A model generated the notes under the pieces. The model did not search any database. It was not told the origin of the DNA and was given only the letters and a program-made list of their open reading frames with translations. Positions 1 through 43,206 of a stretch of DNA of 43,206 bases are shown here, piece after piece. This DNA is from Minisyncoccota bacterium (GTDB lineage: Bacteria > Patescibacteriota > Microgenomatia > PFEM01 > JAFGMK01), in the NCBI GenBank assembly GCA_016927565.1, contig JAFGMK010000003.1, forward strand, positions 1 through 43,206, written 5' to 3'. Positions within the stretch are counted from its first letter, which is position 1; each line of letters starts with the position of its first letter. The position numbers and the translations under genes are program-made.

Positions 1-1
1 A

Positions 2-595
2 TTATCTACCCGGAAGCTTTAATTGTTGGCCAACTTCAATTAAATCAGGATTCTGAATATTATTAGCCTGGGCAATCTCTGTCCATTTATAACCATTATT
101 GTAAACTTCCTGAGCTATTTTCCATAAATGATCACCCTGTTTGACAGTATATGTATCTGGTGTGGTTTCAGAGTCCTCTTGGTTGATCTGAGGAGCATTG
201 GTGGCTATCTGTTCCACCTGTTCCTGTTCTTCAGTTTCTATATTGGGAATAGTTAACTTGGTTCCAGCTTCAACATAATCAGGATTAGACAGATTATTAG
301 CACTGGCAATATCTGTCCAGTTGTAACCGGTGCCATAAAGCTTTTCACTTATCTTCCATAAGCTTTCTCCTGTTTGAACTTCATATGTATCAGGGCGGTT
401 CTGTTTATCTTCCTGTCCGGCTTCAGTTTGGCTGTTTCCCGGTTCTTCTAAAGCTATTTCTCCCACCTGTCCAGCCTTAAAATAATTAAAAATTAAGACT
501 CCTACCACCAAAATAACCAGTCCTCCTAAAAAAGTACTGATTAAAGGTTCGTTCAATCTGATTTTTTTAAGCCAGTTTTTTAACAAATTTTGCAT
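2..595 (-). CDS. Membrane-anchored protein with two LysM domains
   Basis: The 197-residue protein has a short basic N-terminus, one hydrophobic segment at about residues 20-40, an acidic Gln/Glu-rich linker, and two LysM repeats at about residues 70-116 and 147-195. Both repeats show the LysM core (a GESLWKI or GDHLWKI start, a YNW/YKW middle, ANN, and a closing KLTIP or KLKLP). LysM domains bind N-acetylglucosamine-containing glycans such as peptidoglycan, so the likely role is an envelope protein anchored in the membrane with the LysM part outside. No catalytic domain is present. The stop codon lies at the very edge of the window and the gene is complete. The specific role is unknown. Confidence 0.85.
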   Translation of the reverse strand: MQNLLKNWLKKIRLNEPLISTFLGGLVILVVGVLIFNYFKAGQVGEIALEEPGNSQTEAGQEDKQNRPDTYEVQTGESLWKISEKLYGTGYNWTDIASANNLSNPDYVEAGTKLTIPNIETEEQEQVEQIATNAPQINQEDSETTPDTYTVKQGDHLWKIAQEVYNNGYKWTEIAQANNIQNPDLIEVGQQLKLPGR

Positions 596-682
596 AAAAC
601 AACTATCTTCTTTAAATAGGGCAGATTATTAAAGGAGATAGATACCTCCTTTCCAGGCAGAAGTAATAAAAATTACTTAATG

Positions 683-758
683 CGGGGTTGACGGGGCTCG
701 AACCCGCGACCTTTGCCTTGACAGGGCAACGCTCTAAACCAAACTGAGCTACAACCCC
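683..758 (-). tRNA. tRNA-Asp (anticodon GTC)
   Basis: Read on the minus strand, it folds as a cloverleaf: a 7-bp acceptor stem (GGGGTTG with CAACCCC), a D-arm GCTC...GAGC, an anticodon stem TTGCC/GGCAA with loop CTGTCAA (anticodon GTC), and a T-arm GCGGG/CCCGT around TTCGAGC. The discriminator base is G, as expected for tRNA-Asp. CCA is not encoded. Confidence 0.95.
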
Positions 759-938
759 AGATTTCCTGACTAAACAAAGGAGCAGTTCTTGAGTTTAGTC
801 TTTGGCGGCATAATATCAAAAAGTTCTCCAATAGTAAATAATGGAAACGACGGCTTGGCCAAAAGGGTTTATTGCTTGCAGATGGAGACGCTCTTGATTA
901 TTATTGTTTTTAAGATCTCTTTCAAAAAATGACTAATA

Positions 939-2756
939 ATGACTAATAAGGAAGTGGCCAGACTGTTAAGAGCAATGGCGGCCGCTTATGAAATTAAAAA
1001 AGAATCACGTTTCCGGATTGCGGCTTATGAGCGGGCAGCTTCGGTGATCGAGCAGGCTGGCGGGGAAGTTAAGGATTTTTGGGATGAAGATCGGTTAAAG
1101 GATTTGCCGGGTGTGGGAGAAAATATTGCCAACTATCTTGACGAGCTTTTCCGGACCGGTCGCGTAAAGCATTTTCAGAAAGTGATAAAAGGTTTGCCGC
1201 CGGCAATGTTTTCACTGCTTGAAGTGCCTGGAATTGGGCCTCAAACTGCGTGGAAATTGTGTGAAAATTTAGGTATTAGAGCAGCTAAAAATGCCTTTTC
1301 ACGACTTGAGAAAGCTGCCAGAGAAGGAAAGATTCGATTAATTCCGGGGTTTGGGCCTGATTCAGAAAAAAAAATTCTTCGGGGACTTTTAGAATTCAGG
1401 CGGCGGCCCGGTCGGATATTGCTGAGCCGGGCTTTGATAGTTGCTGAAAAGTTAATTGATTTCCTAAAAGAAGAAAAATCAATTATCCGTGTTGACCCTT
1501 TAGGCTCTCTTCGGCGGATGACGGCTACAGTTGGCGATATCGACTTGGGCGTTTCAACTAGAAACTCCCGAAAGGCGCTGACTCATGCCGAAAGATATCC
1601 GGAAATAGCCAGGGTTTTAGCTGCCGGGAAAAACATACTAAGGATAAAATTGAAAAACGGTCTTCAGGTTGACATAAAGACCCAAAAGCCAGAATCATAC
1701 GGAGCGATGCTGCAGCATTTTACCGGTTCGAAGCAGCACAATATTCATCTTCGTGAAATCGCTTTGAAAAAAGGCCTAAGCCTTTCTGAATACGGGATAA
1801 AAAGATTTAAAAGTCAAAATACAAAATATAAAAACCGGGCCGGAGGTTTGGGATTTTACAAATTTGCCACGGAAAAAGATTTTTATTCCTTTTTAGGAAT
1901 GCAATGGATACCGCCGGAATTAAGAGAAGATTCTGGTGAAATTGAAGCCGTTCTTTGTCAAAATCAAAGAAAACTATGCCGACTGCCGAAACTAGTTAAA
2001 GCTGGAGATCTTCGGGGCGATCTTCATCTTCATAGCCGGTTTCCAGTCGAACCCAGCCATGATCTGGGAGCGGCGAGCATGGAAGAAATGATCCGGCAGG
2101 CAAAAAAAATGGGATATCAATATTTAGCTTTCACTGAGCATAATCCCAGTTTATCTCGCCATAATCCGATACAGATACTTTCGATCCTGAAGCGGAAGAG
2201 AGAAATAATTGATAAAATTAATTACTCGAGTAAAAAAAGTGAACGGAAATTTTGGGTTTTTAATTCTCTGGAGATTGATATCCGGCCCGATGGTCGGTTG
2301 GCCCTTCCCAAAGAAGGATTGGCTACTCTTGATTTTGCCATTGCGGCGATTCATTCCAGTTTTCGGCTTGGCCGGAAGGAGATGACCCAGCGGATAATTC
2401 GGGCTTTAAGCGAAAAAAAAGTAAAGATTCTGGCGCATCCAGCCGGCAGAATGATTGGCCGGCGGGAGGCTTATGAAGTTGATTGGGAATTAATCTTTGC
2501 TTATTGTCTTAAGAATAAAAAAGCCCTGGAAATTAATAGCTGTCCGCAAAGACTTGACCTGCCTGATTTTTTGGTGCGTCAGGCTGTGAAAGCTGGTGTG
2601 AAAATGGTTATATCCAGCGATGCCCATTCTCTTGAAGAGATGAAAATGATTAAATACGGAATTGCGGTGGCGCGCCGGGGCTGGAGTCAAAAAGAGACTA
2701 TCTTAAACACTCTGAAATATGATAAAATTAGCCAATGGCTGATAAATAAAGCCTAG
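939..2756 (+). CDS. polX: DNA polymerase X family protein with PHP domain (PolX)
   Basis: At 605 residues this matches bacterial PolX in length and layout. It has an N-terminal helical/helix-hairpin-helix region (residues about 1-130), then the nucleotidyltransferase core with GSLRR (about 189) and the metal-binding GDIDLG (about 199), and a later VDIK Asp. A C-terminal PHP domain starts with DLHLHSRF at about 361 and has further His/Asp clusters (TEHN, AHPAGR, SSDAHS). Family members fill short gaps in base excision repair, and the PHP domain supplies 3'-5' exonuclease activity. The start is the second of two ATGs: an ATG 10 nt upstream runs into a stop after five codons. It stands alone between tRNA-Asp and the lemA-htpX pair. 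Confidence 0.93.
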   Translation: MTNKEVARLLRAMAAAYEIKKESRFRIAAYERAASVIEQAGGEVKDFWDEDRLKDLPGVGENIANYLDELFRTGRVKHFQKVIKGLPPAMFSLLEVPGIGPQTAWKLCENLGIRAAKNAFSRLEKAAREGKIRLIPGFGPDSEKKILRGLLEFRRRPGRILLSRALIVAEKLIDFLKEEKSIIRVDPLGSLRRMTATVGDIDLGVSTRNSRKALTHAERYPEIARVLAAGKNILRIKLKNGLQVDIKTQKPESYGAMLQHFTGSKQHNIHLREIALKKGLSLSEYGIKRFKSQNTKYKNRAGGLGFYKFATEKDFYSFLGMQWIPPELREDSGEIEAVLCQNQRKLCRLPKLVKAGDLRGDLHLHSRFPVEPSHDLGAASMEEMIRQAKKMGYQYLAFTEHNPSLSRHNPIQILSILKRKREIIDKINYSSKKSERKFWVFNSLEIDIRPDGRLALPKEGLATLDFAIAAIHSSFRLGRKEMTQRIIRALSEKKVKILAHPAGRMIGRREAYEVDWELIFAYCLKNKKALEINSCPQRLDLPDFLVRQAVKAGVKMVISSDAHSLEEMKMIKYGIAVARRGWSQKETILNTLKYDKISQWLINKA

Positions 2757-2799
2757 AAAAAGGCAGAAAGTCTTTTTTTTCCAGAGAGGAGGTGAAAAA

Positions 2800-3393
2800 A
2801 TGGGAGGATTTTTTTTAATGTTGCTGGTTTTGCTGATAGGAATTGTTTTTTACGGGCTGACTCTTTACAACTGGTTTGTAAAAGCCAAAACCAGACTTGA
2901 GGCAGCAGTTCAGGAGATCGGAAATCAGCTCAAGAGGCAGGCCGGTTTGATACCCAATCTGGTGGAATCGGTTAAGGGCTACATGAAGCATGAGAAAGAT
3001 ATCTTTAAAGAAATCACTGAGGCCCGGAAATCAGTTCTGGCGGCTGTTAAAGAAGGAGGGGCTGATAAGTTAATTGAGGCCGGCACCCGGCTGGAAAAGG
3101 CGATTGCGCCGATCAGGGCGGTTTTTGAGAGCACGCCTCAATTGCAAGCCGCCGGACCTACGGTTAAGCTGATGGATGAATTAAGAGATACTGCCGATAA
3201 GTTGATGTATTCCCGCCGGACTCTGATTGATCTGACGGCTGATTACAATGCCCGGACAGCGACTTTTCCGAGCAACCTTGTTGCGATGATGTTTAATTTC
3301 GGGAGACAGGCAGGAATAAAGATGCCGGAAACCGGAGCTCAGCTCGAGGTTACTAAAGAAGAAACAGAAACACCAAAGGTGAAGCTGAATTAA
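2800..3393 (+). CDS. lemA: LemA family membrane protein
   Basis: The 197-residue protein has one N-terminal transmembrane segment (about residues 3-24) followed by the helical LemA domain, with the family motifs YNWFVKAKTRLEAAVQEI and QLKRQAGLIPNLVESVKGY. The C-terminal tail is charged. A strong Shine-Dalgarno sequence (GAGGAGGTG) lies 6 nt before the ATG and fixes the start. LemA proteins are membrane proteins of poorly defined function. The next gene is an HtpX-type protease, a pairing seen in many bacteria that suggests a role in membrane protein quality control. A perfect inverted repeat separates the two genes. Confidence 0.9.
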   Translation: MGGFFLMLLVLLIGIVFYGLTLYNWFVKAKTRLEAAVQEIGNQLKRQAGLIPNLVESVKGYMKHEKDIFKEITEARKSVLAAVKEGGADKLIEAGTRLEKAIAPIRAVFESTPQLQAAGPTVKLMDELRDTADKLMYSRRTLIDLTADYNARTATFPSNLVAMMFNFGRQAGIKMPETGAQLEVTKEETETPKVKLN

Positions 3394-3412
3394 TCTGACT
3401 AACTGATAAGCC

Positions 3413-3447
3413 GATCCCGGATCGAAAATAGCAAACGATCCGGGATC
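3413..3447. repeat. Perfect 12-bp inverted repeat between lemA and htpX
   Basis: The arms GATCCCGGATCG (3413-3424) and CGATCCGGGATC (3436-3447) are exact reverse complements around an 11-nt A-rich loop. Each arm is itself nearly palindromic (GATC-rich). No T-run follows, so it is not a standard terminator. An mRNA-stabilising or processing hairpin within a lemA-htpX transcript is one possibility. Confidence 0.8.
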
Positions 3448-3477
3448 AAAATCATAAACTTCAAGATAGCAGGCTAA

Positions 3478-4371
3478 ATGAAAAACATTTACGAACAAAT
3501 TGACAGTAATAAAAGAAAGAGCGCTTTTATCATCGGTTTTTTTATTCTTTTTATTACTTTCAGCGTTTATTTTATTGTTCAGGCTTTCGGTTATGATTTT
3601 TCGGTGGTTGGTCTGGCTTTAATTTTTTCCGGTTTGACCAGTCTGATCGGCTATTACCAGGGCGATAAAATTATTCTTACTCTTTCCGGTGCCCGGCCGG
3701 CCAGCCGAGAGAAAGATTTTAAACTTTTTACGGTGACCGAAAATCTTAGTCTGGCAGCTCAAATCCCAATGCCTAAGCTTTTTGTGATCGAGGATACGGC
3801 CATGAATGCTTTTGCTACCGGCCGGGACCCAAAGCATGCGGCAGTTTGTGCCACTTCCGGGCTAGTTGACCGGCTTGACCGGACAGAGCTGGAGGGAGTT
3901 ATTTCTCATGAGCTTTCTCATATTAAAAATTATGATTCCCGGTTAATGTCGATTGTGACAGTTTTGGTAGGACTGGTTACTCTTTTGGCTGATTGGTTTC
4001 TCCGGGGTTCAAGAATGGGGGGGCGAAGCAATAAAAAAGGCGGAAGAGGGCTTGTTCTGATCGGGCTTTTGCTGGCTCTGCTTTCGCCGATTGTGGCGCG
4101 CTTGATTCAGCTGGCTATTTCCAGAAGAAGAGAGTTTCTAGCTGATGCGTCAGGGGTAATGATTACCCGTTTTCCTGATGGTCTGGCCCGAGCTCTGGAG
4201 AAAATTTCTCAAGACCGTGAGCCTCTCGAGGCTGCCAATAAGGCCACTGCCCACTTGTATATCGCCAATCCTTTAAAAAATCGCCACGATCAAATAGGCA
4301 TGTTTGCCAGTCTTTTCAATACCCATCCTTCGGTAGAGGAGAGAATCAGAAAACTGAGAGAGATGAGTTGA
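3478..4371 (+). CDS. htpX: HtpX-like membrane zinc metalloprotease (M48)
   Basis: The 297-residue protein has two N-terminal transmembrane segments (about residues 17-60), the zinc site HELSH at about 144-148 within VISHELSHIKNYD, two more hydrophobic segments (about 157-175 and 190-210), and the downstream glutamate ligand in RRREFLADASG (about 219). This is the complete M48B architecture and usual length. HtpX degrades misfolded membrane proteins from the cytoplasmic side. It follows lemA by 84 nt and precedes clpB, so three protein quality-control genes are clustered. Confidence 0.93.
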   Translation: MKNIYEQIDSNKRKSAFIIGFFILFITFSVYFIVQAFGYDFSVVGLALIFSGLTSLIGYYQGDKIILTLSGARPASREKDFKLFTVTENLSLAAQIPMPKLFVIEDTAMNAFATGRDPKHAAVCATSGLVDRLDRTELEGVISHELSHIKNYDSRLMSIVTVLVGLVTLLADWFLRGSRMGGRSNKKGGRGLVLIGLLLALLSPIVARLIQLAISRRREFLADASGVMITRFPDGLARALEKISQDREPLEAANKATAHLYIANPLKNRHDQIGMFASLFNTHPSVEERIRKLREMS

Positions 4372-4394
4372 GTATAAGCAGGTGGTGTTAAAAT
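4368..4394 (+). promoter_or_regulatory. Possible clpB promoter with a leaderless start
   Basis: TTGAGT (4368-4373) and TAAAAT (4389-4394) are separated by only 15 nt. The -10 box is 6 nt from the clpB ATG and there is no Shine-Dalgarno sequence. No CIRCE-type heat-shock operator is visible. The suboptimal spacing keeps this tentative. Confidence 0.35.
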
Positions 4395-4400
4395 TGGTTT

Positions 4401-6971
4401 ATGATTCGTCCGGACAATCTGACCCATAAAGCTCAGGAATCTTTGGTGCAGGCTTTTAGCTTGGCCAAAGAAAACAAAAACCCCCAAGCGGAAGACATTC
4501 ATCTTTTGAGGATTTTGTTGGCCGGGAAGGGTGATTTAATCCCGGTCGTGCTGGAAAAAATGGGACTTTCCCCCTCGTCTATATCCGATTCGGTGGAAAA
4601 GGCAGTTAGGTCCCTGCCGATTGTTGAAGGTGAAAATTCGCTTTTGCCTTCGCGAGGGTTGCTTGCAGTGCTTGATCGGTCCGAAAAAGAGGCGAAAAAA
4701 AACCGGGACAAATTTATTGCCCAGGAACACCTTTTTTTGGCACTTCTATTGACAGAGTGCCAATCAAAGAGTATATTAGAGCAATCAGATGTCAGAGAAA
4801 GTCAAGTCCGCAAGGTCTTAAAGTTAATTAAAGGAGATCAGAAAGTGGCCGACCAATCAGCTGAAACCAAATATCAGGCTTTAGAAAAATACACTACTAA
4901 TTTAACCCGGGCTGCCAAAGAGGGGAAACTTGATCCGGTGATCGGAAGAGATCGGGAAATCAGGCGGGTAATGCAGGTTTTATCCCGCCGCCGGAAGAAT
5001 AATCCGGTTCTAATTGGCGATCCGGGGGTGGGAAAAACGGCCATTGCTGAGGGTTTGGCTCAGCGGATTGTAGCCGGAGACGTTCCGGAAAGCTTAAAAA
5101 ATAAAGAAGTTTTGGCTTTAGATTTAGCTTTGATTTTGGCGGGCAGTAAGTTTAGAGGGGAGTTTGAAGAAAGACTGAAAGCAATTTTAGACCAAGTTGA
5201 AAAGGCTGCCGGCAAGTACATTATTTTTATGGATGAGCTTCATACTTTGGTTGGTGCCGGAGCTGCCGAGGGTGCCGTTGATGCTTCTAATATGCTCAAG
5301 CCGGCTTTGGCTCGGGGATTGCTTCATGCTATTGGAGCAACCACGATTACCGAATATCGGAAATATATTGAAAAAGACGCGGCTCTGGAGCGTCGCTTCC
5401 AACCAATTCTGGTCGAAGAACCTTCAGTTGAGGATAGTATTGCTATTTTAAGAGGCCTTAAAGAAAAATATGAAGTTCATCATGGGGTCAGAATTACCGA
5501 TGAAGCGATTATTAGTGCCGTTACTCTCTCTTCCCGGTATATTACCGATCGTTTTCTACCGGATAAGGCGATTGATTTAATCGACGAAGCGACTTCAGCT
5601 TTGAAGATCGAGATTGAAAGTTTGCCGGCGGAATTGGACGAACTAAAAAGAAAGGTGACCCAGTCTGAAATTGAGCTGGCAGCCATGAGGAAAGAGAGAG
5701 GGAAGGAAATTGAGGAAAAAAGGAAGGTCTTGACCAAAAAGATGACCGACCTGAAAGAAAAGGCTCGGCAAGACGAATTGAAATGGCAGGAACAAAAAAA
5801 GATGCTTAAAACTATAAGTGAAATTCGGGAAGAAATCGATAACTCAAGGCAAGACCTGGAAAAAGCTGAAAGGGAAGTTGAGCTTGAAAAAGCCGCTGAA
5901 ATCAAGTATGGCCGTCTGCCCAGGCTTGAAGAACAACTTAAGGAAAAATTGAAGCAATGGCGGCAAATTCCCCCGGAGCAAAGGTTGATTAAAGAAGAAG
6001 TTACCGGAGATGATATTGCCCGGGTAGTTTCCCGTTGGACAGGAATTCCGGTTACCCGCCTGTTGACTTCCGAAGCAGAGAAGCTGGCTCATCTTGAAAA
6101 AGAGCTTGCTAAGAGAGTGGTCGGTCAGGATGAGGCAGTTGAGGAAGTGGCCAATAGCATTCGGCGTTCAAGAGCCGGAGTGGGAGAGGAAAACCGCCCG
6201 ATTGGAGTCTTTCTTTTTCTTGGCCCCACCGGAGTAGGCAAAACGGAACTGGCCAAAACCCTAGCCCAATTTTTATTCGGTAATGAAGAGGCGATGGCGC
6301 GGTTGGATATGAGTGAATATTCTGAACGCCACAGTGTGGCGCGCTTAATTGGCGCTCCGCCGGGTTATGTCGGTTATGAAGAGGGCGGGCAGTTGACTGA
6401 GGCGGTCAGAAGAAAACCTTACGGGGTGGTTTTGCTGGATGAAATCGAAAAAGCTCATCCGGAAGTTTTCAACTTGCTTTTGCAGATTATGGATGAGGGG
6501 CGGCTGACTGACGGCCAGGGCCGGACAGTTAATTTTAAAAACACGGTTTTGATCATGACTTCAAATTTAGGCAGTGAACAATGGGAAGAAAGCGAAAATA
6601 CCGCTGAGATTGCAGAGGCGGTAATGGGAATAGTAAAGGCTACTTTTCGGCCTGAATTTATAAACCGGCTGGATCAAATTATTCTTTTCGAAAGGCTGAA
6701 TGAGAAAATGATGGAGCGAATTGTGGATATTCAGACCAGGCGGTTAACGGAACGGCTAAAAAAGAAAAAGATAACCCTGGAGTTCTCTAAGTCGGCCAGA
6801 ATAGCTCTGGCGAAGGAGGGTTATGATCCCAGTTTTGGGGCCCGGCCCTTGAAACGAGTTATTCAGAACCGAGTTTTGAACCCGATTGCTCTTTTGCTGG
6901 TTGAGAAAAAAATTAAAGAAGGGGATAGGGTTCAGGTAAAAGCGGTTAACGGAAAAATTGAAGTTGCCTAA
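4401..6971 (+). CDS. clpB: ClpB disaggregase ATPase
   Basis: The 856-residue protein has the full ClpB layout. An N-terminal Clp repeat domain comes first, then AAA module 1 with Walker A GDPGVGKT (about residue 207) and Walker [12 protein letters not shown] coiled-coil middle domain rich in K/E (about 400-520) follows, then AAA module 2 with GPTGVGKT (about 608) and Walker [13 protein letters not shown], and a C-terminal domain. The long middle domain and the NRPIG...[15 protein letters not shown] stretch favour ClpB over ClpC or ClpA. ClpB rescues aggregated proteins, normally with DnaK. The start ATG has a -10-like box just upstream and no SD sequence. Confidence 0.93.
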
Positions 6972-6996
6972 TGAGCAATTACCAGACTTCTCGTTC

Positions 6997-7025
6997 TTGA
7001 ACCTTATTTTTTTTCCGATTATACT
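6997..7025 (+). promoter_or_regulatory. Promoter of the gatCAB operon
   Basis: TTGAAC (6997-7002), a 17-nt spacer and TATACT (7020-7025) form a near-consensus housekeeping promoter. Transcription would begin near 7032 and give a leader of roughly 48 nt with T- and A-runs just before gatC. Confidence 0.65.
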
Positions 7026-7079
7026 GACCCTCAGGGCAGCCTTTTTTTGGTATCCTTAAACTTTTTTTAAAAAAAATCG

Positions 7080-7391
7080 ATGTCTTCTAAACTTAAAAAA
7101 TTAAATCAAAAACAAGTCAGACGCGTTGCTGATTTGGCCAAACTTACTTTAACCGCAAAAGAAATTGCCAAATTTACGGCTCAGCTTTCAACTATTCTTG
7201 ACCATTTTCAAAGCTTGGCTGAAGTTAACACGGCAGAGGTTGAATCAACCAGCCAGGTGACTGGCCTTCGAAATGTGACTCGTCAGGATGGCAAGCCCGG
7301 AAGATGTCTGGCCTCCGCTGAGGCGCTGGCTGATGCTCCCGCAAAACACCAGGGTTATTTTAAAGTTAAAGGTATTTTCGAAAAAAAATGA
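7080..7391 (+). CDS. gatC: Asp-tRNA(Asn)/Glu-tRNA(Gln) amidotransferase subunit C
   Basis: The 103-residue protein has the GatC pattern: an N-terminal helix (KQVRRVADLAKLTLTAKE), the ...QLSTILDHFQSLAEVNTAEV segment, and a C-terminal LADAPAKHQGYFKVKGIFEK. GatC is the small subunit that stabilises GatA and GatB. It is first in a gatC-gatA-gatB operon. Its stop overlaps the gatA start by 4 nt (ATGA), which implies translational coupling. The complex makes Asn-tRNA or Gln-tRNA by amidation when a direct synthetase is missing. Confidence 0.93.
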   Translation: MSSKLKKLNQKQVRRVADLAKLTLTAKEIAKFTAQLSTILDHFQSLAEVNTAEVESTSQVTGLRNVTRQDGKPGRCLASAEALADAPAKHQGYFKVKGIFEKK

Positions 7392-8803
7392 AACTTAATG
7401 AACTAACGATTGATCAGGCACAAGAAGGCTTATTCAGAGGGGATTTTTCTTCGGTTGAGCTGGTTCGGGCTTGTTTAGCCAGAATCAAAAAAGCAGATTC
7501 CCGAATTAAGGCTTTTATCACTGTTTGCGAAAAAAAAGCTTTAAATCAGGCTCGGGAAGCGGATCAACAACTCAGAAAAGGAATTAAAAAAAGGCTTCTG
7601 GGAATTCCGGTGGCTTTTAAGGATCTTTTTGTAACTGAAGGGATTAAAACGACGGCCGGTTCTCAAGTTCTGGCTGATTTTATCCCTCAGTATGATGCTA
7701 CTGTTGTGCGGCGATTTAAAGAGGCAGGGGCGATTGTTGTCGGCAAAACCAACTTGGATGCCTGGGGGCATGGTTCGTCAGGAGAAAATTCTGCTTTTGG
7801 CGCTACCAGAAATCCCTGGAATCAGGAGTATGTGCCGGGGGGGTCTTCAAGCGGCTCCGGTGCGGCTCTGGCTGCCGGGATGTGTTTGGCCGCAACCGGA
7901 ACTGATACCGGCAGTTCTATCCGATTGCCGGCTTCATTCTGCAATTTAGTGGGAATGAAGAATACCTACGGCCGGGTTTCCCGTTTTGGGGTGATTGCGA
8001 TGGCTTCTTCTTTTGATTGTCCCGGCTGTTTGACAAAAACAGTTAAGGATCAAGCTGCCATTTTGGAAATAATCAGCGGGCAGGATGGGGCTGATGCCAC
8101 TATGCCCGATCAAAAAGTGCCGGATTATTCCCGGATTTTGAGTCAAGAAACCGGTTCTTTGAAAATAGGTTTGCCGAAGGAATACTTCAACCGGGGGATT
8201 GATAATGAGGTAGGAGATCTGGTGAAAAAAGCGATCAGAAAAATAATCGACTTAAGCGGAGGAGAAATTATTCCGGTTTCTCTGCCTCATACCAAATACG
8301 CCATGCCCTGCTATTACATCTTGGTTCCGTCAGAAATCAGTTCCAATTTAGCTCGGTATGACGGAATCAGATATGGTCGGGGAAGAGACAAATTCGGCGA
8401 TGAAGCTAAAAGAAGGATAATGCTGGGAACTTATGCCCTTTCAGCCGGGTACTATGACGCCTTTTATCTTAAAGCCCAAAAAATTAGGACTTTAATTAAG
8501 CGGGATTTTGAAAAGGTTTTTTCGAAAGTGGATGTCATTATGGCGCCAACTTCACCAACCCTGCCTTTCAAATTGGGAGAAAAAACCAACGATCCCCTGG
8601 CAATGTATCTATCTGACATCCTGGTTTGTCCTGTCAACATTGCCGGAATTCCGGCCTTAAACCTTCCCGTTGGTTTCTCAAAGAATGGTTTGCCGGTCGG
8701 AATGCAAATTATTGGTTCTCAATTTAGCGAAGAAAAGCTTTTAAGAATTGGTTACACCTACGAGCAAGCTACTGAGTGGTACAAAATAAAACCGAAAATA
8801 TGA
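7388..8803 (+). CDS. gatA: Asp-tRNA(Asn)/Glu-tRNA(Gln) amidotransferase subunit A
   Basis: The 471-residue protein carries the amidase signature family triad: a Lys in PVAFKDLF (about residue 78), a Ser in the glycine/serine-rich GGSSSGSGAALAAG loop, and the nucleophile Ser in GTDTGSSIRLPASF. GatA hydrolyses glutamine to supply ammonia to GatB. The length is close to normal for the family. It overlaps gatC upstream and gatB downstream, each by 4 nt (ATGA), so the three subunits are probably made in equal amounts. Confidence 0.95.
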   Translation: MKLNELTIDQAQEGLFRGDFSSVELVRACLARIKKADSRIKAFITVCEKKALNQAREADQQLRKGIKKRLLGIPVAFKDLFVTEGIKTTAGSQVLADFIPQYDATVVRRFKEAGAIVVGKTNLDAWGHGSSGENSAFGATRNPWNQEYVPGGSSSGSGAALAAGMCLAATGTDTGSSIRLPASFCNLVGMKNTYGRVSRFGVIAMASSFDCPGCLTKTVKDQAAILEIISGQDGADATMPDQKVPDYSRILSQETGSLKIGLPKEYFNRGIDNEVGDLVKKAIRKIIDLSGGEIIPVSLPHTKYAMPCYYILVPSEISSNLARYDGIRYGRGRDKFGDEAKRRIMLGTYALSAGYYDAFYLKAQKIRTLIKRDFEKVFSKVDVIMAPTSPTLPFKLGEKTNDPLAMYLSDILVCPVNIAGIPALNLPVGFSKNGLPVGMQIIGSQFSEEKLLRIGYTYEQATEWYKIKPKI

Positions 8804-10161
8804 AAAAGAATATGGCTGTTTTAGAACCGGTCATTGGTCTTGAGATTCACCTGGAATTGACTACCCGGCAAAAGATGTTTTGCCGCTGTCCGGCTGACCA
8901 TTTTGGCAAAGAGCCCAACACTCAGACCTGTCCGGTTTGTTTGGGATTGCCGGGAGCTTTGCCTTATCCCAATCAAAAGGCTATTGAGGATACGGTTCTT
9001 TTGGGTTTAGCCCTGGGTTGCCGGATTCCGAAAAAAGCTAAATTTGACCGGAAAAACTATTTTTATCCGGATCTGCCGAAAGGTTATCAAATCTCTCAGT
9101 ATGACCAGCCGTTCGCTCTCGGAGGAGGGCTCAAATTAAAAATTAAAAATGAAACATATAAGACTATCCGGATTAACCGGGTTCATTTGGAAGAAGACAC
9201 CGGTAAACTGGTCCATCGGTTGATTGGCGGCCGGGATTATTCCTTGATTGATTTTAACCGCTCCAGCGTTCCTTTGGTTGAGGTGGTTACCGAACCGGAC
9301 ATCGCCTCGATTGAAGAATTAATTGCTTTTGGCAAAAAAATTCACCAGCTGGTTCGTTATCTCGGAATTTCTCCGGCTGATATGCAGAAAGGGCAAATGC
9401 GGTTTGAGTTAAATCTCTCGATGAGACCAAGGGAAGATCGGAAATTGCCTGATTACCGGGTAGAAGTCAAGAACCTTAATTCATTCAAATTTTTAAAAGC
9501 CGCAGCCGAGTATGAAATTAAACGCCAAAGCCAGGCTTTAATCAGAGGCCAGAAGTTACTTCAGGAAACCAGAGGTTTTAATGAAAAGAAAATGATAACT
9601 TTTGCCCAGCGGAGCAAGGAAGAAGCTCATGACTACCGATATTTTCCCGAGGCAGATATTCCGCCGATTAGCTGGCCGGAATCAGCGATTCGGCGGATTA
9701 AAAAGCGGCTTCCCGAATTGCCGGAAGCTAAGCAGATCCGGTTTCAGAGGGATTTTAGACTGAATCCGGCTGAAGCTGAGAGGCTGACCCGGGAAAAAAG
9801 CCGGGCGGATTATTTTGAAAAAGCCGCCGTTGAGGCTTTAAGATTGAAGCTGGAACCGGCTAAAATTGCCCGAGCAATCATTAACAAAAGGATTGAAACT
9901 GCTCATTTTTCTCCGATCCAATTGGCCGAAAGAATCGCCGGCCAGCAAAAATTAAATAAGACGGGCCGTTCAGACACAACGGCTCTGGTAGAAAAGGTTT
10001 TAGCAAAGTATCCCGGCGAGGTTAATCGATATCGAGAGGGCAAGATCGGCCTGATACAGTTTTTTATCGGTCAAATAATGAAAGAATCCCGTGGATTAGC
10101 CGATCCGGAGATAACCAGGACAATCCTGCTAAAGAAATTGAACCAAGAACAAAATTTTTAA
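8800..10161 (+). CDS. gatB: Asp-tRNA(Asn)/Glu-tRNA(Gln) amidotransferase subunit B
   Basis: The protein of about 453 residues has the GatB kinase-like core: PVIGLEIHLELTT at the N-terminus, zinc cysteines in MFCRCPADHF and TCPVCLGLPGALP, FDRKNYFYPDLPKGYQISQ, and the helical/YqeY tail at the C-terminus. GatB activates the misacylated tRNA and transfers ammonia to it. I chose the ATG at 8800 because it overlaps the gatA stop (ATGA), like the other junctions in this operon. A GTG at 8776 would add eight residues that the family does not need. Confidence 0.94.
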   Translation: MKKNMAVLEPVIGLEIHLELTTRQKMFCRCPADHFGKEPNTQTCPVCLGLPGALPYPNQKAIEDTVLLGLALGCRIPKKAKFDRKNYFYPDLPKGYQISQYDQPFALGGGLKLKIKNETYKTIRINRVHLEEDTGKLVHRLIGGRDYSLIDFNRSSVPLVEVVTEPDIASIEELIAFGKKIHQLVRYLGISPADMQKGQMRFELNLSMRPREDRKLPDYRVEVKNLNSFKFLKAAAEYEIKRQSQALIRGQKLLQETRGFNEKKMITFAQRSKEEAHDYRYFPEADIPPISWPESAIRRIKKRLPELPEAKQIRFQRDFRLNPAEAERLTREKSRADYFEKAAVEALRLKLEPAKIARAIINKRIETAHFSPIQLAERIAGQQKLNKTGRSDTTALVEKVLAKYPGEVNRYREGKIGLIQFFIGQIMKESRGLADPEITRTILLKKLNQEQNF

Positions 10162-10173
10162 CTGATTGGATTT

Positions 10174-13100
10174 ATGTCCAAGTTTACCCATCTTCATGTT
10201 CACAGCGAGTATTCCCTTTTAGATGGCCTTTCTAAAATTAATCTCTTGGTTGATAAGGCAGTTGAGTACGGGATGAATTCCCTGGCCTTGACCGATCATG
10301 GGGTTATGTATGGGGCGGTTAAATTTTATTTAGCCTGTAAAGAAGCAGGGGTAAATCCAATTATCGGTTTTGAGGCTTATGTGGCGGCTCGTTCCCGTTT
10401 CGACAAGCAGGCTCGAGTCGATTCGGATCAATATCATTTAGTGCTTTTGGCTAAAAATGAGGCCGGCTACAAAAATCTGATGAGGCTTACCACTCTGGCC
10501 CATTTGGAGGGTTTTTATTACAAACCTCGAGTCGATTTTGAACTGCTGGAAAAGTATCATGAAGGCTTGATTGCTTTGAGCGCCTGTTTAAAAGGTCAGA
10601 TTCCGAGCTTGCTGCTTCAAGGCCAAAAAAAACAAGCGATAGAGAAGGCGCAAAAGCTGGTTGAGATTTTTGGCAAAGACTTTTATCTTGAACTTCAGCA
10701 TCATCCTCAGATTCCGGCTCAGGAAAAGGCCAATCAGGCGTTAATTAAGCTTTCCCGCGAATTAGGAATTCCCTTGGTGGCGACCAATGACGTTCACTAT
10801 GTTAATGCTGATGATGCTGAGGCTCAAGACGCTCTTTTGGCAGTGGGAACTCAGAAAATGATTGCTGACCAGAATCGGCTGACCATGCTCGATTCGCCTG
10901 ATTTCTACCTTCGGTCTCAGGAAGAGATGATAAAGCTTTTTAGCCGGGTTCCGGATGCGATCAAAAATACGCAAAAAATTGCCCGCGCTTGTTCTTTGGA
11001 AATCCCGATTGGTCAATGGATCCTGCCAGCCTATCCCCTGGCCGAAAATGAAACCGCTGAAGAACATTTGCGGAAAATGGCTTTTGAAAGAATTAAAACC
11101 CGGTTCAAAAAAGTTACCTCCGAAATAAAAGAAAGACTGAATTATGAATTAGGAATTATTTCCAATAAAGGTTTTGCCACTTATTTTCTGATTGTTCAGG
11201 ATTTTGTTAATTGGGCCAAGAGGGAAAAGATTCGGGTTGGTCCCGGCCGGGGTTCAGTTGCCGGTTCGTTGGTTTCTTATGCTTTGAGAATTACCTCAGT
11301 TGATCCTTTAAAACACAATATTCCTTTTGAACGATTTATGAATCCTGAACGGCCCTCGCCGCCGGATATTGACCTTGATTTTGCTGATGACCGGCGGGAT
11401 GAAGTGATTGGGTATGTGACTCAAAAATACGGTCGGGATAAAGTTGCTCAGATCATTACCTTTGGGACGATGGAAGCCCGGCAGGCAATTCGGGATATTG
11501 GCCGGGTGATGGGAATGCCGTACAGCGATCCGGATCAGATTGCCAAACTGATTCCCTCTAAAACCACCATTGCTGAAGCGATTAAAACCATTCCCGAACT
11601 GGAGCGCTTCTATGCTCAGGAAAAGTACCGGAAACTCTTGGACTTAGCCCAGAGAGTGGAAGGAATTTCCCGCCACGCCTCAGTTCATGCCGCCGGCGTT
11701 GTTGTAGCCGATAAACCGTTGACTGAATATTGTCCTCTTCAAAAAGAGGCCAAAGGTGAAAAAATTGTCACTCAATATGATATGTATGTTCTTGATTTGA
11801 ATGTCACTGACAAGGCCATCGGCCTTTTAAAAATTGACTTTTTGGGATTGAGAAATTTGACTATCCTGGAACGGGCCCGGGAATATATCAAAGCAGTCCG
11901 CGGTGAAGAAATTGACATTTCTGAAATTCCCCTTGATGATCGGGCCACTTTTGAGAAGGTAATTATTCCGGGAGAAACAACCGGTGTTTTCCAGCTGGAA
12001 AGTGCCGGAATGAGAAGAGTTGCCCGGAAATTAAAGCCCAACCTTTTTTCGGATATTGCTGCCATGGTGGCCCTTTACCGGCCTGGACCGATGCAGTTTA
12101 TTGATGAATTTATTGCCGGCAAAAATAACCCGGCGCTAGTCAAATATCCCCATCCGGATTTAAAGCCGGTCCTGGCGGAAACTTACGGGATTGCCGTTTA
12201 CCAGGAACAGTGTTTGCAGATTGCCAATGTTATGGGCAAATATAGCTTGGGAGAGGCCGATATTCTTCGTCGGGCGATTGGAAAAAAGAAGATCTCAATT
12301 ATGAATAAGGAAAAAATTAAGTTTGTTCGTCAAGCCCAGGAGGCTGGCTATAAAAAAGAGGTGGCCGAAAATGTCTGGGGATTAATTGAGCGTTTTGCCG
12401 GTTATGGCTTTAATAAGGCTCATTCAACTTGCTATGCAATGATTGCCTATCAGACAGCCTACCTTAAGGCTCATTATCCGATTGAGTTTATGGCTGCTCT
12501 TTTAACGGTTGAGTCTTCAAGTTCATCAGGGCCGGCTAAAGATGAAAAGCTGACTCAGGCAGTAGTCGAATGCCGGCGTTTGGGTATTTTAGTTTTGCCG
12601 CCTGATATTAATGCCTCAAAAACCGATTTTACTGTCGAAGAAGAGCCCCGTTCTTTCGAGAATCGGGCGATCCGCTTTGGCTTGGGAGCGATTAAAAATG
12701 TCGGTGAAGCGGCAATAGGGGCAATTCTTAAAGCCAGGGAAATGGGTAATTTTCAGTCTTTAACTGATTTTTGCCAGCGCGTTGATGCTCAGAAGGTAAA
12801 CAAAAAGGTGCTGGAAAGCTTGATTAAAGTGGGGGCCATGGACAGCTTCGGAAAACGGGCGCCAATGCTTTCAGTTTTGGAGCAGATCAGAAGTCGGGGG
12901 GCTACGATTCAAAAGCAGCGGCGTAATGGTCAAGGTAGTTTTTTCGACCAGCGACAATCGGCGGATTCGGGTTTAAAAATAGAAGATAATCTCCCTGAAA
13001 TTCAAGAGTTTCCCCGGAGTGAGCTTTTGAGCTTGGAAAGAAATCTTCTCGGGTTTTATTTAACCGAGCACCCTTTATCTTCGGCTCTTTCTCTTTTAGA

Positions 13101-13635
13101 CCGGCATCGGACTCATAAATTATTTGAAATCACTCAGCAGGATGAAGTGGGACAGCGGGTAAAAGTAGGAGGAATGATCAGTGATGTCCGGATTGTCGTT
13201 ACTCGCAAAACCTCGGAGGAAATGGCCTTTATTAAACTGGAGGATGATACGGCCAGTTTAGAAGCCGTGGTTTTTCCCAAAACTTTTGCTTCGACGCGGG
13301 ATTATTGGACTAAGGAAAAAATTGTTTTGCTTGAAGGCAAGGTTGAATCTCGGGAGGATGCGATTTCTTTGATCGTCGATTCGGCCTCGCTTCTATCGGA
13401 AACCGATTCTGATCAGCTGGTTGAAAAGTTTGATTTTGAGATCAGGCTGCCGGCTTCAGTGTCTCCCAAGAAGCTGGTGGTTTTAAATGATTTATTAAAG
13501 AACAATCGGGGAAGCAAGAAGGCAGTTCTTATTTTTGCCGATGGTTCGGGAAGTGTTCGGCGGATGCCTCTCCCGTACAGAATTGATTATAGCCAGGAAT
13601 TAGCCTCAAGAATAAAACAAATTATCGGGGATTGA
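10174..13635 (+). CDS. dnaE: DNA polymerase III alpha subunit
   Basis: The 1153-residue protein is full length for DnaE1-type polymerases. It starts with the PHP domain (HLHVHSEYSLLDG, LTDHGVMYGAVKFY), followed by the polymerase core with GPGRGSVAGSLVSYAL and the catalytic PDIDLDFADDRRDEV (about residue 396). Later come the fingers (YQEQCLQIANVMGKYSLGEAD, RRAIGKKK), the helix-hairpin-helix region, and a C-terminal OB-fold (VGGMISDVRIVVTRKT, about 1000). It carries out chromosomal replication in the cytoplasm. It begins 12 nt after gatB, so it may share the gat transcript. Confidence 0.96.
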   Translation: MSKFTHLHVHSEYSLLDGLSKINLLVDKAVEYGMNSLALTDHGVMYGAVKFYLACKEAGVNPIIGFEAYVAARSRFDKQARVDSDQYHLVLLAKNEAGYKNLMRLTTLAHLEGFYYKPRVDFELLEKYHEGLIALSACLKGQIPSLLLQGQKKQAIEKAQKLVEIFGKDFYLELQHHPQIPAQEKANQALIKLSRELGIPLVATNDVHYVNADDAEAQDALLAVGTQKMIADQNRLTMLDSPDFYLRSQEEMIKLFSRVPDAIKNTQKIARACSLEIPIGQWILPAYPLAENETAEEHLRKMAFERIKTRFKKVTSEIKERLNYELGIISNKGFATYFLIVQDFVNWAKREKIRVGPGRGSVAGSLVSYALRITSVDPLKHNIPFERFMNPERPSPPDIDLDFADDRRDEVIGYVTQKYGRDKVAQIITFGTMEARQAIRDIGRVMGMPYSDPDQIAKLIPSKTTIAEAIKTIPELERFYAQEKYRKLLDLAQRVEGISRHASVHAAGVVVADKPLTEYCPLQKEAKGEKIVTQYDMYVLDLNVTDKAIGLLKIDFLGLRNLTILERAREYIKAVRGEEIDISEIPLDDRATFEKVIIPGETTGVFQLESAGMRRVARKLKPNLFSDIAAMVALYRPGPMQFIDEFIAGKNNPALVKYPHPDLKPVLAETYGIAVYQEQCLQIANVMGKYSLGEADILRRAIGKKKISIMNKEKIKFVRQAQEAGYKKEVAENVWGLIERFAGYGFNKAHSTCYAMIAYQTAYLKAHYPIEFMAALLTVESSSSSGPAKDEKLTQAVVECRRLGILVLPPDINASKTDFTVEEEPRSFENRAIRFGLGAIKNVGEAAIGAILKAREMGNFQSLTDFCQRVDAQKVNKKVLESLIKVGAMDSFGKRAPMLSVLEQIRSRGATIQKQRRNGQGSFFDQRQSADSGLKIEDNLPEIQEFPRSELLSLERNLLGFYLTEHPLSSALSLLDRHRTHKLFEITQQDEVGQRVKVGGMISDVRIVVTRKTSEEMAFIKLEDDTASLEAVVFPKTFASTRDYWTKEKIVLLEGKVESREDAISLIVDSASLLSETDSDQLVEKFDFEIRLPASVSPKKLVVLNDLLKNNRGSKKAVLIFADGSGSVRRMPLPYRIDYSQELASRIKQIIGD

Positions 13636-13660
13636 ATAATTTAGCCGGAGTTGTTAGAAT
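13632..13660 (+). promoter_or_regulatory. Promoter of rplS
   Basis: TTGAAT (13632-13637, overlapping the dnaE stop), a 17-nt spacer and TAGAAT (13655-13660) form a good promoter. The same two hexamers and the same spacing recur before the ABC transporter operon at 14413-14441. The leader to the rplS ATG would be about 36 nt. Confidence 0.6.
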
Positions 13661-13702
13661 TAGATCCGGTTTAACTAAGATAATAAAAAAAGCGAACAGC
13701 TT

Positions 13703-14107
13703 ATGGCAATCGAGGTTAAGATTAAAGATCAGTTCATCAGAATTGGCGATCTCGTCCGAGTGAGTACCTTGCTGGTTGAGAAAGGCAAAAGCCGTTCTTA
13801 TGTTTTTGAAGGATTGGTAATCGCTATTAAAGGCCGGCATCCGAATAAAACTTTCCGGGTGCGGCGAATCGCGGTTGGCCGGGTAGGAGTAGAGAGGATC
13901 TGGCCGGTTGAGTCTCCCTGGATTAAAAAGGTTGAAGTAGTCAGACGGGGAAAGGTGAGACGGTCGAAACTTTATTATTTGAGAGACCGGAAGGGTCGGG
14001 CGGCTTTGAAGGTTAAGACAAAGGAGCCGGTTAAAAAAGAGAAAAGTGAGGCGCCAACAGCGCGGTCGCCAAGGCGAAAGCCGGGCAGTAAAATATCTTC
14101 AAAATAA
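13703..14107 (+). CDS. rplS: 50S ribosomal protein L19
   Basis: The 134-residue protein shows the L19 family core: IGDLVRVSTLLVEKGKSRSYVFEGLVIA, NKTFRVRRIAVGRVGVERIWPVESPWI, and VVRRGKVRRSKLYYLRDRKGRAA. L19 sits at the 30S-50S interface of the ribosome. It is about 15-20 residues longer than typical L19 because of a Lys/Ser/Pro/Arg-rich tail. That tail is encoded in the 62 nt that also encode the start of the downstream nuclease gene in another frame, so the extension and the overlap are the same piece of DNA. Confidence 0.95.
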   Translation: MAIEVKIKDQFIRIGDLVRVSTLLVEKGKSRSYVFEGLVIAIKGRHPNKTFRVRRIAVGRVGVERIWPVESPWIKKVEVVRRGKVRRSKLYYLRDRKGRAALKVKTKEPVKKEKSEAPTARSPRRKPGSKISSK

Positions 14108-14405
14108 GGGCTATCGGATTTTGGCCCGGAATTTTTCTTATTTGGGGGGGGAAATTGATTTGGTGGCTCTTGAGGGAGAGGATTTGGTTTTTGTCGAGGT
14201 CAAAACCCGCCGGGGAGACCTTTTCGGCCGTCCTGAAGAGGCGGTAACGCCGGCTAAGATCAGACAGATCCGGAAAGCGGGATATTTTTTTCACAACCAG
14301 TATGCCGGTTTACCCGAAAGCTTAAGGATTGATGTGGTCAGTATTATTTTGACTGAGAATAACACTTTAGGGGAAATCAGGATTTTTAAGAACGTAACTC
14401 GCTGA
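14046..14405 (+). CDS. YraN/UPF0102 family endonuclease-like protein
   Basis: The 119-residue protein has the UPF0102 pattern: a basic start with GRQGE, then YLQNKGYRILARNFSYLGGEIDLVA, and VFVEVKTRRGDLFGRPEEAV. The GGEIDLVA...FVEVKTR stretch is a PD-(D/E)XK nuclease motif, and the family resembles Holliday-junction resolvase folds. The GTG start at 14046 gives the usual family N-terminus, so the 62-nt overlap with rplS seems genuine. YraN-type genes often sit near rplS and rnhB in other bacteria. Confidence 0.9.
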   Translation: MRRQQRGRQGESRAVKYLQNKGYRILARNFSYLGGEIDLVALEGEDLVFVEVKTRRGDLFGRPEEAVTPAKIRQIRKAGYFFHNQYAGLPESLRIDVVSIILTENNTLGEIRIFKNVTR

Positions 14406-14412
14406 AATCTCC

Positions 14413-14441
14413 TTGAATCTTTTTTTTTGTTTAGGTAGAAT
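14413..14441 (+). promoter_or_regulatory. Promoter of the ABC transporter operon, leaderless
   Basis: TTGAAT (14413-14418), a 17-nt spacer and TAGAAT (14436-14441) lie only 8 nt before the ATG at 14450. A start 6-8 nt after the -10 box would place the mRNA 5' end at or next to the ATG. There is no Shine-Dalgarno sequence. Confidence 0.6.
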
Positions 14442-14449
14442 AGATTCTT

Positions 14450-15376
14450 ATGATCCAGCTTCAACATGTCACTAAGCAGTTTGGCCAGGCAGTCGCGGTC
14501 GAAGATTTTTCTTTAAAAATCGGCGAAGGGGAAATAATCGGTTTTTTAGGCCCGAATGGAGCCGGTAAGACCACCACTATCCGAATGATGGCCGGGGTTC
14601 TGCCTCCCAGCAAAGGCAAAGTTATTATTGACGGTAAACAATTAATTCAGAAATCTCAGTCGATCAAAACGAAGATCGGTTATTTGCCGGAAAATAATCC
14701 GCTTTATGAGGAATTGACCGTCGAGGAATACTTGAAATTTTGGTTGAAAGTGAAAGGAATTTTTCCGGCAGAGCAGAAAAAAGCGCTTAGTTTTGTAATT
14801 AAAGGAACCGGTTTGGGGCCGGTTTACTATCGTTTGATTGGCGAACTCTCAAAAGGTTTCCGTCAACGGGTCGGCTTAGCGCAGGCAATCCTCAGCCGGC
14901 CGCAAATTTTACTGCTCGACGAGCCGACTGAAGGTTTGGATCCTAACCAGCGTCGGGAAATGCATGCTTTAATTAAAGAATTAGGAAAAAGAAAAACAGT
15001 AATCATTTGTTCTCATGTCCTTTCGGAGGTAACGAGGATGTGCAATCGGTTGGTGATTATCCATCGCGGGAAATTGGTGGCTGACGGGAGTCCTGATAGT
15101 TTGAGCAAGGCCGCCAGCGGCCAGCAGATAATCGAGGTTGAATTGACCGGAAATAAAATTCTCTCTCAAATCAAAGGTTTGTCCGGGGTGGATGAAGTGG
15201 TGGAAGATAAGGCCAGAGGAGAAAATGGTCAATATCTGGTGGTTAAATCGGCTGATAAAAAAGATCTGAGACCGGCCATTTTTTCTCTGGTCAAAAAAAA
15301 TCGCTGGCAGCTTTGGACTTTGGTTAAAAAACAGATTGAAATTGAAGATATTTTTGCTCAATTAACCACCTCATGA
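14450..15376 (+). CDS. ABC transporter ATP-binding protein (GldA-like)
   Basis: The 308-residue ATPase has Walker A (GPNGAGKTTT, about residues 33-42), a Q-loop (LPENNPLYEELT), a signature (ELSKGFRQRVGLAQA), Walker B (ILLLDEPTEGLDP) and an H-loop (ICSHVLSEV). A C-terminal DUF4162-like extension follows. It belongs to the ABC-2 export class. It is first in a three-gene operon with a GldF-GldG fusion and a DUF4340 protein, overlapping the next gene by 4 nt. The Gld set is needed for gliding in Bacteroidetes, but related sets occur widely and the substrate is unknown. Confidence 0.92.
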   Translation: MIQLQHVTKQFGQAVAVEDFSLKIGEGEIIGFLGPNGAGKTTTIRMMAGVLPPSKGKVIIDGKQLIQKSQSIKTKIGYLPENNPLYEELTVEEYLKFWLKVKGIFPAEQKKALSFVIKGTGLGPVYYRLIGELSKGFRQRVGLAQAILSRPQILLLDEPTEGLDPNQRREMHALIKELGKRKTVIICSHVLSEVTRMCNRLVIIHRGKLVADGSPDSLSKAASGQQIIEVELTGNKILSQIKGLSGVDEVVEDKARGENGQYLVVKSADKKDLRPAIFSLVKKNRWQLWTLVKKQIEIEDIFAQLTTS

Positions 15377-17580
15377 AAAAAAGAAACATTTTTATTATTG
15401 CCGGAAAAGAGCTTTTTAGCTACCTGAATAGCAGTGCAGCTTATGTGGTGGCGGTGGTTTTCCTGCTTTTATCGACTTTTTTGTTTTTCCGAACGGCTTA
15501 TTTGTCAGGTGAAGCCAATCTCCGGCCTTTTTTTGAGATTCTGCCTTGGTTTTTGATCTTTATCACTCCGGCGCTGGCGATGCGGACAATTTTATCCGAA
15601 AAAGAGAAAAAAACTTGGGAACTGTTGATGGCCCATCCGCTCTCGGAAATGGAGATTGTTGCCGGCAAGTTTTTCGGAGCTTTGTTTTTTTTGATTCTTG
15701 TTCTGGTTTCGACCTTGTTTTTGCCGCTTTCAATGTCTTTTTTCGCTTCGCTTGACCCGGGAATGATTTTGGCCCAGTACTTAGGAGCTATTTTTGCCTC
15801 CGGCCTTTTTTTGGCCGTTGGAATGGCCGCTTCGGCGTTGACTAACAGCGCCGTAGCAAGTTTTCTTTTAGGCGGAATGATGAACTTTTCTCTGGTGCTT
15901 TTGGGATTGGAGATGGTAGTTCTGGCTTTGCCGGCGCCTCTTAATCAGCTGGCTCAGGAATTAGCGGTTCTGCCTCATGTCACCAGCGTGGCTAGAGGAT
16001 TGATAGATTTGCGGGATTTGTTGTATTTTATAACCGGAACCCTGGTTTTTTTAAGCATCGTTGTTTTTCGTCTTAAAAAAGAATGGTTTTTGGAAAATCC
16101 GTCTGAGAAGAAGAAGCTGACGCTTGGGCTCAGTCTGATCGGGGCAGTAGTCGTGGTTTTAAATCTGGTGATGCTAAGCTATCCTTTGCGACTGGATTTA
16201 ACGCAAGGCCGGCAGTACAGCTTAAGTAGTGGAACTAAAACAATTATCCGCCAGCTGCCTGACGTTTTGAAAATCAAAGTTTTTGTTTCCCGGGACCTTC
16301 CCGGTCCGATCCGGACTACTTTCAAAACGGTTGAGGATCTTTTAAAAGACTATCAACGCCAGAGTGACAGAGTTAGTTTGGAAAAACTTTACCCGGATAT
16401 CGATTCCGAGGCAAGGGAGGCCGCTTTAGCCGCAGGAATTCAGGAGGTGGCTTTCAATCGGATTGCCGCCGGAAGGTTTGAGGTCCAGGCAGGATTTTTG
16501 GGGATTGAACTCCGGTTTGGCGACAAAACCGAAACCATTCCCTTTGTGGAAAATACGGCTAATTTGGAATATGAAATTTCCAGAAAAATTCAAAAGCTGG
16601 CCGGAGACAGAGAAAAAACAATCGGCTGGTACGATCCGGGATTATCCCAAAGTTATCAGGCTCTGCGCCAGGCGCTGGAAACCCAGTATCAAGTAAAAAC
16701 TCTCTTCTTGGAGGAAGCGGAAAAAATTGAAACGGATCTGCTTTTATTACTCGGCGGCCCCGGAGAAGCCGGAGCTACCGCTTCAGCCGCGGTTGCTGAT
16801 TTTGTCAAAGAAAAAGGAAAAGCGGTTTTCTTTCTTGATAAGGTCGAAGTTAATGTTCAGACGGGAACTGCCAGTGCTGTTAAAACAGGACTTGAAGAAA
16901 TTCTGGCGGGTTTTGGTTTGTCTTTAAGAGATGATTTGGTTTATGATTTGCGGCTGGGTGAGGTAATTGCTCTTAATTCAGGGGGAGTTCGTTATTTAAG
17001 AACTTATCCTTTTTGGTTTAGAGCTTTGCCGGTTAAAAATGATTTTGCTCCTCTTTCGGGGATTGAAAGCATAGCGTTATCTTGGCCCAGCTCGATCCAA
17101 ATTGAGAGTAAAGCCGGCTTCACTTACCGGAGATTGCTTCAGGGCAGTCCTGCCGCCGGCCGTCAGGAAGGAATGTTTTCGATTATGCCTGACCAAATTG
17201 AGACTCTTCCGGAACCATCCCGGGAAGAAATTCTTTTGGGGGCGGCTGTTTCCAGCGAAGCCGGAGATCAGCGGCTGGTCTTGATTGGTGATAGTGACTT
17301 TTTAGCCGATGACTTTGCTCAACAAGCGCCGGAAAACATTGCTTTGGCCAGCAGCTTGATTGACTGGGTAATGGCTGATCCTGCTCTGGCTTCAATTCGG
17401 GCATCGAGCTTGGGCCGGAGCGTTTTCCAGTTTTCCAATGATATCCAGCCGATTTTGCTTCAATATATCAATATTTTTCTTCCGCCGTTTTTAATCGCCG
17501 GTTTTGGGGCTTTTTGGCTGACCAAGCGTAAAAGACTGAGCCGGCGGGAATTTAAAATTAAGGATTTGGAAAAAAAATGA
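15373..17580 (+). CDS. ABC-2 permease fused to a GldG-like substrate domain
   Basis: This 735-residue protein joins two parts that are often separate. Residues about 1-240 form an ABC-2 permease with six hydrophobic segments and the conserved ILSEKEKKTWELLMAHPLS loop (GldF-like). After another hydrophobic segment (about 250-270), a GldG-like domain starts at RLDLTQGRQYSLSSGTK and runs to about 690, ending with a final transmembrane segment and a basic tail. The GldG part has the usual nucleotide-free amidotransferase-like fold region (LLLLGGPGEAG). ATGA overlaps on both sides couple it to the ATPase and the DUF4340 gene. It is inferred to be an envelope exporter or remodelling complex. Confidence 0.88.
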   Translation: MKKRNIFIIAGKELFSYLNSSAAYVVAVVFLLLSTFLFFRTAYLSGEANLRPFFEILPWFLIFITPALAMRTILSEKEKKTWELLMAHPLSEMEIVAGKFFGALFFLILVLVSTLFLPLSMSFFASLDPGMILAQYLGAIFASGLFLAVGMAASALTNSAVASFLLGGMMNFSLVLLGLEMVVLALPAPLNQLAQELAVLPHVTSVARGLIDLRDLLYFITGTLVFLSIVVFRLKKEWFLENPSEKKKLTLGLSLIGAVVVVLNLVMLSYPLRLDLTQGRQYSLSSGTKTIIRQLPDVLKIKVFVSRDLPGPIRTTFKTVEDLLKDYQRQSDRVSLEKLYPDIDSEAREAALAAGIQEVAFNRIAAGRFEVQAGFLGIELRFGDKTETIPFVENTANLEYEISRKIQKLAGDREKTIGWYDPGLSQSYQALRQALETQYQVKTLFLEEAEKIETDLLLLLGGPGEAGATASAAVADFVKEKGKAVFFLDKVEVNVQTGTASAVKTGLEEILAGFGLSLRDDLVYDLRLGEVIALNSGGVRYLRTYPFWFRALPVKNDFAPLSGIESIALSWPSSIQIESKAGFTYRRLLQGSPAAGRQEGMFSIMPDQIETLPEPSREEILLGAAVSSEAGDQRLVLIGDSDFLADDFAQQAPENIALASSLIDWVMADPALASIRASSLGRSVFQFSNDIQPILLQYINIFLPPFLIAGFGAFWLTKRKRLSRREFKIKDLEKK

Positions 17581-18467
17581 CCTGGAAAAGTATTAAATGC
17601 TTAGGATTGATTTTATTGTTTCTCCTGCTGATTCTTTTAGGCCGTCAGCAATGGTCCCGGCGGTTGGAAAAAGGAGAAGTTTTAGATTATCAACAAAGGA
17701 TCAAAGGTTTTACAGCCGGGGAAATTTTAGAGATTGAAATTCAATCTAATGACGAATCCGGACTGGTGATTAAAAAAACGAACAACGGTTGGCGTTTAAA
17801 TGACAAAGCGGCTGACCAGCAAAAAATTCAAGATTTGCTTGAAAGTTTGCTGGCTCCTGATCGGGTTGAACTGGTGGCGAAAACAGATTTGAAACATGAA
17901 GATTTTGGTATCAGCGAGGATTCGGCTCTAAAAGTGATTTTAAAACAAAAAGATAATTTAGTTTTTTTGATCGGCCAAAGCCAGTTTCAGGGAAGCTACC
18001 TTCGTTTTCAGGGCCAGCCTGAAGTTTTCCTGCTGCCTCGGGTCAGCTCGGCGATTGTTTCGGGTGAAATTAATGATTGGTATGATAAAACGGTGATTGA
18101 TCTAGCTGAAAAAAAGCCCCAATTGATTAAGTTTGTCGGCTCTCAATCTTTTGAGATTGATTTTAAGGATGAAGTTTGGCGACTGGCCGATGGTCGGGAA
18201 GTGGCTAGTGAAAAGGTGGAAAACTTAATTGCCTCGCTCAGTCCGCTGGTTGCAACCAGCTTGGCTAATGAGGAAACCGGCAAAGATTTTCCGGCCAAAC
18301 CAAGTCAAACCTTAACTATAAGCCAAGATCAGGAATTCATCAGTCTTGTCTTTTATCAGGGAGAGACAGAATTTTTGATTAGAAAGGAACCGGGAGGTGA
18401 AGGTTTTTTAGTTCCGGTGTGGCAGGGCGAAAGCTTAATAAAACAAAAAGAGGATTTCTTAAAGTGA
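17577..18467 (+). CDS. DUF4340 domain membrane-anchored protein
   Basis: The 296-residue protein has an N-terminal transmembrane anchor (about residues 7-23) followed by repeated beta-rich units of the DUF4340 type. Marker phrases are GWRLNDKAADQQKIQDLLESLL, a FGISEDSALKVIL segment, and FLIGQSQFQGSYLRFQGQPEVFLL. DUF4340 proteins are commonly encoded beside GldFG-like permeases, as here (4-nt overlap), and are thought to be extracytoplasmic partners of the complex. The molecular role is not established. Confidence 0.85.
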   Translation: MTWKSIKCLGLILLFLLLILLGRQQWSRRLEKGEVLDYQQRIKGFTAGEILEIEIQSNDESGLVIKKTNNGWRLNDKAADQQKIQDLLESLLAPDRVELVAKTDLKHEDFGISEDSALKVILKQKDNLVFLIGQSQFQGSYLRFQGQPEVFLLPRVSSAIVSGEINDWYDKTVIDLAEKKPQLIKFVGSQSFEIDFKDEVWRLADGREVASEKVENLIASLSPLVATSLANEETGKDFPAKPSQTLTISQDQEFISLVFYQGETEFLIRKEPGGEGFLVPVWQGESLIKQKEDFLK

Positions 18468-18488
18468 GGGGCGCAGAACAGGCTCCGA

Positions 18489-18518
18489 TTGGACGGATAA
18501 ACGTATCTTTTTTAAAAT
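18489..18518 (+). promoter_or_regulatory. Promoter of tRNA-Lys
   Basis: TTGGAC (18489-18494), an 18-nt spacer and TAAAAT (18513-18518) end 11 nt before the mature tRNA 5' end, a normal arrangement for a tRNA gene. Confidence 0.5.
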
Positions 18519-18529
18519 AGTTTGTTAGA

Positions 18530-18601
18530 GGGCCCGTAGCTCAGCGGTAGAGCACCTGCCTTTTAAGCAGGGTGTCGAAGGTTCGATTCCTTCCGGGCTC
18601 A
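18530..18601 (+). tRNA. tRNA-Lys (anticodon TTT)
   Basis: It is a complete cloverleaf: acceptor GGGCCCG with CGGGCTC (one G-U pair), D-arm GCTC...GAGC, anticodon stem CCTGC/GCAGG with loop CTTTTAA (anticodon TTT), and T-arm GAAGG/CCTTC around TTCGATT. The discriminator is A. CCA is not encoded. A terminator follows directly. Confidence 0.96.
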
Positions 18602-18612
18602 CAAAAATATCG

Positions 18613-18638
18613 CCCCGCCAACGGTGGGGTGATTTTTT
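18613..18638 (+). terminator. Intrinsic terminator after tRNA-Lys
   Basis: The stem CCCCGCC/GGTGGGG (one G-U pair) has a 3-nt AAC loop and is followed within a few bases by a run of six T (18633-18638). It lies 12 nt after the tRNA. Confidence 0.85.
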
Positions 18639-18640
18639 GT

Positions 18641-18908
18641 GCCTGGGATAGAAACGAACCTTAAAAGCAAGACAAAGATTGGAGTGAGAAAAACTAACTT
18701 GTATAACGTATACTGCGATAAGAGCTTGTAAAGCTTACCGAGGCGTCTTCGCTTGCCCTGAGTAACCGAAGGGATTCCCTAGGCAAATAACTTGGCATAA
18801 TTGCCAAAACGGGTTGGTTTTTTAGCTGTTTTAGCCGGTTTATTTGTAGACCGCTCTAGGGGTGGCAATAGTCTTTTTCTGACCTAATATTAAAAAATTG
18901 CAGCAAAT
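18641..18908. other. Non-coding spacer with hairpins and a repeat motif
   Basis: No convincing gene is seen. The spacer holds a short palindrome (GTATA-ACG-TATAC near 18697-18709), AGCTT-GTA-AAGCT, the CCCTGAG...CGAAGGG repeat described separately, and a weak CCAA/TTGG hairpin followed by six T near 18815-18825. The -10-like TATACT inside the first palindrome could start a small RNA, but nothing confirms it. Confidence 0.4.
18756..18779 (+). repeat. Copy 1 of a CCCTGAG...CGAAGGGATTCCC repeat
   Basis: The 24-nt stretch begins CCCTGAGTA and ends CCGAAGGGATTCCC. The reverse complement of 43131-43156, at the 3' end of the serine recombinase gene, matches it apart from two inserted bases and one mismatch next to them. 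The CCCT...AGGG arms can form a small hairpin. Motifs of the CCCTGAG...CGAAGGG type occur as short interspersed repeats in many bacteria. Confidence 0.6.
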
Positions 18909-18965
18909 TTGATATACTGTGTGCCAGTTAGTTTTAATTCTCCTGCCGAATTATTTTTGGCAAAA

Positions 18966-19187
18966 ATGAATTCCAAAGAAAAAGTCAAGACGTTGCCGAT
19001 TTCAATTGTTCTTGTTTTAATCTTGTTTCTTTTGCTGATCCTATGGTGGTATCAGGGCAGGTTTTCAAAATCGGAGTTTGAAAAATTTCTTGCCGGTCTG
19101 GCCGGCAACCTGGCGGCTACTTTTTTAGGAGTTTTTACTTCTTTGCGAATTTATCGGGAAGGCCGAAAGCGGACAAATAAAAAATAA
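18966..19187 (+). CDS. Small membrane protein
   Basis: The 73-residue protein starts MNSKEKVKTLP, has one strong hydrophobic segment (about residues 14-28), an amphipathic middle, a second moderately hydrophobic stretch (FLAGLAGNLAATFLGVFTS), and a basic tail ending RKRTNKK. I prefer the ATG at 18966 over an upstream TTG because an extended -10 box (TGA-TATACT, 18910-18918) lies in the part that the longer version would translate. Family unknown. Its TAA is followed with no gap by the stop of the opposite-strand FAD gene. Confidence 0.6.
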   Translation: MNSKEKVKTLPISIVLVLILFLLLILWWYQGRFSKSEFEKFLAGLAGNLAATFLGVFTSLRIYREGRKRTNKK

Positions 19188-20477
19188 TCACAACCTGAGA
19201 TTGGTAGAAATGCTTTTTCTCTGGGCTTGAAGAGAGAAAGCATTAGATGTTGTTTGACAATTGAATAAGATCTCAGTTATAAGGGTAGCCGCGCCTCGAT
19301 TCATTACACCGGCATGGCCAAAACCAACTCCAACTACCAATCCTTCCCTAAGGCGCGTCACGATCGGCAAATCGGCCGGAGTATCACTGTAATACCCGGC
19401 CTCGCCGGAGTTTGGTTGTGGGTGAACCGCCCAAGGTCCAAAACTTTCTTCGTTGCCATATGAAGAGATAACTGTCCCTAAATTCAAGTAAACAGAATTA
19501 GGAAATGAGTAGGGAAACGCAAACGGATCTGGTTTTGGCTTGGGCTCAGGATAAGTAACGAGCGGGTCATTGGGGTCAGCAAAGCCGTAATCAGCCCAGA
19601 CTTGGCGTTGACTGTCAACATTATAACGGGCATAGGCGCCGAAAGGACTAACTACAAAGACTGGCTGGTCGACCGGACTGCCTTTGATCGGAGCCGAGAA
19701 TCGTTGCCTTCTTCTCACCTCAGTTAAGCTCACTACTTGAATCAAATCCGGTATTTCGGCCTGCCCAATTTGTTCAGGCGCCTGAATAATAAAGGGACCC
19801 GTAGTTAAAACAACGCTTGGTGTATTAATTATTTCGCCTCGGTCGGTTTTGATGCCGACAACCCGGTCCTTGTCAAAAAGAACTTGACTCATCCTTGTGC
19901 CGGTGGCAAATGTAGTTCGGGGAGTTTCAGTTAGTATGTGCTGCATAGCAGCTTCGAAGTCAAGCGAAAAAGCATCAGGATAATACAAGCCGCCAGCTAC
20001 AATTGATCGATCAATAAAAGGATAACGATATTGCAGTTCGTCAGGGCCAAGAATTTCCGCCTGAGCTCCATAACCCCACTCCCGGGTCCGGGTTAAATTT
20101 TGTCTATACCCGTCTAGTTGAGCCTTACTACCGGCAACAAATAAATACGGCAGGGGAGAAACCCAATTAGGCCTTGCTTCTGTTCCTTTTTGTTTATTAA
20201 AGCCACCAGTTTCCCGGTACCACTTAATAGTTTCCCCCACCATTCTTGCCATTTCCGGGTGGGTTTGCAGGGTTCTGGCTTGCTGCATTGAGGCATGAGC
20301 CGAGCCGCCGCAGGTTTCGTTTTGCTCGAGAGCGATAGTTTTATAAGCACTGCCGACGCATCTTTGGATTTCCGATGAAAGATGAATTCCGGCCGGGCCA
20401 AGACCGACGATTACCACATCAAAGCTTTTCCCGTCAAGTTCCGGTTGATAAATAACTCCTGTTTCCAATTTATTCAT
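19188..20477 (-). CDS. FAD-dependent oxidoreductase (DAO/GlpD-like fold)
   Basis: The 429-residue protein starts with a Rossmann dinucleotide motif (VVIVGLGPAGIHLSSEI, about residues 21-37) and a GGSAHASMQQARTLQ stretch where DAO-family enzymes hold FAD. It continues with the DAO-type substrate domain and a C-terminal GVGFGHAGVMNRGAATLI segment that contacts the flavin. It has no signal peptide or membrane segment. The substrate cannot be read from the sequence; amino-acid or hydroxy-acid oxidation is typical of the family. Its neighbours do not suggest a pathway. An intrinsic terminator sits between its promoter and its ATG. Confidence 0.8.
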   Translation of the reverse strand: MNKLETGVIYQPELDGKSFDVVIVGLGPAGIHLSSEIQRCVGSAYKTIALEQNETCGGSAHASMQQARTLQTHPEMARMVGETIKWYRETGGFNKQKGTEARPNWVSPLPYLFVAGSKAQLDGYRQNLTRTREWGYGAQAEILGPDELQYRYPFIDRSIVAGGLYYPDAFSLDFEAAMQHILTETPRTTFATGTRMSQVLFDKDRVVGIKTDRGEIINTPSVVLTTGPFIIQAPEQIGQAEIPDLIQVVSLTEVRRRQRFSAPIKGSPVDQPVFVVSPFGAYARYNVDSQRQVWADYGFADPNDPLVTYPEPKPKPDPFAFPYSFPNSVYLNLGTVISSYGNEESFGPWAVHPQPNSGEAGYYSDTPADLPIVTRLREGLVVGVGFGHAGVMNRGAATLITEILFNCQTTSNAFSLQAQRKSISTNLRL

Positions 20478-20482
20478 TGCCT

Positions 20483-20513
20483 AAAAAAACCCGCTTAGGG
20501 CGGGTCCTTTTTT
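20483..20513 (-). terminator. Terminator hairpin in the leader of the FAD gene
   Basis: Read on the minus strand, ACCCGC and GCGGGT (20505-20500 and 20494-20489) form a 6-bp GC-rich stem with loop CCTAA, followed directly by seven T. The ATG at 20477 comes 5 nt after the T-run. An A-run on the other side makes it potentially bidirectional. Because the gene's own promoter lies just upstream, this hairpin would sit in its 5' leader and could act as an attenuator. Confidence 0.75.
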
Positions 20514-20515
20514 GG

Positions 20516-20544
20516 ACTATACTCTTTTCCTGGCTATTTTGCAA
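20516..20544 (-). promoter_or_regulatory. Promoter of the FAD oxidoreductase gene
   Basis: On the minus strand TTGCAA (20544-20539), a 17-nt spacer and TATAGT (20521-20516) form a near-consensus promoter. Transcription would start around 20509, at the base of the terminator hairpin. Confidence 0.6.
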
Positions 20545-20567
20545 TTAAGAAGCGAAAATTTGCCAAT

Positions 20568-20639
20568 GCCAAGTTAAAATGTCACATTTCTACTTGGCGC
20601 GTTTAGGTGACATTGTCACTTTGCACTGACACTATGACA
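20568..20639. promoter_or_regulatory. Cluster of TGTCA palindromes in a divergent spacer
   Basis: Three nested or adjacent inverted repeats are present: GCCAAGT...ACTTGGC (20568-20598), AAATG-TCA-CATTT inside it (20577-20589), and GTGACA-T-TGTCAC (20607-20619). They are followed by two TGACA direct copies at 20627 and 20635. The cluster lies between the divergent FAD and RRM genes and looks like an operator array for a dimeric regulator. Confidence 0.5.
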
Positions 20640-20720
20640 ATTACCTATTTCTTTTTAAAAATGCTTTTGCTAAAATAAGCCAATTTAGAAAATACTCTCT
20701 TAGAGGGAGGAGGTGAAAAA

Positions 20721-21122
20721 GTGAACGTCAAACTTTATGTTGGCAATCTAGATTACGGTGTTACCAGTGACCAGCTGGGTGAGTATTTCGCCCAAGCCGG
20801 AACTGTGGTTAGCGCTACTGTAATTACGGATCGCTATTCCGGTCGCTCAAAGGGTTTTGGTTTTGTGGAAATGGCGAGCGAGGATGAGGCTAAGAAGGCG
20901 ATTGAAACCTTAAACGGAAAGGAATTTCAAGGAAGAACTATTGTTGTAAATGAGGCTCGACCTCCCAGGGAAAGAGGCCCTCAGTCGAGTATGCCAGCGT
21001 CATCAGCCGGCAGTTCTCAGCCGGCCAGTCAGCCTTTTGATGACTCTCAGCCAGAAGACACTCTTCAACCAGACGAAATAGCTGAACCCGGGACTAAATC
21101 TGAACCCGAACCAGCCGAGTAA
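20721..21122 (+). CDS. RRM-type RNA-binding protein with an acidic tail
   Basis: The 133-residue protein consists of one RNA recognition motif (residues about 2-80) with RNP2 LYVGNL and RNP1 KGFGFVEM, followed by a flexible Ser/Pro/Gln/Glu tail. It resembles the glycine-rich RNA-binding and Rbp proteins of cyanobacteria and other bacteria. Those proteins bind single-stranded RNA and are often cold-responsive. The GTG start is set by an excellent Shine-Dalgarno sequence (GGGAGGAGGTG) 6 nt upstream. A -10-like TAAAAT is at 20671. It is monocistronic, with a terminator behind it. Confidence 0.92.
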   Translation: MNVKLYVGNLDYGVTSDQLGEYFAQAGTVVSATVITDRYSGRSKGFGFVEMASEDEAKKAIETLNGKEFQGRTIVVNEARPPRERGPQSSMPASSAGSSQPASQPFDDSQPEDTLQPDEIAEPGTKSEPEPAE

Positions 21123-21142
21123 GCTTTTAAGCTTCTTTTTTT
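21121..21142 (+). terminator. Terminator after the RRM gene
   Basis: The palindrome AAGCTTTTAAGCTT overlaps the RRM stop region and is followed by C and a run of seven T. The stem is short and rich in A/T, so the hairpin is weak. Confidence 0.45.
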
Positions 21143-21237
21143 ACGGCTTTTTCTGTTTTCTAAAAAAAGCGGATCGGGTTTTTGGTGGCCGGCTGAATTG
21201 CTTGATTGAACGAAAAGAAAGTGTTATTTTAAAAAGG

Positions 21238-22446
21238 ATGAGAAGAAAGAATCTAAAAAGAAGAATCTTTTTTACCCTTTTCTTTCTGACCTTGGTTTCC
21301 TGTGGGGTAAAACCGGCGCGAGCAGACAGAGGAGAAATGGTTTTGCTGGGCCCGGAAGAAATAATTGACCGGGATTATTTTGCCGCCGGAGAAAAAATTA
21401 CTCTCTCCGGAACCATTAATGGGGATGCTTATTTAGCCGGAGAAGTAGTGATCGTTGACGGGAGGATTAACGGCGATCTTTTGGTGCTTAGCGGCACTTT
21501 TACTCTTCTCGGTGAGGTGAGTGATGACGTCCGGGTTGCCGCGGGCCAGGCCAATATTGAGGGTAAGGTGGGAAAGAGTCTTACTTTACTAAGCGGTAAT
21601 GCCGGAATGGCGCGGAACGCTGAAGTAAAGAACAGCCTATTGGCTTTGAGCGGCAATCTGGAGATACTCGGTTCTGTCGGCCGCGAAGCTAATCTTTTGG
21701 TTGGTCAGGCTTTACTGGGAGGGCCGATTGGAGGCGATTTCAAGGGATGGATAAATGATCTGACCTTGACTTCAAGCGCTTCTGTTGCCGGTAATCTGGA
21801 GTATCAAGGTTCCCAGAAAGGAATTTTTTCCCCCGAAGCTTCTGTTTCGGGCAAAATTGCTTTTTCTCCGAGAGAGAAAGGCGCTTTTTCTTTACCGAAT
21901 CTTGGAAAATACGGGGAATTTTTACCCGGAGGTGTTTTTAAAAATGCTTCCCGGCCTGAGCCGAAAAAAACAGCTGTTTTTAGATTATTCGGCTTGGCGA
22001 TTGCCTACTTTTTTGGTTTTGGTTTTCTCAGACTGTGGCCGCAAAAAACCAGAGAAGCAATGACTGTTTTAAAGACAAAACCGTTTAAAAGTTTTTTACT
22101 TGGTTTCGTTTCGCCCGGGATGGTATTCGGGTTGGCACTCCTGTTCTCGCTTACCGTTTTGGGGATTCCCCTGGCGTTTTTTTTAATCCTGACTTTTGTT
22201 TTTCTGGCTTATCTCGCCAAAACCTTTTTAGCCCTTTATATCGGCCAAAAAATTCTGATTGGCCTCGGCCATCGGGAAAGTGAGCCTTTGGCGCTTTTGG
22301 CGGGTTTGTTAGTTTATTATCTTTTGCGATTTGTTCCCGGAGTCAGATTTTTGACTGTTATTATCTTTGCCTTCTTGGGCCTTGGAGCTCTTGTTTTGTC
22401 GTTTGGAACAAAAAAAGCCAAAAAATCTAAGAAAAATGGAATCTAA
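21238..22446 (+). CDS. Exported polymer-forming (bactofilin-like) protein with C-terminal membrane domain
   Basis: From the ATG at 21238 the protein is 402 residues. The N-terminus is a signal sequence with a possible lipobox (LVSC, about residues 20-23) or an ARA cleavage site. Residues about 35-200 form a right-handed beta-helix of short repeats (GDAYLAGEV, GDLLVLSGT, SLTLLSGNA, NSLLALSGNL), as in the polymer-forming cytoskeletal family. The C-terminal 150 residues hold four or five transmembrane segments. A TTG at 21202 would extend it but spoils the signal peptide. It leads an operon of four closely spaced genes and is inferred to scaffold the envelope. Confidence 0.8.
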   Translation: MRRKNLKRRIFFTLFFLTLVSCGVKPARADRGEMVLLGPEEIIDRDYFAAGEKITLSGTINGDAYLAGEVVIVDGRINGDLLVLSGTFTLLGEVSDDVRVAAGQANIEGKVGKSLTLLSGNAGMARNAEVKNSLLALSGNLEILGSVGREANLLVGQALLGGPIGGDFKGWINDLTLTSSASVAGNLEYQGSQKGIFSPEASVSGKIAFSPREKGAFSLPNLGKYGEFLPGGVFKNASRPEPKKTAVFRLFGLAIAYFFGFGFLRLWPQKTREAMTVLKTKPFKSFLLGFVSPGMVFGLALLFSLTVLGIPLAFFLILTFVFLAYLAKTFLALYIGQKILIGLGHRESEPLALLAGLLVYYLLRFVPGVRFLTVIIFAFLGLGALVLSFGTKKAKKSKKNGI

Positions 22447-22867
22447 TAAAAAAGAATCAGGTTTCAAGGTCCGAGGGTGCTTGGTGGTTTTGGTGTTTTT
22501 TTTGTTTCTAGCTGCGGTGGCGGGTTTTTTTGGCGCCCGAACTCCTGATTTGGCTGAGGTTTATCAGGAAAAACAGGCAGTTAAAAAGAAGGAGGCTGTT
22601 ATTCCGGCTTCGCTTGTTTTGACCGGGGAAGGACAACAGGCAACAAATAAATTCAGCCTCCCGGAAGGTTTGGTTGTTTTTGAAGCAAGCCATTCGGGAA
22701 AACAAAAATTCGCAGTCCGGCTTTTAAATGATCAGGGCGATGAGATTGAACTGATTGTCGATAAAATGGGTGAATTTTCCGGCTCGAAAGCAGTTAAAAT
22801 TCCCGTCCCGGGGGATTATCTTTTAAATATAGATGCGGATGGAAAATGGCGGATTGAAGCCAAATAG
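22436..22867 (+). CDS. Small membrane-anchored secreted protein
   Basis: The ATG at 22436 overlaps the end of the upstream gene by 11 nt and gives 143 residues. There is a basic start, one transmembrane segment or uncleaved signal (about residues 15-34), then a beta-rich extracytoplasmic part with phrases such as LVVFEASHSGKQKFAVRLL and VPGDYLLNIDADGKWRIEAK. That part resembles a small beta-sandwich, but I do not recognise the family. An ORF start further upstream lies inside the previous gene and is unlikely. Confidence 0.65.
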   Translation: MESNKKESGFKVRGCLVVLVFFLFLAAVAGFFGARTPDLAEVYQEKQAVKKKEAVIPASLVLTGEGQQATNKFSLPEGLVVFEASHSGKQKFAVRLLNDQGDEIELIVDKMGEFSGSKAVKIPVPGDYLLNIDADGKWRIEAK

Positions 22868-22870
22868 ACG

Positions 22871-23134
22871 ATGTCTCTTTTTAAAATTGAAAAACGCGAC
22901 GGTCGGGAAGAGAATTTCAATCACGATAAGGTGATTGATAGTTTGTTGCGGGCCGGAGTTTCAACCGAACAGGCGGAATTTATTGCTAGTGAGATTGAAA
23001 GTTGGGCGCCGACAGTGGCAATAGACAGCAAAGTCAGATCGGCGGATATCCGCACAAAGCTTCTGAGTCTTTTGCAGGCTATCAACCTGCAGGCCGCAGC
23101 CAGATATGAATCCTACCGGAAAAAAGCGGTTTAG
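22871..23134 (+). CDS. Stand-alone ATP-cone domain protein
   Basis: The 87-residue protein is almost entirely an ATP-cone: FKIEKRDGREENFNHDKVIDSLLRAGVS at the start, ending in INLQAAARYESYRK. ATP-cones normally sit at the N-terminus of ribonucleotide reductases or the C-terminus of NrdR, where they sense ATP/dATP. There is no zinc ribbon and no reductase domain here. It lies 3 nt after the secreted-protein gene and 2 nt before a phosphoesterase gene, so it is a full operon member. Confidence 0.85.
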   Translation: MSLFKIEKRDGREENFNHDKVIDSLLRAGVSTEQAEFIASEIESWAPTVAIDSKVRSADIRTKLLSLLQAINLQAAARYESYRKKAV

Positions 23135-23136
23135 TT

Positions 23137-24060
23137 ATGGAGAAAACAGCCAGAAAAAAGAGGTGGGTTTGGGCTTTGGCATTTTTCTTTTTGGGCCTTT
23201 CCCCGGCCTGGTTTTTTCTCCGGAAGACGTCCGATTCTTTTCCCGAAGAAGAATCAAAGCCGGCGGAATACTTCTCCTTAATAATTTTGCCTGATACGCA
23301 GTATTATTCAAAGAGTTATCCCTGGATATTTAAAAATCAGACTGAATGGATTGTCCGGAATCAAAAAAAAGAACAAATTGTTTTTGTTTCTCATTTGGGA
23401 GATATTACCGATTCCCGGGAAGTGGAAAGAGAATGGCAGAACGCGCGGGCTGCTTTGGATCTGCTGGAAGGAGTAGTGCCTTATGGTCTCTGTTCGGGAA
23501 ATCATGACAATCCGGTTTTTTTTAATCAATACTTTTCTTTTCAGCGTTTTCAAAAACAATTCTGGTGGGGTGGCCACTGTCAAAAAGCTTCTCAGAACAA
23601 TTATCAGTATTTCTCCGGAGGGGGGATGGCATTTGTTATTCTTCATCTCGAGTATGATCCGGATCAGGCAGTGCTTGATTGGGCCGACCAGATTCTGAAG
23701 GAAAATTCGGAAAAGAGAGCGATTGTGACCAGTCATTACATTCTTGATTACGGCGGGTTGAGAAGCCGGGTTGGCCAAAGAATTTTTGAAGCCTTAAAAG
23801 ACAATCTAAATTTATTCCTAATGCTGGCCGGTCATATCCACAGCGAGGCTCATCGGACTGACATTGTCGGCGGCCGACCTATCCACCAGCTTTTGGCTGA
23901 TTATCAGAATTTAGAAAATGGCGGCAATGGCTGGTTGAGAATTTTGAGGTTTTTTCCTAGCGAGGATAAGATCAGAGTCAAAACCTACTCTCCCTATATT
24001 GATAAATTTGAAACCGACAGCAACAGCCAATTTGAACTTGATTATTTAATGAAAAGCTAA
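23137..24060 (+). CDS. Exported calcineurin-like metallophosphoesterase
   Basis: The 307-residue protein has an N-terminal membrane or signal segment (about residues 10-28) followed by a metallophosphoesterase domain. Its motifs are LPDTQYYS, HLGDITD, SGNHDN, a TSHY His, and the closing GHIHSE. These supply the two-metal site of the calcineurin-like family. The signal segment puts it outside the membrane, where it may cleave a phosphomonoester or phosphodiester of the envelope or medium. It is last in the operon. Confidence 0.85.
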   Translation: MEKTARKKRWVWALAFFFLGLSPAWFFLRKTSDSFPEEESKPAEYFSLIILPDTQYYSKSYPWIFKNQTEWIVRNQKKEQIVFVSHLGDITDSREVEREWQNARAALDLLEGVVPYGLCSGNHDNPVFFNQYFSFQRFQKQFWWGGHCQKASQNNYQYFSGGGMAFVILHLEYDPDQAVLDWADQILKENSEKRAIVTSHYILDYGGLRSRVGQRIFEALKDNLNLFLMLAGHIHSEAHRTDIVGGRPIHQLLADYQNLENGGNGWLRILRFFPSEDKIRVKTYSPYIDKFETDSNSQFELDYLMKS

Positions 24061-24105
24061 ACTTTAAACAAGGACTAAGAGAATCCGCTCTCGATTTTCT
24101 AAGCA

Positions 24106-24270
24106 ATGCTTGCCTATGGCCGGTATGCTTTGAAACACGAGACTGTTGAGTCCTGGTCGAATTTAGTTCGTCCCCGGGCAGGCAATAATCATTTTGTTGC
24201 CAGGGTTAATGAACTCAAGCTGGCTGTTAGAAGTCGTCAAACGAGAGAATTGCACCGTTTTCCTGTCTGA
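24106..24270 (+). CDS. Candidate 54-residue ORF in a spacer
   Basis: The 289-nt spacer between the phosphoesterase gene and the next minus-strand gene holds one open frame. It starts MLAYGRYALKHETVESWSN and ends RELHRFPV, with a balanced protein-like composition and codon use like the core genes. There is no clear Shine-Dalgarno sequence and no recognised family. It could be a small protein or the remnant of a longer gene. Confidence 0.3.
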   Translation: MLAYGRYALKHETVESWSNLVRPRAGNNHFVARVNELKLAVRSRQTRELHRFPV

Positions 24271-24349
24271 GAAAAATATCCTTGGTTTGTCAATTAAAAA
24301 CGGCTGCGGCCCGTTGTTGTTATCAAACGAAAAAAAGGAATCCTGCTGT

Positions 24350-25114
24350 TTAGGGTGTTTTCCTGACCGGTGAAAGCCGTTCTACAGTTTCCCAAAGAAG
24401 ACTTAAATTTTTTAGTCTTTTCCCCCATTCTTCCTGAGTATCATATTTTTCCTTTTGCCATTTATTAAGTCCGCCGGTTTTTTTAATTTCTTCCTCAAAT
24501 CGATCCGGATCTTCCCAGGTCATTCCCCGGGCCGGCTGGTAGGCAATTTTTAAACCAGATTGAAAAACCAGAAACGGGAACTCGACACACGCTCCCCAGC
24601 TTTTTTCCACTGATTTCCGGGTAATAATTCTAGCGGCGCGACGGTTAATAATTTGAGTGGCGGTGGTGATATCAATTTGAAAGCCGATAATTTGACCGGC
24701 TAAATGATTGATGATTGATTCGGTTTTGATCCATGATTGGGGGTAGGTTGCCATCACCTTTTCTTCCCGGCCCAGAACCAGACAATCAGCCAGAGGGGTT
24801 TTTTTTAGAAGGGACAACAACTCCTGGCTTTCGGTTTTCAGCCAATGGAGCAATTTATCAAAGTCGATCAGAAAAAACCAATCTTTTTCTGACTTAAGCG
24901 CCTGTTTTAAAGCCGCCATTCTTGATTCTCCCCAGAGGCCCGTTTTAAGGGGAAAACTACCGAATTTTTTTAAAAGCATGATTAGTTTCTGATTAGTTTG
25001 ATCGGTGTAAGCGATTACTGATCCGGAAAAATTATTCCGGTATAAACCCGCTACTTGCTTTAGGAGTTTTATCATCTTTCCTTCAGGGTCATGAAGTGGT
25101 GAAACCGCAATCAT
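24350..25114 (-). CDS. Glycosyltransferase-like hypothetical protein
   Basis: The 254-residue protein has no signal or membrane segment. It begins with a beta strand and helix (MIAVSPLHDPEGKMIKLLKQVA) and holds a strand ending FFLIDFDKLLHWL, which is placed like the DxD strand of GT-A sugar transferases. It is second in a pair behind the LexA-dehydrogenase fusion, 76 nt downstream of it. A TATTAT box 6 nt before its ATG suggests it can also be transcribed alone as a leaderless mRNA. The sugar-transfer role is weakly supported. Confidence 0.55.
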   Translation of the reverse strand: MIAVSPLHDPEGKMIKLLKQVAGLYRNNFSGSVIAYTDQTNQKLIMLLKKFGSFPLKTGLWGESRMAALKQALKSEKDWFFLIDFDKLLHWLKTESQELLSLLKKTPLADCLVLGREEKVMATYPQSWIKTESIINHLAGQIIGFQIDITTATQIINRRAARIITRKSVEKSWGACVEFPFLVFQSGLKIAYQPARGMTWEDPDRFEEEIKKTGGLNKWQKEKYDTQEEWGKRLKNLSLLWETVERLSPVRKTP

Positions 25115-25190
25115 ATTTAGATAATATCACACTTAATAGAAACTCCCCTTCCGGAGAAGGTCGAATTTAACAGGAAGACGGAAAAGGAAT

Positions 25191-26270
25191 CTAGCTTCGA
25201 TGGCCAAAACCTTTCCTGGAAACAGCGAAAGGAATTTCTTCCCAATCGCGAATTTTTCTGACATCCAGATTTTTTTGCCAAACAGCTTCTAGGATTTTCG
25301 TGTTTACCCCTTTCTTTTCGGCTAAAGCCTTAAGCGCCAAAAGGTCCTTGGGAAGACATTTGCCGCCAAAGCCCCCCAAAGTGGTGATTTCCAAGTGAGA
25401 ATCAAAGATGCGGGAATCAGCGGCGACCATTTTTTTGACTTCTTCATATTTGATTTTTAATTTTTGGCAAATCTCATTCATTTCATTGGCAAAAATCACC
25501 TTAGTCGCCAAAAAACAGTTTGCCATATATTTTACCATCTCGGCGGTCGTGGGATCGGTTTGGAAAATTGGTGTTTTGGGCATTATTTTTTGGTACAAGG
25601 CCGAAACCCGGCGGAAAACCAAGTTGTCTTCGGCCCCGATTATTATCCGGTCAGAGTTAATAAAGTCCTGTAAAAAATTTCTTTCAGTTAAAAATTCCGG
25701 ATTAAAACAGAAAAGTGACTGGGGATATTTTTTGATAAAAGATTTGGTAGTGCCGGGGATTATTGTTGACTTAATGACAATGATTTTGTCCGTATTCTTG
25801 GTTAGGCTGGCGATTTTATGGATGTTCTGATTAACTATTTTAAGATCAATTCCGGATTTATCTTTTTTTATTGGGGTTGGGAGGCAAATAAAAAGGTAAT
25901 CAGATTTGGCTACGACTCGGGGTAAGGTTTCGGAATCCTTATATTTATCATAAACATGGATCTCTTCTCTGGAGAAGCCGTATTTTACTGCCTGGCCAAC
26001 GATGCCAAAACCGACAATGCCGATTCTTTTAACTGTTTGATCAGTAATGCTTTTGAGCGAATCAGCCGCCAGGCTGAGTCCGCGAACAGCGCCTTTTTCC
26101 CTTTTTAAGATTTTTTTCTTTTCCAGGACCTGAAGATACTGACTGATGGTGGGGGGGGCTTTTCTGAAGTGTCTGGCAATTTCGGCCAGGGTAGGGGAAT
26201 AATCGTTTTTTTGAATAAAAGAAGTGATAAAATCCAGAACTTTCTTTTGTTTTGGCGTAATTGTTTTCAT
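25191..26270 (-). CDS. LexA-type DNA-binding domain fused to UDP-glucose/GDP-mannose dehydrogenase
   Basis: Residues about 1-66 are a LexA-type winged helix (LDFITSFIQKNDYSPTLAEI, then PPTISQYLQVLEKKKIL and a GAVRGLSL wing). From about residue 81 a sugar-nucleotide dehydrogenase begins, with Rossmann motif GIVGFGIVG, CLPTP, KSTIIPGTT, NPEFLTERN, the VKYMAN catalytic Lys region, and GGFGGKCLPKDL with the catalytic Cys. Only about 45 residues follow, so the C-terminal UDP-binding domain is missing. The LexA protease domain is also absent. No frame break separates the two parts. It may be a sugar-nucleotide-responsive regulator; this is inference. Confidence 0.88.
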   Translation of the reverse strand: MKTITPKQKKVLDFITSFIQKNDYSPTLAEIARHFRKAPPTISQYLQVLEKKKILKREKGAVRGLSLAADSLKSITDQTVKRIGIVGFGIVGQAVKYGFSREEIHVYDKYKDSETLPRVVAKSDYLFICLPTPIKKDKSGIDLKIVNQNIHKIASLTKNTDKIIVIKSTIIPGTTKSFIKKYPQSLFCFNPEFLTERNFLQDFINSDRIIIGAEDNLVFRRVSALYQKIMPKTPIFQTDPTTAEMVKYMANCFLATKVIFANEMNEICQKLKIKYEEVKKMVAADSRIFDSHLEITTLGGFGGKCLPKDLLALKALAEKKGVNTKILEAVWQKNLDVRKIRDWEEIPFAVSRKGFGHRS

Positions 26271-26327
26271 AAGTAATTTTTTAGGTATAATACTTATAAA
26301 CTACTAAATAAAAACTTAGGTTGTCAA
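26269..26327 (-). promoter_or_regulatory. Promoter/operator region of the LexA-dehydrogenase gene
   Basis: On the minus strand a consensus TTGACA (26327-26322) is followed by A/T-rich DNA with several possible -10 boxes (TAGTTT at 18 nt, TATAAG at 23 nt). An inverted repeat, ATAAGTA (26297-26291) and TACTTAT (26275-26269), flanks the leader and overlaps the start codon. ACCTAA occurs twice. The repeat is a candidate self-operator. Confidence 0.4.
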
Positions 26328-26349
26328 GCGTTATTGGTTCTTAAAACCT

Positions 26350-26667
26350 GTGAAAGGAAAAGGATTAGCTGATAAGCTGATTGAGATTTTAAACTGGCCT
26401 GGACGTATGATAAAATCAAATTTGTTTTGTCGAATTCCAGAAGCTAAAGAGATGTTAATTTTATTTCCCTATTCCCAAACCGAAAGTTTTTTGAGCCTTA
26501 ACGGAATCTTGGCCGGAATTTTATTTTGTTTTTTCTTGAAAGGCTCCTCTGCTGTCTTTTGGACCGGCTTTTTATTCTTTTTTTTCTTTCATATTCAAAA
26601 AAAACTACTTCGGGCGGGTGTTTTCTACCTGGGGGAGTGTTTTCAATGGGGTCGGTTTATATCTTAA
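26350..26667 (+). CDS. Small membrane protein, possibly frameshifted
   Basis: From a GTG start, the 105-residue product has an amphipathic N-terminus (LADKLIEILNWPGRMIKS) and two hydrophobic segments at about residues 52-66 and 68-82. It is divergent from the LexA-dehydrogenase gene. The frame stops at 26667, while the next frame carries on with a membrane-protein-like sequence from 26646. The two may be one gene broken by a frameshift near the G-runs at 26629-26652. Family unknown. Confidence 0.45.
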   Translation: MKGKGLADKLIEILNWPGRMIKSNLFCRIPEAKEMLILFPYSQTESFLSLNGILAGILFCFFLKGSSAVFWTGFLFFFFFHIQKKLLRAGVFYLGECFQWGRFIS

Positions 26668-26792
26668 TTAATCTGCATTACGGCAACATTTTTTGGCCGG
26701 CTATTTCAATGGCTTCGCTTGCGGCATTTTATTATTCTTATCTTTTCCCGGGTGATATTTTAAAATACCGGTCAGGCGAGATAGCATTATAA
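26646..26792 (+). CDS. Small membrane ORF overlapping the previous one
   Basis: The 48-residue ORF starts MGSVYILINLHYGNIFWP and contains one hydrophobic segment (AISMASLAAFYYSYLF). It overlaps the previous ORF by 22 nt in another frame. It could be the frameshifted C-terminus of that protein or a separate small protein. Its end overlaps the -10 box of the next gene. Confidence 0.35.
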   Translation: MGSVYILINLHYGNIFWPAISMASLAAFYYSYLFPGDILKYRSGEIAL

Positions 26793-26801
26793 TGATTAAT
26801 C

Positions 26802-27929
26802 ATGACAAATAAAGAAATAAATGTTCTGGCACCTTCAGTCGGTAATGGCAGAACTTTGTATCAATTTTCTCTTGGAGGTGCTTTTAAAGAGTTGGGCCCG
26901 GATCGGCAGGTATTAACAAGCGATGTTTTTAATCTTCCGACGGAAGGCTGGATAAAGAAGCTGGTTTTGGAAGCGGGGTACCGGGTTCTTTCTCAAATGC
27001 CACCGTCGCTTTATAAGTTTATTCGTCAGACGCTGGATGAGAGGCCTCTAAGTTTGGGATCAGATCAGAAAAGGGCGCTTCAGGCTTGTTTTGAAGGCCA
27101 AACAGTAGTTTCGGTTAGTCCGGTAGCTTCCCGGATTTTGGGTTCAGCTGGGATTTCTCATTATGGCGTGGCGGGTGATGCCTTTGTTCAGGACAGCTGG
27201 CTAAGCCCGGCGGTTCAGCGACTTTTTGTCCCTTTTCCGAATGGTGATTTGCCGGGTATCGGGAAAAATCAGGTCAGAGAAACCAGGGGCGTTTTGCTTC
27301 CTCTTCCTTTTGCCGAAATTAATCCTCAGGATAAATTGGAAAGGGCGGCTGAGGTTGGCCAGGGAAATGAATTGTTCAGAGTTGGATTTGTTACTCACGG
27401 AGCCGGGGAAATGAATACGGTCTGGTCTCTTTTAGGAATCCGACAGGCCTTAAAAGACAAAAGACTGCATGCCGCCTTTTTTACCGGCCAGCATCGTCAT
27501 TTAGCTTTGGCTTTAGGCGCCCTTTGTCAGGGATTTAAAATTCCCAGAAGCCAGATGGTAAATGATTGTATCCCGGGAACAGTTAGCATTTGGGAAAGTT
27601 ATTCTCCCCGACAAATGGCCGAAATCAAAGGGCAAGTGCTGCCGTATTGTGATCTTTTGATTTCACCGACGGCCAATGAAACCTCCTTTATGGGGCCGGG
27701 CTTATTTCGGGGAGCAAGAAATCGGGTGGAAGAGGCAAATGGAGCTTTGGGTCAACAATCCGGCTGGCTAAGACGGCTGGAAAAACCGCCTATCAAAGTG
27801 TGGCAGGAGATTGGTGGTTTAGTAATAGACGGCGTTTCTCTGTCAAAGATGACCGAAGCCTTTCATCAAAATGTTTCTCTTGGTGTCAGCCTGACAGTAG
27901 CCAGAGAAATTCTGGCGTTGGAGGGATAA
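26802..27929 (+). CDS. GT-B-like hypothetical protein
   Basis: The 375-residue protein has no membrane segment. It shows two Rossmann-like halves: an N-terminal half with VVSVSPVASRILGSAGISHYG and AGDAFVQDSWLSP, and a C-terminal half with VGFVTHGAGEMNTVWSLL and CDLLISPTANETSF. This resembles the donor and acceptor halves of GT-B glycosyltransferases such as the MurG/MGDG-synthase group, but key motifs are not exact. A perfect TATAAT (26788-26793) lies 8 nt before the ATG with no SD, so the mRNA is probably leaderless. It is the last clearly chromosomal-looking gene before the accessory region. Confidence 0.55.
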   Translation: MTNKEINVLAPSVGNGRTLYQFSLGGAFKELGPDRQVLTSDVFNLPTEGWIKKLVLEAGYRVLSQMPPSLYKFIRQTLDERPLSLGSDQKRALQACFEGQTVVSVSPVASRILGSAGISHYGVAGDAFVQDSWLSPAVQRLFVPFPNGDLPGIGKNQVRETRGVLLPLPFAEINPQDKLERAAEVGQGNELFRVGFVTHGAGEMNTVWSLLGIRQALKDKRLHAAFFTGQHRHLALALGALCQGFKIPRSQMVNDCIPGTVSIWESYSPRQMAEIKGQVLPYCDLLISPTANETSFMGPGLFRGARNRVEEANGALGQQSGWLRRLEKPPIKVWQEIGGLVIDGVSLSKMTEAFHQNVSLGVSLTVAREILALEG

Positions 27930-27936
27930 TGATTTG

Positions 27937-27955
27937 CAACACCCTAAGGGTGTTG
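27937..27955. repeat. CACC/GGTG hairpin, copy 1
   Basis: The 8-bp perfect stem CAACACCC/GGGTGTTG has a 3-nt TAA loop, 8 nt after the stop of the GT-B-like gene. No T-run follows. It is the first of a set of CACC...GGTG hairpins in the accessory region. Confidence 0.7.
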
Positions 27956-28084
27956 TGGATTTGCACCTCAGAGATTCTTTGGCGGATAGCTTTTTTGACT
28001 TGCAGTTTGGCATCCGTTATCCAAGTTGCTAACAATTTCCTTGTAGTCTTCCCTGCTTTTTCGGGGTTCATCATTCACGCGGGC

Positions 28085-28125
28085 AATGAAAAATGAAGCT
28101 AGATAAACTAGCCTCTTTTTTCATT
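28085..28125. terminator. Bidirectional terminator between convergent genes
   Basis: An inner stem GCTAG/CTAGC with loop ATAAA is flanked by AATGAAAAA on the left and TTTTTTCATT on the right, which can extend the pairing. T-runs are available in both directions. It sits between the plus-strand gene ending at 27929 and the minus-strand gene ending at 28257. Confidence 0.65.
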
Positions 28126-28256
28126 GTAACCCTGCGAATGCTCGAATCAAACACCTTGCAGGTATATGTTCTAAAAGCGCAAGAGATATTCAAAGACTCT
28201 CAGCCAGTTTATCTTTGCTTTTAGCAAGTAATAAAGAAAACTTCGGGATCAGGTGG

Positions 28257-29006
28257 TTAGAAAAGCAGGGATTGTTCTCTAATTGCCGCTGGTCTTTGTA
28301 ACTCTGGCACTGTGCCCCAACACTCGGCGATAAACGTTATTTGTTTATCTAAAAGCTCGGTGGCCATAGTCAAAACAGATGAAATGGGGCAAGTACATAA
28401 ATTAGCCACAAAGCTCCAATACTGATTGAATGTATACGTCAGAGAGTCTTGGGGAAAATCTTGGCTCGATTTCGATACCCAGTAGTGAAAGCACATATTA
28501 GAATCTATTTTATCAATTATGTAAGCCACGGCTGCCTCGGGAAGTATATCCGCCCAACCTCCACCCTTCTTAATAACCCCTCCGGCTCGGTCTACTTCTT
28601 CAAGCAGCTTAAGATCCGGGGCAGATAATAGCTTGCTTAATACGCTCCATTCTGTTTCAGCCTTCTCTTCAGCGGCCCCTTGACGTCTGGCTTGTTCTAT
28701 GGCCGTAACGTCATGTTCCAGATGTAGCTCTCCCAAGTCGTGTAGCCAGATAATTCTTTCTAGCAAATCAAAATCGAAATCTCTAAATTCGGCGCGTCTT
28801 TCCCCTAGACCTCTGGCCATTCCCAAACACCTTAATTCATGCGAAAATGTATCATCAACTATTACCCCTTTAGGATAATCGCCCTGGATGAATCTTTGAA
28901 CCCCTTCTAGTTTCTCAATAACAGCTCTCAAGTCCTCTGGGGGAACAATCTCTCCAGCCACATCACTCATAATAAATGGGATAACAACAGATTCTCTTCT
29001 TGCCAT
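28257..29006 (-). CDS. HD-domain phosphohydrolase-like protein
   Basis: The 249-residue protein shows the HD metal-binding pattern: a His in DTFSHELRCLGMARGLG, the HD pair in IIWLHDLGELHLEHDV, and a distal Asp in AVAYIIDKIDSN. This order fits HD_3/YfbR-like hydrolases that act on nucleotides, though other HD subfamilies share it. The protein is soluble and stands alone at the start of the accessory region. The substrate is not identifiable. Confidence 0.75.
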   Translation of the reverse strand: MARRESVVIPFIMSDVAGEIVPPEDLRAVIEKLEGVQRFIQGDYPKGVIVDDTFSHELRCLGMARGLGERRAEFRDFDFDLLERIIWLHDLGELHLEHDVTAIEQARRQGAAEEKAETEWSVLSKLLSAPDLKLLEEVDRAGGVIKKGGGWADILPEAAVAYIIDKIDSNMCFHYWVSKSSQDFPQDSLTYTFNQYWSFVANLCTCPISSVLTMATELLDKQITFIAECWGTVPELQRPAAIREQSLLF

Positions 29007-29031
29007 TTTGAAGATATTTTATCATTGTCTA

Positions 29032-29046
29032 CCACCCTAGAGGTGG
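29032..29046. repeat. CACC/GGTG hairpin, copy 2
   Basis: CCACC-CTAGA-GGTGG lies just upstream of the HD gene, in the spacer to the glycosyltransferase gene. Confidence 0.6.
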
Positions 29047-29090
29047 AAAAGCTACGCCACGTAATTACTCAGACTCTTTGACAATAATTT

Positions 29091-29102
29091 CACCTTCAGG
29101 TG
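29091..29102. repeat. CACC/GGTG hairpin, copy 3
   Basis: CACCT-TC-AGGTG lies in the same spacer as copy 2. Another half-site, CCACCTT, follows at about 29113. Confidence 0.55.
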
Positions 29103-29257
29103 TTATATTTTTCCACCTTCTCTTATTTTTTTCTGGTCTTAAGGCATGCGCCTTGGGAGATTTGAGTAGCTTTTTGTCTGCTTAGCATTGCACGAGCTCC
29201 AATCTGAAATTTTGTTATACTAAAAGATGTTAATGGAGTTAATGTAATTTTTTTACT

Positions 29258-29956
29258 ATGACACAAAATTATTCTTGTATTATTCCTGCTTACAACGAAA
29301 TTAACCGTATACCTGGAGTATTAGAAGCAATTTTAAGAATTGAAGATTTATCCAGAATTATTTGTGTTGACGATGGCTCAACAGATGGTACGGGGGATTT
29401 TGTTAAAGAGAAATTTCCCAGAGTGAAACTGGTTAAGCACTTTACCAACAAAGGAAAAGCTGCGGCAGTCTTAACGGGTCTGGGTCTTGCTAAAGAAAAT
29501 GATAATATTCTTTTGCTTGACGCCGACCTCGAATACCTGAAAACCGAGGAAATCAAAACCTCAATAGAGCTTTTTGAAAAGAATCAGTTAGACTGTTTAA
29601 TATTGCACACTCATTACCTTAATTTCTGGGATTTATTTATTCGCAAACTACTTCGTGTTCCTCATTGTATGGCAGGGACTCGGCTTATTAAAAAAACATG
29701 CCTGGTTAATGTGCTGGAAAACAAGTTTCTTAAAAATTATCAACTAGAGATTGCCCAAAACCAATATTTAATGAGGAATCAAAAGATGGTTGCTTATACA
29801 GATATCACTGCCCTTAATACTGCCAAGACTGTTAAGGATGGGTTAGTAAAGGGCATCTTTGAAGAAATTGAGATGTGGAAGCAAATTATCGAATACGCGG
29901 GTTGGTCTTTTTTTATCAAACAAACTCTTCTATTTGCTAGGAAAAAAGTGACATAG
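29258..29956 (+). CDS. Family 2 glycosyltransferase
   Basis: The 232-residue GT-A enzyme begins CIIPAYNEINRIPGVLEAIL and has the nucleotide-binding VDDGSTDGTGD, then FTNKGKAAAVLTGLGLA and the metal-binding DxD in ILLLDADLEYL. It has no C-terminal transmembrane anchor, though the tail is moderately hydrophobic. It probably adds a sugar to a lipid or surface glycan at the inner face of the membrane. A TATACT box at 29216 serves as a possible -10. A six-codon mini-ORF (start 29227) precedes the gene in its leader. Confidence 0.88.
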   Translation: MTQNYSCIIPAYNEINRIPGVLEAILRIEDLSRIICVDDGSTDGTGDFVKEKFPRVKLVKHFTNKGKAAAVLTGLGLAKENDNILLLDADLEYLKTEEIKTSIELFEKNQLDCLILHTHYLNFWDLFIRKLLRVPHCMAGTRLIKKTCLVNVLENKFLKNYQLEIAQNQYLMRNQKMVAYTDITALNTAKTVKDGLVKGIFEEIEMWKQIIEYAGWSFFIKQTLLFARKKVT

Positions 29957-29981
29957 GAGAATTTTAAGCTCTTTAATTTTT

Positions 29982-29996
29982 CCACCTTCAAGGTGG
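29982..29996. repeat. CACC/GGTG hairpin, copy 4
   Basis: CCACCT-TCA-AGGTGG lies shortly after the glycosyltransferase stop. An alternative pairing of TTCAAGG with CCTTGAA a few bases downstream is also possible. Confidence 0.65.
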
Positions 29997-30034
29997 ATTC
30001 CCCCTTGAAAGTCGGTATCTTAAGCAGCGCTCTT

Positions 30035-30105
30035 CCAAGCAGGTGGCAAAGTTTTCGAACCGATTTTGAAGGTGTCTAGGCAGCTTTATGAGGGATTTAC
30101 AGCTT
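30035..30105 (+). repeat. Diverged ~70-nt direct repeat, copy A
   Basis: It starts CCAAGCAGGT and ends with a GCAGCTTTATGAGGGATTT-ACAGCTT segment. It aligns over its full length with 30471-30539. The last 28 positions differ at only three or four sites, while the middle is more diverged with a 2-nt gap. The two copies bracket a small minus-strand gene. Confidence 0.6.
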
Positions 30106-30113
30106 ATTTGTCA

Positions 30114-30428
30114 TTAGGAAGTAAGCCCCAAACCCCTTAAATACTCAATGCTATAATTTACTTTACAACTCAACCCGTCTCGTTGCCTCATCTGTTCGAC
30201 AAGTTCAAAAACGGAACAAGTTTCACCTCCGCGCGCTATCTCCACCAAAGCTCTTTTCTCATGAGTCCCTTTTCCTTCTTACTGTGTGACTTCATCCCAT
30301 TCTTCTTCTGGACAGCGCCAAAAATTTTCCAAGACTCTCCTCGCCTCAAGTGGTTCCATGTGGCTCCAATTAACTCTCTGCCAGTTAATCCCGCTTTCTA
30401 CTCTCATATAAATCGAGCATTTTACCAC
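30114..30428 (-). pseudogene. Small gene with one in-frame TAA, between direct repeats
   Basis: One reading frame runs for 104 codons from a GTG (after an AGGAG box 11 nt upstream) to TAA at 30114, broken only by a TAA at codon 50 (30281-30279). The first half includes ESGINWQRVNWSH and LENFWRCPEEEWDEV; the second includes HEKRALVEIARGGE and FELVEQMRQRDGLS. Both halves look like true soluble protein and no start codon sits right behind the internal stop. The plus-strand ORF over the same DNA has an unnatural composition and is a shadow. Function unknown. Confidence 0.45.
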
Positions 30429-30470
30429 ATTGGGTTTTTCTCCTGAATCTCAGCTTGTTAGGCATCCCCC

Positions 30471-30539
30471 CCAAGCAGGTTTCGAGGTTTTAACCAATCC
30501 TGAAAGTTTTCAAGCAGCTTTATGATGGGTTTCCAGCTT
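30471..30539 (+). repeat. Diverged ~70-nt direct repeat, copy B
   Basis: This is the partner of copy A at 30035, in the same orientation and 436 nt downstream. It lies between the small minus-strand gene and the promoter of the next plus-strand gene. Confidence 0.6.
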
Positions 30540-30640
30540 CTTAATTTGCCTATCTTTGGCAGGACGGTCCTTGTTAAGACCCGATCTTTGATTTATCAGA
30601 AAAGTGAAAGTATCCTATAATTGTGGTATTATTAATTGCG

Positions 30641-31417
30641 ATGGGAGCAGAGACGCTTCAGGACTATCTTCGACAGGCGCAAGTGCCTCAACTAAATAGG
30701 GCCGTTGCTTTAGTGCAGGACTCAATGGGCGATAAGGATGTTTTTCCTCAGTCAACGAACTTCAGAGGTCTTGAGCGGGTGAGGGTAATGAATAAAGTTA
30801 TCAGCGCTTCTGTCCCAGTAGCTGTCCTTAATGCAGTTTTGGCTTTAGGCATTGATCCTAAGGCGGGTGTGGATGAGATGACATTGCGGTTAGCGGCAGC
30901 CGACATAGGGACTGAAAGACGGGGTGACTGGAGGCTTCTGGAGCAAGTCCCAGAGATCGGTTTGTGGTTCACTACTCGACAAGGGTTGGGTCAACTAATG
31001 AAGATTGTTAAAGCTCCGACTCGAAGTGAGCCATTGCCGATTGAGGCGTTCGAAGAGTCAGCAAGCGATATTGGTTTAGCTCATGAAGCGTTAATGAATG
31101 GCTGTACAGCAGTTGCGGTTCATAATACTGAGAATCATGCTTTAACCTTAGCGGGAGCTTCTCAAAAGGAGGGGATTCCGACTTGGTATGTTGTACCTCC
31201 TGATGAATTTACTTTTCTTTTTGTCACAGAAAGGGTTGGGAATTGGGTCCGTGGCGATTTGAAAAGGGTAACCGCGCCGATTGTGGAGGTGAGCCCTTAT
31301 GAGTTGCTTGGTTATTTACAAGAGTTTTGGTTGGTAAAAAGAGAAGATAATCTTTGGGCGCCTTCGGTTGACACAGAGGAACCACCACTCGATTTAGGAG
31401 AGATAAAGCTTGTTTAG
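30641..31417 (+). CDS. Hypothetical soluble protein
   Basis: From the ATG at 30641 the product is 258 residues with no signal peptide or membrane segment. A consensus TATAAT lies at 30616-30621, so an alternative GTG start at 30623 would fall at the -10 box and is unlikely. The composition is alpha/beta-like with phrases such as VPVAVLNAVLALGIDPKAGVDEM, CTAVAVHNTENHALTLAG and KEGIPTWYVVPPDEF. I do not recognise a family. It is a single gene with long spacers on both sides. Confidence 0.6.
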   Translation: MGAETLQDYLRQAQVPQLNRAVALVQDSMGDKDVFPQSTNFRGLERVRVMNKVISASVPVAVLNAVLALGIDPKAGVDEMTLRLAAADIGTERRGDWRLLEQVPEIGLWFTTRQGLGQLMKIVKAPTRSEPLPIEAFEESASDIGLAHEALMNGCTAVAVHNTENHALTLAGASQKEGIPTWYVVPPDEFTFLFVTERVGNWVRGDLKRVTAPIVEVSPYELLGYLQEFWLVKREDNLWAPSVDTEEPPLDLGEIKLV

Positions 31418-31664
31418 GGGCTTTATTAAAATCTTCTTCATTATCGAGCTTGCTCATTTAGACTTTTCCTAATTATTCTTTCAGATTTCTTTTTGTTCTT
31501 AATCCTGCCTTAATTGGTGAGATGTTCTTTCTTGATAACTGCATAAAAAGTCTGCTGCTGTTTTAGTAATGAATTTTTACTGGACTATTTTCAGTTTAGT
31601 TAATTATTAATTCGCTACCCCACTCAGTCCAAAGCTCACTTTGTTAGCATTGCAGGGAGAAAGT

Positions 31665-31685
31665 GGGAAATATCTCGAACACCAT
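31665..31685 (+). repeat. 21-nt direct repeat, left copy
   Basis: GGGAAATATCTCGAACACCA-T matches 33001-33021 at 19 of 21 positions in the same orientation. The two copies bracket the metallopeptidase-like gene at a distance of 1336 nt. On the minus strand it reads ATGGTGTTCGAGATATTTCC-C, reminiscent of a tRNA T-loop. Confidence 0.6.
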
Positions 31686-31732
31686 ACCGCCTTATTTATT
31701 AAACATTTATAAAAATTTTAACGAGGCTTTTA

Positions 31733-31761
31733 TTGTCAGGCTAGCTTAAAAAATATATAAT
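31733..31761 (+). promoter_or_regulatory. Promoter of the metallopeptidase-like gene, leaderless
   Basis: TTGTCA (31733-31738), a 17-nt spacer and a perfect TATAAT (31756-31761) end 6 nt before the ATG at 31768. The predicted transcript start coincides with the start codon. Confidence 0.65.
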
Positions 31762-31767
31762 TTGGGC

Positions 31768-32862
31768 ATGGGCGAAAATGAAGCTTCAGTTGGTTTTGAG
31801 ACTTTTTCCAAACGATTGGCCGTCCAAGTTATACCCGAACAAAAAAAAGTGATTGAGGGACTTTCGGTGGGAACTTTAGCAGAAAAGGTTGGGCCTTCAA
31901 TGGCCGCCACAATTGAGAGCTCTTTCGCAGATGATAGCTTATCTGATGAGAGCCCGGATTCCAGAAGGTGTAAGAGCCTCTTGGATGGTTCTCCTAAGCA
32001 CTTTTCAACCCCAGCTTGCTTTCAAGCGGCCAGGCGGCTTTTTGGCCGCCCTCAGCGACCGCAAGGATTAAGAGTAGCCGAGCTTAATGTTGGGGACGAA
32101 GAATCGGCTGAGACATTCGTAGCTCGTCAAACCCCACTTTCCGGAGGAGTTAAAAGAATAGAGGTTTTTGCCGTTGCATCAGACCTTCATAAGGATGAAA
32201 ACCACGATGTCGAGCTTCCAATTAGCCACTTATTAGTAGTTAATCCCCAGAACGGCCTAGTTGCTGATCTGGTTGATTTATTGCCACCAGGCACAACTGC
32301 CTGCCTAGAGATGAACATTATTGATCGTGGAGGTCTTAGTAGCCGAGTGGAACAAATAGGGAAAGGTGCCTCTGGTGAGAAAGTAAATCCAGGGCAAAGA
32401 ATAGTTCTCCACAATAAAGAAATGATTGGTGGTCGTGATGTTGGCGACGTTAAAGGCCCGGTCCTTCTCCACGAATCTGCTCATCTTCTTCAATTCTTTC
32501 ATCTTGCCAGCCATGCAAACTTTAAGGAAAAAATTGGGGACTTCGTTTTATCTGCTCAGAGAAGGGCCTATCAGTACTTTTTTAAAAAAGAGTTTGCAAG
32601 AACAGGTTTGCCAAGACTTCCTAAAGCCCAGCAGAGACGAATAGCGCTGATGGAAAAAAATGCCTGGCAGTTTACCCTGGCTACCATTTGGAGGTATCGT
32701 GAATTAGGAGTCGACCCGGTACCCGAATTAAGCGACGCCGATCTTTTGGCCTTTTCCAACCTGTGTCTGCGAATATACCAGGATGGGTACAAAATTACCA
32801 TTCCGAAAATTTTAAGACTTTCGCCTCATGAATCTGGTCTTGGGAGGCCAAAATCCTCTTGA
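31768..32862 (+). CDS. HExxH metallopeptidase-like protein
   Basis: The 364-residue protein has no signal peptide. A zinc-binding HESAH lies in GPVLLHESAHLLQFFH (about residue 235), and a possible third ligand Glu lies about 60 residues on in MEKNAWQFTLATIW, as in gluzincins. The first 150 residues are unlike anything I recognise and include a polar Ser/Asp stretch. I start at ATG 31768 because the -10 box ends 6 nt before it. The 3' end overlaps a recombinase gene remnant in another frame, so the last few residues may have been altered by that junction. Confidence 0.65.
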   Translation: MGENEASVGFETFSKRLAVQVIPEQKKVIEGLSVGTLAEKVGPSMAATIESSFADDSLSDESPDSRRCKSLLDGSPKHFSTPACFQAARRLFGRPQRPQGLRVAELNVGDEESAETFVARQTPLSGGVKRIEVFAVASDLHKDENHDVELPISHLLVVNPQNGLVADLVDLLPPGTTACLEMNIIDRGGLSSRVEQIGKGASGEKVNPGQRIVLHNKEMIGGRDVGDVKGPVLLHESAHLLQFFHLASHANFKEKIGDFVLSAQRRAYQYFFKKEFARTGLPRLPKAQQRRIALMEKNAWQFTLATIWRYRELGVDPVPELSDADLLAFSNLCLRIYQDGYKITIPKILRLSPHESGLGRPKSS

Positions 32863-33100
32863 GAATGCGGCCATGTTTGACTTGCTGTTTGACAAAAAGC
32901 CAACTTATGAAGAGTTGCCCAATGGAACCCTCAATTTAGCCTATGTCTTCAAACCAAATCAGGAACCTACGATGTCAAAGTCGCACTTGATGACTCCACG
33001 GGGATATACCTCGAACACCATTTCAGACTATCTTTTAAATACTTATCAAATTTTAAATGAGATTGCTTTTAACTCTTGCCTAGCTTTTTTTGGAGCTTGA
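32846..33100 (+). pseudogene. Remnant of a serine recombinase C-terminus
   Basis: The frame reads NPLENAAMFDLLFDKKPTYE, then LPNGTLNLAYVF and HLMTPRG. The intact recombinase at 41482 ends with NPLQQQQLFGLIFEGLPTYN, LVNRTLKLAPIF and QLVTPRG in the same order and spacing. Only the last 60 or so residues survive; the catalytic and DNA-binding domains are gone. After TPRG the sequence has no similarity and runs to a stop at 33100. It marks a place where an earlier element recombined or was deleted. Confidence 0.75.
33001..33021 (+). repeat. 21-nt direct repeat, right copy
   Basis: It partners 31665-31685 (19 of 21 identical). It lies directly after the TPRG codons of the recombinase remnant, in the position of the CCACGGGGAATCCC stretch of the intact recombinase gene. 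Confidence 0.6.
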
Positions 33101-33219
33101 GTTAGAATTTCCTTTTTAATCTCTGCGACAAGCCACATGAGTCTTTTACCAAGGTTAGTTATTTTATGTATCCCCTCTACATTGTTAAGCTTGGTATTGC
33201 AGCTATCATCCCAGAGGTG
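33046..33219 (-). pseudogene. Possible gene fragment without a start codon
   Basis: The minus strand holds a 57-codon open stretch that reads like a helical protein (NNVEGIHKITNLGKRLMWL, then VAEIKKEIL and KKARQELKAISF). It lacks an upstream start and is preceded by an in-frame TAA. It overlaps the non-homologous tail of the recombinase remnant. It may be the decayed 3' end of a lost gene. Confidence 0.25.
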
Positions 33220-33299
33220 TTATGTATCTAACAATCGGGAAAAACCTGAATTTACATTTTTATTACTAAGCTTTAAAGCAAACCTAATAACTGTGCGAA

Positions 33300-34313
33300 T
33301 CAAGAGAGGGAGAAGATCGCTTTTATTTGATCCATAGAATGTTGCGGGCAATGATAACCTACTCCTGCCCAAAGATCATTCGGCAAAATCTCATCTCCTT
33401 CAACTCCTTCCCCGTCTAGGATCATGCCAACCTCATCAACTATCTTTGGTAAATCATTCGGATCAAATCCTAATTCTCGGGCCGCTTTATAAATTAGCTT
33501 ATAGTTTGCCAGGGCGCTAACCCGGTTTTCAAGTAGCCTTTCCATCAATTTCCGCGCCTTTTTCTCACCTAATAATTGAGCAACTCTTTGTCTTAAGGCA
33601 TAAAACTCTATAGAGGTGGCTAGGCGTTCTTCAGCAATTCTTTGCTGGTGTTGGTTATCAAGACTAGAAAATGGCGCTGGAGTTTTCAAAACCTCTCTTG
33701 CTCTTTTGTTAATATCTCTTCCTTGAGAATTGGCCGCCCTTACCAAAACATGAGTCAGTTCGTGAGCGCTGAATGAAACTAAGGCTAGTTCTGTTGATTG
33801 CTGAGTGGAGAGCTCTACTCCTGCTTGCTCGGCTGTCTCTGTTAGGCGATTGGCTTGCCATAATAACCACTGGCCGCCCACCTCTAATCTTAAAAAGATT
33901 GATCCCATTACAAATGTTTCGGCGCTATCCGGGTCATAAACCGTGTTCTTTTCTCCAACCACCTTTGAAGCCGCGGCGATAATCGCCGGGGGAACTATGT
34001 CTTGGACTAACCCAGTCGCTTGTTGCCACGATCGAGTCACCATTTGCTTTCCTTCATCTTTATCTGGAGCTGTTTTTCTCTCGGTTCCTAGAGTTGCTTT
34101 AGATTGTGGGCTCGGAGGAATTATTGCTAATAATCCTCCCTTATCAACTTCAAATCTTCGTAAAGTATGTTCCTCGTCCCACCTTAATTCAAATGTTTTC
34201 ACCAGTCCACCTCTTAATACCCTGTCTAAAAGTTTAAACCTGGCATTGTGAGCCATTAAAAATTCCTGGCTTTGGGCATTTTGTCCTTCGGACTGTTCAG
34301 CATCTGCTTCCAT
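33300..34313 (-). CDS. HExxH (gluzincin-like) metallopeptidase protein
   Basis: The 337-residue protein has a zinc site HELTH in VSFSAHELTHVLVRAA (about residues 180-184). Downstream, RIAEERLATSIEFYALRQ offers the glutamate third ligand expected of gluzincins. No signal peptide or membrane segment is present. The C-terminal third is helical. A perfect TATAAT on the minus strand (34328-34323) lies 9 nt before the ATG with no SD, so the transcript is probably leaderless. It shares no obvious similarity outside the zinc site with the HExxH protein at 31768. Substrate unknown. Confidence 0.65.
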   Translation of the reverse strand: MEADAEQSEGQNAQSQEFLMAHNARFKLLDRVLRGGLVKTFELRWDEEHTLRRFEVDKGGLLAIIPPSPQSKATLGTERKTAPDKDEGKQMVTRSWQQATGLVQDIVPPAIIAAASKVVGEKNTVYDPDSAETFVMGSIFLRLEVGGQWLLWQANRLTETAEQAGVELSTQQSTELALVSFSAHELTHVLVRAANSQGRDINKRAREVLKTPAPFSSLDNQHQQRIAEERLATSIEFYALRQRVAQLLGEKKARKLMERLLENRVSALANYKLIYKAARELGFDPNDLPKIVDEVGMILDGEGVEGDEILPNDLWAGVGYHCPQHSMDQIKAIFSLS

Positions 34314-34387
34314 GCTATTTGTATTATATCGATTTTTTGCGTTTTCTTTTTTTTCCTTCGATTAGCTCAGGCTTACAGAGCTAACTT

Positions 34388-34423
34388 TTTTTATCGCTCT
34401 CCTGAAGAGCGGAGCGATAAAAA
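34388..34423. terminator. Strong 12-bp hairpin, possible bidirectional terminator
   Basis: TTTTTATCGCTC (34388-34399) pairs exactly with GAGCGATAAAAA (34412-34423) around a 12-nt loop. The loop itself can pair with the arm (CGCTC with GAGCG). The T-run precedes the stem on the plus strand, so termination would act best on minus-strand transcripts, such as one from the gene ending at 34458. Confidence 0.6.
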
Positions 34424-34457
34424 GGGTTTTTCGTCAATTATTTTTATCAATTTTTTT

Positions 34458-34795
34458 TCAAAAAGAACTTCCACCTTTAAGGTGCTTTGTCCCCTGCGCC
34501 TTATTCGACCATCGGCTTAACAACAAAGCGGTTAAAGTCTGAGGTTGGATTGCGATTTGAAACACTACCATTAAAAATCTGCGATTACCAGCTTCTTTGG
34601 AGTCGGTTGGTGGATAGATTTTGCCGATTGAACCAAGGGCGGTATTTAACATCCACCATTTTTCGGTATCCTCGTCGTCATGCTCGGCTGTTTTACCATC
34701 TTATTGTAGGCTCTATCAATTCGATCACTTTTATCCCCCCCATTGACTAAGGGTTTAATTTCTGGTCTTTCAGAAGTATCTTCTGACATATCCAT
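34458..34795 (-). pseudogene. Frameshifted small gene
   Basis: From an ATG at 34795 the frame gives MDMSEDTSERPEIKPLVNG and RIDRAYNKMVK. The protein-like sequence then carries on in the -1 frame as TAEHDDEDTEKWWMLNTALG, IYPPTDSKEAGNR and a hydrophobic FLMVVFQIAI segment, to a stop at 34458. The switch can be placed at GTA-AAA-C, where a Lys tRNA could slip back by one base onto AAA. It is either a broken gene or one using -1 slippage. A 5' extension to 34879 covers promoter-like DNA and is unlikely. Confidence 0.45.
34472..34484. repeat. CACC/GGTG hairpin, copy 5
   Basis: CACCTT-T-AAGGTG lies near the 3' end of the frameshifted gene, close to the strong hairpin at 34388. Confidence 0.55.
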
Positions 34796-34873
34796 GCAAA
34801 CAAAACCTTTATATTTATTTCCGGTATAACACGAGATTTTGCTAAAATAAGTTCTATTAGATTTTAAAAATGT

Positions 34874-34892
34874 GTACACCTTCCGGGTGTAC
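34874..34892. repeat. CACC/GGTG hairpin, copy 6
   Basis: GTACACC-TTCCG-GGTGTAC forms a 7-bp stem upstream of the frameshifted gene. A further CACCTTGG half-site follows at about 34901. Confidence 0.65.
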
Positions 34893-34959
34893 TAGCTTGA
34901 CACCTTGGTAAAAAAACTCTAACTTGCGGCTTGCTATCTGAAACTTTAGCGAAAGATAG

Positions 34960-35268
34960 TCAAATTTAACTTCTCAACAAGAACTCAGGGCTAATTATAT
35001 CTCAAAGGAGTATTACGATACATATAGGCTTGTTTTTACTCATTATCACATTGGTAAAATAATTGTTAGAATAGGAAGAAGTGGACACAATCAATATCAA
35101 ACCAACGGAGGAAAACTTTACAAAGGTCTTGGGGACTTCGAGTACTTCAAACAAATCCAAGCAGGAAACTTTACGAAGCCAACGGGGGTTTCCAATGAAA
35201 ACAGATGTTTTAGACCAGTTAATGAGGTTTGGAGTAGTCCTAACCCCAGAGGGGGAAATAAACTTTAG
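34960..35268 (+). pseudogene. Gene fragment open for 102 codons with no start codon
   Basis: The frame reads SKEYYDTYRLVFTHYHIGKI, VRIGRSGHNQYQTNGGKLYK and GLGDFEYFKQIQAGNF, a natural-looking composition, and ends at TAG 35266. There is no ATG, GTG or TTG in its first part, so it seems to be the 3' piece of a gene. A different frame is open from a GTG at 35081 to 35377; its second half (LMRFGVVLTPEGEINF) may continue the same product after a frameshift. Family unknown. Confidence 0.3.
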
Positions 35269-35395
35269 GAGTTATCGCCAGTGTCCGATAAAGACACTTC
35301 AAATCAACGTCTGCTCAACTGAAACAAAAGATTTAGCAATACTTTATGGCCTCCACACAGGAGTCCGTAACCCATAAAATATATATTACAATGGA

Positions 35396-35998
35396 GTGAA
35401 CATTTTAATTGTCATTCTGGTTCTTTGCCTAATAATCCCACCAATATACTTTAGGGTTGTGAGGTTTAATAACCTTCTAGGAATAATTCTATTTGTTCTT
35501 GGTTCAACAGCATTATTCTTACGGCTGTCTATTGTAAGAAAATATCCACTCTTGGGAGTTTATAATCCCACCACATTTATAGACTCCTTGGTTTTGTGTG
35601 GTGCGGTAGGGGCTGTATTTATATTTTTTAGCGCCATATCAAGCAATTTCAAGAAACGGAAAAAGGCTTTAATGAAACTAACCCTTCCATATTTGTTCTT
35701 TGGGGTTTTGCAACAAATGTTTTTTTATTGGGTTTTTGCTGATGTGGCTTATTATTTAAGCGGCAATTTGTACTTTTCCTTTGTGGTTTCATTAGCATAT
35801 TTTGTCTTGTTCCATCTTAATTGGAAGGGAAACCTTAGGAAGTTTTTGGTTCTGCTGTTCATTTTTGCCCTTATAAATAATTGGGTGTATCTGATATGGA
35901 AGAATGTCTTTCCGCAAATGGTGTTGTTTGGGTTGGTGGGTTCATTTTTATTTACTGTATTTACAAATACCAATCAGTTGAAACGAAGGCTTGGCTAA
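35396..35998 (+). CDS. Polytopic membrane protein, CPBP-like with degenerate site
   Basis: The 200-residue protein has six or seven hydrophobic segments. GVLQQMFFYWVFAD and, further on, AYFVLFHLNW are arranged like the two CPBP (Abi) protease motifs. The usual EE pair is QQ here and the usual Arg is absent, so proteolysis is doubtful. The GTG start follows a TATATATT stretch by about 10 nt with no SD. Its 3' end is overlapped on the other strand by the broken end of an IS3-like transposase gene. Confidence 0.6.
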   Translation: MNILIVILVLCLIIPPIYFRVVRFNNLLGIILFVLGSTALFLRLSIVRKYPLLGVYNPTTFIDSLVLCGAVGAVFIFFSAISSNFKKRKKALMKLTLPYLFFGVLQQMFFYWVFADVAYYLSGNLYFSFVVSLAYFVLFHLNWKGNLRKFLVLLFIFALINNWVYLIWKNVFPQMVLFGLVGSFLFTVFTNTNQLKRRLG

Positions 35999-36383
35999 TT
36001 ATATTTAATACATCTTGTCCACTTTGTTTTTTCACTCTTAGGCCCTTTTGTTCTTTTTTACTTTGATAATGCAAATTTTTAACATTAACCTTCATTACTT
36101 TTCCAATTAGCCTTTTGTTTTTAGACTGCTTAACGATGCTGATTTTTTTTCCTCTTTCCAGTTCCAGGGTGATTAAGCCGATGATTCTTTTCAGCTCGTC
36201 ATTTTCCCTTTTTAACCGGTTGCACTTCATGACAGAGATGTCTGGCTTAACCTGGTTTCGTAGCCAGGTGTAAATAGTTTTAACGCTGATTTCATATTGC
36301 TCGGCGGTTTCTGCTACCGTGGCGGCTTCTTTGATTTTTAAAAGGATTTCTTCTTTAGTTTTGATGGGGACTTTTTTAAACAT
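35961..36383 (-). pseudogene. Truncated IS3-like transposase (OrfA with start of OrfB)
   Basis: Residues 1-85 are an OrfA-type helix-turn-helix (KTKEEILLKIKEAATVAETA, then ISVKTIYTWLRNQ) with a leucine-zipper-like RLKRENDELKRIIGLITLEL. Residues about 90-125 look like the first part of OrfB (LIGKVMKVNVKNLHYQSKKE). The DDE domain is missing: the last 15 or so residues are merely the reverse of the neighbouring membrane-protein gene. The element has lost its right part at about 36015. Confidence 0.7.
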
Positions 36384-36414
36384 ATTCTGATTTTATTAGC
36401 AGACCCAAAATTAA

Positions 36415-36945
36415 CAGCCGTTTTTCTCAGAATATGCTCTTAGTATATGGAGTACACCCTCAGAAATTGATATCTCTACCTCTACTGTGGGCCGAACTCT
36501 CAATCGGCTTAAGGCTAGAGGTTTTTTAAAGGAGCCGGTGACTATTTCCCAGACCGGGGAGGCAAAAAAGAGGAGAAAGAAGCCAAGATATGCCACTCGG
36601 AAACCCAAAGACTATCAGGTTAAGGCTCCTGGAGATTTAGTTGAGATAGATACGCTAGTAATCAAGCTTCTGCCTAATCTGGTTCGTTACCAGTTTACAG
36701 CTCGGGATTTTATCAGCAAGTGGGATGGGCTCAAACGCTACTGTCGTCAAACCAGCTTTTGTGACGCCCTCTTTCTTGATTATCTTGAGAAGAAATTGCC
36801 TTTTAAGATCAAGGCAATCCAGATTGACGGCGGCAGTGAATTTAAAAAGCACTTTGAAGCAGAGTGCCAAAAAAGAGACATTCTTCTTTTTGTTCTTTCT
36901 CCCAAAAGGCCCGATCTGAATGGTGGTGTTGAAAGAGCCAATGGG
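36415..36945 (+). pseudogene. Truncated DDE integrase-type transposase
   Basis: The frame is open from 36415; a usable GTG is at 36487. It holds an HTH part (STVGRTLNRLKARGFLKEP) and an integrase core with the catalytic residues in DLVEIDTLV, IQIDGGSEF and GGVERANG (D, D, E). The N-terminal HTH and everything after the third motif are missing. At about 36945 the homologous frame gives way to the lipoprotein gene. It is head-to-head with the IS3-like fragment on the other strand. Confidence 0.7.
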
Positions 36946-37693
36946 AGGAGCGACTGCATTAGTCGCCACAGTTGCTTCATGTGCGCCCAAAGGAGATTTT
37001 TCAGAAAGGGCGGCGACTAGAGAGGCAGAAAGGGCAGCAGCGGAGGCAGCAAAAAAAGCCCAAGAAAACACAGAGTATCTATGGGATTCAGATCACCTAC
37101 CGGTTTACGTTAGACCGGTGTCCGGGGTTCAGGTTGGCGGCCAACCAGTTCTTAAATTTACAGGGACAAGATTTGATAGCATTAAGGGTGGTTTTGAAGG
37201 CTTTAAGCGTGGTTTAGCAGAGAAGGAAACAACGCAACAGGCGGGAGAAGGAACCTTAACAGCGACTGAGGTTAGAGGAGTTGCTAGCGTATTAACTACA
37301 AGAGATTCTTTTACTGACGGTGATCCTGGAGTAATTGTTTGGCTTAATGATTTATACCCAGAAGTTAGCGGAGCAACTATAGCCGTAACCGAGGACGACC
37401 CTGAAAATCAAGGCGAGAGAAGAGTCAGATCAAGTGTAACTTTAGATAGAGAGCAATTAGACGTTCTTGGGGAACATACCAATTTTATGGGTAAATGGCC
37501 CACTTTTTTTGTCGTTCCAGATGAAAGAATAGGAGAAATGTGTGCTAATGCCCTGCCGATGACAGCTGACAAACCAGCTTGGACGACCCCGAACACGAAA
37601 GCAAAATTACGGAATCCGTCCCTGAGGATAGAGCTGAGGGGTCAGGATGGGGAACCACTTCCGGCAAGGGAAATCTCTTTGGGTTTAAAATAG
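36941..37693 (+). CDS. Lipoprotein-like protein, probably 5'-truncated
   Basis: The first residues, MGGATALVATVASCAPKGDF, look like the tail of a lipoprotein or Tat signal peptide, with lipobox VASC. The basic or twin-arginine start that should precede them is missing; in its place is the end of a transposase gene in another frame. After an Ala/Glu-rich linker the rest is a soluble domain with no family I recognise (GGFEGFKRGLAEKE, GVIVWLNDLYPEVSGATIA). Without its N-terminus it is probably not exported, so it may be inactive. A start at 36920 lies inside transposase codons. Confidence 0.5.
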   Translation: MGGATALVATVASCAPKGDFSERAATREAERAAAEAAKKAQENTEYLWDSDHLPVYVRPVSGVQVGGQPVLKFTGTRFDSIKGGFEGFKRGLAEKETTQQAGEGTLTATEVRGVASVLTTRDSFTDGDPGVIVWLNDLYPEVSGATIAVTEDDPENQGERRVRSSVTLDREQLDVLGEHTNFMGKWPTFFVVPDERIGEMCANALPMTADKPAWTTPNTKAKLRNPSLRIELRGQDGEPLPAREISLGLK

Positions 37694-37723
37694 TTACTAG
37701 AGTATTTGTGACTTTTCACCCCG

Positions 37724-37770
37724 GAGATGTTTTACGCCTAACATCTCGGTTATTTTGCCGACTGCGGCAA
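37724..37770. repeat. Two adjacent hairpins after the lipoprotein gene
   Basis: GAGATGT (37724-37730) pairs with ACATCTC (37741-37747), and TTGCCG-ACTG-CGGCAA (37755-37770) forms a second perfect 6-bp stem. Neither is followed by a T-run. They may be recombination or RNA-stability structures. Confidence 0.5.
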
Positions 37771-37802
37771 GCCCTGACCTCAAAAAATCCCCAATTTCCC
37801 AA

Positions 37803-37928
37803 ATGGTAAATCAACTGCCCCTGGAATGGAACGCCTTTTTGGAGAGCCTAATCAAGCAATATGAAACTCTCAAAAGATTTATCCAGCTTCCTCAAGTTGA
37901 GCCTGCCTGTCTTAAAATTGCCTTCTAG
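37803..37928 (+). CDS. Candidate 41-residue ORF
   Basis: It starts MVNQLPLEWNAFLESLIKQY and ends ACLKIAF, with an amphipathic helical composition. The frame is open back to 37701 without an earlier start, so it could also be the end of a decayed gene. No family or SD is recognised. Confidence 0.25.
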   Translation: MVNQLPLEWNAFLESLIKQYETLKRFIQLPQVEPACLKIAF

Positions 37929-38035
37929 TCTATTTACCTATCAGGGTATGGAACAAACGGCAAATTTTGGTAAAATAGGCTTTAAAGTTTACTTTTGAGT
38001 TTCCTAAATAGCCTAGAATTAAAATAAAATTAACT

Positions 38036-38845
38036 ATGTGTGAGATGAGTGAGCAAGTCATCGCAGTAAAAGCACCGAGACGGGCAGATATAAGGCATGC
38101 CAGTTTCAATCCAGACCGGGCACAAGAATACTTTCAGTCAAGAGTCCAATCAAGGGCTATTAAAAGGGTTAATCCCCAAGCTGAAAGAACCTTTTGGCAA
38201 GAAAAGGGAGGTAGAGTCCGTCATCTTTATGATCGGGTTGGAGGGGCAATCGCCCAGAGGTTCGGGTTAGAACCACTAGAATACCAATCAGGGGCAGTCC
38301 GGGTAGCAGAATTTACCAGTGATGTTACTGAGGTTTGTAATGTCAATAGCGGACTGGTTTTGGTTGGTTTTGCCTCTTTAAATGGCCCAGATGGCTCTGA
38401 GGGTGAAAAGTATCTTGCTCATGGTCTTGCCCATCTTTATCAGTCAAAAACCGCCTCAGGCCGAGTTGGTTTAAGGGAAAGGAATGGAGCTGGGAGGCTT
38501 TTTAATGAGGTGGTTACCGAATTAGTAGCTCAAGAAGCTCTTGCCGAAGTTGACCCTGATCATCATACCGATATCCCAACTACTCGATTAAAGGAAATCG
38601 CCCTTTTTGATGCTCTTTGTGATCAACTTGTCCAGCGAGGTGTCACCGATTCGATTTCTCAGGCCCATCAAATAGCTCGAAAAGCAGCCTGGGGAGACGA
38701 AAGCGATTTTCAAAGATGGCAGGAATTACTAAGAAAAGGTTATCCCGAAAGTATTGAGGCTATATCAAATCTTAGTAAAGCTAAGTCTGGCCAAGAATCA
38801 GAAAAACTGAGCGAACTAGACTGGATTATTAACTATGGGAAATAG
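38036..38845 (+). CDS. HxxxH protein, degenerate metallopeptidase-like
   Basis: The 269-residue soluble protein has YLAHGLAHLYQS (about residues 128-138) where a zinc peptidase would have HExxH. The catalytic Glu is Gly, while a downstream Glu-rich helix (NEVVTELVAQEAL) could hold the third ligand. Metal binding without hydrolysis is possible. It is one of three HxxxH proteins in the island. Possible -35/-10 boxes are TTGAGT (37995) and TAAAAT (38020). The start could also be the ATG at 38045. Confidence 0.6.
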   Translation: MCEMSEQVIAVKAPRRADIRHASFNPDRAQEYFQSRVQSRAIKRVNPQAERTFWQEKGGRVRHLYDRVGGAIAQRFGLEPLEYQSGAVRVAEFTSDVTEVCNVNSGLVLVGFASLNGPDGSEGEKYLAHGLAHLYQSKTASGRVGLRERNGAGRLFNEVVTELVAQEALAEVDPDHHTDIPTTRLKEIALFDALCDQLVQRGVTDSISQAHQIARKAAWGDESDFQRWQELLRKGYPESIEAISNLSKAKSGQESEKLSELDWIINYGK

Positions 38846-38894
38846 TTAAAACCAGACTGTTATATCCAAAATTTCATTAGGCCAAAGTTTCGAT

Positions 38895-39336
38895 ATGCCA
38901 ATAAAATATGTCCACACCAACATCATTGCCAAAGACTGGAAAAAACTAACTGGCTTTTACACTAAAGTGTTTGGTTGTAAACCCGCTCCCAGAGAAACTA
39001 GCTTGTCTGGTAACTGGCTGGAGAAGGGAACAAAAGTAAAAGATGCCAACCTGAAAGGGATCAGTCTTCTATTGCCTGGTTATGGCGATAAAGGTCCGAC
39101 TTTGGAGATTTTTCAATACTCGGCCTATCCCCTCGGTTGCCAATAGAGAAAGCTTAGGTCATTTAGCTTTTTCGGTCGATAATGTTGAAGCGGTTTTGGA
39201 AAAAATGATTAGTGAGGGCGGTAGTAAATTAGGCGAAGTTGTCCGCAAGGAATATAGTAGCGGGACTCTGACTTTCACCTACGCTCTTGATCCCGAAGGC
39301 AACATCGTTGAAATTCAAAATTGGAAATCTAAGTAG
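38895..39336 (+). pseudogene. Frameshifted VOC/glyoxalase-family protein
   Basis: The first frame gives a VOC N-terminal half (YVHTNIIAKDWKKLTGFYTK, then LPGYGDKGPTLEIFQYS). The second half is in the +1 frame (PSVANRESLGHLAFSVDNVE, then YALDPEGNIVEIQNW). Intact family members read straight through from EIFQYS to a ...ANRPGFGHIAF-type stretch, so one base is missing near 39119-39122. The two metal-site halves are therefore on different frames. It would have been a 147-residue dioxygenase/glyoxalase-fold protein. Confidence 0.8.
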
Positions 39337-39371
39337 CTCGATAAGTTATAAGTTTTTTCTTAGACATCGGC

Positions 39372-40589
39372 ATGGTAAAAACTACCCGCACCCTAAATCC
39401 GCTTCCATTTGGAGATCTCGAACCACACCGCTTTGAGGATATGGTCCGCCAGTTAGCTTATGATTTTAGAGACTGGATAAGCCTTGAAGCCGTGGGGAGA
39501 GCTGGACAAGATAAGGGAATAGACATTAGAGGAGTGGAAATCGAGGAAATATCTCCAAGGGAGCTAAAAAAGGCAGAAAATCATAAGAAAATAACTCCAA
39601 AATATAAGGAGAAGCTGTGGATAATCCAATGCAAAAGAGAAAAAGAGATCGGGCCAAAGAAAGTTGCTCAGATTGTTGAGGAGTCAATAGCTCAGAACAA
39701 GAACATCTACGGTTTTATTATAGTTGCGGCGGCTAATTTCAGTGAGAAATCAAGACAAGTTTTTCGAGAAAAATGCCGAAGTAAGAATCTGGGTAAATTC
39801 TATCTCTGAGGAAAAGGCGAGCTAGAGGACAAGCTATTTCTACCTCAAAACGATCATTTGTTGTTTGCGTATTTTGGAATATCAATTTCCCAAAAAAGGA
39901 GAAAGGCCCAGAGTGTGATTAGGTCAAGATTGGCGACGAAAAAGAAACTAGTTCGGATACTGGGTGATGTCAAAAAAAAGCAACATTTTAGAACAGTTTT
40001 GGTTAGGGATATAGATGATAAAACTTATCCCTTTAAAGACAAATAAGAGAGCCTGAGACCCAAGTGGGATCTTTTTAACTTCTGGCGACATGAGCCAAAT
40101 GGTATTCTCTTGCTTTGTCGCAGTCATTTCGCTTTTGTTAACCAAAAAACAAACGAATGGGATATGCTAGAGGATCTTAACGATTTGCCCTCTAAGCTAA
40201 GACGCCACGAGATCACCCTCGAGAAAGATAAGGGCTTTGATAAAAAAAGAGAAAGATATCATTCCTTTTGGCAATGCCGCATACCAGAAGAGAATCAAGC
40301 CACCCTTGAGGTGTATAGGTTAATTAAATATGACTCTATTTTAGCCATCGATGAACATGGCGACATTTATAATAGCGTTCCCCATCTTTATGTGATTTGG
40401 AATGACAAGGGTGGCCCTTTCGATCCTGATCTTGCTTGGCCACGATTGAAAGTTAATAGGATTGGGATGGGATTTAAAACTTTTAGACCAATTCAAAAGA
40501 AAAGAATTAGCTTTTTTCCAAAGCCCATCCCCAAAATTAGTAAGAATGAGGTTCGAGAATACTGGAAAGAGAGGGAGAAGAAGATTTGA
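39372..40589 (+). pseudogene. Mrr-like restriction nuclease gene with two in-frame stops
   Basis: A single reading frame covers 405 codons, interrupted by TGA at 39807 and TAA at 40044. The first part has an Mrr/PD-(D/E)XK layout: HRFEDMVRQLAYDF, GRAGQDKGIDIRG (catalytic Asp), LWIIQCKREKEI (QxK), and FIIVAAANFS. The segment around the TGA reads FYL-stop-GKGELEDKL; Trp would fit this position, so TGG to TGA is likely. The C-terminal part has no recognised domain. Its end overlaps the next start by 4 nt. Confidence 0.75.
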
Positions 40590-41065
40590 AATCAAAACAG
40601 AAAAGTTTAGGCAGGCCTAGACATGGCATGCAAATTTACCAAAGCTGGCTCCAGGAAATGGAGCCTTTTTTAAAATGTGGCTTCTCGCTTCACCAGGCTA
40701 TTCGAAAGGCAGGGTTGAGTAAGTATAAGGACTCAATTTATCGAAATTACAGGCTAAAAGGTGAATTTTGCGAAAAAATACCCTGTTTTCAAAGATGTCC
40801 TGGCGAAATTGTTCAAAGCATATTTGCCAGAATAATTCGGAAGGCATATTCCAAGACAATAAGGAAAGAGTCTTTAACCAGCCAAGAAGTTAGAATTTTG
40901 TGCTGGTTTTCAACTCACCATCGAAGCGCAGCCCCTTTTTTCGTTAATTACAGAGAGAAACATTTTAGAAAATTTGATGCCTTTGGTGAAGAAATTAGAA
41001 CACCTATAGTTATGAGACAGGTGAAACCACCAAAGATCAAGTATATTAGCTCGAGTAATACTTAG
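40586..41065 (+). CDS. Putative DNA-binding protein upstream of the recombinase
   Basis: The 159-residue basic protein starts at a TTG overlapping the previous stop (TTGA). It contains a helix-turn-helix-like stretch (FSLHQAIRKAGLSKYKDSIY, then RNYRLKGEFCEKI) and a basic tail. It resembles small element-encoded regulators or phage-type HTH proteins, but the family is not certain. It lies two genes before the serine recombinase and may help control the element. Confidence 0.5.
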   Translation: MKSKQKSLGRPRHGMQIYQSWLQEMEPFLKCGFSLHQAIRKAGLSKYKDSIYRNYRLKGEFCEKIPCFQRCPGEIVQSIFARIIRKAYSKTIRKESLTSQEVRILCWFSTHHRSAAPFFVNYREKHFRKFDAFGEEIRTPIVMRQVKPPKIKYISSSNT

Positions 41066-41130
41066 GAAATAAGAGAAGAGGTCTAAAAAACCAAAAATAA
41101 ATTTTGACATTTTCAACAAAATACTTTTAA

Positions 41131-41436
41131 ATGACAGTAGACTTCAAAAAGGATAAGTGGTGTTTAAAAAAACCGCTTATCAATATTAGCTATAACGGAA
41201 CAGTGGCCAAGTGCCCCTCCGCAGTAAGCAGTTATAGCCGGAAACAATTTAGTGGCCTAAATTTGTGCCCTTCCGAAAAAGCTGCAAGTTGCAGTTATTG
41301 GAGGGGCTCTTTTTATGGCCACTATCTCGATAAAAAAGGCAAGAAGGATATTGGGGAAAACCTCAAACCAGTATTCCGACGAAAAATTAAAGAAAATCAT
41401 ATTTGTGATGCGCAAACTGGCATCCTTTTATGCTGA
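41131..41436 (+). CDS. Hypothetical Cys-containing protein
   Basis: The 101-residue protein has six Cys (WCLKK, KCPSA, NLCPSEK, SCSYW, HICDA, LLC) and many Lys residues. The spacing could allow a zinc site but fits no pattern I know. It lies between the HTH gene and the recombinase gene, 45 nt before the latter, and is probably part of the same element. A promoter-like TTGACA at 41104 would put its -10 over this start, so the start is uncertain. Confidence 0.4.
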   Translation: MTVDFKKDKWCLKKPLINISYNGTVAKCPSAVSSYSRKQFSGLNLCPSEKAASCSYWRGSFYGHYLDKKGKKDIGENLKPVFRRKIKENHICDAQTGILLC

Positions 41437-41481
41437 CGAGATATTAGAGAAGCAGTATAAAAAAACAAACAAATTAAATCT

Positions 41482-43206
41482 ATGAAAATGAGAGCAGTTA
41501 TTCTCGCCAGAGCCTCAAGCGGAAAACAAGTCATTGAAGGCGATGCTTTGCCCGATCAAATTCGCCAGTGCTCCAACTTTATCAAAAAACAAACCTGGTT
41601 GTTAATTAAAGTATTCTCACTGGTTGAATCAGGCCGAAAAAAAGAAAGGGAATTTTTCCAAGAAGTTTTGGATTACTGCAAAAACCCAAAGAACAAGATC
41701 AATTATGTCGTTTTTAAAAATATCAGTCGGTTTACTAGGGGCGGAGGTAGAGATTATCTTAACTTAAAGGAAGAACTTCAAAAACATGGAGTAGAGCTGC
41801 GAGATATTTTCGGAACAATTAAAGAACAGGTTAATACTTTAGCGCCGTATGATCTAGAGTATGAGTGGAGCACTTATTCTCCCTCTCAGGCAGAAGAAAC
41901 ATACCAAGCTAACCGAGCTAAAGATGAGGCCAGAGACGCTTTAACGAGGATGATTGGAGCCGAGATCGGTTATGTTCGGAAAGGTTACTGGAACAGAAAT
42001 CCCCCTTATGGCTTTTCCAATCACAAGATAGAGACGGCTAGAGATGGCAAGCGCAACATTCTGGTTGAGAGTCCAAAGAAAAGTTTTTTTATCAAGAAAG
42101 CCTTTAAGCTAAAACTAACAGGCCAATACTCAGATATAGAAATTACTGCTAAATTGAATAGCCTGGGTTTTAAAAGCAGGCGGTTTTGCAAAAGAGATAA
42201 ACGAACAAAAAAAGTTATTGGCTATGGAGGAGAAAACCCGCTTACTGTTAAGGGTTTACAAAGATGGTTCCAACGGACTGTTTATGCAGGTGTAATTTGC
42301 GAGAAATGGACGCATTTTCAACCAATTAAAGCTCAATTTAAAGGCCTGGTAAACATTGAAGTTTTTAATCAAGTTAACCTTGGGGAAATTCGAATTGTTA
42401 AGGAGGGCGATAACCTACAAATTAAATACAACGAAAGTCCCAAAAGAAGACTAAAGAACAACCCCCTTTATCCTTTTAAAAGCTCGATCATGTGTCCTGT
42501 TTGCGGCCAACCACCTTTGGGTAGTGCTTCAACTAGCAAATCAGGGAAAAAATATCCAGCCTACCATTGTGCCCGAAGCCACAAACTTTGGCGTATCCCA
42601 AGAGATAAATTCCATCAGACTGTTTATGATTTCGTTAAGTCAATAAAATTCAACCCCACATTTATCAAACTGTTTGAAAAAGTCTTTCTTGAGGTTTGGA
42701 AAGAGAAACGAGCTGAGAAGGTTAGCGAAAGTCAAAAAGCCGAGGAGTATGTCGCCCAACTGCTTTCAGAGCAAAAGATGGCCCTAGACGCCCTCAAAAA
42801 AGCCTTCAGTGATATTGTTAGAAAAAAACTGGAATCAGATGTTGAAGATTTGGAAGTAAAGATAAAAAGAGCTAGATCAGACAGGGTAAAAAAGGAACGG
42901 AGCGAGATCGATATTAAACTAGCCATTAAATATACCACCTACTTTATGGAACACCTGGGGGAACTGTTGATAAACGAGGCTAATCCGCTTCAACAGCAAC
43001 AACTTTTCGGCCTAATTTTCGAAGGACTACCAACATACAATGATCTAGTTAATCGAACTCTCAAATTAGCCCCTATCTTCCTACTAAACAGCGCTTCAAA
43101 GGCCTCGAAAAGACAGTTGGTGACCCCACGGGGAATCCCTTCGGAAATACTCAGGGTAAACTTCTCATCCCCGTGCAGTCATGAAAATACGCTCTCAAAA
43201 GAGAGC
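41482..43206 (+). CDS. Large serine recombinase (partial at right edge)
   Basis: The frame is open for 575 codons to the edge of the window with no stop yet. The N-terminal resolvase domain starts MKMRAVILARASSGKQ, where Ser12 aligns with the catalytic serine of YxRVSTxxQ enzymes; KNISRFTRGGGRDYL follows. The recombinase domain (GYVRKGYWNRNPPYGFS), a zinc ribbon (IMCPVCGQ ... YHCAR) and a coiled coil (about residues 415-470) come next. The C-terminus contains PTYNDLVNRTLKLAPIF and QLVTPRG, shared with the remnant at 32846. Large serine recombinases integrate and excise elements at short att sites. Confidence 0.92.
   Translation, partial: MKMRAVILARASSGKQVIEGDALPDQIRQCSNFIKKQTWLLIKVFSLVESGRKKEREFFQEVLDYCKNPKNKINYVVFKNISRFTRGGGRDYLNLKEELQKHGVELRDIFGTIKEQVNTLAPYDLEYEWSTYSPSQAEETYQANRAKDEARDALTRMIGAEIGYVRKGYWNRNPPYGFSNHKIETARDGKRNILVESPKKSFFIKKAFKLKLTGQYSDIEITAKLNSLGFKSRRFCKRDKRTKKVIGYGGENPLTVKGLQRWFQRTVYAGVICEKWTHFQPIKAQFKGLVNIEVFNQVNLGEIRIVKEGDNLQIKYNESPKRRLKNNPLYPFKSSIMCPVCGQPPLGSASTSKSGKKYPAYHCARSHKLWRIPRDKFHQTVYDFVKSIKFNPTFIKLFEKVFLEVWKEKRAEKVSESQKAEEYVAQLLSEQKMALDALKKAFSDIVRKKLESDVEDLEVKIKRARSDRVKKERSEIDIKLAIKYTTYFMEHLGELLINEANPLQQQQLFGLIFEGLPTYNDLVNRTLKLAPIFLLNSASKASKRQLVTPRGIPSEILRVNFSSPCSHENTLSKES
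43131..43156 (-). repeat. Copy 2 of the CCCTGAG...CGAAGGGATTCCC repeat
   Basis: Read on the minus strand it begins CCCTGAGTA and ends CCGAAGGGATTCCC. It lies at the 3' end of the recombinase frame just after the TPRG codons and matches 18756-18779 apart from two extra bases and one mismatch. Confidence 0.6.

Follow-up and report, generated by a model that had tools for sequence, protein, structure and literature searches.

The window analysed here, a stretch of 43,206 nucleotides from a contig of a Minisyncoccota bacterium, carried on its reverse strand an open reading frame of 359 codons with ATG as start, which joined a LexA-type winged helix-turn-helix (wHTH) to a dehydrogenase resembling UDP-glucose dehydrogenase (UGD) (Table 1). 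Pfam searches matched residues 1-64 of the product to LexA_DNA_bind (PF01726, E 2.9e-13, a match exceeding the gathering threshold), residues 110-216 to UDPG_MGDP_dh_N (E 3e-22) and residues 242-334 to the dehydrogenase central domain (E 1.6e-25), while no match to Peptidase_S24 or to UDPG_MGDP_dh_C (PF03720) was returned for this protein. With the NCBIfam models, the fusion reached 192.6 bits for nucleotide sugar dehydrogenase (TIGR03026), slightly above the cut-off of 189.8, and 48 bits for LexA (TIGR00498), against a cut-off of 111 and covering residues 1-86 only. The motifs GFGIVG, KSTIIPGTT, VKYMAN and GGFGGKCLPKDL were all found. These searches confirmed the original prediction, which had described a LexA-type winged helix and a dehydrogenase in one chain, lacking both the S24 protease domain and the C-terminal UDP-binding domain. 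By its domain content, the protein is neither a LexA, having no S24 domain, nor a canonical UGD, having no UDP-binding domain.

The AlphaFold model of the whole fusion was confident (mean pLDDT 93.6), with a loose linker between the compactly folded wHTH and an enzyme of two domains. Within the wHTH, modelled mostly with pLDDT above 90, helices were placed at residues 6-22 and 28-35, the recognition helix at residues 39-51 and the strands of the wing at residues 55-57 and 65-67. The linker region was variable in sequence (mean pairwise identity of 28% among the fusions over residues 65-81) and modelled with low confidence (pLDDT of about 59 over residues 71-80). In the enzyme part, a 31-residue helix (residues 240-270) occupied the position of the UGD dimer helix, and the top PDB matches retrieved by Foldseek were UDP-glucose dehydrogenases. 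The short C-terminal FG[NH][RK] tail was present in 10 out of 10 aligned fusions and in a frameshifted one (L078); it was absent from the other 93 proteins tested, all of them stand-alone. Sequence and model together indicate an intact enzyme and an intact DNA-binding domain in one chain.

Table 1. Features of the fusion gene and its promoter in the window.
Feature	Position	Strand	Evidence
Fusion gene, LexA-type wHTH, linker and two-domain UDP-glucose-dehydrogenase-like enzyme, 359 aa	25191..26270	-	ORF call, Pfam, full-length relatives
C-terminal tail with FG[NH][RK], residues 351-359	25194..25220	-	Found in the fusion clade only
NAD-binding Rossmann and central helical domain, residues 82-350	25221..26027	-	Pfam, alignments, model, Foldseek
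Flexible variable linker, residues 67-81	26028..26072	-	Pairwise identity, pLDDT
LexA-type wHTH, residues 1-66	26073..26270	-	Pfam PF01726, AlphaFold model, dN/dS
Two further operator-like units (TAAGTAAT, TTAGGTAT), oppositely oriented and extending to the start codon	26270..26288	+	
Three operator-like units repeated directly, period exactly 11 bp: TAAGTTTT (26318-26311), TTAGTAGT (26307-26300), TAAGTATT (26296-26289)	26289..26318	-	
TTGACA, -35-like element	26322..26327	-	Sequence comparison; similar place in nearly all fusion promoters

Searches of related genomes recovered full-length relatives with a single open frame and 59-65% identity. Nine other Microgenomatia assemblies had the same junction between the LexA and dehydrogenase parts in an open frame, and two more loci carried the fusion in a frameshifted and an HTH-truncated version. 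The twelve fusion loci studied comprised the window, five loci from Collierbacteria (L046, L047, L049, L052 and L078), two from Woesebacteria (L048 and L050), one from Shapirobacteria (L051), one from a Patescibacterium (L053), one from WWE3 (L054, taken from a different collection) and G368 (L271), whose reading frame was open to the end of the contig. The frame of L078 was broken next to an undetermined base, and in L054 the first half of the HTH (helices 1-2) was missing. Eight of the 374 genomes sampled from the class, counting that of the window, encoded the fusion, and none was found outside the class among 380 genomes sampled from the phylum. In a quick tree of 105 sequences, with SH-aLRT support and no bootstraps, all fusions formed one clade (SH-aLRT 98) nested in the stand-alone forms of Patescibacteria and DPANN; the sole differently labelled member of this clade was the frameshifted L078, and most viral short dehydrogenases formed a separate clade. 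On the topology of this tree, a single event joined the wHTH to a nucleotide-sugar dehydrogenase of two domains.

The genome of the window also encoded an ordinary LexA of 205 aa with an S24-like C-terminal part (L002), separate from the fusion and with a different recognition helix. Every genome involved is a MAG or a draft assembly, which would allow lexA and a dehydrogenase gene to have been joined by an assembly or annotation artefact, but the open junction shared by nine other, independent assemblies and the complete, separate lexA of the same genome rule this out for practical purposes. The fusion is genuine and conserved, and the uninterrupted two-domain protein originally described was recovered in related genomes; neither of the outcomes named with the original prediction as refuting it came up. 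Three other genomes of the same class contained another kind of LexA fusion, in which a LexA-like protein (wHTH and S24-like part) continued in frame into a C-terminal DNA methyltransferase-like domain with a TSPPYN or CDLPYG motif (L043:4291-5772(+), L044:4652-6136(+) and L045:3566-5023(-)).

The dehydrogenase had been described as truncated, a wrong term for what proved to be a whole family of two-domain enzymes, and we rejected it. HTH-less two-domain dehydrogenases were found in Daviesbacteria, Amesbacteria, Woesebacteria, Woesearchaeota and many viral contigs, that is, standing alone in Patescibacteria, DPANN archaea and phages, and most of them (L055-L098 and L103-L182; compare phrog_9148) ended near ...DWEEIPFAV. 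Those of phages, Daviesbacteria and Woesearchaeota were the same two-domain enzyme as in the fusion, but had neither the HTH, nor the 11-bp promoter repeats described below, nor the FG[NH][RK] tail. At the viral loci, 22 out of 93 neighbouring proteins were NDP-sugar epimerases or dehydratases, which supports a sugar-nucleotide substrate. The short dehydrogenase was widespread in viral contigs (L103-L182), a single scan giving 249 stretches with a relative. In one stand-alone gene (L090:7938-10154(+)), about 440 aa resembling an intein were inserted precisely at the catalytic Cys (GGFGGK-C...HN-CFPKD), and a frame of 739 aa was also present at the short dehydrogenase locus of G309.

Residues T169, E192, E196, K247, N251, C305 and D309, which we take from general knowledge of UGDs to be the catalytic positions, were invariant in 10 out of 10 aligned fusions and, among 56 members of the family, invariant or almost so. 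The enzyme half appears to be active, the most likely reaction being the oxidation by NAD of UDP-glucose or of another NDP-sugar like it. The genome of the window encoded a UDP-glucuronate decarboxylase of the UXS type (E 1e-99 to human UXS1), which would need UDP-glucuronate; in this genome no other UGD homologue was detected at E 1e-3 and the fusion was the only candidate source of UDP-glucuronate found. UXS was present in only three of the 11 fusion genome entries searched (about nine distinct genomes), and the substrate is therefore uncertain. The possibility that a separate gene supplies the UDP-binding domain was rejected, as no such domain was encoded anywhere in the six fusion genomes searched, that of the window among them; given its absence, canonical UGD chemistry is not to be assumed.

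Upstream of most fusion genes, two to four direct TWAGTA(WT) repeats with an exact 11-bp period occupied the interval from the -35 box to the first codons, and in some members they extended into the first codons. The array consisted of ATTAGTAAATT, ATTAGTAATAT and GTTAGGTATAA in L046, and of ACATAAGTATT, ATGTTAGTATT, ACATAAGTATT and ATGTCAGTAAG in L048. The promoter of the window contained the direct units listed in Table 1 and no good -10 element. When the genomes were searched with TWAGTA-N5-TWAGTA, a single match was obtained both in the 1.19-Mb genome of the window and in the 1.09-Mb genome of G034, in each case at the fusion promoter; the pattern was present at this promoter in 7 out of 11 fusion genomes, with just 7 other matches in about 10.6 Mb. 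Around the fusion starts we counted 38 near-consensus units, when 16.2 were expected, and their commonest spacing was 11. A windowed lag-11 test, which replaced a whole-region lag-11 autocorrelation that was too blunt for some promoters, gave p<0.05 for 9 out of 12 fusion promoters compared to 1 out of 102 starts of stand-alone dehydrogenases. As the motif was found by inspection, these promoter statistics are in part post hoc, and several fusions are closely related to one another; the only held-out case, left aside when the motif was found, was G368. Its promoter (TTAGATGTTCA, TTAGATATATG, TTAGATATAGT) kept the 11-bp spacing with the core changed to TTAGAT (p 0.0015), and TTAGATN5TTAGAT occurred in the G368 genome at the fusion promoter only.

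An inverted repeat over the start codon had been put forward originally as the operator. Its arms (26266-26275 and 26291-26300) were 90% complementary, but taken alone the repeat did not reach significance (p 0.45), and it was not conserved among the fusions; it corresponds to the opposite-orientation units of the window taken together with the direct ones. We rejected the inverted repeat on both grounds and retained the idea of an operator at the start of the gene, where the conserved repeats lie. The evidence points to a private array of 11-bp direct repeats as the candidate operator.

Substitution rates were informative on the DNA-binding half. Between close Collierbacteria relatives the dN of the HTH was 0.06-0.11 with synonymous sites saturated, whereas the linker varied far more. 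By this measure, the HTH is under purifying selection, and both parts of the fusion have been kept by it since they were joined. T41 of the recognition helix was invariant and Q44 nearly so in the 10 aligned fusions. The usual helix type, PTIHQY, was replaced by SVPTVNTY in G368, and L053 combined an intact HTH and a QQQ recognition helix with no clear 11-bp array. The wing was lost and the repeat units were reversed in L051 (borderline lag-11 p of 0.054), and L054, with half of its HTH lost, had no array. This variation in helix and site among G368, L053, L051 and L054 fits co-evolution, the cases being too few for proof.

Several other accounts of these data were considered. The original prediction envisaged a regulator that senses NAD(H) or sugar nucleotides and controls envelope-sugar genes, as the pairing of a wHTH with an NDP-sugar enzyme and a gene for a family 2 glycosyltransferase at a distance of about 3 kb (29258-29956) could suggest. 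Against it, the exact pair pattern lay solely at the fusion's own promoter in the genomes of the window and G034, and the pattern with two mismatches allowed was not commoner than its reversed control (16 versus 34 in the window's genome). With no excess of sites elsewhere by exact or relaxed search, a wider regulon was rejected. An operator shared with canonical LexA was discarded too, since the lexA promoter of the same genome contained no operator-like repeats. The genes next to the fusions were mostly housekeeping ones with no common theme, and no operon partner was conserved across lineages. As sites are not in excess and the neighbourhood is not conserved, an envelope-sugar regulon is unsupported, and we regard it as very unlikely; by parsimony, the fusion would act on its own gene. 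The adjacent gene (24350-25114), originally said to look like a sugar transferase, gave no Pfam, PHROG, NCBIfam or PDB match and a predicted structure too poor for a fold search (pLDDT 37.5). Elsewhere in the window, 20721-21122(+) encoded a small RNA-recognition-motif protein (RRM_1, E 7.5e-24 in Pfam), and, near the fusion, 26802-27929(+), 30623-31417(+), 31762-32862(+) and 33300-34313(-) encoded proteins of 264-375 aa with no Pfam match.

The enzyme half could instead be dead or serve only as a sensor, leaving a protein that is solely a transcription factor. Such a fate has a precedent in BzdR, whose kinase part, fused to an HTH, is no longer active (PMC3602430), and the missing UDP-binding domain would be in line with it. 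However, every catalytic position is kept in all aligned fusions, and the stand-alone members, which also lack the UDP domain, often lie beside NDP-sugar epimerase genes in phages, so that loss of catalysis is improbable. Equally, we consider it unlikely that the HTH has lost specific DNA binding, with the repeats either occupied by another factor or present in the promoter by chance or as a neutral trait. The diverged linker, the missing wing of L051, the missing helices 1-2 of L054 and the lack of a clear array in L053 agree with such a loss, but the purifying selection acting on the HTH, the persistence of repeats private to the fusion gene despite saturated synonymous sites and the change of the repeat core where the recognition helix differs argue against it.

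Taken together, the fusion is probably an autogenously controlled 'trigger enzyme', an active NDP-sugar dehydrogenase that represses its own gene. The dehydrogenase part would dimerise through its long central helix, taking over the dimerising role of the LexA S24 domain, and successive wHTHs would bind the 11-bp repeats along one face of the DNA. Once bound, they would cover the -10 and start region and repress transcription of the gene, the enzyme remaining catalytically active while acting as autorepressor. Direct repeats appear unusual for a two-fold dimer and need explaining; they may be allowed by the flexible linker or by several dimers bound side by side. Two loci fit autoregulation less well, namely L053, whose intact HTH has no recognisable array, and the borderline L051.

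How far such control would depend on ligands is a more tentative matter. Occupancy by substrate, product or NAD(H) may alter DNA affinity through the linker and make the enzyme level track the need for it. It is conceivable, at rather less than even chance, that NAD(H) or UDP-sugar occupancy of this LexA-derived trigger enzyme gates cooperative wHTH binding to the 11-bp repeats in a private one-gene feedback, with operator and helix co-evolving across lineages. A simpler form of the trigger enzyme, to which we give the same limited credence, is a plain autorepressor whose wHTH gauges the amount of its own protein with no coupling to ligands. The private operator, the single-gene unit, the variable linker and a ligand coupling that is not evident from sequence are in favour of the simpler form, whereas the preservation of a one-chain fusion over deep divergence and a C-terminal tail restricted to fusions hint at coupling.

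The closest matches of the fusion in both sequence and fold are UDP-glucose 6-dehydrogenases (TIGR03026; PDB 3vtf, 3gg2 and 4a7p), with which it has in common the Rossmann and central domains and all catalytic residues, and from which it differs in having an N-terminal wHTH and no C-terminal UDP-binding domain. The N-terminal winged helix is common to the LexA repressor (TIGR00498; PDB 3k2z and 1lea), but the S24 domain for self-cleavage and dimerisation is not, and the true LexA is encoded elsewhere. PutA, BirA and NadR are trigger enzymes with a DNA-binding domain. As proposed here for the fusion, trigger enzymes place enzyme and DNA-binding domain in one chain under autogenous control; the fusion differs in pairing a LexA-type wHTH with an NDP-sugar dehydrogenase and in its apparent one-gene regulon. 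The concept of trigger enzymes, here those to which a DNA-binding domain was added, is that of Commichau and Stulke 2008, as cited in PMC3901225. The closest described construction that we found is BzdR, the regulator of anaerobic benzoate degradation genes, in which an HTH-XRE is joined by a linker to a shikimate-kinase-like domain (PMC3602430). In both proteins an enzyme has gained an HTH, attached by way of a linker, but catalysis was lost in BzdR, while the active site of the fusion appears intact and its predicted sites lie solely at its own promoter. In the open-access papers searched, no LexA-UGD fusion was described.

To our knowledge, few enzymes carry their own DNA-binding domain and few regulators have been characterised in Patescibacteria. 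The combination of a LexA wHTH with an NDP-sugar dehydrogenase would be a new pairing among such enzymes, and it draws attention to a family of short sugar-nucleotide dehydrogenases that lacks the UDP-binding domain and is common in phages. Free-standing relatives of the enzyme persist among phages and in sister lineages, so that its passage to an enzyme-regulator may be traced on a tree. In most of the genomes examined there seems to be only one predicted operator, and the fusion could thus be a simple natural system in which to follow the joint change of a recognition helix and its site.
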